From Mytilinidion resinicola (lineage: Eukaryota; Ascomycota; Dothideomycetes; Mytilinidiales; Mytilinidiaceae), in assembly GCF_010093595.1 (NCBI RefSeq), contig NW_022985441.1, positions 1,881,162 to 1,945,161 of the forward strand: a DNA stretch of 64,000 nt. Direction: 5' to 3'. This document shows, in pieces, positions 1 to 64,000 of the stretch. Within the stretch, counting starts at the first letter, position 1. The number at the start of each line of letters is the position of its first letter. The position numbers and the translations under genes were made by a program. The notes below the pieces were generated by a model. The model was not told the DNA's origin, ran no database searches, and saw nothing but the letters and a program-made list of their open reading frames with translations.

Positions 1-1081
1 AGGGGAGGGCAGATATACGCTGTTTGGTGGACGTCGGACTGCACCACACGGCGACAATCTCCAAGGTGCAGCGATATGACGGCCTAGCTGCTGGGTGGGA
101 GTCGCGGCGGTCGTGCTCGCGCCGTCTGCAACACGGCTGATAACGGGCGCTTCTTTTTTTCTGACAGTTGTCGCAGCGCCGTGTGCTACAGTCGGCCTCT
201 GATGCCCCGCGCCGTCCCGCAAAATGCTCTTCGAACTGCCCCACCAGCCCTGGCAACGCAGCAAAGCCAGCACCAGGCCCGGCCGCGTTTCTCCACGAGA
301 GGCTCTGCACGCAGGGGAAGCGAGTCGCGCCCAGGCTCGAGGCGGTGAGGCGCACAACCAACCTGCAGAGGCTCCGACGGCGCTGGACGTGGTCTGCAGC
401 AACAGCGCAGCAGACGTGTTTTATATCCAGCAGCCCGCCTGTTATCGCGCCCGCCGCCAATAGCAGCATCGCCCCAGCCAGTGCCTGGCCACCGGCACTC
501 CGCCCGCACGCCCGTGCCAGTGCTTTGGGTCTCCGGGGGCCCTGTCAGCCTGTTGGTGGCCCGATCTGCAGCCACCCAAGACACGCTGCACCACTCCCGG
601 CCCGCCCTGCCAGCCTGCACTATCAGCTCGTCGCTATCACTTCCAGAAGACCGCTCGCGCGTGGATGGCTGGCCCTGGTGTTGGTTGCCCAGAAGCGGCA
701 TTATGTTCCGCAACGTTTGCTATATCTACCTTTGTCGAGCACCGTCACGGATGCACCTGTTTGCCCAATCGCGACGTCAGACCCCAACCAAGTTATGTTC
801 TGACGGCAGGCGACTGTCAAGTTGTCGTGGACAGCCATCATCCCGGGAAGACGCAGCCCGGAAGAGATAACGCCGCGGGGAGGGTGTGGCAGCCTTCCTC
901 CACAGTATCCTCCGCAGCATCCTCCACGGCCTCCTTCGAGGACAATCTTGCTCAATCCAGAAGGAAGCCAACACAGATCCACATTTGCAACAAGCCCGTG
1001 AGCAATGACGGCAATGGTATTGATTGCATAGATTAATAGACTCGTACCAGCATGTTCCAGCCTGGCACCCGTGGCCAAGCA
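1..1081. other. Intergenic, no gene seen
   Basis: GC-rich stretch downstream of the CLF1 stop. Several overlapping open frames run through it on both strands, but their products are low-complexity Pro/Ala/Arg/Ser-rich and match no family I recognise. I see no intron-exon logic, tRNA or clear repeat. The left edge is cut by the window, so a neighbouring gene's UTR could reach in. Confidence 0.5.
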
Positions 1082-3169
1082 CTACGACCCTCCATTCTGG
1101 CCGGCCTGCTCTTGCTTCCACTTGTGCGCCATCTGCAGCAGCTTCGACATCTTGGCCGCGCTCTCGTCGTCGGCCGGGAACACGTAGTCCATGTACTCCT
1201 CGAATGAGTCGTCGTCGAGCTTCCTCCGTTTCTTGACCTTGCGTGGCATTTGCGCGTCCACCTTCTCCAGGTCGGCTGCCGTTCCGTGTGTTGCCTCGAA
1301 CGATTTCCACGCATTGAGAAGAGCAACTCTCTGTATGATAGTTAGCATGTGCCCAGTAAATCCACCATTAGACAAGGGGAAACATACCTCTTCCTTCAGG
1401 TCTTTCTCCTTCATGCTTTTGTACGCCCTCTCGAAGATCTTCCGTGCCCTCGCCTTCGCCTCCTCGCTGACAGGCCTCTCCTCGTCCTCGTCCGCCTCTT
1501 CCTCATCATCAGGCACCCCAATCTCGAACTGAGCCCAGCTGATCCAGACCTTGACGTGATCGGTCTTCTGCAGCAGCCGCTCGTAGAGCTGCCTCGTTGC
1601 GTCGTACTCACCTTCCTCCTCCTCGAAGTCGATGTATGCTTTCCACAGCAGTTCAGGCATGTCCAACTGGGGCTGATCCACAGCGAGTTCGAAAATCGCC
1701 TTGGTTCTTTCTAGATCGTCGAGACCGCGCTCCAATTCCGCAAATTTAATCCATGCCTGGCAATTCGCGGGGTTCCATTCGATGTACTTCTCGTACAGCG
1801 TCCGGCACCTGACAAACTCAAAAAGCTTGAGCTCGAGTTCAATGTAGCCCTTGAAAAGCTTGTCCTTCGGGCACATCCCTATCGCCCTTCCCAGCGTCTT
1901 CCGAGCGGCTTGAAGCTGACCTTGACGGATCTCGAACTGCGCCGCCATCAGCCAGACCTTGGCAAACGTGAACTTCTTATGCGGAAGAAGCTTGAGACAT
2001 TCCTGGTATATTTGCCTCGTTCGGTCCACATCTTTGCTCGTCATTTCCTCATAGAGCGCGTAGAACAGCCATAGGTAGATATATCTCCTCCAGTGCCGCT
2101 TCTCTTGGGTGGGCGGAATTTGTGCAATGGCCCGTTCGTAGACGTCCCGAACCCGGTCCACGTTCCCTGCAGTCTCTTCCAAACGTGCATAATCAATCCA
2201 CGCGTCATAGTTTTTGCCGTTCTCTTTGACTTGTTCCTCGTACTGCACCCTCCGCTTTGACAGAATGACATCCTCCACCCCCTCCCGATCGCCAAACTGC
2301 TTCTCAAATGTGGTGTAGGCCTTGTGTAGATTGACTGATTTGGAACGGGGCATTCGGTCGAGAGCGAATTTGTAGATTGCCCGTGCTCGTTCCAGTTCCT
2401 TCAAACTAGCCTCGAATTTGGCGTAGCTCATGAAGAGTTTCTCGTCCATAAAGTCGTCTCCAAGCGTCTCGATAGCCATGCCATACACCTCCCGAACCAG
2501 ATCACTAGTGCCATTCTCTTGCTCGAAACGCGCCCACTTGATCCAATTCTGCGGCTCCGGATGAACGGTGGTGAATCTCTGGAATAGCTGCCGGGCTCTC
2601 TCAACCTCGTTGTACCTCCTCTCCAGCTTGATATAAGCAGACCATGCTGCTGGCTCAGGCTCCCAGGACATCCATCGCTCAAATACCTGGCGGCATCCAG
2701 CAACATTGCCCAAGGTCTCCTCCATGTAGACATACTTGTACCATAGCTTGTCTACCCGCGGGAGGTAAGACACAGCGCGATCAAGTACGTTCCTGGCATG
2801 CGCAATGTTCCTCTCCTTCATTTCGCTCTCGATGTACCGAACCCATAGCACCACCGACGTATAGTCCACATCCAGCGCGCGCTCAAAGATAGATCTGGCT
2901 CTTCGAAACTCCTTTTGCTCCAACTCGAACTGTGCATAGCGCATCCAGTTGTTCATGTTTATCCGATTCCGTCGTACATAGTCCTCAAACTCCTTCCTCT
3001 TTCGCCCTTGGTACTCATGGAGCTCCTCGAGATCGGCGAACCGCTGTGTCGGCGCTTGCAGGCCTGGTTCTTGTCGGTCGACGGCTTCGCGCAAAAGCTG
3101 TTCGGCGCTGATTTGGATGGGTGCTGCGGCCTTGTTCTTGACCCGAGGGGGTCCCCGTGAGGCCTCCAT
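1082..3169 (-). CDS. CLF1: Pre-mRNA-splicing factor CLF1 (crooked neck / SYF3, HAT-repeat protein)
   Basis: The product is a scaffold of the spliceosomal NineTeen complex, needed for assembly and activation of the spliceosome in the nucleus. The protein is built almost entirely of half-a-TPR (HAT) repeats with the recurring pattern W..Y..FE and ERA..IYERA, beginning near residue 35. The tail is acidic and then basic (KKRRKL). The reading frame is open throughout, but residues encoded by 1331-1387 interrupt the conserved KEE/RVALL junction. This segment has GTATGT and CAG ends, so it is a 57-nt intron without a stop. Removing it gives 676 aa, close to the usual fungal length of about 670-680. 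The start at 3169 ([13 protein letters not shown]) matches the usual short N-terminus before the first repeat. Family assignment is very secure. Confidence 0.96.
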
Positions 3170-3993
3170 GGTGGCGGCACTTGGAGGTTGGAGTTGTCGT
3201 AAAGATAGGTGAGGGGTTTGAGGGCGCGTGCGCCGACAAAAGTCGTCGTCAAGTATGTGAAGTGGTGTTGGACGAAAGTTGTTTGAAGCAAGGTGGAGCT
3301 CTCGAAGTTTACCTGGATGGCCTGTGCGCCAGCACGTGACTGTTTACCGGCCCTCAATTTTCACACTCTTTTTCGACTCCATTCTAACAACACTCACACA
3401 ATCGAAACCACCCCTGGGTTCCTTTCCAAGTCACATACATATTGTCTGAATCTCGATCTAGAAACTGTTAAGCGTTTATTGTTAGCCCAGGCTCTCTCTT
3501 TATGACGATCAACCCCAGAATCTGCCCTTGAATGCCTGTACGCAATATTGCTGCAGCAGATCAATCGTGTCCTTTTCACATCTAGTACTACCTAATCTTC
3601 AAGATATACTAGAAGCGGTAGGCTGCGGTCTAGTTATGCTCATTTCGACGACCTAAAAGGAGCCATGTGGTCATCGGCCGACAACGCATTCTGCCGCCTA
3701 TGTATCCCAGCGTCGATGTTCCGTTATGGTAATTTTCCGTAACCCACCTTGAGGCGCCCTCTCCTATAGATCTCTTATTCAGACTTCCTATACTTTCATC
3801 TCTCATCAAGACCCAATCAGAGAGCTGCTTCCGTCCGGTGTGCTTCCGTGAGTCTCCGTAATCAAGGTGCCTGAATTCTTATCTCGCTTCACAAACGAAG
3901 CCTGCCCTGCTGCATCCATAACTTCCGCAACATACTACATGTACAAATAATTTCCTACACTCTGCCATCAAAGCAACGGATTACGTCACATCA
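3170..3993. other. Intergenic (CLF1 promoter side)
   Basis: This contains the CLF1 5' flank and then unassigned sequence. I see no coding potential beyond short random frames. The segment is less GC-rich than the genes around it. Confidence 0.5.
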
Positions 3994-4140
3994 TCCTCAA
4001 TGGTCTAGTGGTCATGATTTCCGCTTGTCAAGCCTCACAGCTCTACAAGCGCGGGAGAGTAAGCACCACCGCCAACCATTGCCTGATTACCAATCATGCT
4101 AACGGATGTTGCAGCCAGGGTTCGATTCCCTGTTGGGGAG
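3994..4140 (+). tRNA. tRNA-Asp(GTC) with two introns
   Basis: The acceptor strands 3994-4000 (TCCTCAA) and 4133-4139 (TTGGGGA) pair over 7 bp (one G-T), with G4140 as discriminator. The T arm 4116-4132 is perfect (CAGGG, TTCGATT, CCCTG). The anticodon stem is 4020-4024 with 4051-4055, loop T32 T33, anticodon GTC at 4027-4029 and A37 at 4030. Intron 1 (4031-4049, 19 nt) is at the canonical site after nt 37, and its 3' end ACAAG can pair with CTTGT at 4024-4028. The variable loop AGA|C is then interrupted by 4059-4114 (56 nt). Removing both gives a normal 72-nt tRNA-Asp with a four-base AGAC variable loop. An A-box-like sequence (4001-4011), the B box (4119-4129) and a downstream T run are present. 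It could be an inactive copy, but all paired positions are kept. Confidence 0.88.
4059..4114 (+). other. Spliceosomal-type intron inside the tRNA-Asp variable loop
   Basis: The 56-nt insertion begins GTAAGC, has a branch site GCTAACG at 4098-4104 and ends TTGCAG. The branch A (4102) lies 12 nt before the 3' end. Length, branch motif and spacing match the protein-gene introns in this window. Its removal restores the tRNA variable loop exactly. Confidence 0.8.
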
Positions 4141-4160
4141 CATGCTATCCTCTTGGATTC

Positions 4161-4166
4161 TTTTTT
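4161..4166 (+). terminator. RNA polymerase III terminator of tRNA-Asp
   Basis: A run of six T on the coding strand lies 21 nt after the discriminator base. This is the usual Pol III stop signal and supports independent transcription of the tRNA gene. Confidence 0.7.
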
Positions 4167-4892
4167 GCACCTTGACGGTCTACTTCACTGATGCTGGTGG
4201 ACATATTTTTGAATGTCTACTGTGCGTACATCACTTAGCACGGATGTACTCATATTTTTAATATCTTCAGACCTCGTGTTCCACTCAACTTCATCCGGGA
4301 CATCCGTGCTCCTTGGAACTGTCTGCCCATCCGCCCCGGCTACAGTTTCATCACCGGAAGACCGGACCCCGCAATTCACTAGCACACGTAACATCGTCCA
4401 AGCCCTCTGAAATTGCACGTATGGAGTTAAATAGTACTCTTATAAACATGGTCCAGATTAGGGAAGCGCCGTTCTTATATCTTGCGTTACTTCAGCCGAG
4501 TACGTCCAGGAGCCCTTCAAGACTTTTAGGGAGGTGTCGTTTCTTTCGGAACTGTGGGTCAATTGACACCCTGCTATCTCCACATCTTCTCATTCGCCCG
4601 TCCAGGGGGACTCCATGCCAGGAAGTATGGTCGTGTTCCTTCCCAAATGACAAGTTATTGCACATTAGGCACACGACACATATTTTTTTTTATTTCGCTT
4701 CGGGGATTCCCTACGCAGTAATAGTTGTACAGTACTATATGATTGTCTCTGTAATCTCATTCGCCTCCATTTCGGTGCCGCTCTTGATTAAATGACACCA
4801 CCGTCGGGAATGACCCAATCAGGCCCTCGAACGGTTGGGTTTGAGGCCTGACAACTGTGTGGCGTGCCCTGAGCTGTTATTGAAAATCCGCA
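4167..4892. other. Intergenic, no gene seen
   Basis: AT-richer sequence without a convincing frame. The longest open frame has no recognisable domain and unbiased composition. Confidence 0.5.
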
Positions 4893-5270
4893 CGAGATGC
4901 AACATTTTCGAAACTGCGAGTCGAAATAAGTTTTTTACAAAGTATAATCCGACTTACATGATCCACGTTCCTTGCTACGGTCTGAGGTGTTTCAAACCAT
5001 CATCAAGAAGCTGGGCTAAATGTCGAAGTCTCGAGACCCCGTATTAGACTAACCATAAGCTCTGTCACTGTCTAGGTTACTTCGAAGCACTACCAGAATC
5101 AAGGCGAGATGTAACATTCTCGAGACTGCGAATTAGACTGCCGAATAACGAAGCATAATCCGCTTCTCTTGTCACTATCTGGAGTACTTAAAGCACTCCC
5201 CAAACATTCTAACGAGGTGCAAATTCTCAAGGCTGTGAAATAGAGGAACTTCGGATGGCTTGTAGCATAA
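4893..5270. repeat. Degenerate tandem repeat, about 105-110 bp unit, 3-4 copies
   Basis: Copies share a core like GAGATGTAACATTCTCGAGA followed by CTGCGA, an AGTCGAA/ATTAGACT segment, CATAATCCG and a weaker TGTCAC-TATCTGGAG-TACTT-AAGCACT tail. Core starts are near 4893, about 5014 (weak), 5105 and 5213. Copies differ by many transitions and small indels. No open frame spans it. Confidence 0.6.
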
Positions 5271-5497
5271 CGCGATGGCACAGCAGAGGCGCCCCGAGCA
5301 GGTCACACAATACGAAAAGATAAAACGCCACTTCCATAGACTGCAGTCGGGAGTGATGATGGCTCCCCACTGCCCCTCAGCCTGTAGCACAACAGCAAGA
5401 AATGAAAGGTAGCTTGGCCAAGCAAGTTCTATGTAAAAGGTCCCGCGATATCCAGTGTTTGGGACTACTTACGTGCTTCACATACGACTTCCAAAAC

Positions 5498-6440
5498 ATG
5501 TCCTCCGTCAAAGGCAAACTCTTCGCAATCACAGGCGCAGCATCTGGGATCGGTCTAGCAACAGCAAGACTGCTAGCTTCCAAAGGCGCTCTACTCACTC
5601 TCGCTGACACGGATATTGACGGGCTGGAGAAGCTGCAAGCGGAGCTGCTGGATCACACTAAGGTTAACGTAGATAAGCGCAATGTTGACGTCCGCGACTG
5701 CTCCCAGGTCGACTCCTAGATCGCAGACTCAGTGGTACATTTTAGTCGCCCGCTCGATGGTTAGTGACATCCCCCCCTCCCCGGTCCTCCTCACTTCCCG
5801 ACTCGACAGTCTGCAATTATCACGGATATTTGAGAAAAGCAGGACTAACCCCCAGACCCTAGGCGCCGCAAACCTCGCCGGCATCTCCGGCGTCCTCGGC
5901 GCAGTGCGCTCGTTTAACGCGCATGACTACGACGACGTCTTCGCCATCAACGTCAAAGGAACCTTCCATAGCACGCAAGCCGAGCTCAAGCACATGCGCA
6001 TCGCCGACCCCGCTAACGATATCGGCGGCGGTAGCATCGTCAACGTGGCCAGCGTAGTCGGCGTAAAGGGCCTACCAGGTGTTGGCGTGTACTCAGCGAG
6101 TAAGTTCGCCGTGGTCGGGATCACAAAGAGCGCGGCGGCGGACGAGAAGGAGTCGGGGATACGGGCTAATGCTATTGCGCCGTGAGTTGGTTTCTTCTAT
6201 ATCTTAAGAGGGTACTGGACGGGAGTCGAGGCTGACGTGTTAAGGTGAAGGGGATTCGTGGATACGCCGCTCATGACGAAAACGGATGAGCGGATGGGGG
6301 AGCCGCTACCGCATGGTTGTCTGTTGGGACGACAGGCAAGGCCGGAGGAGATTGCGAAGTTGATCGTGTTTTTGCTGTCTGATGACAGCTCGTATGTGAC
6401 TGGGTCGGTGTATGGGATCGACGGGGGTACTGTGTTCTAA
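5498..6440 (+). pseudogene. Short-chain dehydrogenase/reductase, interrupted by TAG at 5717
   Basis: Classical SDR: cofactor motif TGAASGIGLA near residue 10, NVDVRD, the NLAG strand motif, catalytic Tyr in VYSASKFAV and C-terminal YVTGSVYGIDGG. Exons read as 5498-5759, 5863-6181 and 6251-6440. The introns have CTAAC (5844-5848) and CTGAC branch sites and join the conserved LDG|AANLAG and NAIAP|GFVDTPL segments. Exon 1 carries TAG at 5717-5719 in the block reading VDS-stop-IADSVVHF, where the family usually has Trp (TGG). A single G-to-A change explains it. An alternative splice from 5708 to 5855 would skip the stop, but it uses a poor donor (GTCGAC) and deletes a conserved helix. Substrate unknown. 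Confidence 0.75.
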
Positions 6441-6753
6441 ACCTGAACATGGTTGTATTGGCGTTACAAAGCTACATGACGGTTGGAGAAGAATCAACGG
6501 AAGATAGTTGGAGGCAGTGTTCTGGGGAAAGTCTGAGTACTGTGTCCTACTTAAAACCTGACTGCGCTTATCTCTACCCACTGACCTTTGACCGCTACCA
6601 CGTACTGTACAACTCTATACAGACTTACAATGACAGCGATTTATATCTTCAACCCCAATATCTTTCACGATTAAGCCTTGAACTCCCCCAACCCATTACT
6701 CCTGAAATACTCCTATCACCATCCCCGTAAACCTTCAATCTGTTTGCTATAGT
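6441..6753. other. Convergent 3' intergenic
   Basis: This is the space between the 3' ends of the SDR gene and the permease. It holds short open frames only, so it probably consists of 3' UTRs. Confidence 0.5.
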
Positions 6754-8807
6754 CTACCTCTTACCAGGCGGATTCATCTCAATAACAATAGCCTCAACAC
6801 CATCATGCGACGTCTCGTACTGACTCCCAAACTTCTCCTGCGAGTTGCCGCTCCCTAGCGACGCCGACGACGGATCGTGAACTTCATTGTGACCGAAGCG
6901 GCCGGACACGTTTTGAGCGGCGGATATAAACCAAGGGAGTTTACCTTGTGGTCTCACTGTAGAGAATCAGCGATTGAAGGGTGATGACTAGGGGTTGGGG
7001 ATGACTTACCCGTCCAGTACTCGCGGTGATCTTCATCATCAGGCACGATGTGGCCGCGGGAGATGAGCTTGGTGAGGTAGATAGGGCCGTTGAGGGCGGT
7101 GTAGACCATTATCCCCGCGATCAGGCCGTAAGCGGTGGAGTAGCCGAAGGGAATGAACATCACGGTGACGAAGGCGGGGATGGCGTCGCCAATGTAGCGC
7201 CAGTTGATATTGACGATTTGGCGGATCATTAGGCAGCCGACCTGGACTGGGTTAGTTTGTAGTTATCGGGAACGGTGTGTAGACCTTACCAATATCAATG
7301 TGCAACCAGTAGCCCACGGAGGGATAGAAGCGAAAATAGGGGCGAAAAACATAGAGACCAAGAAGCAAAAGCCGCATGTCATGGCGGTCAAGCCAGTTTT
7401 ACCGCCCTCAGCAATACCAGCGCCAGACTCAATAAAAGCGGTGACAGGAGAGCAGCCAAATAGCGCGCCGACCGAGATACAGAAAGCGTCGGTGCAATAT
7501 GCCAGAGTCGACCGAGGGAAGTCTCCGGTCTCCGTGTCGACGACACCGGAGAAGCGGGCCATGCTGTAGAGAGTGGCGGTACAGTCGATGATATCGACGT
7601 AAAGAAATGTAAAAAGAGCTAGGGCGAAATGAGTGGGTGCCACGGTGATATCCCAGTCCATCGCGTTGAGGGTTGAGTGGATTGGTCTGAATGCAACGAC
7701 CTTTTTGAAGAAGTTGAAGCGAGAGTCTCCAGCTTCGGTATAATCAAAGTAAGTGAACGATGTGGTTCGTGGCCAGGACATGATGGAAACTAGGGCGATA
7801 CCGACGAGGATGGCACTTTTCACCTTGTAAGACATGAGGTAAGAAGTTACAATGCCTCCACAGAAGATACCAATCCACATTGTAGGACTGGTCATCTCGT
7901 GACTTGTACAGAACCCATTGTCGTCCAAGTATTCCGGTGGGCATCCGGCGATGTTCAAAGGTGTAGCTGTTCCTCCGGTGATCGCACCAATACCAGCAGA
8001 GTAAGTGAGTCCAATCTCAGCGAGGAACAGGCCGATACCGCAACCGCTGGCGATTTTTATGGAACTCGGGATCATCTTCACCAACCACTGCCTCATTCCA
8101 ATCAAAGAGAGGAATATGAAAATGAAGCCTTCAATGAAAACAGCGGTAAGAGCAAGCCGGTATGAGACGCCGCCGGTGCCATGGAAACCGACAACTTGGT
8201 ACGCGAAGTAGGCATTGAGGCCCATTCCAGGACTATTGACCTGATAGTCAGAACTTGGATCGAACCGCATAGGGAAAAGATACTTACGCGAGGCAGACTG
8301 GCATGTTGGTCAGAAAACCAAACAGAAACGAGCTGAACCCTGCAATCGCAGCAGTGGCAGTAATGAGGTCCCGATTTAAGTCTAACCCAAATTAGCTTTG
8401 TACACCAAAAAGACGAAGTTAGTATGAACTCACCAAGGAGACAGGCATTGTAGGCAGGGTCTGCGGAACAAGTAGGGTCCTTTGTATCATTGCAGACACA
8501 TGTTCCTCCAGAATCGGTCAAGACGGAGGCCTGTCACGTTTAGTGGTCTCCAAAGACTGCTAGGTTAGAACCCTACATTGACTGCAATGATATAGGCCAT
8601 CGTGAAGAAGGTAGTAACGCCCGCACGAATTTCCGTCAAGAATCTCGTATTCGGAATTTCCTTGTCCTTAAGGAAGTCAGTATCAAGACTGTGCTCATCG
8701 CAGGGTTGACTCACATGTCCAGAGCCTTGAAGCCGGAAGATACGTCCAAACGTAGATGCACCCATCCAGTCATTGATGGTGATGCATGCTTGCCGAATTG
8801 CATCCAT
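6754..8807 (-). CDS. azgA: Purine (hypoxanthine-adenine-guanine) permease, AzgA type
   Basis: Plasma-membrane proton symporter of the NCS2/AzgA-like family that imports purine bases. Seven exons on the minus strand: 8715-8807, 8577-8666, 8434-8530, 8288-8381, 7290-8232, 7010-7241 and 6754-6956, joined by six introns of 46-55 nt. The joined frame gives 583 aa, the usual size (about 580). Recognisable blocks are GRIFRLQGSGH, FLTEIRAGVTTFFTMAYII in TM1, TDSGGTCVC with a Cys-rich loop (CNDTKDPTC), RDLITATAAIAGF, the PGMGLNAYFAY motif, and GCSPVTAFIESGAGIAEGG, the diagnostic motif of the family. The first intron (8667-8714) contains no stop, so an unspliced frame also reads through. The C-terminal tail is cytosolic and polar. 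No defect seen. Confidence 0.95.
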
Positions 8808-10108
8808 GGCGAAAAGGAATGAGTGGTGCGGAGAATTGACGAATGTACGACCTCCCGAACGGCAGCGAATTCTCCGGATGGAACGAAGGTGGGAAGCAGG
8901 TGGCAGCTAGAGAATGTGCATTTGGACTCCGGGAATATATACCAAGTACCAAGACCACAAGCAAATGGGAGAACGATGAGATCAACTCTAGGGCTCCTTG
9001 TCCAATTACTCCGCGAGACAGTTCGGGGGTCCGGGGTGGAGAAGAGATCGTACCACTCGCGAAGCCATAGGAGACCATTAGAGGCCAGACACCTGCCACG
9101 CCGCCAGAGGCCAACAGAAGACAGCTGAACCGGCACGCATGGCGTCGGTGTTGAAACGCCTTCACCTCAAGTTTGTTTTTGGCTTGGTGCCAGGCACATC
9201 GTACAGGTCCGATCTGGCGAATCCTCGTGTGTGGAGGTTGTGGGTAAAGGTTTGGTGGTGTTCATCGGGCGAGTCATGGAGGCTGGCGGATGGGCCCGCC
9301 ATGCACGGAGCTCCAAGCATCTGGACCGGCATCGACTCCGCAAGGCTAGCCGAGTAGATCCCCCACATGGCATTGATCCTTTCCGCCCTATCATCCACTG
9401 CTGTCTCCTGGAACCACAACCGGGTCCACAGGAACGAGCACGGGATCAGGGGGATAACGGTGCGGTGTTACTTCCGTCGTGATGCAGGGCCGCATGAACA
9501 ACAGAAAAAGGAAAGCATATCGCAAGTCTCTCGCCGGCTGTATCAGAAGCTGCAACTCCAGCTGCATCTCGGCCTCCCCGTCACACCCTCCACGTTGTTC
9601 CCGGCCAAGCGGCATGTGGCCCGCTTGTGGCTGCACACCATCTTCCAGAAGATGGCCGCCGCTGTCACTTCGGCCTCGTATCACCACGTGTGGCGCCCTC
9701 TCCGCGAGAGAGAGCCAGCGCCAGGAACGCAGCAGCCGACAGCCGGACCACGATCCACCGGCGGCGTTTTTATCTCACCTAGGGGCCATCGTACGATACC
9801 AGCGGGCCCAACCACGCGGCTTGTAGGGCATGGCCAGTGAGAAACGAGCATCGTGGCAGCTCGATTAAGCCACCACCACGTTGCGCTGATTGATTTCTTT
9901 CGGCATTCGGGACCAGCGCAAGAGACGTGCTTCCGGCCAGCCGCATTGCTGGGAGGCGCGTCCGAGGCCATGTCGTCAATCTCCCATGTCGTCTCCTGGC
10001 CTTTGGGATTTCAAAGTCCAGAGTGCCGGCCCAAGCTCACTGTGACGTTCGCTGCTTTTGAACCCCAAAGCCCGCTCCCGAATCCATTCCCTTGAAGCAT
10101 TGCCAACC
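8808..10108. other. Intergenic, GC-rich, no gene seen
   Basis: This is the divergent 5' region between the permease and the methyltransferase-like gene. Overlapping open frames on both strands give Arg/Ser/Pro-rich products without domains. A remote regulatory function is possible but not shown. Confidence 0.45.
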
Positions 10109-12244
10109 ATGTTTGCGGCTGATTTGTCTTGGACAGACCCGACGGACATCAAGGTTGGGGATCGGAAAGAAAGAAAGCTGAAAGAAGAGCAGAGCAGGCC
10201 TCCCTCGGCCAGAAGTGCGAAACCTTCTTCCGTCAAAAGCTCCAAATCTAGCAGAAAAGATAGTGTTTGGCGTCCCCTAACAAGAGACACCCAAACCCTG
10301 CCTATCGAGACATTCAAGCCCCCCAAAACGTCAAAATCTTTGCCGAGACCTTCAACTTCGTCCAAGCCAGCTGTCGAGGATGGCCCTTTCGAATTAGAGG
10401 AAACGCGGAGGCGGTCTCCAAGATCTTTTCCAAAACCTCTCAACATATCACTGAAGGACCCATCTCTTCACCCAGCTTGGACCTATTCGGGAACTATTTC
10501 GCCAAAACTCCCTTCAGGGGACTCTTTCGATTTGCCCGGAATACTTCCGGACCCGCCTCGGACATCGTGGTCGCGCAAGTCCAGCTCAAGAGGCTCGAAC
10601 ACCTCCAGTAAGGTTGCATTCGCCCAAGCGCATTCGACATGTTCATTAACAATTAAAACAAGGAGAGAGCCCAGTCGAGCGAAAATCTAGCGACGAGATC
10701 ATCGACGAAGTCCACGAAATCCAGCAACTGTCCCCTAAATCCTTCGTTTCCCGCACAACGCGGCGCAGTACCGAGGTTAGTGTCCACAATCTCCCTTTCG
10801 GATATGCCAGCAAGCTTAAACCTCTAGAGGTCTGCGCCGTGGAACGAACTCCAGTGCTTCCTGTAACTATGCAAGAGAATGTGAAGTACGACAGGTAAGA
10901 GCGTTTTCCAGGATAGCCGAAACTGGTTTGACAAGATACAGGATTGCCTCTATTGTCAAAATCCAGGGATATCTCGATGCCCACCAAGAGTTTGGTTGCG
11001 ATGAAGACAAGAATATCAATCTGAGAGAAGACTCTCTGCTTGGCACCAAGATCCCCGAGAGTGCCTTTGCAACCGCACCTGCTACCAAGGAGAACGCGCC
11101 ATATTCGAACAGCATTTCTCCAACTGTAGTCTCCTGGAAAGCGCCATTAGAGTGGGAGGTGAGCTTAGCTAGCGGCGCGTCGACCCTAGATGATCATCGT
11201 CTATCATCAGTGACAGAACTCTCGACAGGGAGCACAGCCGACAACCTGACGCACTTCCAGCGCTTCATTCGGCGTATGGAGACCGCCGGACCCAGAATAA
11301 TCCTCGACCGACTGAGAGAGGAATGGCACGACGTAGACGAAGAAACAGACGACGAATTGAAACTAGAGAAACAGCTTTGGGTGTTAACAGCCTTGCAATT
11401 GCAAATTCTGGACAATTCTGCGGCGCCAACCCAAGATAGCCCAGGACAGCTACTCCGAGTGCCCTCAACGACGCAACCGATAGGCCACAAGAAGAAGATC
11501 CTGGAGCTATACAGCAACATCGGTAAGTTAGCCGCATCTTCATCGTAACCCAGAGCCCTAACACATTAGCTAGCCGAGGTCTACCAACTCTCCGCCATGC
11601 AGGCGAGAGCAAAGATATACTACCTCTCCACAAAGCCACAGGGCCAAGTCACGCTACCAGCAAACGTCTCATACCTAAGCGTTCCCCTAGCTGGCTCAGC
11701 TCCCTTCCCCTATGCTGCAAGTTCATTCAATCACATTCGAGCAAGCTCCTTGCCATCGTTCGTCCCTAGCGCCAAACTCCCTCAAGTCTTCAGAGAATGC
11801 TACCGACTACTTGCTCCAGGAGGCGTGTTGGAGATACGCCTCATGGACTCTTGCCCAGACCGTCAAACGGCGGGTCCTAAGATGCGCATGTGGATGGAAG
11901 ACAGGGTGTCGCTCAACCTCGAGAAGTCCTTCAGGTGCTCGAGGCCATGCATGCTCGTGCCGACTTGGGTGGAGGAGGCTGGGTTTAGCTTGGAGAACAA
12001 AGACTCGGAGAGTACGACTCAGAAATTGCAGATTCCGACGGCGGTGGATTCCACTGACGGAGCTGTCAATGATGAACTCTTCACTCTTGTGGGGCGAGCG
12101 CTCTGGAAAGACGTGTGGGGAGAATTTGTTGATGACGTGCCCGGAGAGCCCAAGTGGTTCTGGGAAGACGAGTCGATCATGGAGGAGTGTTTGGCAAGGA
12201 AGACGGTTATCGAGTGCTGTACGCTGTTTGCGTTCAAGCAGTGA
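10109..12244 (+). CDS. Methyltransferase-like fungal protein, large disordered N-terminus
   Basis: Five exons: 10109-10607, 10663-10775, 10830-10894, 10942-11522 and 11574-12244, giving 642 aa. The first ~250 residues are Ser/Pro/Lys-rich and likely disordered. The C-terminal ~215 residues resemble the back half of a class I S-adenosylmethionine methyltransferase: a short strand, FPYAASSFNHIRASSLPSF, then VFRECYRLLAPGGVLEIRLM, the typical post-motif III block of type 11 enzymes. I cannot see a clear glycine-rich motif I, so SAM binding is uncertain; it may be a degenerate methyltransferase fold. An upstream in-frame ATG at 10058 is possible, but 10109 has the better context (ACC ATG). Intron 4 has a CTAAC branch site. 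The substrate is unknown. Confidence 0.8.
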
Positions 12245-12551
12245 TGGTAGCCTTCTTTTTTGTGTCTCTCATATGTAATGAAACTTCGTTCCCTTACTTC
12301 CTTTGGTCGGAGTACGCTGGCAGTGAGCGTCAGGCGATTGTTCTCCTTTATACCCTAATTCTCTCAAGGATTGAATGATTTCTTACTTCTTCCTCTACCT
12401 GGTTCGTAAAGATTGCTCGGGTTATTAACGTCGGAAACAAGGACACTGTTGTTTGGAGTGTAATTCGATGAAAGATGATTTGAGTAAATCCAAGTACTTG
12501 AAATCCAAGAGCAAATTTGAAATGAAAGACAATACTCAGCAATGGAACTTT
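12245..12551. other. Convergent 3' intergenic
   Basis: Space between the methyltransferase-like gene and the HET pseudogene. It is AT-rich with no coding signal. Confidence 0.5.
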
Positions 12552-14738
12552 TCAAATATCATCTTCATTTCCCAAAGAAATCTGTCCCCTGATCATGCGA
12601 TCGCCTATCCTGAGGGACCTAGAATTTCCCTGGTCCGCTCTCTCAGTCATTTTCAAGGGAATATCCACGCGTCCTTCCCCGTCACTTTTGACCAACAACG
12701 TCCCAGCATGGTGGTCCGTCAAGGTCAAATATGCAGCGATGTACTCTAATTCCTCTCTTCGCGTCGCCAGAACGATAGTGCCATTGAGACTCTCACGGGC
12801 CACGAAAAGCTCGTTTTGTGGAATGTCGCAGGGTGTTATTGCCCAAGTATACAGATGCTCGCTATTTCCAGAGCCCCCTTTGCTATGTTGCTTGCGGAAT
12901 GGCAACTGAACGAGACACAGTCTCGAGATGCTGACTCTCTCGATCGGGCATTTCTTTAATGTAGCTAGAGCGATGTCTTCGGCAGCGCGGACCCCTTGCA
13001 TCACTGGATGCCCCCGAAAGAGCTCCCCGTGGGCGGTACTTGCGAACTTGCGTTGTACGAGTTGAACATCGTCCAGATGGATGATCTCGCAAATCTCTGC
13101 TCCTGACAGGGTTCTCAGAGTTGGAGCTGCCATGGACCACCGCGTTGGAATATTCACGTTCAGGATGGAATGTCCTAGGTGAATGAATAGGTCCGCTTGT
13201 GCAGTGAATATTGGGGCGCCTGCATTCACAGCACGGTTTCCGGTCTGAGATTGTATATGCTCTCGTGCGTAGTCCCGAAACCAGTCCCGAAACCGGTCCC
13301 ACGATCGGTGGAAACCGCCGATAGTAGGGGGGAGGAACTCTTGGACAACGAGCCCTTTCTTGCGAATGGCTGTCATTGCTTTGAGCAGAGCGATATCGAA
13401 TTCGTCTTCCTTGCGGTATGCTTAGTCCAGGTTGCACATCCCCGCTTAACAGGCTACTAGATCAGCCTCGTATCGTGCTTCGTGGTGGCTTGATGCAAAT
13501 GACGACAGCATAAGAACCAGTCATGCACGGAACCGGGATCCCTCTTCTCGACGGGGCACCAAAGTGGACCCTTGGGGGAGATCTCGGACGCGAAGAAGGT
13601 GATTCATGCCAAAGTTTGGGAACTTGACCTGAAAGGACTGCTCCTCTGGATCAATCTCTTCGTAGTATCGAAAGAACTGCTCGTCTGGAAACAAGGTCTG
13701 AATTCTCTTCCAGGTGGGTGGAGCGGTACCTCTTGTCAAGCCCGTCCGAATGACTGCGTACTGGTACATCATCATTTGATAGCGAGTGAATAGCAGTCCG
13801 GCGCCGAGAATAAGACTTTTGACTGCATAACACGATTTCGCAGGACCGCCTTCGACTGCAAGCTCAATCTCGTTAGCAAGGGCCCATTCTTGGAAAGTCT
13901 AAGCACGTCTCCAATACGTGTATCTCTGCAAGTTGTCCTGTACTTGTTTCAAGTTCTCGAAGAACAGCTGTGACCATTCTGCGAGATGTTTGAATTTCGT
14001 AGGCTGTGGCGAACTTGGGTCTTCAATCTCGACTTCCTCGTTGTTGAAGAAGTTTCTGAGGTGTGAAAGGATTCCAATGGCGTTTTGGCATGCTGCTTGT
14101 AGACAGTCGAAGACTGGAAAGTCGCTTTCCGGTAGAAGTACTGCAACGCAGCTCGCGTTACCATAAACTGATCCCATTTGCGGTACAGTAGCTGCAATTT
14201 CTTGATGATCAGATCGATCAATTGAAACAGCATCGAGCCAGATACTGTTTCCACTTCCTCCTAACTCCATTAAGTTCTCGAATCTCTGGCGGTTGAGCAC
14301 CGGCACCGATAGGACCTGACCGCACCATTGACAGGGCACTTTGATCGGTGATACCGAGCCCCAGACGTAGGACATGGCCTTGGAATTGGTGCCCGCAGCA
14401 GGCACTCCAGGAATTATTGTAACTAGACCACCCGATGGAAGTTGAAAAGTGAATTTGCCAGAGCATCGGCGGCATCTCTGGAAATTGAGCTCAGTGGCCT
14501 GAAGCTGTGCATCGAATTGGCTGGGTTTGGGAAGCGCCGCTCAGAGCTTTGTAGAGGTTGAGGCAGAATGTCTGCTTTTCAAGTAAAGATGAATGGTGCC
14601 ATCGCCTAACACTTCATCTTGATTGGGAATCGTGCCACTTGCGTAACGCTGCGAGACATGCTCTAGGGACTGCTTGATAGGATCGGATCCAGGCGGAGCC
14701 ACATGACTTATGGCTGAATTTAGGTTGCTGTAATCCAT
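12552..14738 (-). pseudogene. Heterokaryon-incompatibility (HET) domain protein, five in-frame stops
   Basis: HET proteins trigger cell death after fusion of unlike fungal individuals. From ATG 14738 to stop 12552 one frame of 729 codons can be followed without any insertion or deletion. It shows the HET hallmarks MSYVWGS, SIWLDAVSID, PQMGSVYGNASCVAVLL and a later RYTYWRRA-TFQEWALA block. It is interrupted by TGA 14541-14543, TAG 13899-13901 (at the conserved Trp of RAWTFQEWA), TGA 13521-13523, TAA 13446-13448 (Trp in the VACWAGMCN context) and TAA 13422-13424. Cys pairs CRRC and CQWC before and inside the domain suggest a small zinc ribbon. The pattern of nonsense changes with no frameshift fits repeat-induced point mutation. 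No intron arrangement I can find removes the stops. Confidence 0.85.
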
Positions 14739-15348
14739 GATCGAATGTATGCAATGAGGTGACTGTCAAGGAGGACGTAAGTGATGGCCGGACATGCCTT
14801 ATTAGTGTGCACACCTCGTTATGGTGGGAGTCTATGCTTAAGATCTGATTAGTAGAGGGCTTGATTCTTCCTTCGTATCACCTTCCCAGGCAGCAGAGTC
14901 GTCAGGCTGAGATTCGACGACCGAGGCTGGGTGATTTAGCTACAAGGGTAACATGATGTAATACGAGTGAGGGGACAAGGCTGTGCAGCTGCTACGGAAC
15001 ATTTGCGCGAAACTTTCGAGCATGTCATATGGAACAAGTTTCTTAACTAACAACGTGAGGGAAACAGACTCTCAACAAGCCAAGGATGGAAAGTTGAAGG
15101 TCCGGATTGAGATCAAGTCAACTTAGGATGCCAAGGCTGACTAAACCGGACCCACTTCGAATTCCGTGATGGAGATCACCTTCAATCAACGACTTCTCAA
15201 TCTCTCCAGTGTTCGCGGGATAGACGATCTCAAACCTCTCTCTACCCCCTTCCTACAAAGTGTGCGTAGTCGCCTGCCGCAATTCGCAGAATCTACCTCT
15301 CCGCGAGTTCCCGCATAACCACAGCAACATCAACCACAACCACCCAAC
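14739..15348. other. Intergenic between HET pseudogene and EMC5
   Basis: Divergent 5' region. The 100 bases before EMC5 are rich in CAACC/ACAACC, a typical fungal leader. No other feature seen. Confidence 0.5.
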
Positions 15349-15831
15349 ATGACGCTCATATCCACGTCCCTCAACAGCCTGGGCCTCGTGCTCCTAACTC
15401 ACGCGTACGCCCCCTCAGTGCCTCTTCCTCAGCCCTACTAAAATTTCTCAGCGTCTACTCCGCTCATGAGCACTCTCTTCTTCCCACGACCGCAACCCTC
15501 CCTCTCGACATCACCATCGAGCTCCTGACCGCAGTCCTACTCTTATGTATTGGAATCGTGCTCGCGTCGCCGGATCTCAAACCGATAAATTGGAGCGTAT
15601 GGGGTGGGAAGCTGTCGCGAGAGGAGCACAAGGCCGCCGTGAAGGCGGGGGATGTGACTGAGCGGGATCCGTATGTGCAGTTGGATATCAGGAGGGGGTT
15701 TCTGGATATCAGGGTGAGTGATTTCAATACAGTTTTATAATGGGCAGCTTTGAACGGAAAGGCTAACATTGAGTGTTTAGGGCAAGAGGCAGGAATTCGC
15801 GGATTGGGTTCGTGAGGGAGCTACTAAGTAG
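15349..15831 (+). CDS. EMC5: ER membrane complex subunit 5 (membrane magnesium transporter family)
   Basis: Subunit of the ER membrane complex that inserts transmembrane segments; the family is also called MMgT. Exons 15349-15404, 15452-15713 and 15781-15831 give 122 aa, the normal size. There are two membrane segments: residues about 4-20 (SLNSLGLVLLTHA) and 36-58 (DITIELLTAVLLLCIGIVLA), separated by the conserved YSAHEH motif. The cytosolic tail contains GFLDIRGKRQEFADWV, typical of fungal Emc5. Introns are 47 nt and 67 nt, the second with GCTAAC branch site. Start chosen because the first segment begins immediately and the leader before it is CAACC-rich. Confidence 0.92.
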
Positions 15832-16179
15832 TGATTTGAGGATCGTGTGAGGAGTGATTAGTGAGTTTTGCATGATGTGAGGCGGAGAAGACTTGCTAAT
15901 GCAATCACAGGATATCATGACTGGGCTACCGTCGTATAGAACTGGTTATTGAAAGATCTTTTCTACTCATTAGTCTTGCCCACTTCCTTTATGCCTGATT
16001 CTGTGCCTTTCCACATGCCCGCTAAACGCCAGAGATCCAAACATACTACATGAGATGAACGCCGTACTCGCCCGGTTGTATCAATTTTGTTCCTCTTGTC
16101 TCTATTTTGCATTTTCCCATTCCAGTCGTCAAGTTCAGCACTCCCGCGCTAAGTGAGCATATTCCAACAAAGTCTCCCC
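15832..16179. other. Convergent 3' intergenic
   Basis: Short 3' flank shared with the luciferase-domain gene. Nothing recognisable. Confidence 0.5.
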
Positions 16180-17073
16180 TTACGCATTCCCAACCATCTG
16201 ATCAACCTCTGCCGTCTGACACAACCGCCTCCGACACCCCCAACACGCCGCCTGCGCCTCGGCATCGACCTCCACATCCCTCAACCGCTCCTCCTTCACC
16301 CCCATTCCCGTCTCCGCTCCCACAACGACCCCACTCACCCACCACGCCGCCGCACACACAATCTCCATCACCAGCGCCACCTCCGCCTCCTCCCGCGGCG
16401 CATATATCATGATAAACTCCTTCGGCACAAACCGCCGCATCCACCCCCCCTTCGCCAATGGGTGCCTCTCGCCCCACCCGTTCTCGATGACCAGTTTGGC
16501 GTCCGCGGGGTGGAGCGTCATATGCAGACTTCCGTCGCTGGGATGCGCGTGACATACCTCGCCCCCGCATGTTCGCGTAATGGGGGTTATGGCGAAGAGG
16601 CCCGCGCTGTGTTTCTCGAAACAGCTCGTCTTCTCAACGAGGGCGTTCTTCGGGTGCGTGGTTAGCTCCCGCATAGCTGTTGACAGTCGCAGGTAGATCG
16701 GGAGGCTGGATTTCTGGTCCATTTGCCGCTGGGGCGCGATGCCACGGATCGTCGGACGGGTTCCAACGCGTGGGGGCAGCTGTTTCAGGTAGCCTGTCTG
16801 CGGGCGGAAGTGGGAGGGGATCGGGGCCGGGGCGTGGACGTTGCGGAGGGCGATGAGGGAGAGGAGTTTGATTTTGAGGTAGCCTAAGGGCGTGGAGGGG
16901 GTTCCGCCGGGGCCGAGGGCTTTGAAGGCGCGGTAGTCGAGGGTTAGGAGGTAGAGAGCGTAGAAGGGAAGTGCGAGGAAGACTAGTCGAAGAGCGAGCT
17001 TTGTGATGGAGTTGTGAAGGGAGCTTGTGAGACCCCATGCTGGGGAGGCGAGGGATGAGATAGGCGCCTCCAT
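16180..17073 (-). CDS. Luciferase-domain (DUF5519-type) fungal membrane protein
   Basis: Intronless, 297 aa. Residues about 28-50 form one hydrophobic segment (LVFLALPFYALYLLTLDYRAF), so the protein is probably membrane anchored. The C-terminal half has the conserved pattern of the fungal 'luciferase domain': HPSDGSLHMTLHPADAKLVI, GWGERHPLA, VPKEFIMIYAPR, then EVALVMEIVCAAAWWVSGV. Despite the name, no light production is implied; the biochemical role is not known. The frame is intact and the N-terminal Met is followed directly by a short amphipathic stretch. Three copies of the palindrome TCAATTGA lie 180-264 bp upstream. Confidence 0.8.
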   Translation of the reverse strand: MEAPISSLASPAWGLTSSLHNSITKLALRLVFLALPFYALYLLTLDYRAFKALGPGGTPSTPLGYLKIKLLSLIALRNVHAPAPIPSHFRPQTGYLKQLPPRVGTRPTIRGIAPQRQMDQKSSLPIYLRLSTAMRELTTHPKNALVEKTSCFEKHSAGLFAITPITRTCGGEVCHAHPSDGSLHMTLHPADAKLVIENGWGERHPLAKGGWMRRFVPKEFIMIYAPREEAEVALVMEIVCAAAWWVSGVVVGAETGMGVKEERLRDVEVDAEAQAACWGCRRRLCQTAEVDQMVGNA

Positions 17074-18661
17074 TGTGGGTGGTTGGTCTCTGGGGTGGGT
17101 TTGGAATTGCTGGAGGGGATGTTAGATTGAGGATACTGGCGTGGGACTTTGTGATTGAGGTATCTACGCACGAGTTGAGGGAGCATGATACACGCGGATG
17201 AGGAGGTTTCGGAGCAACAGCGAAGCAACACCCTCAAAAGCTTTTAGAACTGTCAATTGAATGCCTTGTATTCAAGCAATGGCAATCCTCCCGTTCTCCT
17301 TCAATTGAGTGTCAATCCAGTTTGCAAAGTCAATTGATTGCCTGCTCAGCTCACAGCTCACGCGGTTGAACAAAGAAGAAGATCGTGAGAAATCCGAACC
17401 CTAAATAAACTCCCCACTCACGATTTTAAAGGAATCAGGCGACCGCTACTCACCCCCTCCCATTGGGCCCTCGCACAACGCAGGCGTTCGAGCGCTGCGA
17501 ATCATTCGTTCGTGAGACCTTGTGACGTTCGCCCTCCAGCAGCTGCTGTCCCGTGTCCCTTACGCTGCGGGTCGGCCTAACCCTCTTCAGCCCGTCCACA
17601 ACGTCCCCTCTCCACCCGCAGTCCACTCACCACTCCCCCTTCCCGCACCAAGCTGGCCCCTCAAACCCTCTAGCTCCCGCAATGGCACTGTAACGCTATC
17701 GGCCCAGCGTTTTCAGCTCCCCGGAAGCAGAGTCTGCTCTGACAACCTCCCACGTCGCGGGCTCCGCTGGCAGTGCTGGGATCACATGCAGCATAACCGA
17801 CACTCGGGCAGCGGGAAGGCTCTGGCTGTGACAAGGTGACTTCGTCACGCTGCGTGCGCCTATGGGCGACGATCCCGATTGCCTTCATGGACCCGCGTGC
17901 TGAGCTCAGCCAAGAATTGTGGAGCGCGGCGAATTCTTTGCTGATGTTTGTTAGGTTCTTATTGGTGAGTTGGTGGTCAGGCCACGGCATGTTGGTTGTT
18001 GCTTGCTCGGGCTGAATCTAGAGGCAATGCAAGGCGAGAGTCATGGGTTTATTTGCCCGATTGAGGGGCTTGGGGAGGAGAGCGTACGGAAACAAGATTG
18101 TGGGATGGGCTGAGGACGGAGTGGCTCCGAGAATGTTGGGAATAACCTCTCAATTCAATCTGATCAATGCTTCAGCGCTCCTGTTGTTACCTCTGTTTCT
18201 GTTTGCGTTTGCGAAATAGGGACGAGGTGTTCTGGAATTAGCTTGAGCGTTTGGTAGTTAGTAGGTTCCGCAAAATCAGTGAAACCGTGAGCTTGAGAAG
18301 CGTCCCGGGCAGATATCCCTTGAACGTATCAAAGCAAACTCTTACGATTATCTTCATTGACCGGTCAGTGGTTGGTCGAGTTCCTGCAGCCTCATCAGCT
18401 CTATCCACTTGGCTCTGTGTTCAAGCATGTGGACAATTCCTATTGGTGGTTGTGCTCTGATTTGCTGCAGGCTTCATTATCAACACACGTGAGCTATTCC
18501 CTCATTTCACCGTGAAATGCCCACTCTGGGCCATCCGAGAAGTGGGGGTAAACTCTGCAGAATCTCACTGCAGGATCGATTATCGTGCATGGCATGTAGA
18601 TACACCGTCCTGATGCTTATTGGTCGACCTATCTGATCCAACCCAACGCCCCATTGCCACA
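17074..18661. other. Long intergenic region, no gene seen
   Basis: 1.6 kb between the luciferase-domain gene (5' side) and the UTP3 3' end. The first part is the promoter of the former with repeated TCAATTGA sites. The middle (17.4-17.9 kb) is GC-rich with chance open frames. No tRNA, repeat or domain found. Confidence 0.45.
17253..17337. promoter_or_regulatory. Three TCAATTGA palindromes
   Basis: Perfect 8-bp palindrome TCAATTGA at 17253-17260, 17301-17308 and 17330-17337, upstream of the minus-strand gene starting at 17073. Spacing is 48 and 29 bp. Such clustering is unlikely by chance and could be a transcription factor site. The factor is unknown. Confidence 0.35.
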
Positions 18662-20808
18662 TCAAAGTTTGATGCTCTTCACGAGTCCCGGTTTTATGCC
18701 AGTTAGTTCGCCCTTGTACCCTCCTCTGCCTTCGCCTCCAGCATACACCGCCTTTTGACTCTTTAACTTCTTTTTCTTCGCGTCGTACGCCATCCGTTTC
18801 TTTACTCTGGGCTGCAGACTGTCAGTGTATGCATAAATGAGAAGTCGCGAGGAGAAAGACTTACGTTTCTGACCTCCTTCTTGCGATGTGGCGTTAAACC
18901 CTAAAAATCTTGGTTAGCCTGTTGCCCTGCTTTGTCCCATAAGACTTTGATTGGCCTGTTCACTTACTTTGTTTTTCTGGATTTGGTAAGTGATCTTGCG
19001 TTTGCCGTCGGCACCGATCTGCTCCATCTCAACCACACGGCCGCCTTCCCGAGCCGCGAGGGCGCGCGCTGCTGCAAGGTCGGTTTTCACAGACTTCTTG
19101 TCTTTGCTGCGTGCAGCGACCAGGTCATAGTACTCGTCGTCACCGCCTCCCTCTCTGCCACGTATGTCCTGGACCTGTCGACGGTCCTCGTCGTCGCTGT
19201 CGCCGCCAAGTTCAGCACCGGGTCCCTTTCTCATGGTACCTCTCTTCTCTGCTTCCGCCTGGAGTCTGAGTTGTCGATCCCGGAATCTTTCGCGGTGAGG
19301 GATGTCAGCGTCACCTCCTTGATCTCGCCCAGCTGCACCTCGCTTGATGGCCTTTTGGGCAATTTGGGAAGTGTAGAATCGCAAACTCTTCTTTTTCTTG
19401 GCCTTTTCTGCGAGTTCGTGAGCGGTGATCTCAGTTTCGTCGCCGAAGTCGGAGTCTTCTGCATTGCCTGTGGCAGCAACTGATTTGCTCGATTTTGACC
19501 TGCGAATCTTTCGAAGTGCACTCTTATCCGTCAGTGATGCAAGTGCAGCAAGTTCTTCCTCTGTCTGGCGGATTTTTTCAGCACGACGTGCTTCTGCTTC
19601 GGCCTGGGCTATTTCGGCCGCTCGCTGTGCCTTGGTCTTCTTTACTCTCTGGGGTCTCTTCTCAGCAGTGATACCCTTGCCAGTTTTACTATTTAGGGTA
19701 ACATCAGCTGCCGAGTCATCTTCTTCTTCGATTGATGAAAGCTCCCCGCTGTGAATAGCATCGACCATAGGATCTGCCGTGTTGATCCCCTTAACTTTTG
19801 ACCATAGCTGCCGACATTGTACAAGGCTTTCCATTACTGGATGATCTCGCAACTCAGCAGGAGACTTCGCTGTTTGCACAGAACCATTTAGGGTGGACGT
19901 TGAGGTGAGAAGGGCAAAGTACATAGCAATAGCTGCTAGATATGCTGCGAGCGCCTGGTACTTGAAAACTGCCATCGGGGGTCGTTTGGATGGATAAGAG
20001 TCTTTGATGTGGCCATTATGCCCTTTACGGAGTCGTAGTAGGGTCTCCGAAGCGTTAGCAGCCAGTGCCAGCTCGTCGTGAAGTGGTTGGAGATCTAAGA
20101 ACTCCTTGGCTAAATGATCGAACTCGGGGTATCGGGTCTTGAGTAATCTTAGACGTTCCTCAGCCCCCATATCGTCTGTAATTGTGAGTTGTGGTAGCAC
20201 CTCCGTCACCACATCGCCATCATCGTCCTCAGCGCGCTTAGCGTCCTCGGCATCTTGACCTAGCCACTCGTCCGCATCGAATGCGAAGTCTGCCTCACTC
20301 ATGCCTTGCAGTTGCTTCTGTTGTATCCGCCTGGCTTCGGCTTCTTCATCCAGCGCATCTTGCTCGGTCTCGATAGCGTCGGCGTTGTAGTAATCCTTCT
20401 TTGATGGACCCCAGCCCTCTTCATCTTCCTCTTCCTGCTGCCTCTTATCCATGTCTATGTTGTCTGACATGTCATCGTCCTCATCTTCCTCCAGGTCTTC
20501 GTCCTCGTCCCCAGATATCGCTAAAACTTCTTCGTCCGATGGCTGTAGGAACTCGTCTAGAGGTTTCAATCAGCAGAGGCACCCAGACACTTTAACAAAT
20601 CCATCATACCCTCTTCGTTCCACTTTCTCCTCCGCTTGGCCTCGGGCGCCTCGTCCAGCAATACCTTGTCCTGGTTGATATGAAATTCATCCTCAGAGTC
20701 GGCGACGTCTTCGTAGGTGTTGATATTAAGCTTCGAATTCTCTTTCTGTGCGCTCTTGCTCCCGTTCTGCCCAAACGGTTGGCCGCCAGCTTTCCTCTTC
20801 TTTGCCAT
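18662..20808 (-). CDS. UTP3: U3 snoRNP / SSU processome protein UTP3 (SAS10)
   Basis: Component of the small-subunit processome in the nucleolus, also linked to silencing as Sas10. Exons: 20610-20808, 18968-20556, 18865-18900 and 18662-18811, giving 657 aa. The N-terminus is basic (MAKKRK) then highly acidic with [14 protein letters not shown] central Sas10/Utp3/C1D region (about residues 180-300) contains [20 protein letters not shown]. The C-terminal Sas10 box reads [15 protein letters not shown] then PRVKKRM, then [20 protein letters not shown] and the ending VKSIKL. The 36-nt third exon is needed to complete the Sas10 box, which supports both flanking introns. Divergent from TSC10 across 203 bp. 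Confidence 0.95.
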
Positions 20809-21011
20809 CGTTGCTGACGTTGTGTTCTGCTTCAGAGCTGGTAGGTTAAATTTTCTTGGAGCTCCGGCGAAATAGGACCCCGCTCCGGCGGTGACACTAG
20901 CGCCAATTTGTGCTGACGCGACAGGGATTCGCAACGCGACTCTTCATTTGTCGAGGTCTGGCTGGGGGCACATCAGCACAACCCAATTCCTTACTCTCTC
21001 TCCTTTTCCCA
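20809..21011. promoter_or_regulatory. Divergent promoter region UTP3 / TSC10
   Basis: Only 203 bp separate the two start codons, so both genes must share this upstream region. A pyrimidine-rich stretch (TTCCTTACTCTCTCTCC) lies just before the TSC10 start. Confidence 0.5.
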
Positions 21012-22195
21012 ATGGCTCTAGGTGTCGTCGGGGCTTCTGTTTGTCTACTAGTGTTTCTCGCAATTTTATCGCTAGATATTATGGGCTTTCTCTCGTGGAA
21101 AAACCAATTCCCAGTGGATGGAAAGGCAAGTCGGTATGGAATGATGGGACTGAGTGAATGTAGCTAACTTTGTAATAGACCGTCCTTCTTACTGGCGGCT
21201 CACAGGGAATGGGGAGAGGACTTGGCAAGCTGCTTGCACAAAAAGGCGCAAATGTAATCATAGTCGCGCGGGACGTCAAGAAGCTGCAAGCAGCAGTCGA
21301 ATATATCTCTGTCCGAAGCCTCGTTTTACCACTACGATACAAACCCTAACACTCCCAGGCCGCCGCCAAAAGCCAGACCCAGCGATTCCATTACATCGCT
21401 GCCGATGTCACTTCAGAGGCAGAGAATATTCGGCTTCTCGAGGAAGCTACGACATGGAACAATGGCCAAACACCCGAAATCGTTTGGGCGAATGCCGGCG
21501 CTGCAAAGCCGGGCCTTTTCCTTGAGACACCCCTCGAGACAATGCGCAGGCAGATGGATATAAATTACTGGGCAGCTGTATACCTAGCGCACACGACTTT
21601 GAAGAACTGGCTCTACCCCTCCGACGCTTCGGCCCACAGCACAACCATCCAAGCTCCGCGTCACTTCATCATTACCTCCTCCAGTGTCGCTTGGTGCAAT
21701 ATTGCTGGCTATGGCACATATGGGCCTGCCAAAGCTGCTCTCCGCTCTATCTCAGACTCGCTGCGCTCTGAATTGAACCTCTACAACGGCGCTCGCCGTT
21801 CTACTGCCACGACTACCAAGCCCGCTCCTTACGACGTCAAGATCCATGCTGTATACCCTGGGTCTATTCTTTCTCCAGGTCTCGAACTCGAAAACCAATC
21901 AAAGCACCCAGTGACACATGAACTAGAAGCGTCGGATCCGCACCAGACAGAAGACGAGGTCGCGGCTGCAGCGATAAAAGGGTTAGAAAGAGGCGATTAT
22001 ATGATTGCGACGAATTGGTTGGGACAGCTCATGAGAGTGAGTGGGATGCAAGGGAGCCCGAGGGATAGCTTGCTTTGGGATACAGTTGGGCAATGCATTA
22101 CAAGCATTGCGTGGTTGTTTATTGGGCCCGACATGGAGGGCAAAGTGTGGAACTGGGGCAAGAAGAACGGGATGCCTGCTGCGCCGAAGTCTTGA
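21012..22195 (+). CDS. TSC10: 3-ketodihydrosphingosine reductase
   Basis: Second enzyme of sphingolipid synthesis in the ER membrane, reducing 3-ketosphinganine with NADPH. Exons 21012-21125, 21179-21310 and 21359-22195 give 360 aa. An N-terminal membrane anchor (about residues 3-25) precedes PVDGKTVLLTGGSQGMGRGL, the cofactor motif. The active-site region reads ITSSSVAWCNIAGYGTYGPAKAA (Ser, Tyr, Lys), then VYPGSILSPGLE. Another hydrophobic segment lies near the C-terminus (CITSIAWLFIGPDM). Intron 1 needs a GC donor (AAG|GCAAGT, acceptor AATAG, branch GCTAAC); no GT donor keeps the frame. Intron 2 has an unusual GTCCGA donor but a good CCTAAC branch. Confidence 0.94.
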
Positions 22196-22699
22196 GTCGA
22201 GTTGAAAATCGCGACGTCAATTTGGAGAGCTTAATGGTTTGTATGATCTTCACGGTATGTTGGTCCTTGTTCCTCAGTGTCGAGCGACGCTCAAGCCTTC
22301 ATATCCATGTGTCCTCAAATAATTTTGAGCATAATAGCAACTCATCTCATAAACGTATATCACTCAAGCATTGGGAACATCTGTTGTTTGATTGTATCCA
22401 TTGTTTTTGATTTCTCGCCAGTGCGGCGGATGCTATATACCATTTCCAGTACTTTGGCTTCGTACTGATAGCCAGCCCAGCTCACACCGAGCAAATTACC
22501 ATTACACCCGCATATCCAATGCAGGACCCTAATACCCGCCCAGACCGACCGATGGTATGACCCGACCTGACCAGAGCTCCGAAACTCGCAGATGATGCAA
22601 CGCTTATCAAGACAGTGAAGACGCACGCCCTTCCTCCAGAATGCAACGCTCACTCAGAGCTTTTTGTGGGAAGGGAACAGTGGGGACATAGAGACACGC
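22196..22699. other. Convergent 3' intergenic
   Basis: 3' flanks of TSC10 and of the GPI-anchored protein gene. No other signal. Confidence 0.5.
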
Positions 22700-23227
22700 T
22701 TATAGGAACGCAGCCATGAAGGCACCGACACCAACAACGGCACCGGTCAGTGCCTGCATCGTCGCTGCAGCACCGGTGCTCGTCGCCGAGCCAGTACCGC
22801 TCGCGCCAGTTCCAGTTGCCTTGTTGCCCGTGGGTGTGGCAGTGGTGTGGCCCTTGCTATCCGTCAACACCTGGGAGCTGCTGCTCGCCTTAGGCGTCAG
22901 TATGCTAGTGGTCGCGTTGCCGACGCTGACAACGATGGTGGTGGTCGAGTTGGTGCCCTGGCCTTGCACGACAGTGTTGAAGCCGGATGCGAGAGCGGGG
23001 AGTGTCGCGACGGCGGGTTGGGAGGTGATGACAGCCGGCTGGGTGGTGACGACGGTGGGTTGGGAGGTCACAACGCTCCATTGGCCGGTGACGACGCCGC
23101 CGGAGCCGGTGATGGAGAGGAGGGAGGTGTTGGGGTTGTCGTTGGAGACGACAGAGGCGCTAGAGGAGTCTGCGGCCATGGCGGCGGCAGCCAGGAAGGG
23201 GACTGAGAGGATGGTTGAGGCACGCAT
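22700..23227 (-). CDS. Small Ser/Thr-rich GPI-anchored cell-wall protein
   Basis: 175 aa without introns. Signal peptide at residues 1-19 (MRASTILSVPFLAAAAMAA). A mid-section of near-repeats VVTSQP, VVTTQP, VITSQP follows, then a Ser/Thr/Gly-rich stalk and a hydrophobic C-terminus (LTGAVVGVGAFMAAFL) preceded by small residues, as in a GPI-attachment signal. I recognise no catalytic domain. A longer frame exists upstream, but the first 81 codons look like 5' UTR and the signal peptide fixes the start. Probable role: wall or surface protein. Confidence 0.8.
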   Translation of the reverse strand: MRASTILSVPFLAAAAMAADSSSASVVSNDNPNTSLLSITGSGGVVTGQWSVVTSQPTVVTTQPAVITSQPAVATLPALASGFNTVVQGQGTNSTTTIVVSVGNATTSILTPKASSSSQVLTDSKGHTTATPTGNKATGTGASGTGSATSTGAAATMQALTGAVVGVGAFMAAFL

Positions 23228-25730
23228 GTTGACTTGTTTGAAAGTTTGTGTGGGAGGTGTTTGTTTGTTCAGTGGAGTGAGGGTAAGGTTGGTGAACGAA
23301 GGCAGTGAACTGTTTGTTTGTGTGGAATGACTTCGAACTTGCAGTGATAATGAGAGCAACGAAAGAAGAGGACACACAACCTTCTTTAATAGTTGCAGCA
23401 AGTGGTCAGAGCAGAGCCGCAGCGAAAGGAGGCAGGACGCGAGACTAATAGAGGCCCGTGTTGACTCCAATGCCCCCCTGCGCCACCCCAGCTCCTAGCA
23501 ACGGCGCATCCCCAGCCCTCGCACGGAACACGCAATTATTGACCATTTCTCCCGCTCTCCGGCCCAGTCAAAATGCCCCGTGGAAATCTATTAGCGAATT
23601 TCTACTTCTGCATGCAACCTTCCCGTCTCTGCGTACGAGCCGGGAGCCGGCGCTGCGTCGTGATGCGCAAAATCGAGTGGTTGCTGGGTGCTCGAGAGGC
23701 GGGTTCGTGTCCCGCCTCGCATTACAACGCGTCTTCGGACCTCTCCCGCCCCGTGCGTTTCGAAATTTCTAGCACGGCGGGGAACGCTAGAGAATGGACC
23801 AGCCCGCCGCCACCGTTCGTTCGTTTCTGCGGGAACAGGCCTTCGGGAAGTCGTGGCATGGCAACCACTCATTCACACAGTACCAACCTGCCGTTGATGA
23901 GGCTGGGGCACAGTAGAGAAAGGAAAACGGGAAGGGGAGAGGACAAACAACAGCCCCTTTTCTCCTGACGTGACATCCAGCAACCCGTCAACACGATATT
24001 GACCCTTGGACCCTCTTTCAGCGCACAAGCTTCCGCAATGCAGAGAGGGCATTGCGTATCCTGGTCTAAGAATAGATGTGCAGGATCTTCGCTCAGCGCC
24101 GGGGGGTCGAGATTTTATGCAACTAATGCGGCTTGGGGATAGCGGGCTGTGCCACAGCGCCGACACCTCACAGGAATTGGCGATGGCAGACAACAAGTGG
24201 TGAGGGAGGTGGGGCTTGCCACATTCCAATAGTTTTGTTGAAGCGCTTCTGCTTTATCGATTGTGCCGCGAGGGTTTTGGGAGGGTGGTGTGGTGGGCCG
24301 GCCAGGGGGCTCGTATTCAGCACCTGACTGACTCCTTGGGCTTTGGAGAATGGTGTCAGCGTTGTCAATATTAGGCGTGCGCATTGCGTGGCTGTCTTTG
24401 ATGTCGTCTCCGATTGATGAAGGCTTAGAAAAAAGGCGAAGAAAGGCCCCATTTCGTAACTCCACCAGATGTGAACTGGGATGAAGGTTGACCAATTCGC
24501 ACAGCCTCTTGTGTTACGAAGGTCAGCGTAAGCACGATCGCGGAATTCCTCAACTAATTCGTTCTTTCTCTTCTAATATCGAAACCAACCCTCAGAATTT
24601 TCATATCAGTGTCTACTTGAGAGAGAAACTACGGAAAAGGGCTATAAAAAAAACTAGATGCTATATATGAATGTCTTTTGTTCCGCAACAAGTATCCAAA
24701 GTCAACGTACCCCCAGACATCCATCTTTGCAGACTACTAGCTGGCGCATTCATCCAGTTTCATATTAACCCAAGCATGGTTTCCCGACCTCAGGACAGCA
24801 TGAAATGGTCACAAGCTTCTTGAGATCAATATCTCTTTGTCAAGATACCTTTGTACTTCCCCAAAGAACTTCCATGACCCAAGTAAGGCCACCGAACATG
24901 ATTAACACGACAATCTCTGGTGATAAGGCCTTCGGTTCTCAAGACGCGTCACGCATTGCATTAACCGGAGGCCTGAAGGCTTAGAGCACGCGAGCGACCC
25001 ACCATCCTGAACATAGCTGACGGTTGCGAAACTTGATAGACAAGTTCCGATCCGCCTATCTAGGACACCCTCAGAGCATACACGGGTTCTGATAAGTATT
25101 GGCAATGGGAAAAGTGTAGAGTGGCTATAGACGAGAGTGTATCCAAGGCTGCTCCCGGGTAGGTTCTTCGTATTGTTAACATCGTTTGCACAGAAGTCTA
25201 ATCTGGACGCTGAAACTTCGTTGCTAGAACATGAAACTGGTAATCGGACTCAAGGAAAATGTTCGAGCTCGGTGGCTGCGACATATTGGGCTGCTTCAGA
25301 CAGGAAAAAATCGATGGCCGCGATCGTTTGGACTGGAGTGCCTTTTGGACGCTGATTTGGAATCGCCAAAGTCGACGACTGGAAATCGGGCTCGTGAAAT
25401 CGGGCTTTGAGTGGTATGGACGAAGGCACTGTCCAGAGTGCTTTAATATCGCAGATTTCTTTCCAGGCCAAAGCACCACGAAGTCTTGAAATAGACGCAG
25501 CAACCAAGGGCTAAGACAACTGCAATGCTGTTTGACCTTCTTTCTTCTTCGAGTGTAGGTATTATCCATTCATTCCACATCTTCCATCATATTCCCATAT
25601 CCATCAGGCCACACTCCCCTCGTTTAGACATCATTACCAGTAATATGTACAACATAAGAAAGTTCCAAACCAGACTCTTTCGTTGTGCTGAACAGCATCA
25701 AGCCACAGCCTCTACTCCGCACACCTCACA
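23228..25730. other. Long intergenic region; one possible gene remnant
   Basis: 2.5 kb without a supported gene. A minus-strand frame at 25250-25507 has fairly protein-like composition (contains HEPDFQSSTLAIPNQRPKG) but no start, no partner exons and no family I recognise, so it may be a fragment. A T-arm-like hairpin at 23700-23716 was rejected as tRNA. The rest shows nothing. Confidence 0.4.
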
Positions 25731-26612
25731 TCAAAATAACGCAAGTAGCAGCCCAAGCACCGCAAGCCCCCACGACCTCTCCCGCGTGCTCGCCGCCGCC
25801 TGCATATTCTCGAACGGGCTGCCGTTATCCGTCGGCCCGGCCTTCTTCGAGCTTTTCGTCGATGTGACCGTCTGCTCTGCCTGCTGCGGCCCTGTCGTCG
25901 CGGCGGGCGCGGTGGTACTGCTATCCAGCGGACTCGCTGACACCACAAGCGTGCTCTGCTCAAAAGTCGTAGTTTCAGCCGCACCGCCGGCAACACTCGT
26001 CTCCGGATTCCCATAAACCACCGTACTGGGCTCCACAACCACTGGAATGATCACATACACCGTAGACCCCTGGCTATCCGTTCGGGTCTCTGTGATTGTA
26101 GACGTATACGTGCTCGTAATATAGTCCTGCGATTTATCTGTATGGTGGTGCTTCTCCGAAGCGGGTTTCGCGGTGGATTTAGCTTTAGGGGAAGCGGTTT
26201 GGGTGGCGCAATTCTCCACGCTCTTAATGATGGAGCTGGGGATTGGCTGGTGGACGGTGTTACAGAGCATTTCGAGAGGTCCTAGGAAGAGCTGCACGTC
26301 CCAGTCCTCCGAGTTGCAGTCAGAGCGCGCGCAGGAGACGGTGTCGGTTAGGAAGGTGCCTTTGCTTGCTTTACAGATGCCTGTGGGTCCCACGATCAGC
26401 ATTCAGTACTTTGTATACGAGCTATAGGTGGAGCGAGAGTATACACGCGTCTCGAGAGTTGGAAGATGCGTACATGGCAGGTCCCATCCGTCACAGTTTA
26501 GATTCGTTTCCGCGACGCACGATCGCCAGCATTTTGGTAGACTGTCTACGAGCCCGAAGTCTGCGGATACTGAGGCGAGGAAGGCGAAAGCTGAGATGAT
26601 TGAGAGGAGCAT
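25731..26612 (-). CDS. CFEM-like GPI-anchored surface protein
   Basis: Exons 26474-26612 and 25731-26380 (93-nt intron) give 262 aa. Signal peptide MLLSIISAFAFLASVSA is followed by a Cys-rich module. Cysteines occur in LPKCWRSC, LNCDGWDLPC|IC, VSCARSDC and MLCNTV (residues about 28-95), the spacing of the eight-cysteine CFEM fold, though without a perfect match to the classic D-C-x-C core. A Ser/Thr-rich stalk with TSTYTSTITETRTDSQG and a hydrophobic tail (SWGLAVLGLLLALF) indicate a GPI anchor. CFEM proteins bind heme or act at the host or substrate interface; which applies here is unknown. The intron splits a Cys codon (T|GC), which restores the pattern. Confidence 0.82.
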
Positions 26613-27542
26613 CTTCGCGCGAGCTTCAACTCTCACGGAGAGGGCGCTTCCCAGATTCCAGTGGGGGCAAACAGTGCGAGGCTGAAAGGTAAAATATAGA
26701 CACAGAACGAACGACCACAATTGACGGAAGAGACAGAAAAAGAGAGAGAGGGAGAAGTGAGGTTGTATACCACAGGTGGCCACCCTACAAACAGGCTTCA
26801 AGGCTGTGCAGCACGCCCCCGTGTTCTGGTGAGCTGAGAGGCAAGCATCCCCTCGGCTGCCTGCATGCATCTCGTGGCTGGCCTCTCGCAGCCAACGCCG
26901 AGCCCAGTCCAGCCCGAGTTTGTTTCTGATCTCCGCCCTCCGACGATCCTGTCATAACACGGCGTAGCCATGCACTCGCCGTCCCGGGAAAGGCGGCGAT
27001 CGGCTGTGTTTCAGGATGCCGGATCTTGGCTCCAGTTGCCGTGCGTCTTCGGCTTGTAGCGTGTGATTGGGTCGCTGGACGGCTGGTGCTGGATTTGGGT
27101 GGGTTTAGGGCTCAAGGGTCTCTTTAGACGTCAATTTAAAAGTCGCAGGGGCACAGGGGTCTGATATCTGCATGAAGCTCTTCATGTCGCGTTTATGTGT
27201 ACTAGTTGTATTGCGCGTGTGTGGCTGGTAGCCTTGGATGACGAGACTACATCAACTGGAAGCAGATCTTGTGAGCACCTGAATCAGCACGCAATTCGGG
27301 AGGTGAGGAAAGAGCTGCTAAGACAGTAGCGTCTAAGGAGCCAGACGAGGATGTTGACCTGAAGTGTAAGAGCCTTTCATCATCGGTTTTGGTACAGTTT
27401 CCTGCCACTGTTGTGGAAGACTTGTTCAGAAGAAAGTTGGGATTGATTCTCTACGAAATGCAACCACTAATGAGCGTTCCATTAGAACCGTGTAGCTTGC
27501 GGATTCTGGACCTATTCTAGAAGGATGCGCGCTGGCCTAAGT
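26613..27542. other. Intergenic, no gene seen
   Basis: 5' flank of the CFEM-like gene and 3' flank of the first BTB gene. AG-rich tract (AGAGAGAGAGG) near 26740. Confidence 0.5.
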
Positions 27543-28588
27543 TCATCCATAACGACACCAGCACCGGCTGGTCTCTCGAAAGTGTAGGTAGCCGAGTTCA
27601 GGGATGTTCGATTCACCATCGGATAGCACTTTGGGTTTCCTAAATCCACTAGTGGCTAGCTGCTTCCCGTTGCAATGATGACACACGTCCACTACTTGGA
27701 AGTCGTGAATATGAGCCGTGGCATGCTTACTCAAAGCAAAAAAGCAGTCGCTGCTGAACTCCCCGCCCTCCATCAGTAGCTTTTGGATTGAGCTTTCGCA
27801 GTCCTGTTTGGAAATTTCGGAATGGCAGGCAACCATAACCTGAACCAGGGCATCTGGGAGTTCACGGTCGCTAGAGGGGGTGCAATCGTAGGTAGCGCGA
27901 ACGACCTCCGGGAACCAATCCTTATTCCACTCGCCACTTGTAACATCTAGAAATCGTTCTTTGGCCAGCTTTTGGAGGCAAGGGACATCGTATTTGTGAC
28001 CGATCTCGTAGACCTTAACGTGGTGGAGTGCCTGCATGCCGTCCGGAGCTTTCAGAAAGGTGTAGTCGCGGGTATATGCAAATTGTAACATCGACTTGAC
28101 AGCAGCGGGAGCGTCGTGACTGAGGTCGATTACTCCATCAGACTGTTCCTATAAAGTGAAAGCTAGTTAGCTGTGACCCTCGTTTGAAGCTGAGAGTCTT
28201 GCGATGCGACATTCACCTTGAAGCCCCTGCTGCACGCATTATGGAAGAACTTGATCTGGGTGCAGAGAATGACCCGGTGGACCTTGTAGGTTACGTCTCT
28301 GCAGCGGATTTGAAGGTCGCTGAACTCTCCCGAACTCAATAAGCTGTGCCAAGGTTACTGTCAGCAAGAGCTAGTACAACGCTTCGCCACCGTCTGAGGT
28401 GGCCAGTAAGTTAACAGCTCAGCCAGAATGATGAACTACCACCTCTTTCAGATTCCTCAAAATAGATCGAGGGATGTCAAGCGGCGATAGGCAGGTGCTT
28501 ACACACTTGTAGTGAGACGGTGTAGAGCGACAGCTATTATGCATACTTACCCCGATACATTGAGGACGATGCCTTCGGGACTCGGCAT
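27543..28588 (-). CDS. BTB/POZ domain protein, copy 1
   Basis: Exons 28551-28588, 28217-28343 and 27543-28148 give 256 aa. The BTB domain starts near residue 10: SGLLSSGEFSDLQIRCRD, VTYKVHRVILCTQIKFFHNA, GVIDLSHDAPAAVKSMLQFA, YTRDY, then VYEIGHKYDVPCLQKLAKERF. These are the standard fungal BTB blocks (SD..I, HR.IL, F...F.E, Y..ADKY). C-terminally there is a CxxC pair (VCHHC). BTB domains dimerise or recruit cullin-3; the partner is unknown. The first intron is 207 nt, much longer than the matching 49-nt intron of copy 2. Exon phases otherwise match copy 2, showing a tandem duplication. Confidence 0.82.
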
Positions 28589-29181
28589 CGTAGCTACGAC
28601 AGCCACCACGGCTGTGCTTGATGGTCAAGGCGAGAGAGTAGTGTGTTGAAAGAGTCAAGGACGGCAACGAAGTTGTAGATAAGTGAGATAGAAAGCACAG
28701 ATGTGGGGCGTCGCTAGCGCCTTCAAGCGAGGTGAATAGGCGGAGGAGAATTATGTCATGAGTGAAGTGGAATCGCAGCGGCCAATGCTTCACTCGTCAA
28801 CCTTGCGCGCCACCGTCCAAGGCGGCTCAACGAGTCACTGGGCTGTGCAGAAGTGTGTTGTTCAGAGTTTTTAAAAGAGGTTAAAGAACCTCAGGCGGCA
28901 GTAAGGTGTAAATAGACCTATGACAAGATGTTGCATGAGGAGGACATAAAGGAGCCGGATCTCAAAAGTCGATGTCTTTTTGAAGTCACAGCAAGAAAGG
29001 AATCAGGATGAGAACTCGACCATAGAATGAGCGTGTCTGGGAAACACTACACAGCAGCGGCGCATCCAAACACAGACCAGGTACCTCTTCAGCAGGCCGA
29101 TAAACCTATGTTTAACGACTAGGCCCCTTGAACTCATGCTTTTTCGTATCCAGGCACTTCGTTCTCGGTCCAACAATCCTC
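28589..29181. other. Intergenic between BTB copies
   Basis: 5' flank of copy 1 and 3' flank of copy 2. No coding signal. Confidence 0.5.
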
Positions 29182-30072
29182 TTAGCTTTCAGGCTCGCGC
29201 CTCAATAGACAAAGATCGCAAACGTCCTCCTCCACCCACATGAAGCCTGTTGAAAGCGCCTCAATCCCGTCCTCTGTCGTCTTGAGGCCGCATTCAGGAC
29301 ATACATATACCTCCTCAAACTTCTTCACATCCCCGTTATACAGGTCGCTCATCTTAGCGAAGCAATCGCTCGCAAAGTCTGGAATCTCCGCCATCAGTAC
29401 CCGAAGTGGGCTGCTGCTGTCTTGTTCCATGATGCTGGAGTGGTTGTTCCCGACGATGGCGACCATAATATTGCGTAGTCCACGGTCACTTGTGTATGTA
29501 AATTCGCAGACTTCCCGGACTATATCGGCGAACCAGTCCGCCTTCCCCATATCGTGAAGGAAAGGTCTAATTCGAAGCTCGGTCAACGCTTTGAGCCCCG
29601 TGAATTCGTACTACGAAGCCATTGCGTAGGCCTTGACGTGATGCAGCGTGTGGGCATACGTCTTCGGTAGTGGTGATGAAATCGGAGCTTCCGGAGTGGT
29701 GTAGTCAAAAGTGTACGCATATTCTAGCATCGATGCGACGGTAGCAGGGTTGTCGTGGCTGAGGTCAATTACGCCCTCTTCGGCTTGCTGTATCGATTAC
29801 CATTAGCATCATATTCCCTTGTAATTGATCTCGATTGTGGTGGATATGAGCTTACCTTGAACCCCGAGCTACACGCTTTGTCAAAGAATTTGATCTGGGG
29901 GCATAGAACCATCCGGTGAACCATGTAAGTGGTGTCGTTACAGCGGACCTCGAGGTCGCTGTATTTCGCAGAGTTCATGTAGCTCCTCCACTTAGTGAGA
30001 GCGTATAAACGATAGGGTCTGGGTAGAAACTTACCCCGATACGTCGAGCACTATGCGTTTAAAGACCGACAT
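29182..30072 (-). pseudogene. BTB/POZ domain protein, copy 2, one nonsense codon
   Basis: Exons 30035-30072, 29856-29985 and 29182-29787 would encode 257 aa and align to copy 1 with the same exon phases (first exon also 38 nt, ending VSG). Conserved blocks: SAKYSDLEVRCNDTTYMVHR, CPQIKFFDKACSSGFK, EEGVIDLSHDNPATVASMLE, HHVKAYAMAS. The next codon is TAG (29611-29613), where copy 1 has Lys in HKYDVP, and the frame then continues normally (YEFTGLKALTELR) to a CxxC pair and the natural stop. It could still yield a truncated BTB domain. A sequencing error or readthrough cannot be excluded. Confidence 0.75.
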
Positions 30073-30465
30073 TTTAGCCACGCAAGCTAAACCAGGCCCC
30101 CCTCCATGCGATTGGCGATCAAGGTGAGGAGGATGTGAAGAGAGTGCAGTAGATTTGACAGAGGGATCAAGTAGAAATTACAGAGGCTTCGCGCGGCTAG
30201 CGCGCCCGAGCATGTGGCTGTGACGTTGAAGCTAGGTTTCGTGACCACCGCAGACCAGCGCGCATAACTTTATGCAGAGGAAAGTGTAGGGCTTTAGAAT
30301 CCTTTCACTATGGAAAAACAAGCGATTGGAGAACCGATCAAGAGAAGATGATTGCTACTCCACTATTTAAAGGCATACCCAAGAAACCTTCACCTTCCTA
30401 CAGTGAATGTTCTACTACTGCACAACCAACAATCGATGTCCTGCGCACCGCCATCAGGTGACCAG
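30073..30465. other. Intergenic
   Basis: 5' flank of BTB copy 2 and 3' flank of the CHRD pseudogene. No feature seen. Confidence 0.5.
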
Positions 30466-31134
30466 TTAACGAGATAGCTGTCCACGGACGGTACCTGGCA
30501 CGGCTAAGCTGGAATGCATATCAGTGAAGAAAGCCTCTGCATTTTCCTCGATCTGCTTGATGTGGAACCCATCCGCGGTGTCAACACCCACAACCAGAAC
30601 GCCAGTCTTGAACGGGCCCTTCAAGCAACCCACACTGTTGCGAACAGGCCCATCATCCATCGGGTTCGGGAACGCAAGTCTATATTCATATGCTAGCACT
30701 TGCCTACAATCAGGAGTCAACTGGACTACGTCCTTACCTCGGTGTCTAGCCATGCCCTTGAGGTCCTTGGTGGATGCGCGTGACAGTCTGCGCAGGGCTC
30801 ACGTACTCGCCCTTGAAGCCTTTCAGGGTAATGTCGTAGCAAATAACATTATCCTTGGAGTTGATGCCGTAGCTGTAGTAGCCAATGGCACCCTTAAGAC
30901 CGCCGGTGGCAACGCTGATATAACTGACGGAAAGCTGTTAGTGTCTGCTCCCGGCTCCATATATTGCGGCATCTCACTTTACGACCTGCTTGGGGGTCGC
31001 GATGACGTTGTAGGTGGAGGTGAACTCGAAAACCTCCTTCTGGTGCTTGTCCTTCTAGGACTTGTCTCCTTACCCTAGGTGGGAATTGCTGTGGTGGTGA
31101 GGGCTAGGGCAAGGGTGATAAAAGCGGCCTTCAT
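30466..31134 (-). pseudogene. CHRD-domain secreted protein, broken
   Basis: The body matches fungal CHRD proteins: FEFTSTYNVIATPKQVV, intron 30924-30977 (CTAAC branch), then NYISVATGGLKGAIGYYSYG, YDITLKGFKGEYVSPAQ, IHQGPQGHG-stop-TPR, intron 30680-30737, then LAFPNPMDDGPVRNSVGCLK, and an end DMHSSLAVPGTVRGQL, the usual C-terminus with NxHSxxxPxGxxRGQL. A signal-peptide-like start (MKAAFITLALALTTTA) lies at 31134. Breaks: TAG 31055-31057 and TAG 30746-30748 in the body frame, TAG 31075-31077 in the start frame, and the start frame does not connect to the body, implying an indel or lost exon. CHRD proteins are secreted; their exact role is unclear. Confidence 0.75.
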
Positions 31135-33119
31135 TTTGATGATAGTGAAGCTTGAATAGTATTGAGATGCAGAGAGCGTTGAGATGGTTTGATGAGAAGG
31201 TGCTTAAGTTGTTTTGGGTGGGGAAGGGAATATAAGATAGGATGAAGATGCTTTATAGTAAATCTTGACTTACAACCACTCCTACTCTCACAAGAGCATT
31301 ACGCAACATGCCACAACACTGCACCCTCACTTCGCACTAATTCACAGAAAACCAATTCCCGATAACAGAAGATGACCAACATGTCATTGAGCTGGTTACG
31401 GTTGAAGAGGCTGGATTGAATACTTGGCGACAGCGGAACCCCTAGGCGGAATTACGGGAAAACTTGGCGGAGGTGCGGGAGAGCTTAGCGGATTCGAATT
31501 GAGAGTCCAAGTGTCCATGGAAGTGCTGAAATGGACTTTCAAATCTGAAGTCCAGTCGGCAAGCCTCCGACAAATAGATTCCAAGAAAGAAAATGAAGCT
31601 AGGCAAGGAATAGTGCGACATCCGGTGGACAATAGCCAAGAGCATTGTGGCGGAGTATTTAGGTTGGCTTTGCACATCACTCGCGTTGACTTTGAAGTTG
31701 TGAAGCTTGGAGAGGATTGAGGTGGTAAGGCTTCTGTTCGTAGCATTAAATGACGATGGAGGCGCCCTAATATTCTCCCCTTATTTTGCCGGGGCAAATA
31801 TAAGGACCTTGGGTGCTTGGAGACAATTGGCAAGATATCTGCAAGGGCTCAACTCACATACTGGAAGATACCGAAATTCCTTGGGTGTTGCTCTAGATTG
31901 GTAGGGATGTGGCGTGCCGAATAGTCCGGACTTGCTGATTTTTGCGGAGAAAGAGTCGCGAAGGACCAGAAACGCGGAAAAAAGATCCAGTAGCATCTAT
32001 CCTCTGACGAACGGAGGAACCGAACTCCTCGCAGCATTTTGCCTATCCATGTGTACTTGCTTGTTTGATGGTTGTTGCAAGGCCTAAGTTTACCCAATTC
32101 TCGTATAGGCAATAGAGCCCTTCACCGCCGTTTTGTCTACTCACCTCAGAATCAGCAGACCCACAAAGTATATCGACCGCACCTTCGCACAATGACTTTA
32201 TACAAAGGTAGCAACCATCGTGTAGATGTCAGGCGTCGAAAACAAAGAGGGATAAAAGAACAGGTTGACATTCGATGCTTCCTGAGTGATTTCAATATCC
32301 TGAGAGACTCTTTCTCCCACGTCTCAATTCCGGCTTGACTAACACTTGCGAAGCTCGATACAAGGGTAGAATAGAGAGAGACAAGATGAAGATGCGATTC
32401 AGCGAGGGCCCAGGACTTCTGAGCGGTGGTCCCACGGTTGAGCACCCACGCCGTCGTGGACCCGGAAGCACGCCGAGGAGACCACCTGGGCATGAGGTCA
32501 TAGACAGCAGGGCCGCCTCTGCCCATGCCAGATGGAGCTGAAAGCCCCAGAGTCCGAATGAGCAAGACCCTTGCATAAACTTACAGCCATATTGGAGCGT
32601 TTCTGACAGGTACCCGCCACTGCTCACCTATCGAAACCCACGAAGCAACTGCAGGGCCGTCTGTTGAGGGCACGGATCGGACTGGGCTTGCATCAGCCCT
32701 GCGCCCCCCCGCGCGATCGGATCGGGCGCAGTCACGCGGCACCAAGGTGCGAGTCGTGAACGAGGCGCTTGATCCAGCCGAATCACACGACAATGAGGTT
32801 GTCAACGGAAATAAAAGAGGGTGTTGAGACGGCGCCGAAGAAGCTCGGCGAGAAAGAGGTGATCGCAGACAGGTCGGCCGAGTCGGCATGTAAAATTGCA
32901 ACCATTGGAGAGCCATCTCTCGCAGGGACGGATGCCGGAAGCGCCGGTCTTTTGGGTGGGCATCGACGCCCATGACGCCTGCACTCAGGGCTGCCCTGTA
33001 CCCTTACCGTGGCTCTCTTTCTTCTGCCATGCTTCTGCACTTACCCAAGCCACAAAGAACTCTCCACATTCTGTAACCGCCGCCCGTTGAACCCAAGCTA
33101 TACGAAACAACACTACACC
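31135..33119. other. Long intergenic region, no gene seen
   Basis: 2 kb. Overlapping minus-strand frames at 31.4-31.8 kb and 32.1-32.6 kb have no domain and no matching splice sites. The last 100 bases are the leader of the next gene (AAACAACACTACACC before the ATG). Confidence 0.45.
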
Positions 33120-34047
33120 ATGCCCATCCGCAATCCCTTCCGCAAAGCCCCTGGCGGTGTAGAGCTGCAAGAAGAGAACCAACGGCCGGGCGCGGATCGG
33201 GGCTTCCAGCAAACTCCAGTCAACGGGACCAAGCCCGTCGAGATCAAAGAACCGACCGAGTACAAACTCAGTGGTAAGTAAGACCTAAACTGCGTCGCTA
33301 TTGTCTGTGCGGTATAGTGGGGTGACGATAAAGAATTGACGCTTACGCTTCACAGAAATCAACGATAGTGGAGTTTACCTTCCGGTATGGTGCCCAAATC
33401 GTCCTCTATGTGACTTGAGGGCACAATTAAATGTCAGGAATGCATGCGCTGATGCTTAGACTCGCAGCCATCGCCGCCCGAGAAGCCCAGCTTCTGGCAC
33501 AGCAGATCTAATACCTCAACCACATCTTCGAACCACCGAAGCATGCTGAGTGAGACTGAACCTTTCAGTATATCACGAGAGTCATTCGACTCATACAGGA
33601 GATCCTTTGTATGTCAAATACGCTACTCCTTGATTCTTATCCGCTTACACCAATTTACAGGACATCTCCGCCCGCTCTCCAATCCCCGACTGCACCGGCG
33701 ATGGGCGTCTTCGCCAAAGTCTCGACTCTCGTCGAAACCAATATATACCGCGTTCCTCTTTCCAGGACCGCCACATCGACTGCCCCGACGCCACAGCCGA
33801 GGAAGGTTTCGAGGAGGTTGGCTTAAACGACGAGCCCAAGCCAGTCAAGAAGCGGGGTCTCTTTGCTCGCTTTGGCGACAACTCGGATGCGACCGTCAAT
33901 GCCAGCACCGAAAGGCCATCATCGAGCCACCATTCGTTCCACTTCACAGGCCGTAAGAGGGGCCAAAGCGGGCAGGGCGCCGAGTTGAGGAGTATGGGCG
34001 ACAAGCCTCCAAGCGTGCGGACTGAAGTTCCGGTCGAGGCTCGCTGA
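33120..34047 (+). CDS. Small basic protein with LPPSPPEK motif, function unknown
   Basis: Exons 33120-33273, 33356-33384, 33468-33608 and 33661-34047 give 236 aa. Intron joins produce a smooth motif series: PVEIKEPTEYKLSEINDSG, VYLPPSPPEKPSFWHSRS, SISRESFDSYRRSFDISAR, then DEPKPVKKRGLFARFGD. The arrangement (EPTEYKLSEIND...GVYLPPSPPEK..FW) looks like a conserved fungal protein that I recall only as uncharacterised. It has no signal peptide or membrane segment, is rich in Ser/Arg/Pro and is probably largely disordered. The very short second exon (29 nt) is supported by the motif continuity. Confidence 0.72.
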
Positions 34048-34950
34048 GCGCAGCTACATATAATGATAATGGATATGCGGATTTGGGTTTTCCCTTGAAC
34101 CAAGGAGAGAGAACGGCGTTTTGGATCAATCTATACCTGTCGCTGTAGGGGCAGGACATTTCTTGAGAGGTCACTTTTACCAGAGTGCATTGCTATCGCT
34201 TCGCTGCATTTGAGGTATGCGACATCGGTACGTTTGTAGTTATAACTAATAAATGAATTGTAATGGTTTGATGACAAAAGATATAATGACTTTGATATTC
34301 TATTTGGAGGCTCTAAGATAACGTGCAATGTCGAGTCGTCACCGGGCCTACACTTCCCTCGTCTGCGTTGATCGTTCTACAAACAGTACAGACTCAACTT
34401 TCTCGTTGACCAAATACAGCAACTCACACCAGTTGTGAATTTTATCCCACGGGAGGACAATGGACCCTTTACTAGTAACCTAATGTTGCATAAGGACGTG
34501 AATGCCCACTAACTAGACAGAATGATGACATATATATTGAATGCCTAAGACTCCAGACCTAATGGAGAGCCCTGAATGATACCAGGGAAGCAGAAAATGT
34601 TAAAGCATGAGGCAAACTTTCAATTTGATTCTCACCTGACGATGGCTGATCAGAAAAGGTGTGGTCTATCGAAATTGAAGAGCGGGAAATCTCGGATCGG
34701 ATGGCGAATTTTGGGAAGACCCATCACGTGACTAAACTCGTTGCGTCGGTACAGTGACTCGATAGCAGCAACTAAATACACAAAGAAAAGCTAGCTGAGT
34801 ACTTTGGGCTTAAATTTGGGCCTTGAGATGGTTGATAGAGAAATCTAATTGGATTGGGGACCGTAATCGAGTTCTAAGCATGCAGATCGCAAGCTCACAC
34901 TTGCACAAAATCCTATCTATACAAATTAGTTTTAAAGCAATTCTTCCAAT
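34048..34950. other. Intergenic, no gene seen
   Basis: AT-richer sequence between the small basic protein and tRNA-Leu. No further structure recognised. Confidence 0.5.
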
Positions 34951-35054
34951 GGCAAGGTGGCCGAGTGGTTATGGCGTTACGTTTAGGTTAGAGCATCGTG
35001 CTCATTTACTTTCCGTAATTCGAAAGAGCGTGGGTTCGATCCCCACCCTTGTCA
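34951..35054 (+). tRNA. tRNA-Leu(TAG) with 25-nt intron
   Basis: Acceptor GGCAAGG (34951-34957) pairs with 35047-35053, A35054 discriminator. Anticodon stem TTACG with CGTAA (35014-35018), anticodon TAG at 34984-34986, G37 at 34987. Intron 34988-35012 lies at the canonical site and contains a perfect hairpin GAGCA-TCG-TGCTC (34991-35003). A short extra arm (TTCGAAAGAG) is present, as expected for leucine. T arm GTGGG-TTCGATC-CCCAC. T runs at 35060-35063 and 35065-35069 follow as Pol III terminators. Confidence 0.95.
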
Positions 35055-35395
35055 ATCAATTTTCTTTTTGCTCTTAGATAGCTTTGGGATACGCTGCGTA
35101 TCTTTTTGTACTTTGGTTCCTTGCTTTTCTTTTGGTAGTGGGAAGGTTGTGGGGTGGAGGGCGTTCATGTGCTAACGAGCTTGTTAGCGAATAAGTACAA
35201 CACGAAATGGAAGCGCAAATTCTCGAGAGCACGTTGAGGTTAGCAACAGCAAGCGAGTTTGAAGTGCAGTGAATCCAAGCTATGCTTAAAGAAGAGCTAC
35301 TACTAGTAACGAGTAGTGGAAAGAGGTAGCCTCTCATATCATCCATGATATCTAACCAAAGAATCAATCAACGCATACAAGAAGCAAACCCCTCA
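35055..35395. other. Intergenic
   Basis: 3' side of tRNA-Leu (Pol III terminator) and 3' side of the amidohydrolase. No gene seen. Confidence 0.5.
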
Positions 35396-36388
35396 CTATT
35401 TCTTCACCCTAATCCCAAGCAACTTCTCTGCATTCTTGTACGCAATCCCGTCATACTCTGCCTGAGCAACCAACCCGCTAGCCTTCAAATCCGCCAAAAA
35501 GTTCCTCCCGACCTCATTCTCCGAAAACGGATACCCAACCGAAAACATAATCCGATCCGCTGGCATTGTATTCACTAAGCAAGCCATTGGCGCCAGCGAG
35601 AACATCCCGCTCGTCGTTACCCAGATGTTGTTGTACCACACCTCCCCGAAGTCTCGACAAGGCTTCTCCCGCCACCACTGGGTGAGATCGACAATGCGGT
35701 CGAGGACGAATGGGATTGTTTGGCCCATTTGACCGATGATGATCTTGAGACGGGGGAAGCGGTCGAAGATTCCAGCAGCGAATAGGCGGAGAACGCAGAT
35801 TGCCACCTCGGAGTGTGCGCCGAGGTCGAAGGTGGCGATGTGGTGGGCGATGGCTTCTGAGTAGTTACCGCGATAGTATTGAAGGTGTTCCGAGCTTGGG
35901 TAGTGGGATTGGATATAGAGCGGTATGTTAAACTGCTCTGCGGACGCGAAAATGGGCCGGAATCGTTCAGCGTCGAGGAACTCGCCGTTGTGGTGGTGGT
36001 TTATCATTCCCCCAACGAACTTCAGCTTAGAGGCGCAGCGGACGAGCTCATGTGCAGCCTCTGTTGGATTCTCGAGAGATAGAAGAGCGAAGGCTGCAAA
36101 GCGCGTAGGGTTGCACAGGATGGCGGAGTGGAGAGCATCGTTCGCTTTGCGGCATGCAGCAGGTGGACAATTTACGGGGACGTGAGAGAGGATTTGCATT
36201 GCGATGCCAGCAGCGCGCATATGCTGGATCCGTGAGGGTCCGACGCTTTTAAGTTTCTCGAGGTATTTCGGCTCAAGGAGTGCATAGTAGGCGGAGTCTT
36301 GCGGTGAGGCAGAGACTACGTCGCTGAAGATGACCTGCTCCTCTAGGGCGATTATTGGGAGAGGTGCGACTTCCGAGGCAGGCTTCAT
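35396..36388 (-). CDS. Amidohydrolase-2 family protein (dihydroxybenzoate decarboxylase-like), metal ligands missing
   Basis: Intronless, 330 aa, full length for the ACMSD / 2,3-dihydroxybenzoate decarboxylase branch of the amidohydrolase superfamily. Fold blocks are clear: IALEEQ (residues 13-18), GGMINHHHNGEFLDAERFRP, NIPLYIQSHYPS, LKIIIGQMGQTIPFVLDRI, DRIMFSVGYPFSENE. In working enzymes the metal-binding and catalytic residues sit in EEH, LHP, GHMGE and DYP(F/W). Here they are Gln18, Gln160, Gln220 and Gly285. The reading frame is otherwise undamaged, so this may be a pseudoenzyme or a recently inactivated gene. It is divergent from a broken Zn2Cys6 regulator and next to other broken metabolic genes. 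Original substrate probably an aromatic carboxylate, by family only. Confidence 0.82.
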   Translation of the reverse strand: MKPASEVAPLPIIALEEQVIFSDVVSASPQDSAYYALLEPKYLEKLKSVGPSRIQHMRAAGIAMQILSHVPVNCPPAACRKANDALHSAILCNPTRFAAFALLSLENPTEAAHELVRCASKLKFVGGMINHHHNGEFLDAERFRPIFASAEQFNIPLYIQSHYPSSEHLQYYRGNYSEAIAHHIATFDLGAHSEVAICVLRLFAAGIFDRFPRLKIIIGQMGQTIPFVLDRIVDLTQWWREKPCRDFGEVWYNNIWVTTSGMFSLAPMACLVNTMPADRIMFSVGYPFSENEVGRNFLADLKASGLVAQAEYDGIAYKNAEKLLGIRVKK

Positions 36389-37251
36389 GTACGGAACTAT
36401 GAGCTGTTGGCGGACTAATAATGAATTGGGCTAGCAATGAAGAACAAATGAAAGAAAGCACAATCTGATCTAAGGCGTCGACTTAGGGTTGGGAGATGCT
36501 ACTGGCGAATATCTACGCGTCGGGGCATGTATGATGCAGGGAGTGTCCCGGGGTTGTCCCTGACTCTTTCACTACAGCTTTAGAATTCAACTAAGCATTG
36601 TCGCTGCCGTTTCCCAGTACGTCGATGAAGCGAAGATAAAGACATGAAGTACGCGAAAAGACAATAGCCCAATATTCGCGCTCGTAGAAAGTCACTTTCC
36701 CGGGACCGTTGGCTTCTTAGAATAGAATTTCCCATTAGATCAGATACGATAGGGGGCACGGTAAATGCTCCATTAGCTTGACACCGGACTGTCTGATACT
36801 GCTAATATGCGACCCATTGTCCCAGAGTCACGAGCATTCTCCTCATTACATTGGCTATGCCCTTGGAAGAGCCCGCACGGGACTGCAGGCTTGCCAAAGA
36901 CGACTCAAGGTGCATTGGTACCCCTGAATAGTTGGTTCCTTCCTTTTGAGTTGAGAGATCACGGAGATGAGGTATAAAAGTGACGAGAGGCGAACACTAT
37001 CGGGGTTTGAGGGCCGCACGGACCGTACTTAGATCGAACGACAATCCCTCCGACCTCCCCTTGTTCTCCTCCCATCCCACTCTTCAATCATCAGTCGACT
37101 CGGCCCTTCTCTCGAACTCAGTTTATCGTTACGATGGAGCCACGCCTAGCTCGAGGCGTCCGCAGTGGACGCATTGGCATGGTGCACCTTCGCTGTTGCA
37201 ACATTTCGACCTGACCTCTGTGCAATAGCCCGCTGATATCGAGCACGTTCC
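36389..37251. other. Divergent intergenic region (amidohydrolase / regulator)
   Basis: 863 bp between two divergent starts; a likely shared promoter when the cluster was active. No specific operator recognised. Confidence 0.45.
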
Positions 37252-39482
37252 ATGTCGAACACCACTTTCAGCGCAAGTAGGAAATTCCATGATAATCGGC
37301 CTAAAGCGTCTCCGACGAAACGGCAGAGAGTCTCCACCTACCAGCGCTACTAACATAGAAAGGTGCCCTAGCGATAAGCACTGCTTCCCCCCTCAGTTTA
37401 TCCAACTGACGATGCCCAGCAAAAATGTGACAACGATAGGCCCTGCAGCAACTGCGTCAGATCGGGCAAACAATGCAATGAGTTTGGGCCTCAGTCGAGA
37501 CTGGAGTATGTCAACATCCATCGTGAAAGGTCGTGTTTCGTACGACTGACGCTACTCATCCTAGGTCTATTCATGCCCTAACAGGAAGGCTGACACGGCT
37601 GGAGGAAACCAATAGCCGGCTTCGAAACGGAGATGTCTCCACTGTGCGTGCTCCAAGTAGCAGCAATCTGTCCCCGACTGTATCGGTTTCATCGTCGAAG
37701 TTCTTCGAGGCAGATGCCGCGTGCAGCCAAATGAATTTCCCATTTCAGCCCGATCCCGATCATAGTCTGGGCCGAAATGCTCCAGCTATAGGGCTTTTAG
37801 CAACCTTTTCACGATTGCAAACGGCTACAGTGCCCGAGGGCCCTCGAGAAGCTCATGATCTAGGACGGAGCGAGCCAAGATTGCCTCCAGGCGTCATAAG
37901 CATGCTACTGAATATCTACTACGAGAGAATTCACAGCCGATATCCCTTTCTCTAATTTTAAGAATTGCTTGATATGGTGCAGCAATGGCAAGAAGCTGCT
38001 GGAAGGCTGCCCGAAGGGTACTTCTCTACCGGATCCAGTCAAACGAAGAGCCCGGAGCCTTGGAAAGGATTATTCGTCAACATGGTTCTCTCAATCGGAA
38101 ATTTGCTGCAAAAAGACGCTGGGGATCAAAGCACCTTCTCTCATCATACGTTCTATCGACTAGCAGTGACGCGGTTCTTGTCACACGTTTTTGCACAATC
38201 AGAGCGATTGATTCATCTACAAGCGTATCTGCTTCTTGCAATGCATGCTCTGTACAGCCCTTCCACCGAGAAGATCATCTCCGTTGCTTCTGCAACGATG
38301 CGTTACTGTGTCATGGCCCACGTCCGTCTCGCTGAACGAGAACCGGATTAGCTAGGCGCAGCCCGGGTACGATTACAGATTAGAAGACGGGTCTTCTGGT
38401 CTGCCCACGCGCCCATGTTCGATCTGTCGTTCTCCGTGCCCGACGATCAAATTACGGTTCCCATGTATGCCAATGTGGACGATAGTCAGATTTAGGAGTG
38501 GTGTAATTCGGCAAGCAGAGAGGACACTGAAGACCTATAATCTCTCCACACTAGTGTCTCCTCCGCAATGCACGTCGTTTATTGCAGACAGTTACAATCG
38601 GAGATACTCAACCACACATTACATCGTGACTTTGAATCAAAATTTGAAAATAGGCTTGACTGGCGCCAGCGCATCTTAGACGAGTTGGACCAATGAAAAT
38701 CCTCCTGCCATCGCTTTGCTGACGCAAAGTCTAAATCTTATACAAGCGGACACTGGCTAGGAATGATCTACAACTTCAGCTTCGCGATACTCTTTCAACC
38801 CACCAAGTCGACCGTCCGAGGGCCTGCTGGAGACTAGACCGTGAAGGCCTGCACCCACGCATGTCTGACCTTTCGAAAATTGCAGCGCGAAGGATCCATC
38901 TCCGAGCCTTGGATGGGACGCATCGGTCAATTCAAATGCGGGATCACTCTTCTGTATTGCTTCTTCGCCACTCCACCTACCTACCGTACCGATGCTTTCG
39001 ATTCATCAGACGCTTCAGAGGCGATTCGCGCTTGCTGTAACATACTGTCCATCATTGCTGAAATATGGCCACAATCGGAATGTCTAAGAGATGTCTTTGA
39101 CATTGTTGCACGAGAGATACCGCTAATCGATCGTCCGCCTATTCCGCGCAAGGGGCATCCGGATCACGAAAGGAGAACATATTCTTCTCCGCAGCACATG
39201 TGCGAGGACTCCACGAAAGCACTGGAGGCGAGAATGGCTGAGCTAGACCTCATCGTTGTCCATCGTGACACTCTTCGAATGCTAGATGAAATGATGCATG
39301 AAGACTTCCCGCGTCCAGACGAACCCGTGAGGCCAGAAGACCTCTTCAATCAAACTACTGAACACTCTGGGGATCGACAGAACTCGTCTGAACAACCTCA
39401 ACTCAATTCTCAAGTTGCACCTACACATAATACACCAGTGGCGTCTCTAAGCCCATCCATCGCGCACTTCATAGTTCCTTAG
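37252..39482 (+). pseudogene. Zn2Cys6 fungal transcription factor, eight in-frame stops and two lost zinc ligands
   Basis: From ATG 37252 a zinc cluster can be read across an intron at 37363-37419: STYQRY-stop-HRK|QKCDNDRPCSNCVRSGKQC. The spacing C-x2-C-x6-C-x5-C-x2-C-x6-C is exact, but the first two Cys are Tyr (TAC) and the next codon is TAA (37351). After a second small gap (37530-37564) a coiled coil (RSIHALTGRLTRLEETNSRL) and the fungal-specific TF domain follow (MLLNIYYERIHSRYPFL, FTCDPF-like region, YLLLAMHALYSPSTEK, RRRVFWSAHAP). Further stops at 37953, 37959, 38349, 38493, 38538, 38694 and 38835 all lie in one frame with no indel in about 1.9 kb. The Cys-to-Tyr and stop changes are all explainable as C:G to T:A. 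Confidence 0.85.
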
Positions 39483-39596
39483 ACCTCAGCTCTACACTTC
39501 TTGGATTTCCGGGGGGGTTTGAACCCGGTTGGTAGGGAAAGTAGTATTCATGCATGCTTGGTGAAGTTCTACGACTCCTCCTCAACAGTATCATAG

Positions 39597-40720
39597 CTAC
39601 GATGTATTTGCCTCCGTCTCTGTTATCTCAACCCTAGCAACAACATCAAAAAATGCGTCCGCTAGGTATCCGCCGTGTGCTGTTGGTTTTCCGTACTTTC
39701 AAAGTGTCAGCGCCGAGCTCCAAGCAAGAGATATTCGGCTGCTTACCTTGTCCGTTGCCATAACTGGCTTTGACACTTCACGCGTATATCCCGCGATGCC
39801 CATCTCCTTGGGCCGAGAAGCAAATTGTCTGGCATGGAGAGAGAGACCTTGCGTGTTCTAGACTGGCTGAACCTGCGATGGTGGATGAGCATTTCTGTTA
39901 TCTATCCTGGCTAAGAATGGTACACGTACCTGCCATAGAACGCCCATCTTGGCAATATCGGCGGGGAAACTCTCAAATTCTTCCTGCGTGTATCCCGCTT
40001 TCAGGAAATCGTACGCACCCATGTAACCAAATCCGAAAAGACGGTTCGGAAAGACCTTGCGGACCTCGCTATGAAACTCGAACATATCCTTTTTGTCTAG
40101 ATGCCCCCATTTCGTGTTAGCATCGTACTGTTAGAAATATCGCGAGCACAAGCTGGCTGCAGCGCGGATGGGTGTCTTACTTGGCTTGTCCTGTCGGCTC
40201 CACGTCACGTCTCCCAAAGGCGCTGCTAGTATCGCGCGCTCGATGACAGCTTTTGTACTCCATTGCCACATGTACTGGCCCATTGGTGTCCGTGGGAGTT
40301 CCCAATCCCACACGATTTCCTCCCCAAGCATTCGCTTCGAGATCTCCCTCCGTTCCATCAAGGGTGTTATCTTTGTCGTTACCTCTGCTAGGTACGCGCT
40401 GAACTGCGCTGGTGTTGCTTTTTGCTTCACAGCATCGTCGAAGGTCATAACACCTGCGGAGGCTTTCCACTCCCTTTTCACATCCAGATAGGATTTTCCG
40501 ATTGACTTGCCTTTCTCAACAGCAAGATTGAAAGACTCCATGACGTTCGTTTCACCAAGAACGTATTGGCGATCCCGTGGGTCAAGTACACTTTGAGGAG
40601 CACAAGAATTAGCGGATGATAATGCTGTTGCTGGTCCCTAGTCTGCATATCTCACCTCGTTATGAAACTCCGCGTTGTCTGACTCGCATCTGCAAAGAAG
40701 CATTGTGTCCGCGCTACATT
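39597..40720 (-). pseudogene. Isocitrate-lyase-like (ICL superfamily) gene, 5' part lost and stops present
   Basis: The C-terminal half of an ICL/PEP-mutase-superfamily enzyme can be assembled: LDPRDRQYVLGETN, VMESFNLAVEKGKSIGKSY, REWKASAGVMTFDDAVKQKA, GEEIVWDWELPRTPMGQY, intron about 40080-40195, EFHSEVRKVFPNRLFGFGYM, FESFPADIAKMGVLWQ, intron, VQPV-stop-NTQGLSLHARQF, KEMGIAGY, intron, then GGYLADAFFDVVAR and a natural stop at 39597. The TAG at 39858-39860 stands where the family has Trp. Upstream frame (to about 40720) also holds a TGA, and I cannot find the KKCGH catalytic block or the N-terminus. It is probably inactive. Order and spacing follow isocitrate lyase, but it may be a relative with another substrate. 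Confidence 0.65.
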
Positions 40721-41344
40721 CTCGAGTCAGCTATTCTTCTCCAGGAGATGGTTTTCTGTCAAGTTTGTAAGACATTGGCGGATTCAGTAGAAGGAGGGAA
40801 CAACTGACCGGGCTTTACTTGCTAAATGTCTATAGTCCTACCTTCTACCTTGGAAAAAAAATGGTTACTCTAGGTCTCATCTTTAATGTGTTCTACGATC
40901 CTCCGGGCAAGCTTCCAAGAACATGATGTTGCCGCTGAATGCTGCCACCGCTCCTTTGATGCTTTCCGGATATTACAGTCAACGCTAGCAAGAAAATGGT
41001 GAGTTTTTCGAATTGCCACAAATGCTGCCCACTTTCAAATACATCCATTTGATTGACTTGAGGAATAATGATATCAGTCGCAACCGTCACCGACAATGGG
41101 TACACTCATCTGGGCTTGAATGAGTAGCTTCGTCTGACCTCTCCATCTTGGCAATAGGCGGATGGCAGGTCTGTATAATGCATCGTAGGTGGACGATTAG
41201 CTTGCTAGTAGTAGATGATGAGAGATTGATGAAGAGAGGAGATCCTTAGAAGAGGCTGCCTAGCTAACTTGTTACCTAGGCGCGATCATGCTTCAGCCAC
41301 AGAGGCTGAGTCGCCTCGCCTCAACACATCTACCTACCTAAGGT
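40721..41344. other. Degraded region, no gene resolved
   Basis: Expected place of the missing 5' part of the ICL-like gene. A minus-strand stretch around 40880-40960 is somewhat protein-like (GNIMFLEACPEDRR) but is surrounded by stops. Nothing else is supported. Confidence 0.4.
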
Positions 41345-41623
41345 ATGGATCTGAACGAAACACACCAATCCATTAGACCACCTACCAAAGCACCACCCAC
41401 CCTGCATACGAAGAAGGTGACGGCGAACACGGGGGTGCTTGTGGCGTATTACGTGGGTAATGTCGTTGCGCCGCAATTTTTTGAGGTGAGCCTGGCGCCG
41501 CGGTGTCCGCTGGGGGTGTGGGGCGGTTTGGGGAGGTATGGGCTGAGTGTGCTGACGATTGCGGGGTATGGAGGGGTATTACTGCTGGTGGGAGAATTGG
41601 AGGAGGGATGGGGTGGATGGTAA
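41345..41623 (+). pseudogene. MFS permease fragment (allantoate-permease-like)
   Basis: 92-codon open frame with HTKKVTANTGVLVAYYVGNV, VAPQFFEVSLAPRCPLGVWG and YGLSVLTIAGYGGVLLL. This corresponds to the last part of Dal5-type anion:cation symporters, where GHTKK..T then GN.IGPQ.F...AP.YPLG precedes the final helices. Only about one sixth of a normal transporter is present and no partner exons were found. Probably a remnant of the transporter of the neighbouring decayed cluster. Confidence 0.6.
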
Positions 41624-43165
41624 GAGGGGGGGAGGGGGCATGGAGAGACAGATTGGAGGGATTTGACGGATGGGGGAAATGGGGCGTTTTAGGTATGTGT
41701 GGTAGAGGGGTAGAGGACCATGAAGTGTGTATCGACATAACGGATTAATTCGTTATTAGTTCTAGCCCGCAGGCCTGTAAGGGCGGGAGTGTTATGAACC
41801 GACCCTGAATTTGAAGATTACCATGGTGAGTGATCGCTACCTGCCGCGTTCCTCTACCATCCTGCCATATAATCCCTTTAATTTTCACCCGCTTCTCAGG
41901 AAAGTCGCCAAATCATCTCCAAACATTTGGTAACCGTAAGAGCCCAGCCGAGTTCAATGTCACGCAGTGAGACGCAGTGATAATAACGAGGACGCTCAGT
42001 CACGGAGTCCCGCCACCCGATGCATTTGGACCCTTTCCTTTTTTGCTTGTGGGTTCGATTCGCGCTGGGCATGCGCTTTTTATTTTTGGCATTCAGGTTG
42101 GTTTGAGGTGTGAATGGGTGGAGGAGGAAAAGTGTCGGGCTGGTGAATGTAAGAAAGCACAGTGTCTCGCCATGTATATCCGTGTACTTTCCTGCAACTG
42201 TCTATGTATGGGGCGCAACAGATACACTTCAAACCTGTGTACACCCTCTTAATGCTGTCTGAGGGAGGTAGCCTTGTGATTTCACTAATTATCCAAAATG
42301 CCGAACTTTTCTCTCGTTCGTGATCCTGATAATAGTTTGGAACTCCTCACGCAGGGTACGGGTTTCTATGATGAATCCTACAGCGAAGTGTGACGACGGG
42401 ATACTCCAGCTACTGATTTTCGAACAGGCAGTATAAAGTACCCGTGGCCGACATGAGAAGATACTCATCTCCAAAATCGTTCAAAGTTAAATCACATTTC
42501 ATCACAATCACCAGGGGCAATCAGATATAATTACATTTTTTGTCTCATTCGCTGACGATCTAGCTGATCCGTTTTACACAAACCACCCAGATCGCGTTAT
42601 CAGGAGAGGAGATGGAATAACCAGGGTATTGTACACACACACACACGCACATCTCTTGCAAAACCAACTCTTCCAACAGCAACGCAACATCTCTCAAGTA
42701 CTAGCCCAGGAAACGCCATCAAGGTTCCCATATAATTTACAGCCGTTGTAAAACTGCAGTGTCCCAGCCCGCTGATATGCAAGCAGGCAACCGTTTGTTG
42801 TTGTTGTGCTTCTGTTTTCGCAACAATCTGCTTCGATATCGTTCTACAGGCACACCTGACCGACCGACCTAGCCGCTTAACACTATGTCGTCGATTCGGT
42901 TTTCGATTAATCCGCGAAAAAGGCAAGATAGACCCACACAAACGCCGGCGCTTCGAAAAAGGGTATCCCGGAAGAAGAATCCAGGAAAAGGAAACAGCGC
43001 GCGACAAAACCCGAGTCCGGCATGCGCCCATCACATTTTCACCTGCCTGCGTGCACCGAGCAGGGGCGAGGGTATGGAGCCGTCCTGTAAACCCGAAAAC
43101 AAAAGAAAGGGCAAAAATAGAAGATGCCAGAAATCTAAGCCGAGGGGGAAATTAGCTGGGGTTGG
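41624..43165. other. Intergenic, no gene resolved
   Basis: 1.5 kb between the MFS fragment and the PPR gene 3' end. It contains a B-box-like GGTTCGATTCG (42052-42062) near a T run, but no foldable tRNA, and a short (AC)n run near 42632. The 3' UTR of the PPR gene is probably included. Confidence 0.45.
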
Positions 43166-46100
43166 CTAAGCCGAAGCTTCGCCGTTGACGGCAGGTCTGC
43201 CACCACCGACAAGCTCGAGAATCTTGCCGGCGACGGCAGCTGGGTAGCCGCGCGAGAGGCCCTCATTGACAACGGCCATGGCGCTGTTGCGGTCCTCGAC
43301 GGCCATGAAGGCGCGGGTCATCGCTTCGTATGTGCTGGGTTCGCGCTTGTCGACCGACACGTTGTCGTAAATGGCCTTGGCCTTCTCGATGTTCTTGGTC
43401 AGAGCCCATCCGTGGATCAAAGAATTGGCGATGTAAGGGGTCATGTCGACACCTCGGCGCCTCATATCTTGAAGGATATTCTCAGTGTCGGCGATCTGGT
43501 GGTTGGCGACCATGGCCTCGAAGAGAGCTTGGTAGAGGCAGGCCTGGGGACGGATACGGTGGTCGGCAAGGACGGTGTCGAAGAGTTTCCTGGCACCGGC
43601 CATATCGTGTAGAACGCATCCCTTGGCATGAATCAAAGAGGCGTAGTGGACGGCTTCTGGAATACCGCCAGACTGCCGGATCTGAGCAAGAACAGTCTCA
43701 GCAGCTTCCATATCCACAGGCTCGAGGGTAGCGTGGGTGTCGATGAGGAGCTTGTAAGTGTGGGTCGTCGGCTCGATCTTCTTAGATCGCATGCGTTCGT
43801 AGTAGGCGAGGACCTTGCCACGATCACGCTTGGTGGTGAGGAAGAATTGCATCAAGCTGTGGTATGGCGCTGGCCTAGGCTTGTAGTTGGGCATGCCCTC
43901 CATCTCTTCGAAGAGTTCCTCGGCAAACTTCTCGTCGCTTACACGACAGAGAGCATTGACGATAGTCCCATAAGTGACACTGGTTGGGCGAATGCCAAGG
44001 TTGCGCATTTCCGAGAAGTAGAAGAGGCAGTCATCGATACGTCGTGCCTTGCCAAGCTTGCCAATCAAGGCGTTGTACAAGAAAGAAGACGGTTCAACAC
44101 CCTCGGTTTTAGCGCGGAGGAAGATCTTGACAGCTTCCGTAGCCTCATCAAAGGTCTTGGTGGATTCTTTGAGAGTCGTGATGTATAGTCCGAAGGTGTT
44201 GGCAGAAGGCGCTGCACCCATATCAAGCAAGTCCTGGTGGTATTGAGCAGCAAGACCACGTTGTCCGGTAGTCAAGCAAGCAGCAACCATGGCATCCAAG
44301 ATGGTAACCCAACCGTATCTCACGATTCGATATTGAGGAAGTAGAGGAACATCTTGCTTGGCAAGGGCCAGAATATCGTGAGCGAGATTGAGACGGTCTT
44401 CCTTAGCAGCAGCAGTGATGAGTTTGGCGTATGTGAAGAATCGAGGATGTCTACCGGCGCGGCGCATATTCTTGAACTTCATCAAAGCTTCGTTTAGGTG
44501 TGAAGATGATCGACCGTGAGTCTTTTCGAGCAAGTCAGTGACGGCAACGGATCCCTTGTTGTCAGTAGTAGCAGCATATGGATCAAATGAGTCTTCATAA
44601 GCGGGAGTTGCTGGGATTTGTGCCGGTTGAGCGAAGTCCGAATACTGGGCTGGTGCGTAGACGGGTTCTGATGCAGGATGCTTGTAGCTGTACCATCGAT
44701 GCTGGAGGTCTGGACGATCGAGCTTCACGAGAACCTGCTCCACCAGAGACGAAGTCAACTGCTCAGTAGGTGTTCCACTAGAGGCGAGAACGTCCACCAG
44801 ATGAGCAAAGCGTGCTACGTGACCGGCATCAATAATGGAGATGTTGAGAATCATTCCAGATTGGACCTGCATGAGAAGCGTCAAATCTTTCCAATGGAGC
44901 TGAGCAATCTCTTCGGGACCCATTCCGGCGAGGAGATGAGCAGCAACTGGCGTGACGAGACCGCCATTTTCGATCATGGTCCACATGAGTTCCATGGTGG
45001 CCCGCACAGGGAGGAAGATAGCTCGCTTTTCCATAAATTGGCCAATGACTTCAACGGCTTCGTCAATTTGCTCAACGATCTCCATCTTCGCTTGATTAGA
45101 CTGGTTCTGGGAGTCTCGGATGCGTGAGAACATCTGTCGGCTCTGGCGGAGACCTTGTTCGGACTGACCACTGCCAATAAGACCAATGGTGTGCATGGTG
45201 GTGAACTCGATGAACTGAGGCTTGGTGATGGAGAACTCCAAGAGCTTCCAGAACGACTCTGCAGCTTCGATGTTGCCGTTACGGACGTGCATGGCGCCCA
45301 TAGCCATAGCTACACGGGATAAGTCAGTGTTCTCGGGAAGCTCCTGGAAGGCCTTCGTGGCAATATCAATGTTGTTGGTGTCGGCAGCACGGATGCTGAT
45401 GGCGGCCATAGCGATAACCCGGGCTTCAGGACTCAGCTTTTCAGCGTGAGCCAAAGCCTCCTCGAAAGACAGGTTCTTCACAGCTTCTGGGACGAAGGCC
45501 TTCAGACCCACAAGGTCTCGTAGGGGTGTCGCCTCTGAAGGATCCAACAAAGCTTCTTCTATCTTGGATAAGAACTTTTGACCTCCTTCGGTTCTGCCGC
45601 AAATGACATAAGCTTTGATCAAAGAGGCGTATACGTCGTTGTCCTTGCGAGATAAGGAGATGTCTCCATTATCGCTCGCAATTGCCAAGGCCTTGTACTC
45701 GTCGTAGCACTCAACCGCGCTCCTAAGATCGCCGCTCTTTCCGAATGCGTGGATCATGGGAACGAACATGTCAGCACACGGGGTAACATTTCTGCTTTCC
45801 ATATGCGCAAAGATTCTGACCATATCCTCAACACGTTCGGACTCGGCGCAAGCTGACACTAGCACTCTGTACGTCATCTCGGTGAAGGAACGCGACAACT
45901 TGTTGGCAGTTGCAACGTCGAACAGCTTCACGGCGTAGTTCAGAGAGTCGTCCTCGCCCAAGATGTCGTATTCAGTCGCGTTGGAGTGAAGCATGAATTG
46001 ACCCTCCTCTTCCATACCACCATATCTGGTCCTCTTTTCTTCCAATTCTTGCTTCATAGCCATCACCTCCAAAGACCTGATAGATAGAATTTCAATCAAG

Positions 46101-47035
46101 GTAGAGTATGTGACGGTATCGGGAGAGACTCCGCGACGGAGCATGTTCGAGTAGACATCGAGAGCTTTGGGAACAACCTGGTGCTTTGACTTGGGAAGCT
46201 TAATGGCAGCCGAGAGAAGCGCATTGTAAGCGGATGTCGACGGCTTCACGCCAGTGCGGAGCATCGACTCGAAAACAACTGGAATTTCTGCATAGTGGTG
46301 GCCTTCGGCGAGCTTGTTGAGCTGCTCGGTGTAAACATCGACTTCCGAAACGCTAGTAGCCAGGCTTGAAGCAGTGCGGCTCAGGGGTAGAGAGGAGGCG
46401 ACCTCGGAATCGACCTCGGAATCGACAGCGGGGGACTTCGAAACGGTCTCCTCGCTCACGGAGCTCTCTTCTTCGAATGGCTTGGGCGAGGCATCTTGTT
46501 TGGCCTTCGCCACCTCCTTTGCAAGATTCTCGTCAATCTGCGCAAGAGCAAAATCCTCCGCCTTTGCATCGCTAGCAACCTTCCTAAAGTCGTCTACAGT
46601 GCTTGTGCTGTATGCGCGGCTAACGCCGGCCCGAGCGGGGAGAGGCTCAGCGACATCTTCGACGGCAACGCTGTCATTCGCGCCGGCCTTGGTCTCTGGC
46701 GTGGCTGCCGGGGGCTTCCATTCGATCCGCTTGCGAAACTGGAACTGTTCCCACTCCTTCTCTTCAACTTTCTGGTGTTTCTGCCATGCGGCATAGTAGG
46801 CTGCTAGACCGGAGTCGGCCTGGGAATTCGCCGACTTGACACCATTGTTCGCGTGGACCGAATTCGGCGCGAAAGCAGTGTGAGTTCGAACCGAGACGGG
46901 CTTTCCGAAGCGGTCCTGGAGGTTCGAGCTGAAGGGCCCGTTCTGCGAGGTGTAGGCAACGAGGGATTGAGGTGTACCGTGGGTGAAACTCTTGACGAGA
47001 TTCTGGCGCGCGAGAGCGAAGCTCTTAAATACCAT
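43166..47035 (-). CDS. Large mitochondrial pentatricopeptide-repeat protein (CYA-5-like)
   Basis: Intronless, 1289 aa. The N-terminus is basic and hydroxylated without acids (MVFKSFALARQNLVKSFTHG), as in a mitochondrial import signal. Repeats of the PPR type run from about residue 245 to the end: GVKPSTSAYNALLSAA, GVSPDTVTYSTLIEI, NVTPCADMFVPMIHAF, GVEPSSFLYNALIGKLGKA, GIRPTSVTYGTIVNALC, KIEPTTHTYKLLIDTHA. Such proteins bind mitochondrial RNA and control its stability or translation. Size and layout resemble Neurospora CYA-5, needed for cytochrome oxidase; that specific match is from memory of the family and less certain than the PPR call. No stops or shifts over 3.87 kb. Confidence 0.9.
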   Translation of the reverse strand: MVFKSFALARQNLVKSFTHGTPQSLVAYTSQNGPFSSNLQDRFGKPVSVRTHTAFAPNSVHANNGVKSANSQADSGLAAYYAAWQKHQKVEEKEWEQFQFRKRIEWKPPAATPETKAGANDSVAVEDVAEPLPARAGVSRAYSTSTVDDFRKVASDAKAEDFALAQIDENLAKEVAKAKQDASPKPFEEESSVSEETVSKSPAVDSEVDSEVASSLPLSRTASSLATSVSEVDVYTEQLNKLAEGHHYAEIPVVFESMLRTGVKPSTSAYNALLSAAIKLPKSKHQVVPKALDVYSNMLRRGVSPDTVTYSTLIEILSIRSLEVMAMKQELEEKRTRYGGMEEEGQFMLHSNATEYDILGEDDSLNYAVKLFDVATANKLSRSFTEMTYRVLVSACAESERVEDMVRIFAHMESRNVTPCADMFVPMIHAFGKSGDLRSAVECYDEYKALAIASDNGDISLSRKDNDVYASLIKAYVICGRTEGGQKFLSKIEEALLDPSEATPLRDLVGLKAFVPEAVKNLSFEEALAHAEKLSPEARVIAMAAISIRAADTNNIDIATKAFQELPENTDLSRVAMAMGAMHVRNGNIEAAESFWKLLEFSITKPQFIEFTTMHTIGLIGSGQSEQGLRQSRQMFSRIRDSQNQSNQAKMEIVEQIDEAVEVIGQFMEKRAIFLPVRATMELMWTMIENGGLVTPVAAHLLAGMGPEEIAQLHWKDLTLLMQVQSGMILNISIIDAGHVARFAHLVDVLASSGTPTEQLTSSLVEQVLVKLDRPDLQHRWYSYKHPASEPVYAPAQYSDFAQPAQIPATPAYEDSFDPYAATTDNKGSVAVTDLLEKTHGRSSSHLNEALMKFKNMRRAGRHPRFFTYAKLITAAAKEDRLNLAHDILALAKQDVPLLPQYRIVRYGWVTILDAMVAACLTTGQRGLAAQYHQDLLDMGAAPSANTFGLYITTLKESTKTFDEATEAVKIFLRAKTEGVEPSSFLYNALIGKLGKARRIDDCLFYFSEMRNLGIRPTSVTYGTIVNALCRVSDEKFAEELFEEMEGMPNYKPRPAPYHSLMQFFLTTKRDRGKVLAYYERMRSKKIEPTTHTYKLLIDTHATLEPVDMEAAETVLAQIRQSGGIPEAVHYASLIHAKGCVLHDMAGARKLFDTVLADHRIRPQACLYQALFEAMVANHQIADTENILQDMRRRGVDMTPYIANSLIHGWALTKNIEKAKAIYDNVSVDKREPSTYEAMTRAFMAVEDRNSAMAVVNEGLSRGYPAAVAGKILELVGGGRPAVNGEASA

Positions 47036-48375
47036 TTAGGAGACGGAGGAACCCTTCAACTTGGAAGGGTGAGACTGCAAGGGATTAGCACGTGCACTCG
47101 AGCTTGACGAGAGGGAAGTCCGGTGGGGTCGTACTATTATTCTCAAGGCGCGACGTTGATGCAGGTTCATTTGACGACAAGGCCGTCAAAGAACGCGCTG
47201 AAGGGGGTATATGTGAAGGGGTTGGGGGTATGGGGCAGGCGGCGAGGGTGGCAGTAAGGAACACCAAGCAAAGTCAAGCGTGCCGAGTCTAACGAGAAGC
47301 GCGAAAATTAAGAGAGTACAGTGAAGGATGGCAGAGCTGGCCTGAAGACAGGTAGACAGCTTGCAGGCTGGGTGATGAAAAGGAAAGGTGTGTGGTGGTG
47401 ACGACTGCTGGTGCCGCGTCGCTGAGAAAGTAGTCCCGAATTCTTCCTTGCGTCTAACTTCGTTTGGGATACGATGACACGTGCACCAGGGGGCTTTACC
47501 AAGCGGCCAGGCCGAAGACGCATAATTTGGAGCCGTGAGAAAGTAGCTCTGCGCAGTGTAGCCAGTCCGGAGAGCCTGGCATCGTGAATTCGAGACACCA
47601 GAGGCATTCCAGCGTCAAGTGGCACGATCTCACGTCGCGAAGGGCGGAAGTAAGACTCAACCTTCCCGACGCGACCCATGGTTCGGACAGACAGCTAGTT
47701 AGGTGTATCAAGAGCTCCGTTCCATGGTAGATGTCGAAGCTGGATGCTCGTCCCTTCGCTCTGCGCACATTAAAGCCCGCGAGGCATTCCCATGGCTAAA
47801 CTGTCGAGTTATGAGCGACCGTGTGGCTTCGCGCTCGAAATTCGCGCACAGGGGCGCAGCGGGGAGAGAAGGTCGGCGACGGCGAGGGAACGGCCTCCGA
47901 GAGCCCGTCCGCAGGCCCTGACACGCCTGAGTCACCGACGCGATTCCAAGCACGAGTATTCTGCGGAAGAGCTGCTGCACCCCGCCCCAGGAGCTCGTCT
48001 TTGAGCCTGGTGGGCCGCCTGCCTGCCTGCTTGGTGGCCCTCATCCATCTGACGCGGCATCCAACGGCCTTCCCCGTCCAATGCGCGAGCTGTCAACTGC
48101 CTGCCAACTGCTTGCCAACGGCCACAAAGGCGTGTCCAGCCCTGCGTCCCAGCCCCACGGCTCCAGTGACGCGAACAGGAGCCAGCCCGGACAAGAGTGA
48201 CAAGCTTCCCCACGTCCCAGGGCCGACAGGACGGAGGCCACTCACCATAAGCTGAGGTCACAAGAGCCCGCCAGCTTTTCCCGCCCTACTTCAATCAGGT
48301 ATCGCCGGTGAGAAGTGGCTCCCACAATCTGCCGCTCGCGAAGATCGATCCCCATATCCCACCTCATCGTCTGCC
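47036..48375. other. Divergent intergenic region (PPR / ERG8)
   Basis: 1.3 kb. Chance open frames in GC-rich sequence on both strands; no domain. It must hold both promoters. Confidence 0.5.
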
Positions 48376-50175
48376 ATGGCTGCCGTGCTCTCCCGGAAGG
48401 CTGTGTCTGCGCCCGGCAAGGTCCTGCTGGCTGGAGGCTATCTCGTGCTGGACCGCGAGCACACGGGGCTCGTCTTTGGCCTGGACGCCCGCATCCACGT
48501 CCACATCGAGCCGTTGCAGACCAGCCAGGGCGTCGTGCTCTCTGAGATCATTGTCAAGTCGCCGCAGTTCCTCGAGGCCAATTGGGAGTATGGCTATCGA
48601 CTGACCGAGGGCGAGGGCGGCATTGCCGTCACTCAGCTCAGAGTGTGAGTAATTTGTCATCTCCTTCTCCAGGCATTCTCCTCGGTCTGTTGAGCATTGT
48701 CTCACATGCTTGCATCCGCCTTGGCAGGTACGAGCACCATGACAGAACGACTGAGGAACTATGTTTCGAGAAGCATTGTTATGAATGCATTCTTAAGTTA
48801 ATATGCCATTGAATTCAAGCTTTGTTGTTTCAATGCTCTCGGTTTCAATGCTCTCGGTTTCAATGCTCTCGGTTTCAATGCTTTCTATTCTATGTATCGT
48901 TTCTGCAGTCGCACTTAACCACGTGCTTTCAAGTCAGCTCTATCAGCGTTCAGTTCTGCCTCTCTAAACTTTCTTTTCTTTTTCTCCGCGTATTAAAGCT
49001 TGCATCACCACTTTCTTGGATATGATTGAACGTTCTTACTGTCAGCGCTCATACATGACAGCTCCGCAGACGACCCCCTGCTCCGGAACGCATTCGTTGA
49101 AACCGCCCTCAGCTACGCCCTAACCTACATCTCGTCATCAGTACCACACCACCTCATCCAGCCCGCGTCAATTTCGATAATAGCAGACACGGACTACTAC
49201 TCGCAACCTGCCAAACGCTCTGTGTCCAGCTCCCGCTTCCTCAACTTCGATGTGCCTCTCTGGGACGCCCACAAGACCGGCCTCGGATCCTCTGCAGCCC
49301 TCGTGACTGCCTTCACAGGGGCTCTTTTGGCCCACTACCTCCCCAAATCCCAATTCGATCTGACCACCGACACGGGACGCCAACGACTCCACAACCTCTC
49401 ACAAGCAGCCCATTGTGCCGCCCAAGGCAAAGTCGGCTCTGGGTTCGATGTCGCATCCGCAGTATATGGATCCTGCCTCTACAAGCGCTTCTCTCCTTCC
49501 GTACTCCAATCCCACGGCGAGCCCGGCACTCTTCTCTTCAGCAAAAAACTGAAGTCCCTTGTCGAGGAAACCAGCGTGAAGTGGGACACGGAGATCGTGA
49601 AGTCCGCCGTCGACATCCCTAAGGGATTGAGGCTAGTTATGTGCGACGTCGACTGTGGCTCCAAGACGCCCGGCATGGTGAAGAAAGTGCTGCAGTGGCG
49701 GAAGGAGAAGCCTGAAGAAGCTGGGAAGATATGGGGCGAGCTTCAGAAGCGAAATGACGGATTGGCAGCTGAATTGGTGCGATTATCAAAATCGAACTCG
49801 ACCGAGTATGCCGAGCTTCGCGAATGTATTGCCAAGATTCGAGCGCTTATCCGCGAGATGTCGGAGGCGTCTGGCGTGCCGATTGAGCCGGAAGAGCAGA
49901 CGCAGTTGCTGGATACTTGCTCGAGGATTCCCGGGGTAGTTGGAGGCGTGGTCCCAGGAGCTGGTGGTTATGATGCTGTTTCTCTGCTTGTCGAGAACAA
50001 GCCTGATGTTATTGAGAGCATTAAAAAGGCACTGGCGGACTGGAAAGTCAACGAGAAAGTAGACACGGGCGCCGTGACGATCGGTAAGGTCAGCATGCTT
50101 GATGTGAGGGAGGAGATGGAAGGGGTAAGATTAGAGGATCCGGCCATATATGGGGAATGGGTTGAGGGGCATTAA
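48376..50175 (+). CDS. ERG8: Phosphomevalonate kinase
   Basis: Mevalonate-pathway enzyme that phosphorylates 5-phosphomevalonate for sterol synthesis. Exons 48376-48644 and 49062-50175 give 460 aa. GHMP-kinase blocks: VSAPGKVLLAGGYLVLDREH (N-terminal substrate region), KTGLGSSAALVTAFTGALLA (ATP loop PxxxGLGSSAA), GKVGSGFDVASAVYGS, and C-terminal GVVGGVVPGAGGYDAVSLLV (GAGGYD motif). The split codon GT|C joins QLRV to SADDPLLRNAF, typical of Erg8. The 417-nt intron is unusually long for this window and contains a 15-bp tandem repeat. Confidence 0.95.
48828..48886. repeat. 15-bp tandem repeat in ERG8 intron
   Basis: About four copies of TTTCAATGCTCTCGG (last one diverging to TTTCAATGCTTTC). Sits inside the long ERG8 intron. 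Confidence 0.85.
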
Positions 50176-51189
50176 GACGGCATGACTTCTGGCTTTTGCA
50201 ATTGGGGGTTTTAGAAATGATTGAAGCTAAATATCCTGGAGTTCTAAGGACAGCCTTCAACAGGTTTGGGGTTTGTCGAAAGTGCGAGTGAGCCTCACGC
50301 ACGTTCGTGGCGAATAGAGATCGTTGTAGTCCATTCCAAGAATCAGGGTTCTTGAAAGAAACGCAATCCCACCGCGAGATATCGTGATGCATCAACAGAT
50401 CAAGTCCATCCCTTGACATACAAAACTAGCAATCTCCAGATCAAGGGAGTCGAGGATTGGGTGTAACGACCTCTCCGCTTACTCGTAGTCCCTAATCGTA
50501 GTCGGAACAGTGCGGCATTTAGTGATTCCAGACTATCCTGACGTCGATTCTACGTCTGCGCGCCGATTTCAGTGAATCTTGGAACCAAGAATGACGGACT
50601 GGACTCAATCCATTTGACAGCGATAACAATAGGGCTGTCAAAGCTTTGTTTAGATATTTGTCAAGCGATCGGGCCAGACTGCTCGCATGCAGGTATAGAA
50701 CGAAGAAGAAGCAGCGGACGCGGAGTAGACGCCGTCATGCAGGGGCGATAAGTAGGATCATGCTTCTCGCTCTGCGCGTCTTGAAATTGCAAGGGGAGCC
50801 TCGATGTCCTAAAGAAAAGGAGGTCGTTCCGTCGAAGGCAAAATATTCAGGGAGAAAAGAAGCAAAAGCGGCCAAAGCACTGCCGCGACCGTCCAAGCCT
50901 TGCCGTTTCCTTGTGGTGACATGTTCAACTAAGCCTTTCAGGCTCGCAAGGTGGTGTGGAGAAATCGCCCTAAGAACCCTGGGCCTGATTCCCGCGACAA
51001 ACCACCAATCCTCCATCCCATCTATGTGCAACATCCGCCAATTCACCCGATCTTCAACAACAAACACCACCGCCCGTTCTGAAGCCCGCCGCCCAGGACG
51101 TCCCGTCGTTCACACACCACCGTCCTCTCGTTTCCTGCGCATTCGCTCTCCCCGCAGTTCTTAACCCCCTCGTCTCCTCCAGCTGAGAA
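50176..51189. other. Intergenic
   Basis: ERG8 3' flank and 5' leader of the UBL gene. A long plus-strand frame at 50646-51164 lacks domains and ends in Ser/Arg-rich sequence; I regard it as chance. Confidence 0.45.
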
Positions 51190-52034
51190 ATGGCGACGTC
51201 GTCTGAGCAGCTCACAGTGACCGCGCCGAGCGCCAACCTGCCGGCGCAGCAATCTGTAGCGGAAGGGTCTGACGGTACTGCGCGAGGTACCACGCCAGTG
51301 GAGATGCGGACGCTGGCATCGGCGTTACAATCTACCGCCCAGCCCATATCCTCTGGTCCTCCTCAACTATCGCTACCACCGAAGGGAGAGTCGTCATTGT
51401 CGCAGGATATCGCGGAGGCAAGGTCGGAAGGGGCAACACCAACACAGAAGACTACAGCGCAGCCATCGTCATCGACAGCGCAGACCGCCGAAGCTCCTGC
51501 CCTTACAACCACCGTGACGAATGAGGGAATCGGGCCCAATACAGACAGCCCAGTCATAGCAGCGGCGACGAATCCAGATATCTCGGAAGGCCCAGTCATC
51601 ACAATAACACTGCTCCTCACAAACGGCGCAAGGCACCCGTACAGGGTGGATGGGAAATATCTGAAGAGGCGTAAGATCGCTGTGGAGGAGAATGATCCAC
51701 GTAATATTAGTGTTTACACGCTTAAAGAGCTGATATTGCGCGATTGGCGGTCAGGTATGATTGCACTGTGTGGTAGAGACGTTGCGTGGATAAAAGGGAG
51801 CTAATATGTGTCTTGGCTGTAGAATGGGAAGCGAAACCCTCGTCGCCGAGCTCGATACGGCTGATACACTTTGGGCGCATGTTGGATGATAAGGTGCCAC
51901 TCAAAGGTGAGCAGGAACTTCCCCTACATTGCCCCTGCTTGTCGTAGGAAGGTGTTTACGCAGACACCACCTCCGTCCTTCGATTCGTTTCCCCCAACAA
52001 ACAAGTCAGCCTCTGCAACACTTCGCATCCATAA
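51190..52034 (+). CDS. Ubiquitin-like (UBL3/MUB-type) domain protein, 3' end uncertain
   Basis: First exon 51190-51754: residues 1-135 are Ser/Thr/Ala/Gln-rich and disordered, then ITITLLLTNGARHPYRVDGK, YLKRRKIAVEENDPRNISVY, TLKELILRDW. After intron 51755-51822 the second exon gives EWEAKPSSPSSIRLIHFGRM and LDDKVPLKD. This is the UBL3-like ubiquitin fold found in membrane-anchored ubiquitin-like proteins and their fungal relatives. The last exon is unclear: splicing 51907-51963 leads to a stop at 52032-52034, but the expected continuation of the fold and any C-terminal Cys-x-x-x prenylation box are not seen. Role likely in ubiquitin-like sorting; inferred from the domain only. Confidence 0.65.
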
Positions 52035-52452
52035 CGTTGAATTCTTCCACTAAGCTTAGTTTTGAGCTCGCACGAGACTCTGCTATCACTACTGGACTCT
52101 TCTCAAGAGATTCGAAGGTTGTATTGCATTACTAGACTCTGTTGAGCATTTCTTTGGGGACACGCCTTAGCACACCGAGACGCTATAGAAGCTCCTATTT
52201 GCTAACACCACGCAGACTGCCGTTTCCAAACAGAATCGCCAAACGTGGTGCATATGACCATAAAGCCACAAGAAATCGTTGACGAAGAAGAAACAAGAAC
52301 GGGTAAGGGTGGCAGCCGCAGAGACGGCGACGACGAAACACACGCCGGATGTCGCTGTGTGATCCTATAACATTCGCCATACTTCACGAAGCCACTCTTC
52401 CCCGTTCTTTGTTATCTTTTTCTTTCCAGCGCTTACTCTCTTCCTTAGCAAC
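52035..52452. other. Intergenic
   Basis: No feature recognised; could contain the true 3' end of the UBL gene. Confidence 0.4.
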
Positions 52453-52650
52453 ATGATCCGCAAGTGGTTTAAAAAGCTCGGAACTTGGGTCCGCGAGCTT
52501 AAAGACAAACGCAAACGCCGTGATGATCGCCAGCCGCCTTCTCCTCGCGGTCGTTCTGAACCTCGCCAACGTCCGACTTCAGAGATCGCCGTTGCGCCTC
52601 CCTCGTATGATCCACTCCCGCGACCTGCTGGCCGGGCGAAAAGCCATTGA
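52453..52650 (+). CDS. Possible small basic protein, 65 aa
   Basis: ATG at 52453 opens a 65-codon frame: MIRKWFKKLGTWVRELKDKR, then KRRDDRQPPSPRGRSEPRQR and a short SYDPLPRP tail. The start is preceded by a pyrimidine-rich leader and the N-terminal half is amphipathic and strongly basic. No homologue is recognised. It may be a chance frame or part of a larger spliced gene. Confidence 0.3.
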   Translation: MIRKWFKKLGTWVRELKDKRKRRDDRQPPSPRGRSEPRQRPTSEIAVAPPSYDPLPRPAGRAKSH

Positions 52651-53226
52651 TCCGAGTCAGCGCCCCCATCCGCTCTCCTTCGCCGCTCTCATCCGTTCAC
52701 TCTTCCCGCCGTAGATATCCCCGGTTCTCCTCATGGAAGGCGTTCAGGCCCATCGTTTCCTGTCGTTTCCTGTATTTTTCCTTTCCAGTCGTCGTCTTCC
52801 CCGTGTGCATATGGACCGCAATACGGCAGTCGAAGCTACGAGCCTGTTTTTCTTTATATTCCTGTTGTGTGCTGTACATTAGGACTCGGTGTTTCTTTTG
52901 GCACTGAACTGGGTCATTGATATGGGTGCGTTGAATTGGGCGGGTCTGGATTGGTCTGCATAGATATGGTTAATGGAGTTGTTGATTTGGTCCGTTGGGA
53001 CTGTGATTTGAACCTTGTTTGGGTCTCTAGCGCTTAAGATGAAGTGATATCCGTCACCTTGTAGTCTAACATGGTCCCTCCCAAGCTTTAGGATGGAAGC
53101 GTAACCTAAGGTGTTTATTTATATAGACCCTGTCCGCTAGTTCCACCGGCTGACGCCGTGACGCAACCCCGCTGACACCGAATAAATCTTGGGACAGCTT
53201 CAACCCTCAACATCCACCAACCAAGA
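52651..53226. other. Intergenic
   Basis: 5' flank of the DUF92 gene; T-rich stretches, no gene. Confidence 0.5.
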
Positions 53227-54431
53227 ATGAAGCCCCTAATAGCAGTCCCAGCAACAATTGCGCTGCTATACCGCGCCTGGTCGCGGAACTCCCTCACACC
53301 AGTCGGACTCGTTGTCGCTGGCACTACTGCCGTCATCCACGCGATCCACCCTTGGAGCGTCTTCTTCGCACTGCTGGGCGTCTTCTTCCTCTCCGGAACC
53401 GCTGTGACCAAGGCAAGCTTTGGGGGGAGTCCCGCAATTCAGAAGCTATTCTAACAGTACTGCCAGGTGAAACATGATGTCAAAGCCCGCCTCACGCACT
53501 CCTCAACTGGCTCGCCAGGCGGCGAAGGCCCCCGAAACCACATCCAAGTGCTCGCGAACTCGCTCGTCGCGACGGTGCTCATAGCCCTGCACTCCTACGA
53601 CATCCTGACGGGCGATCGAACGCGCGCGTTTAGTCTTACGGATGAGGGATCGTGCTGGGGGCGCGCGAATGATGTGCTGGTGGTTGGGATCGTTGCGTGA
53701 GCTTACGGCCTGCGACCTCGAAGATACAGGATCGTTACTGACGAGGGACTGACAGGAACTACGCCGCTACGGCTTCTGATACATTCTCGTCGGAGCTGGG
53801 CATACTGTCGAAGAGCCCTCCTCGACTTATCACCGCCCCATGGCGCGTGGTCCCTCCTGGGACGAATGGCGGCGTTACGGTTACTGGCCTTGGCGCTGGG
53901 CTTTTGGGGTCCTTTATCGTTGCTGCGACTTCGACGCTGTTGATCCCGTTCTGCTCGACCTGGTCGATTGCTGATAAAGCCCAATATACGGCTGCTCTGA
54001 CTTTTGCGGGCTTCGCTGGAACGCTGCTGGACTCCCTCCTTGGAGCTCTCTTCCAGGCCAGCGTAGTAGACGTGCAATCTGGGAAGGTGGTCGAGGGCGC
54101 AGGGGGGAGGAAGGTCTTAGTCCACAGTGCTGGGTCGTTGCACATCAAGCAAGAAGCGAAACTGCGGAGCCGGGGGGATGCGGCTGCTGGTATTGCTAGA
54201 ACGTCAGCTTTGGAGGGACCTCCGAGTGCGTCGACTCGATCGAAATCTAGAGATGCGTCGGGAGAGGTAGCATTAGACGATTCGCATGATAGTAGACGGG
54301 TAGAGGTCGGACGTGATATTCTAGACAACAATGCTGTCAATTTATTGATGGCGGCGTTGGTGAGCGTGGGTTCTATGGTGGTGGCTTGTTCGTTATGGCG
54401 CCTTCCTGTTAGCAGTATTATTTCTCCTTGA
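53227..54431 (+). CDS. DUF92 / TMEM19 family membrane protein
   Basis: Exons 53227-53412, 53467-53696 and 53756-54431 give 363 aa with about six hydrophobic segments. Diagnostic motifs of the family: RAWSRNSLTPVGLVVAGTTA near the N-terminus, DTFSSELGILSKSPPRLIT, PWRVVPPGTNGGVTVTGLGA, and FAGTLLDSLLGALFQASVVD. Relatives include TMEM19 and plant phytyl-phosphate kinase VTE6, so an isoprenoid-phosphate role is possible but unproven. The first intron (53413-53466) must start with GC (AAG|GCAAGC; branch TTCTAAC; acceptor CCAG) to keep the frame. A polar insert (about residues 250-320) precedes the last membrane segment. Confidence 0.88.
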
Positions 54432-54831
54432 TAGATACATGAAAGGCCTAGTGTAGAGCTTGCATCTTTTGATTGAAGAAGCAGGCTGTATCTTAGCTCA
54501 GAGTTGGCGCATAGAAACTGTAGAAGTAATGGGTTACGATATCATACAATACTGAAAACACGATTATAGATTAGACTTCTGACTCTTCACCACCAGTACT
54601 CTTCTTCTACAAAATATTCGAACACACCCCGTCTCAACCCTCAATACCATTGTATGATCACGTGCGCCAAACTCCAACTAGCGCGCATTCGCGTTCCCTC
54701 GCAGCCTTGAGCTCACGACAGCTCCAACACCACAACCAAACACCAAACAACACCTCACCCTCACCGCCATCAAACATCTCAATAACACCAACCCCTAACC
54801 ACCGACACCAACCCCACCCCAACCACCCAAA
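54432..54831. other. Intergenic, UMP1 promoter
   Basis: The 100 bases before UMP1 are almost pure C/A with CCACC and CAACC repeats, a typical fungal leader. Nothing else seen. Confidence 0.5.
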
Positions 54832-55468
54832 ATGGTACGCTCCCCGCCTTCCCTCCTCCCCCAAACACCTCCCAACTCACCCACCCCAAACAGTCCCTCC
54901 GCTTCATCCCCCCCCACCAAAACCCAACCACCACAACCCCCGAACTCGGCGCCCCCAGCGCGCCCGGCATCCACGACACCCTGCGCTCGCGCGCCGCCCT
55001 GACCACGCCCAAACCCACGTCTGCCTCCTCCTCTGGCAGCGCCGGTCCCGTCGTGCTCGACTCGGCGCACCCCCTCGAAGCGCGCCTCACGCAGTGGCGC
55101 GCGACCCAGGACGCGGTCAAGATGGAGGGCCTGCGGCGCACGTTCGGCATCGCGGAGCCCGTGCGGCGCGGCATGGAGCTGCGGATTGCGGGCGCGGGCG
55201 AGTGGCGGCCCGCCGTGCTGGGCGGCGCGAGTGGCGTGCATAGTGATATTCTGGCGGGCCGGGATGCGGAGATTGGATGGGAGGATGTTTTTGTTGGTGA
55301 GTGGGCTCTAGTTCTATTGTTGGGTGCAGGCGAATTGGGGAACAGGGAGGGATGAAGGGGGGGGGTTGGTTTGATGAACGAGGCTAACGTGTATGATTAG
55401 GGAATGAGCTTCGTGAGGTGCCGGATTTCCATAGTGAGATGGAGGCGAGGATGAAGATGAATTGGTAG
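54832..55468 (+). CDS. UMP1: Proteasome maturation factor UMP1
   Basis: Chaperone of 20S proteasome assembly, degraded when the proteasome matures. Predicted exons: 54832-54834 (ATG only), 54894-55296 and 55401-55468, giving 157 aa. Family blocks: SLRFIPPHQN at the start, AHPLEARLTQWRATQDAVKM, EGLRRTFGIAEPVRRGMELR, SGVHSDILAGRDAEIGWEDV and the C-terminal VPDFHSEMEARMKM. The second intron (104 nt, branch GGCTAACG) splits a Gly codon. The first coding exon consists only of the start codon, followed by GTACGC and ending ACAG; it gives the expected M-S-L-R start and no other ATG lies near. Confidence 0.92.
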
Positions 55469-56303
55469 GGGAGTGGAGGGGATGGGGAGATGGGGAGATG
55501 GGGAGGGTGCGGAGGTGCTGGGCCATGGACGGGCTTTGAGGATGAGGGAGAGGTGCTTTGGCAAGGCTCATATCAAGAGTGAGGTTGGCGGTGGAGAGGC
55601 GGGTCTACAAGACCGAGGGTTGACTAGACTTGTACAACAAGCAATCCAACCAAATATACCTTCTAGACAAGCGGCGAGTTCGTGAACTTGGATATATCAG
55701 CAGTCCCCGAGAACTAACAACACAGAGTCAACCCTAGGAATTTTGATGTGAGCATTTCGTATATGGCACGAAGCTACGGGTAAGAGAAGAAGTTGTTTGC
55801 AACAAATTCAATTCGTTAATTTGGACTCGAGCTTGCTACAGAGACAGGCCATTAGCCTGTGCACACACGTTTAGCACTGCTTGGGGTACCCCCATGGGAT
55901 TTCAGAAGGGCTAGGCGCGATGTTCAGTTCCAAGCAGTGCGAATCACGCTGCTCCTTGGCTCGCTAGCTACTGACTAGCTGGGGCACTCCTCACAGTGGT
56001 GTCAAGTGAGCAAGATTGAAGCTAAGCAGTGGTGAATCTGTGTGCCTAGATTTATGGCCTAATAGTAGCTTACGGCAAGAGTGCTAATGCATAGTTTTAA
56101 GATAAAATTCTCTTCCTAGCTTTTTGGTATGTTGCTGAATAGCCTTAGAGAGGACGTCTTCAAAACCCTTAAAGTGATATAGATTACTCTACGAAGGAAA
56201 TGTGGCCCTGTATTTCAAATTTCAAGCAATCCACTCTAAGCAATACTTTCGATTTCACGACGGAGATCTATACCAGGTGATACATTCCATTAAGACTCAT
56301 AAT
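55469..56303. other. Convergent intergenic region
   Basis: First part G-rich with GATGGGGA repeats (55480-55505), the rest AT-rich. No gene. Possibly old mobile sequence, but no terminal repeats recognised. Confidence 0.45.
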
Positions 56304-57478
56304 TCATTTCCGTTCATACTCTAGGAGCTGGCTGACACTATCAACGACCATCTTTTCCATTGGTATCCACTCCTTTATACCCAAAACCTCCGCCGCCTCA
56401 GACGTGTCTACGTCATGATATTTATCCTGTATCCAAATGTATCAGCAAGCGTCGGAAAACAGCATCACTACATAGAACTCAAACATACCACCTGCTTCTC
56501 ATCCGACGGCCTCAACTGCGGGAAATTCTTCCTCACAATATCCGCAATCTGTTACCCGTCAGCAACTCCCCCACCCTCCTCAATCCAGGCCAAGAGGCAG
56601 CAACTCACATCACTATACACCATCCCACCCCCCCTCAGCACCACCCTCCTCCCCCTCCCCTCCTCCGCCCTCTCCAACGCCCTCACATGCGCTCCGGCTA
56701 CATCCCTCACATCCACCCAATCCGGATAATCCACCCCCGGCAACGCTCCCCCCTCCGCAACCCCCCACACCAGCCCCGTACTCCAGCTCAACCCCGCCGT
56801 CCCCCGCGCCAGCGGCAGCACATACGGCCCACCTATATACGTCGGCAGCAGCACGCACAGCCCCCAACTTGGCTTCTCCCGCTCCCACAGCTCCCACGCC
56901 GCTTGCTCCGCGAGCGTCTTGCTCGCCATGTACGTCACAAACGGCCGATACACCTCCGGCCAGCGCGTGAGGTCGAGGCCCGGGTCCGCGGCTTCGGACC
57001 GCGTGATGGGGTTCCAGTCCGCGGACGTGTAGGTGTACCCGGGCCGCGGGTGCTTGGCGACGTCCATGACGGCTGCGAAGCTGCCGGTTAGCACGACGGT
57101 TTTTAAGGTGGGGATGGAGAGCGCGGTGGTGAGGAGCGCGGTGGTGCCGGTGATGGCGGGTAAGAGCAGGTCGCGCTCGACGTCTGTCACTCCGATGGCG
57201 AGGGGGGAGGCGATGTGCACGATGTGGGTTACGCCCTCTAGCGCTTCAGAGAAGGCGTGGGGCGCGAGGAGGTCGGGGACGAGGGTGAGTTCTAAACGCT
57301 TGGAAACGATGTGCGAGGCGAAGTGGGATTCTATACCCGCCGCCGAGGAGGCAGAGCGGACGGTAGCGCGGACGCGGGGCCCCTGGGGAAGGGCGAGGAG
57401 CTGCGCGAGGACGTGCTGGGCGACGTGGCCGTTGGCGCCGGTGGCGAGGACGAGGTCCTCGGGGGAAAATGAAGACAT
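56304..57478 (-). CDS. NAD(P)-dependent epimerase/dihydroflavonol-4-reductase-like protein
   Basis: Exons 56609-57478, 56489-56548 and 56304-56426 give 350 aa. Extended SDR: LVLATGANGHVAQHVLAQLL is the cofactor motif, then THIVHIASPL, TVVLTGSFAAVMD and YMASKTLAEQAAWE with the catalytic Tyr-x-x-x-Lys, as in fungal ketoreductases of the GRP2/cinnamoyl-reductase type. The C-terminus spliced in by two short introns (60 and 62 nt) reads IADIVRKNFPQL, then DVDTSEAAEVLGIKEWI, typical of the family. An upstream in-frame ATG (57622) would add a hydrophobic stretch (MSLTLPILLLIGFLYKLW) and a possible membrane anchor; I chose 57478 because the family starts close to the cofactor motif. Confidence 0.85.
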
Positions 57479-58163
57479 GTTGATGTTGCTGCTTTGGGGG
57501 GAGATGTTAGGGAGATCTGAGCGGTCATGTGATTGTAGCTGACCGGAGAAAAAGTGCGCTAGGCGCTGCCAGAGTTTGTAGAGGAAGCCTATAAGAAGCA
57601 GAATAGGTAGAGTTAGTGACATTATATAGTATCGTGAACGTTGGGGAGTATTATATATGGGGCTTGGTGTATATTTACCTGTTCCGCGCTTGATGACGGG
57701 CTTAAACGCCTTAAAAGCCGACAATTTCCACGTGTGATTAATAATATCATTTGATCGAAGCAGTGGTCGTTTTCGGTGAGGTAGGGACGCGAGGTTGAGG
57801 ATCGGCATGAGAAGTTGCATGGCATTCGAGTAAGGACGCTGTATTCCGCGCTTTATACATTGCCTAGGATGAAGCCTACGTATTAATTTTGCTCGGGCCC
57901 AAAAATCGTGGAAGTCATTCCATGGAATGATTATGAGTTCCGATGGTCTACGTTGAAGTTAGCATCCCTAGCATCAGATATTACAAATGAACGATAATGT
58001 TTTCGTTTTCGTCCACAGATAGAGACAAAAGTTAAGCTTGATCATATTTAGCATTATCTTCTGCAGTATTGCTACAAACCGGTTGATCGAACCGCTTTCA
58101 AGACGCCTCATGAACCAGTGACAGATTCCAACCCTTTTGTCGGAAAGGACGCGCCAATTCGCA
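57479..58163. other. Intergenic
   Basis: 5' flank of the reductase and 3' flank of VMA5. AT-rich with no feature. Confidence 0.5.
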
Positions 58164-59572
58164 CTACGCAATCTCGAACTCGTAGTAAACATAAGCAGAA
58201 TACTCGGTGCCTTCTCCCAGGTGACCTGCGGCTTGCATCTCGGTGGCTGTGGCTTGGTCGTCTTTCTTTACACGTCCCTTGCTATCGCGTCCGAAGGCGT
58301 TTCCGCCTAGGTATGAGTATTGAGTGTCCAGAGAAGCTTTTGCCTTCTTAGCATTTTTTGCGTTTGTCTATGATAGCAGTCAGTATATTTGTTAAAGATC
58401 GAGTAAAGTTCGTCGACTCCACTTACTTGTATTAGCCCGCAAACAAAATCCAAAGGCAAGCCGTATCGCAGGACAGTCTCGACGAAGACTCGTAGTGCAA
58501 GTACGTGTACCCAGATCATAGCACTTTCGCTATAACCAGTCCTCCCTAGCCTGAGAGCCTCTCCCCATATTTTCCTCTCGTCTTGATTCAGTTTGTCCAC
58601 CTCCTTTGCCTCCTCCTCTTTTCCACCGGCCTTGTACTTGTAGTCTCTAGGTGTCCACCTCTTTTCCCTGCATTTGTGGACGAAGTCTGCGCTGTGCTTC
58701 TTGAATACCACTACGGCATAAAGGATAAATTCGTCGTCTGCGGCCACTTGGTTGGCGGAGCGTGGTACGACCATCTCGGAGAGGGTTTCGTAGGACTTGA
58801 GGAAGTCCTTGGCCATGGGTTTCGGAACGGCGATTAGATGGGTCTCTAGGTATTCAGAGTCTTGTATCAGGGATGATCCGGCCACTATTGAAGCCAGTGA
58901 TCGTGTTGAGAGGTTGCCTCTGTGATATCATAGTCAGACTCCCGACCCGGAAAAAGAAAGTTCACCAGATCTTACGTCTGTCTCCGTGTTGCTGCCGCCA
59001 GATTCGTCTTGACTGCATTGTATTGTTGGAACTTGGCCTTCACATCGTTGTCTATGCCGGCAATTTCCTGATAAAATTGTGTGAGCTCTAATATAGCTGG
59101 ATATCTTCTCGAATGCGAACCTTTTGCAACGAGTCTATCAGGTCCGCTATCGACTTTTCAGCTCGATATTTGACCTTGTTCCAGGAAAAGGTGCGTAGGT
59201 ACTGGTCCACAGGCTCTATGAGGTATTATAAGCTTGCTGAAGCTTACATTGCAGCTCGAGAAGCTCTAACGTACTGTCGTTGATCGTCTTCTGCTGCTCA
59301 ATCTTCCCCTCATCGCCATCGAGTATAGTCCGCAACGAGTCCCCAATCTTGTTGACTACGCCCTCACAAGCAGTGTCGAGCTTGGCCAGATCATCTGCCT
59401 GCTGTACCAGGGCATCGAGAGTGCCAATCTTGAAGGTAGGAATCGCAAACGGGTAGGTGGTGCCGTAGTCGGTGACGGCAGCTCGCAGGGCCGTGAGAGC
59501 CTCGTCGTGGTCACTGGAGGGCGTTATCGAGGTCGGCAGAGATACTAGCAGGTACTTGGTGCCTTTGGACAT
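58164..59572 (-). CDS. VMA5: V-type proton ATPase subunit C
   Basis: Peripheral V1 stalk subunit that links V1 to V0 and dissociates on glucose loss. Exons 59275-59572, 59121-59215, 58976-59067, 58427-58919 and 58164-58367 give 393 aa, the expected length (about 390). Motifs: TKYLLVSLPTSI at the start, TFKIGTLDALVQQADDLAK, KPVDQYLRTFSWNKVKYRAE, NLSTRSLASIV, ETHLIAVPKPMAKDFLKSYE, MVVPRSANQVAADDEFILYA, VFKKHSADFVHKCREKRWTP, VLRYGLPLDFVCGLI and the C-terminal YSAYVYYEFEIA. All introns are 53-59 nt. Divergent from GCV1 with 213 bp between starts. Confidence 0.96.
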
Positions 59573-59785
59573 GGTGAGGGAGCTGCACACACGGGCTCAG
59601 GCGCAATTGCTGGGGCTATGGGCGGTGTTGCGTGGTAGTCTACTCCGTCGTGTCGGCGAGATCTCCAAGCTCTCGCGGTGGGGCTGACCCGTGTCCGTGG
59701 TCCATGCCTCTTTCGTCACCCAAGGTCCCGCTTCCACTCCAACATTAGCTCCGCTCTTCTTCAGCACCACCACTCTTGCACCAAA
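59573..59785. promoter_or_regulatory. Divergent promoter region VMA5 / GCV1
   Basis: 213 bp between two opposite start codons, so regulatory elements must be shared. No specific motif assigned. Confidence 0.5.
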
Positions 59786-61208
59786 ATGTCTGCGAAACGC
59801 GGAATACGACTGCTTCAGCCCGCCATTGCTGGAGCTGGACGACTGGCCTCGCACCCCAATTCTGCCTCCAACGCCCTCCATACTCTGCGCCCACTATCTA
59901 CACCGTGTAGAAGACCGAGGATAAGCGTCCGAACACCGTCCGCGAGCAATGCTCTCCGCTTTGCGTCTTCACAGGCAGACGAGCCAGCCAAGACTCCTCT
60001 ATACGATCTCCACGCGGCTCATGGCGCAAAATTCGTGCCGTTCGGAGGGTATGCGATGCCCGTCCAGTACGGCGACTTGAGCGTTGGGGAGTCACACCAC
60101 TGGACGAGAGAAAAGGCCAGCTTGTTCGATGTGAGCCACATGTAAGTATTACGTATAAGAAGCTTGAATGGCATTGACTAGTTCTAGGGTCCAACACCAC
60201 TTCTCCGGACCTGGTGCCGACGCCTTCCTTTCACTCATCACGCCCTCGTCTCTCTCCACCCTCAAACCCCACCACTCGACCCTTTCAACTCTACTCCACC
60301 GAGAGACCGGAGGCATTGTGGATGATACCGTAATCACCCGGCTAGACGCCACCCACTTCTACGTCGTTACGAATGCTGGTTGCAGGGCTAAAGACTTGGA
60401 GTATCTCCAGACGGAACTCGCTGCGTGGAAGGAGGCGGGCAACCCAGATGTGAAATGGGACGTGCTGGAAGGACAGGGTCTCGTTGCGCTACAAGGCCCA
60501 GCCGCTGCAGATGTTCTTGCCTCAGTAATCGCAGATCCCGAAAAGGTCAAGCTGGACGAGCTATACTTCGGTCAATCCAAGTACGCAAGTATCCGCATCG
60601 CAAATTGGAACACCTCTCCTGAGGTCCTCATTTCTCGGGGTGGATATACCGGCGAAGATGGGTTCGAGATTTCCATTCCTGGCTCCTCCACCGTCGCGGT
60701 AACAGAGAAGCTACTCAGTGCTGCTCCTGACGCAGTAAGGCTCGCTGGATTGGGAGCACGCGACAGTCTCCGACTTGAAGCTGGCATGTGTCTTTACGGC
60801 CATGACCTGGACGACTCCACCACTCCTGTCGAGGCAGCTTTGGCGTGGGTCGTTGGCAAGGACCGGCGCGCTGAAGGTGGTTTCCACGGCTCGTCCGTTA
60901 TCCTTTCTCAGTTGAAACCAAAGAAAGATGGCGGAAATGGAGTGACCCGCCGACGTATCGGACTCGTCGTAGATGGTGCACCAGCTCGTGAGGGTGCCTC
61001 GATCGTGGATGCCGAAGACAATGTCATCGGGACAGTCACATCCGGATGTCCGTCTCCGACACTGAAAAAGAACATCGCCATGGCGTACATCAAGGACGGC
61101 TCGCACAAATCTGGGACTGAAGTTGCAGTCCTGATAAGAGGGAAGCGGAGGAAAGCGGTGGTGACGAAGATGCCATTCGTCCCAAGCAAGTATTACCGTG
61201 GTCCTTGA
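59786..61208 (+). CDS. GCV1: Glycine cleavage T protein (aminomethyltransferase), mitochondrial
   Basis: Transfers the methylene group from the H-protein lipoyl arm to tetrahydrofolate in the glycine cleavage system. Exons 59786-60141 and 60188-61208 give 458 aa. The N-terminus (about 60 residues) is Arg/Ser/Ala-rich without acids, as in a mitochondrial signal. Blocks: [113 protein letters not shown], then [10 protein letters not shown] and [20 protein letters not shown], all standard for GcvT. The 46-nt intron splits the Met codon AT|G. Confidence 0.96.
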
Positions 61209-61588
61209 TAAGACCTGCACAACTCTCGTCCGACATCTTGCTCTCTGACGCTCAACGCGGCGGACAGCATCTGAGACAGTGCGATTGTATTGAAAGATGC
61301 CCTGGCGGCACGACTCGCATTCTCAATAGCCTCATCATGATTCAACCAATCACGGGCCCTGGCGAACCACGTCCTGAGAGATCAACACTCAGTGCTCGAC
61401 TTTACTGCTTTCTCAATTGCGGCCTGCGATCGATTACTGCGTTGGGATATCTAGACATTCGGGAGAGATCGCAAAGATCTATGAAATCACACAAATTCGA
61501 ATCTAAAGATCGCACTAAGACTTCATGCTTAAGATGGGTGAGACACGATGTATAGCAGGTGTCCGTGAAATTGCAGCTATGTTATGTC
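61209..61588. other. Intergenic
   Basis: GCV1 3' flank up to the first mobile element. No feature. Confidence 0.5.
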
Positions 61589-62102
61589 TAAGAGCCAGTT
61601 CGACTGCGTAATACGGTAGGGTGCTTCAGAGCGTGTGAGCCGCATTCAGTTTAGTGTTGCATAACTTTCAATCACACGCTGCCATCATGAATCCTGTTCG
61701 TTTGCGCATCGTATCTGAGCAGCGTGCCAGGCCCAAGATACGGTAGTGCCAAGCGTAGACACGCTCACATACAATTCCCCATCCACGCTTGTGAGATACG
61801 AATTCGCCAGATTGGTGGAATCTCAAAACCGCAGCGTATGTGGGACCATAGCTTCCCCCCTTTGCTACCCTCTTCTGCGTCCTAGATGGAAATTCTAAGA
61901 AGGTAGATTAATTGTAAAGGGCTATAAGATGCTACACTCCAATTTTAAAAGATTTAATTTTTACAGTTTTGCTGAGTAATCGCCGAGTTGACGCTGAGTG
62001 CACGATAACAATACACGCTCGAGATGCGCTAAAACCTCGATGACTCCGTGCGATACACTCTCTGAAGCACGCTACCGTATTACGCAGTCGAACTGGCCCT
62101 AA
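61589..62102. mobile_element. Non-autonomous inverted-repeat element (Harbinger-like MITE)
   Basis: Element 61592-62099 (508 bp) has ~48-bp terminal inverted repeats with few mismatches, reading G(A/G)GCCAGTTCGACTGCGTAA from both ends and continuing TACGGTAG(G/C)GTGCTTCAGAG. It is flanked by TAA at 61589-61591 and 62100-62102, a three-base target duplication as in PIF/Harbinger elements. No transposase frame inside, so mobility would depend on a full-length element elsewhere. Confidence 0.78.
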
Positions 62103-62372
62103 ATGTCTCCTAGTATCGATGTCAATCCTCGGGCTCTCACTTAGTTCGAGTAACTGGGCGGAACAGATGTAGTTCTTATCACTCTCCCTTCTACCAAACT
62201 TAGTCCATCCCTCCTTCTATATATTTCTATAAGAATTGAGGGTGTGGGTATTTGTTTTTACATTAAGCATTCGATATCAGAATCAAAAGCTGATCAACCG
62301 TATGAGATTACAGAGGCGAGTTTATGGCCCGCAAAAGGGGATGACTAGCGAAGGCGCTAGCACTAATACCAA

Positions 62373-62926
62373 GGACGAGCCTAATTATCACCCCCCTTTT
62401 TGCTGGATTCACACCCCCCCCTTTCCCAGATTTAGCCTAGCTCCGGCCCGTATTAATATTGTTCCACCGATTATATTCACTCGCTTGCGCAAATTGGAAG
62501 GATGTATACACGAATCGGAAAGGCTATACAAATTGGAAAGGATGTATTCACTCTATCTACTCTAGCTAGTCTAGCGGAAAGCTCCTAGATGGCCACCTCT
62601 TAATTGCGGATTGAAAGGAACGCCGTATACACTATTATACCAAGGGCTTACACCTAAAGATCCTTCAGGAGTAGATAGAGGGCCATCCTTAACGGCTGGT
62701 TAACTGTTATAGACTAAAGAAGTACAGCCCTAGGTCGCTGTTAGGGTGCCTGCTTATCCAGCAAAGAGGTCCGGTATTATGTTGGTGAATTAAAAATTAT
62801 TATTAAACACAATCATAGTCTAAGCAACAGCCTAACTGGTGGAACAAAGTTGTTACAGGCCGGAGCTAGGCTAAATCTAGGGGGGGTGATATGTAGCAAA
62901 AAGGGGGGTGATAATTAGGCTCGTCC
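62373..62926. mobile_element. Second inverted-repeat element, about 555 bp
   Basis: Arms 62373-62468 and 62838-62926 are inverted copies: GGACGAGCCTAATTATCACC CCCC-TTTTTGCT, a C-rich block, AGATTTAGCCTAGCTCCGGC and GTTCCACC. The arms differ mainly in the middle. Weaker similarity continues about 30 bp further out on both sides (ACTAG...GCTA), so the element may extend to roughly 62342-62955. No intact coding frame inside; it could be a MITE or a decayed DNA transposon. Class not determined. Confidence 0.65.
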
Positions 62927-63078
62927 AATAGTTAGCAAAGCCACTAGTTAGTAAGCTGTCGTACCTTAGGTAATGACATAGCGTCAGGGGTTTCTCTGGG
63001 AACGGAAATATGCATATCTAGGCCCTCAATTTCCTTGCCTTTACGAAGTGCACTCTCACTTCTTTCACAAACTCTACT

Positions 63079-64000
63079 ATGGGCGATATCGAAGAAGGGG
63101 TTGTCCCCAGTGAGTACGACGGCGCAGATACACTCAAGAGCGACAAAACACCCCAGGTTGGAACGCCCGCCACTACCGGAGATGAGTCTAGATCAGAGGC
63201 GATGAATGGAGATTATGGAAATATATCTACAGGTAATTTTGGACTTCCTCTTATCCTATCGACGATTCGTCTGATGTAATCATGGTAGATACGGGTGGTG
63301 TTGCCAAACCGTCATCCATACAGATGAGCAACTACGCCACATTGGCGCGCCTTCTCACTGATGAGAACCGAGAAATGCTAGACATCGTTACTAGCCTTGC
63401 CAGATTGAACATCAGGAAAAGTGTCATCTCTTTGCCGCAACTCGTCGTTTGCGGCGACCAGAGTACAGGTCAAAGCCCCGACTCGTCCCAACCCTCATCA
63501 TTATCCCTAATACTCGATAGGCAAATCTAGTGTGCTTGAAGCTGCGACTGGAATTGCTTTCCCCCGCAAGTCGGGGCTTTGCACCCGATTCCCGACTGAG
63601 ATTAGTCTGCGCCGTGATGATATCCGTATAGTCAAAATCCAGATCAATCCTCACCCAGACACTCCCAAATTCATGAGCGACCGTATGGAGCGATTCAATG
63701 CCATTATTACTGATTTCAACGACCTTCCACGCCTGATAGCAGAAGCTCAAACCGCTATGGGTGTTGGAGAAATGAAGACCTTCGCCAAAGACGTGCTTTG
63801 CATCGAAATGTCCGGACCAGATTTGCCCCATCTCACTCTAGTAGATCTTCCCGGTCTTATCAAAAATGCGATTGACGGAGTCACTCCAGCTGAGGTTTTA
63901 CTTGTCAACGAGCTCACCGACGAATACATCAAGCAACATCGGGCGATCTGCTTGCCAGTCATATCAGCGACGCATGACTTTGCCAACCAAGGAATTGTAG
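63079..64000 (+). CDS. Dynamin-like GTPase (Mx/Vps1-type), cut by window edge
   Basis: Exons 63079-63232, 63289-63468 and 63521 to the window end. The N-terminal ~50 residues are acidic and disordered, then ATLARLLTDENREMLDIVTS and the GTPase domain begins: LVVCGDQSTG|KSSVLEAATG is the P-loop, GLCTRFPTEISLRR contains the switch-I Thr, and HLTLVDLPGLI is the DxxG motif. The intron at 63469-63520 splits the P-loop Gly codon. Fungal genomes carry several such Mx-like dynamins besides the core Vps1/Dnm1; this seems one of the accessory type because of its extended N-terminus and QSTGKSS loop. Middle domain and GED lie outside the window. Confidence 0.9.

Follow-up and report, generated by a model that had tools for sequence, protein, structure and literature searches.

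In the textbook view, the introns of nuclear tRNA genes form a single class, for which the cutting enzyme is a protein endonuclease. These ordinary eukaryotic introns, handled by the tRNA endonuclease and a Trl1-type ligase, are located after nucleotide 37. Introns of the bulge-helix-bulge type require neither GT, nor AG, nor a branch motif, and introner-like elements are spliceosomal introns that multiply in fungi. Archaea and the red alga Cyanidioschyzon merolae possess introns or other disruptions at odd positions of tRNA genes, several per gene in archaea, described as bulge-helix-bulge structures cut by the tRNA endonuclease, and special models are needed to find such genes (PMC8450103, PMC4090602, PMC3978253); the available text of the paper presenting models of non-canonical introns for archaeal tRNAs (PMC8450103) contains no word beginning with "spliceosom-". 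Among small structured RNAs, U3 and U6 were, as known by 2017, the only ones often interrupted by introns (PMC5832005). Fungal U6 snRNA and U3 snoRNA are Pol III transcripts, and the introns of their genes are of the mRNA type, GT-AG with a branch site. Spliceosomal introns in RNAs made by Pol III are already known, while in nuclear tRNA genes none was found reported: no such report was recognized by title and abstract among the papers listed, in a search with most subscription journals and preprints outside its scope, and a counter-example is absent from the available parts of PMC4090602, PMC3978253, PMC13149111, and PMC4125763.

The tRNA-Asp(GTC) gene in question is found in a stretch of 64,000 nt (the window), C5:1881162-1945161 of assembly G000 (47.1 Mb, 44 contigs, designated C1 and onward), for which the closest protein matches come from Lophium mytilinum (Mytilinidiales, Dothideomycetes), at 94% over a query of 1288 aa and at 95% for an exon of 347 aa, 91% of which is covered. 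These matches put the host near Lophium, among the dothideomycetes, and speak against a basidiomycete, which the look of the introns had suggested at first. Like the fungal U6 and U3 genes, the tRNA-Asp gene carries an insert of the mRNA type; in contrast to those, the hosts described here are tRNA genes, of many isoacceptors and interrupted at many positions, with up to two spliceosomal-type introns per gene besides the ordinary one. Unlike the ordinary tRNA introns, the extra inserts sit elsewhere, carry splice and branch motifs, and show no bulge-helix-bulge pairing that we could find, and unlike the introns described in archaea and C. merolae, they carry spliceosomal signals. We propose, with a probability of about 0.88, that these are working nuclear tRNA genes with true U2-type spliceosomal introns, their transcripts being made by Pol III and processed by the spliceosome.

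The Rfam tRNA model (RF00005) spans 3994-4140 of the window on the forward strand from end to end (33.7 bits versus the gathering score of 29), and its alignment treats 56 nt within the variable region as inserted. Without 4031-4049 and 4059-4114, a tRNA of 72 nt with the anticodon GTC is obtained, in which the acceptor (7/7), anticodon (5/5), and T (5/5) stems are fully paired and the D stem is paired at three of four positions (Table 1). The first of the two segments fits the position of an ordinary tRNA intron, one nucleotide 3' of the anticodon, and the second does not. The first-pass annotation of this DNA, which had proposed the two inserts and read GTAAGC, GCTAACG, and TTGCAG in the one in the variable region, proves exact in coordinates and motifs, and its wording of a second, spliceosomal-looking intron is now supported by exact GT-AG ends, a branch site, a paralogue with an empty site, and 14 further tRNA genes of the same kind.

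Table 1. Parts of the window tRNA-Asp(GTC) gene (window positions) and the other interrupted tRNA genes (contig positions)
Feature	Position	Strand	Remarks
tRNA-Asp exon 1, mature nt 1-37, anticodon GTC	3994..4030	+	37/37 identical to C14 paralogue
Putative A box TGGTCTAGTGGT, internal Pol III promoter	4001..4012	+	consensus match
Ordinary tRNA intron, 19 nt, after nt 37, tRNA endonuclease type	4031..4049	+	also in C1 and C14 paralogues
tRNA-Asp exon 2, mature nt 38-46	4050..4058	+	9/9 identical to C14 paralogue
Spliceosomal-type intron, 56 nt, variable region, between mature nt 46 and 47	4059..4114	+	empty site in C1; signals
5' splice site GTAAGC	4059..4064	+	sequence
Branch-site motif CTAAC	4099..4103	+	sequence
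3' splice site TTGCAG	4109..4114	+	sequence
tRNA-Asp exon 3: T arm, acceptor 3' strand, discriminator G	4115..4140	+	26/26 identical to C14 paralogue
Putative B box GGTTCGATTCC, internal Pol III promoter	4119..4129	+	pattern place C5:1885280
T6 run, candidate Pol III terminator, 20 nt 3' of gene	4161..4166	+	
Arg(ACG)	C16:258046-258168		one insert, T stem
Arg(ACG)	C9:1351515-1351651 (L098)		one insert, T loop after second T, splits B box; T-run 3'
Arg(TCT)	C10:142801-142925		one insert, T stem
Arg(CCG)	C4:104340-104461		one insert, D loop
Ser(AGA)	C17:609403-609534		one insert, T stem
Ser(GCT)	C24:257740-257882		one insert, T stem
Ser(GCT)	C25:56733-56912		two inserts, anticodon stem and variable arm
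Leu(AAG)	C16:177042-177244		D-loop insert and GC-AG insert in anticodon stem
Leu(CAA)	C1:97298-97515		D-loop insert and insert inside anticodon
Leu(TAA)	C24:255290-255450		D-loop insert
Thr(TGT)	C2:1865851-1866063		two inserts, D stem and T stem
Gly(GCC)	C3:357453-357589		one 56-nt insert, anticodon stem
Ala(TGC)	C4:864590-864710		insert after nt 10; found by script, earlier passed over as a partial match

Paralogues of the window gene were sought by using it as a query against the whole assembly, and three other places were found. One, C14:226333-226479 (-), is a tRNA-Asp gene with both introns of the window gene. Another, C1:2262374-2262464 (+), is an uninterrupted tRNA-Asp in which query positions 1-65 are joined directly to 122-147: it keeps the ordinary 19-nt intron and is without exactly 4059-4114, so that the counterparts of 3994-4058 and 4115-4140 abut. 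The third, C1:2259454-2259518 (-), is a truncated copy that stops at about the insert point. As the end letters bar any sliding of 4059-4114 and the empty site is present in C1, the GT and the AG are the true ends of the insert. The same paralogue bears on the proposal made by ARAGORN, when introns of up to 200 nt were allowed, that the window gene, called as Asp(gtc), has not two introns but a single ordinary one of 70 nt at nucleotide 37; the fold score of the window gene, 29 unspliced versus 31 spliced, lends this some support, but we find it hardly credible, as the C1 gene separates the ordinary intron from the empty site, and inserts in the D and T arms of other genes are inexplicable by one intron at nucleotide 37. 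The expectation that tRNA finders would miss the gene is thus borne out in part: ARAGORN with the bacterial code made no call, while Rfam found the gene.

Between the window gene and its C14 paralogue, the exons are identical at all 72 positions. Matches fall to 49 of 58 columns in the alignment of the spliceosomal-type introns and to 11 of 19 in that of the ordinary introns, and the flanks, compared over 60 nt, match at 0.65 and 0.54, the upstream flanks being slightly alike, judging by shuffled upstream flanks (mean 0.50, maximum 0.62). Against the uninterrupted C1 gene, six exon differences are seen, which make up three compensatory pairs (5-67, 6-66, and 49-63), each a swap of one Watson-Crick pair for another, and two of these three pairs span both introns. 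Since identical exons are combined with diverged introns and the changes are compensatory, the window gene is not expected to be a dead copy, and that it is a pseudogene killed by the insertion appears unlikely. The suggestion of the first-pass annotation that the gene was killed by a recent intron insertion is therefore not upheld, nor were the many normal tRNA-Asp genes found that it had named as a sign of a silent copy: there are one full-length uninterrupted and one truncated gene versus two interrupted ones. Selection on the tRNA sequence is supported by exon versus intron divergence and by compensatory pairs for the Asp genes only. A second empty-site pair is presented by Gly(GCC), for which C1:1207290-1207369 corresponds to the exons of the C3 gene without the 56-nt GTAAGC...CAAG insert, the ends of which can slide by two letters, with one of the three placements being GT-AG.

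Overall, at least 15 tRNA genes have inserts of the mRNA type; the 15 found carry 19 inserts, all 49-57 nt long. These are two Asp, two Arg(ACG), Arg(TCT), Arg(CCG), Ser(AGA), two Ser(GCT), three Leu, Thr(TGT), Gly(GCC), and Ala(TGC) genes, with the inserts in the D arm, the anticodon arm, the variable region, and the T arm, and with two inserts each in four genes. The sources of the genes were the Rfam tRNA matches in the assembly (35 at E≤0.001 and 37 at E≤10, with 63 of 1387 candidates scored), places matching a B box, and one DNA search. As to the B-box patterns, the first 100 of 324 places were covered for GGTTCRANYCC and all 81 for GGTTCGAWTCC; of the 72 places of GGTTCGABCCC, 52 were read, including all those on contigs before C12; GGTTCGAGTCC was followed on C1 to C5 only, besides genes reached otherwise, and GGTTCAANYCC was left out. 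A script checked these places for pairing in the T stem and the acceptor, and the promising ones were read by eye. A DNA query composed of fungal tRNA sequences had no matches.

Spliced folds were scored for 14 of the genes. Both the anticodon stem and the T stem are complete (5/5) in all 14, the acceptor stem is complete (7/7) in 13, and the D stem has three or four of four pairs, for fold scores of 30-32 spliced versus 24-30 unspliced when one long intron was allowed; Ala(TGC), the fifteenth gene, passed a filter of seven acceptor, five anticodon, and five T pairs. The ordinary intron after nucleotide 37 is shared by nine of the 14, namely Leu(AAG), Leu(CAA), Leu(TAA), Thr, the Ser(GCT) of C24, the Arg(ACG) of C9, Gly, and both Asp genes. 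The Leu(TAA) gene of C24, with an acceptor mismatch, a G at position 8, a T5 run within the intron, and only T4 downstream, may be decaying.

The signals were counted in 18 inserts, to the exclusion of the Ala(TGC) one, which was found later. All 18 end with AG, and the donors are GT in 15, GC in one, and GA in two; YTAAY is positioned 9-14 nt before the end in 17, the exception being the second intron of Thr(TGT), whose sole YTRAY is 35 nt away from it; the lengths have a median of 52.5 nt. The two GA-AG inserts belong to the Ser(AGA) gene of C17 and the Ser(GCT) gene of C24, and have the T-stem site and the donor GAAAGT in common. GA-AG intron ends are rare, and these two introns fall outside the GT-AG/GC-AG criterion and count against a spliceosomal reading. 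In most genes besides the window Asp, the insert ends rest on fold and motif. For comparison, five mRNA introns from a single gene, the purine permease of the window, are 46-55 nt long and all GT-AG, with CTRAY 10-15 nt from the end in four of the five. The exons of this gene were mapped with the Lophium protein P0121, and it was used instead of the output of a homologue-free script for mRNA introns in the window, whose 36 candidates were in many cases overlapping or false. The impression recorded earlier, that 4059-4114 is laid out like an mRNA intron, agrees with this set, which it resembles in length.

These signals also bear on the possibility that the extra introns are of the archaeal type, that is, bulge-helix-bulge structures cut by the tRNA endonuclease, with a GT-AG look that is coincidental. 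Extra introns outside of nucleotide 37 are indeed known in archaea (PMC8450103 and PMC4090602), but none of the 18 inserts forms the 4-bp central helix in a simple pairing test for the strict form of the motif, the universal AG ends and the YTAAY placed at 9-14 nt in 17 of 18 are unneeded by such introns, and tRNAs are not recovered with decoy signals (see below), making this a very improbable explanation. Another parallel is with introner-like elements, likewise short fungal spliceosomal introns at new sites. The tRNA introns differ from these in that a concatenated query of 11 of the 19 matched only their own places in the genome, a search of limited sensitivity, as the related C14 intron was also missed; near-identical copies, and with them a multi-copy family of the introner-like kind, were not seen for these 11 inserts.

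How far structure and motifs agree by chance was assessed in two ways. When every deletion of 42-65 nt was allowed in the 14 genes, no deletion scored above the proposed insert in 17 of 18 cases, the exception being the first Thr intron, one point below the best. The fewest best deletions were seen for the Arg(ACG) of C9 (one), Arg(TCT) (two), Leu(TAA) (three), and the first intron of the Ser(GCT) of C25 (four), and in each of these cases exactly one deletion is GT-AG. For some sites, structure alone leaves the ends unfixed, with 132 ties for the window Asp and 860 for the second intron of Leu(CAA). When single deletions of the form GT...YTAAY...AG were made in all the examined loci and the window, 463 candidates gave eight distinct tRNAs, including the window Asp, versus 0/457, 0/579, 0/351, 0/379, and 1/287 for five decoy signal sets, the single case being a real Arg insert, shifted. 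When GC was accepted as a donor besides GT and as many as two deletions were allowed, 13 products representing 11 genes came from 5304 combinations, and decoy combinations (5232, 5102, and 5979) gave no tRNAs. The limits on length and branch distance were set after the inserts were known, with the decoys using the same limits and loci, and the candidate numbers count some places repeatedly, as the scanned loci overlap in part. Four genes, Ser(AGA), the Ser(GCT) of C24, Leu(TAA), and Thr, rest on inspection and fold score. Taken together, the structure, the Asp and Gly empty sites, the conservation of the Asp exons, and the recurrence in 15 genes are established at the level of genomic sequence.

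As to transcription, the window Asp gene has an A box, a B box, and a T-run terminator, the layout of type 2 Pol III genes. Among the 14 scored genes, both boxes are intact in the unspliced gene in 11, at a distance of 93-189 bp, a run of at least five T starts 4-20 nt downstream in 13, and internal T-runs do not exceed three in 12, the others being Arg(TCT) with four and Leu(TAA) with five. In three genes with T-stem inserts, the Arg(ACG) of C16, Ser(AGA), and the Ser(GCT) of C24, the B box is intact because the final G of the intron serves as its first letter. The B box is split in the Arg(ACG) of C9 and altered in Arg(TCT), so that for these two the argument from an internal promoter is weaker. 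Pol II transcription, alone or within longer transcripts from which the tRNA is then cut out, would explain the introns, spliceosomal introns being typical of Pol II RNAs, and the split B box of the C9 gene is in line with it. We nevertheless consider it improbable, in view of the T-runs and intact boxes just described and of an intron-bearing U6 gene that is likewise trailed by T-runs. As A and B boxes and T-run terminators are retained, transcription by Pol III with removal by the spliceosome is favoured over Pol II, as we infer from these features. The U6 gene, C1:2369760-2369910 (L096), carries a 51-nt spliceosomal-type insert with the junctions AGAGAAG/GTACAC and CTAACGTCAACTAG/ATTAGC, and offers a precedent within this genome; it is one of 17 U6 genes above the Rfam cut-off, of which the other 16, being 99-103 nt long, are without such an insert.

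Under the reading preferred here, of Pol III-made and spliceosome-processed tRNAs, Pol III would transcribe the genes from the internal A and B boxes to the T-run terminator, and the major spliceosome would read the GTAAGY-like donor, YTAAY, and AG and excise each 49-57-nt insert in the nucleus. Removal of the insert would restore the D, anticodon, variable, or T arm, and the tRNA endonuclease and ligase would then take out the ordinary intron where present, as its position suggests. For Leu(CAA) of C1, and for this gene only, the order can be deduced: the spliceosomal-type insert is probably removed first, as it lies within the anticodon. Such a scheme suggests that the mRNA splicing machine also helps make tRNAs.

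Whether the interrupted genes are needed depends on the presence of uninterrupted ones. Ordinary tRNA genes in the examined loci that passed strict scoring represent 36 distinct sequences, with a few more below that score. Uninterrupted genes were found for Asp, Gly(GCC), Leu(AAG), Leu(CAA), Leu(TAA), and Thr(TGT), and none was found among the ordinary genes of the examined loci for Arg(ACG), Arg(TCT), Arg(CCG), Ser(AGA), Ser(GCT), and Ala(TGC). Seven spliced sequences, which included the first five of these six isoacceptors and excluded Ala(TGC), served as queries in a DNA search and revealed no uninterrupted relative, only the second, interrupted Arg(ACG) gene. The absence of an uninterrupted copy means that none was found within this coverage. 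The six isoacceptors with uninterrupted genes, along with the truncated Asp copy and the degenerate look of Leu(TAA) on C24, agree with a view of the interrupted genes as dead copies, silenced by mobile or newborn introns, with uninterrupted genes supplying the tRNAs. This view is quite improbable, given the identity of the exons in the Asp pair despite diverged introns, with only compensatory changes versus the third copy, the lack, within the loci and searches covered, of uninterrupted genes for the other six isoacceptors, and no multi-copy intron family seen for 11 inserts.

If the genes are working ones, a further proposal, which we judge reasonably probable, is that translation in this lineage would depend on the spliceosome, with indispensable tRNAs for the Ser codons AGC/AGU and UCU/UCC and the Arg codons AGA and CGU/CGC coming only from genes with spliceosomal introns, some of these introns interrupting the anticodon or the B box, that some pre-tRNAs would require two machines in a fixed order, and that the inserts would represent a new class of nuclear tRNA introns. 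Such a class would have been missed by annotation because eukaryotic tRNA finders model only the ordinary position, and the tRNA sets of such fungi are likely mis-annotated. Spliceosomal introns in tRNA genes would mean that the spliceosome can process Pol III tRNA precursors and that mRNA splicing is coupled to the decoding of whole codon families. They would also offer a natural system for the spliceosome on highly folded transcripts with very short exons, such as the first exon of Ala(TGC) on C4, at 10 nt. Introns have here been gained in genes in which structure checks nearly every base of the exons, so that the places and signals of insertion are exactly readable.

A number of other loci were considered and not counted. 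C5:1656061-1656204 (-), L009, 144 nt, was first read as a Trp gene with an acceptor-stem intron, and its acceptor pairs badly; a CTAAC..AG is present there immediately ahead of the 5' arm of the tRNA-like match. Partly tRNA-like surroundings of B boxes were seen at L058, L059, L060/L061, L108, L110, L111, L123, L126, L128, L133, L146, L148, L155, L157, L168, and L173. One of these, C3:638840-639467 (L126), contains two adjacent tRNA-like units of 75 and 137 nt, with outer arms that match and middles that differ. Two repeat families with a B box, one represented at L133, L146, L148, and L155 (CAGCAGGAACCTTGCCCTAGTGGCGTCGGCCCCGT.. and GGTTCGATTCCCGC-like) and the other at L067, L124, and L157 (CAGCAGGYCGGTCGG.. 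and ..CCCTTGTCAGG), have the appearance of SINE-like Pol III elements related to tRNAs, and some of them contain CTAAC...AG. A search of the assembly with RF00001, at an E of up to 10, found no 5S rRNA gene among the 47 candidates scored out of 2320. A GGTTCRANYCC B box lies 20-32 nt downstream of at least four U6 copies. The window itself contains an ordinary tRNA-Leu(TAG) gene at 34951-35054 (+), with a 25-nt intron after nucleotide 37 and without a spliceosomal-type insert. Adjoining the tRNA-Asp gene, at 1082-3343 (-), a HAT-repeat protein similar to the splicing factors Syf1/Clf1 (Pfam) is encoded, a proximity that is probably a coincidence.
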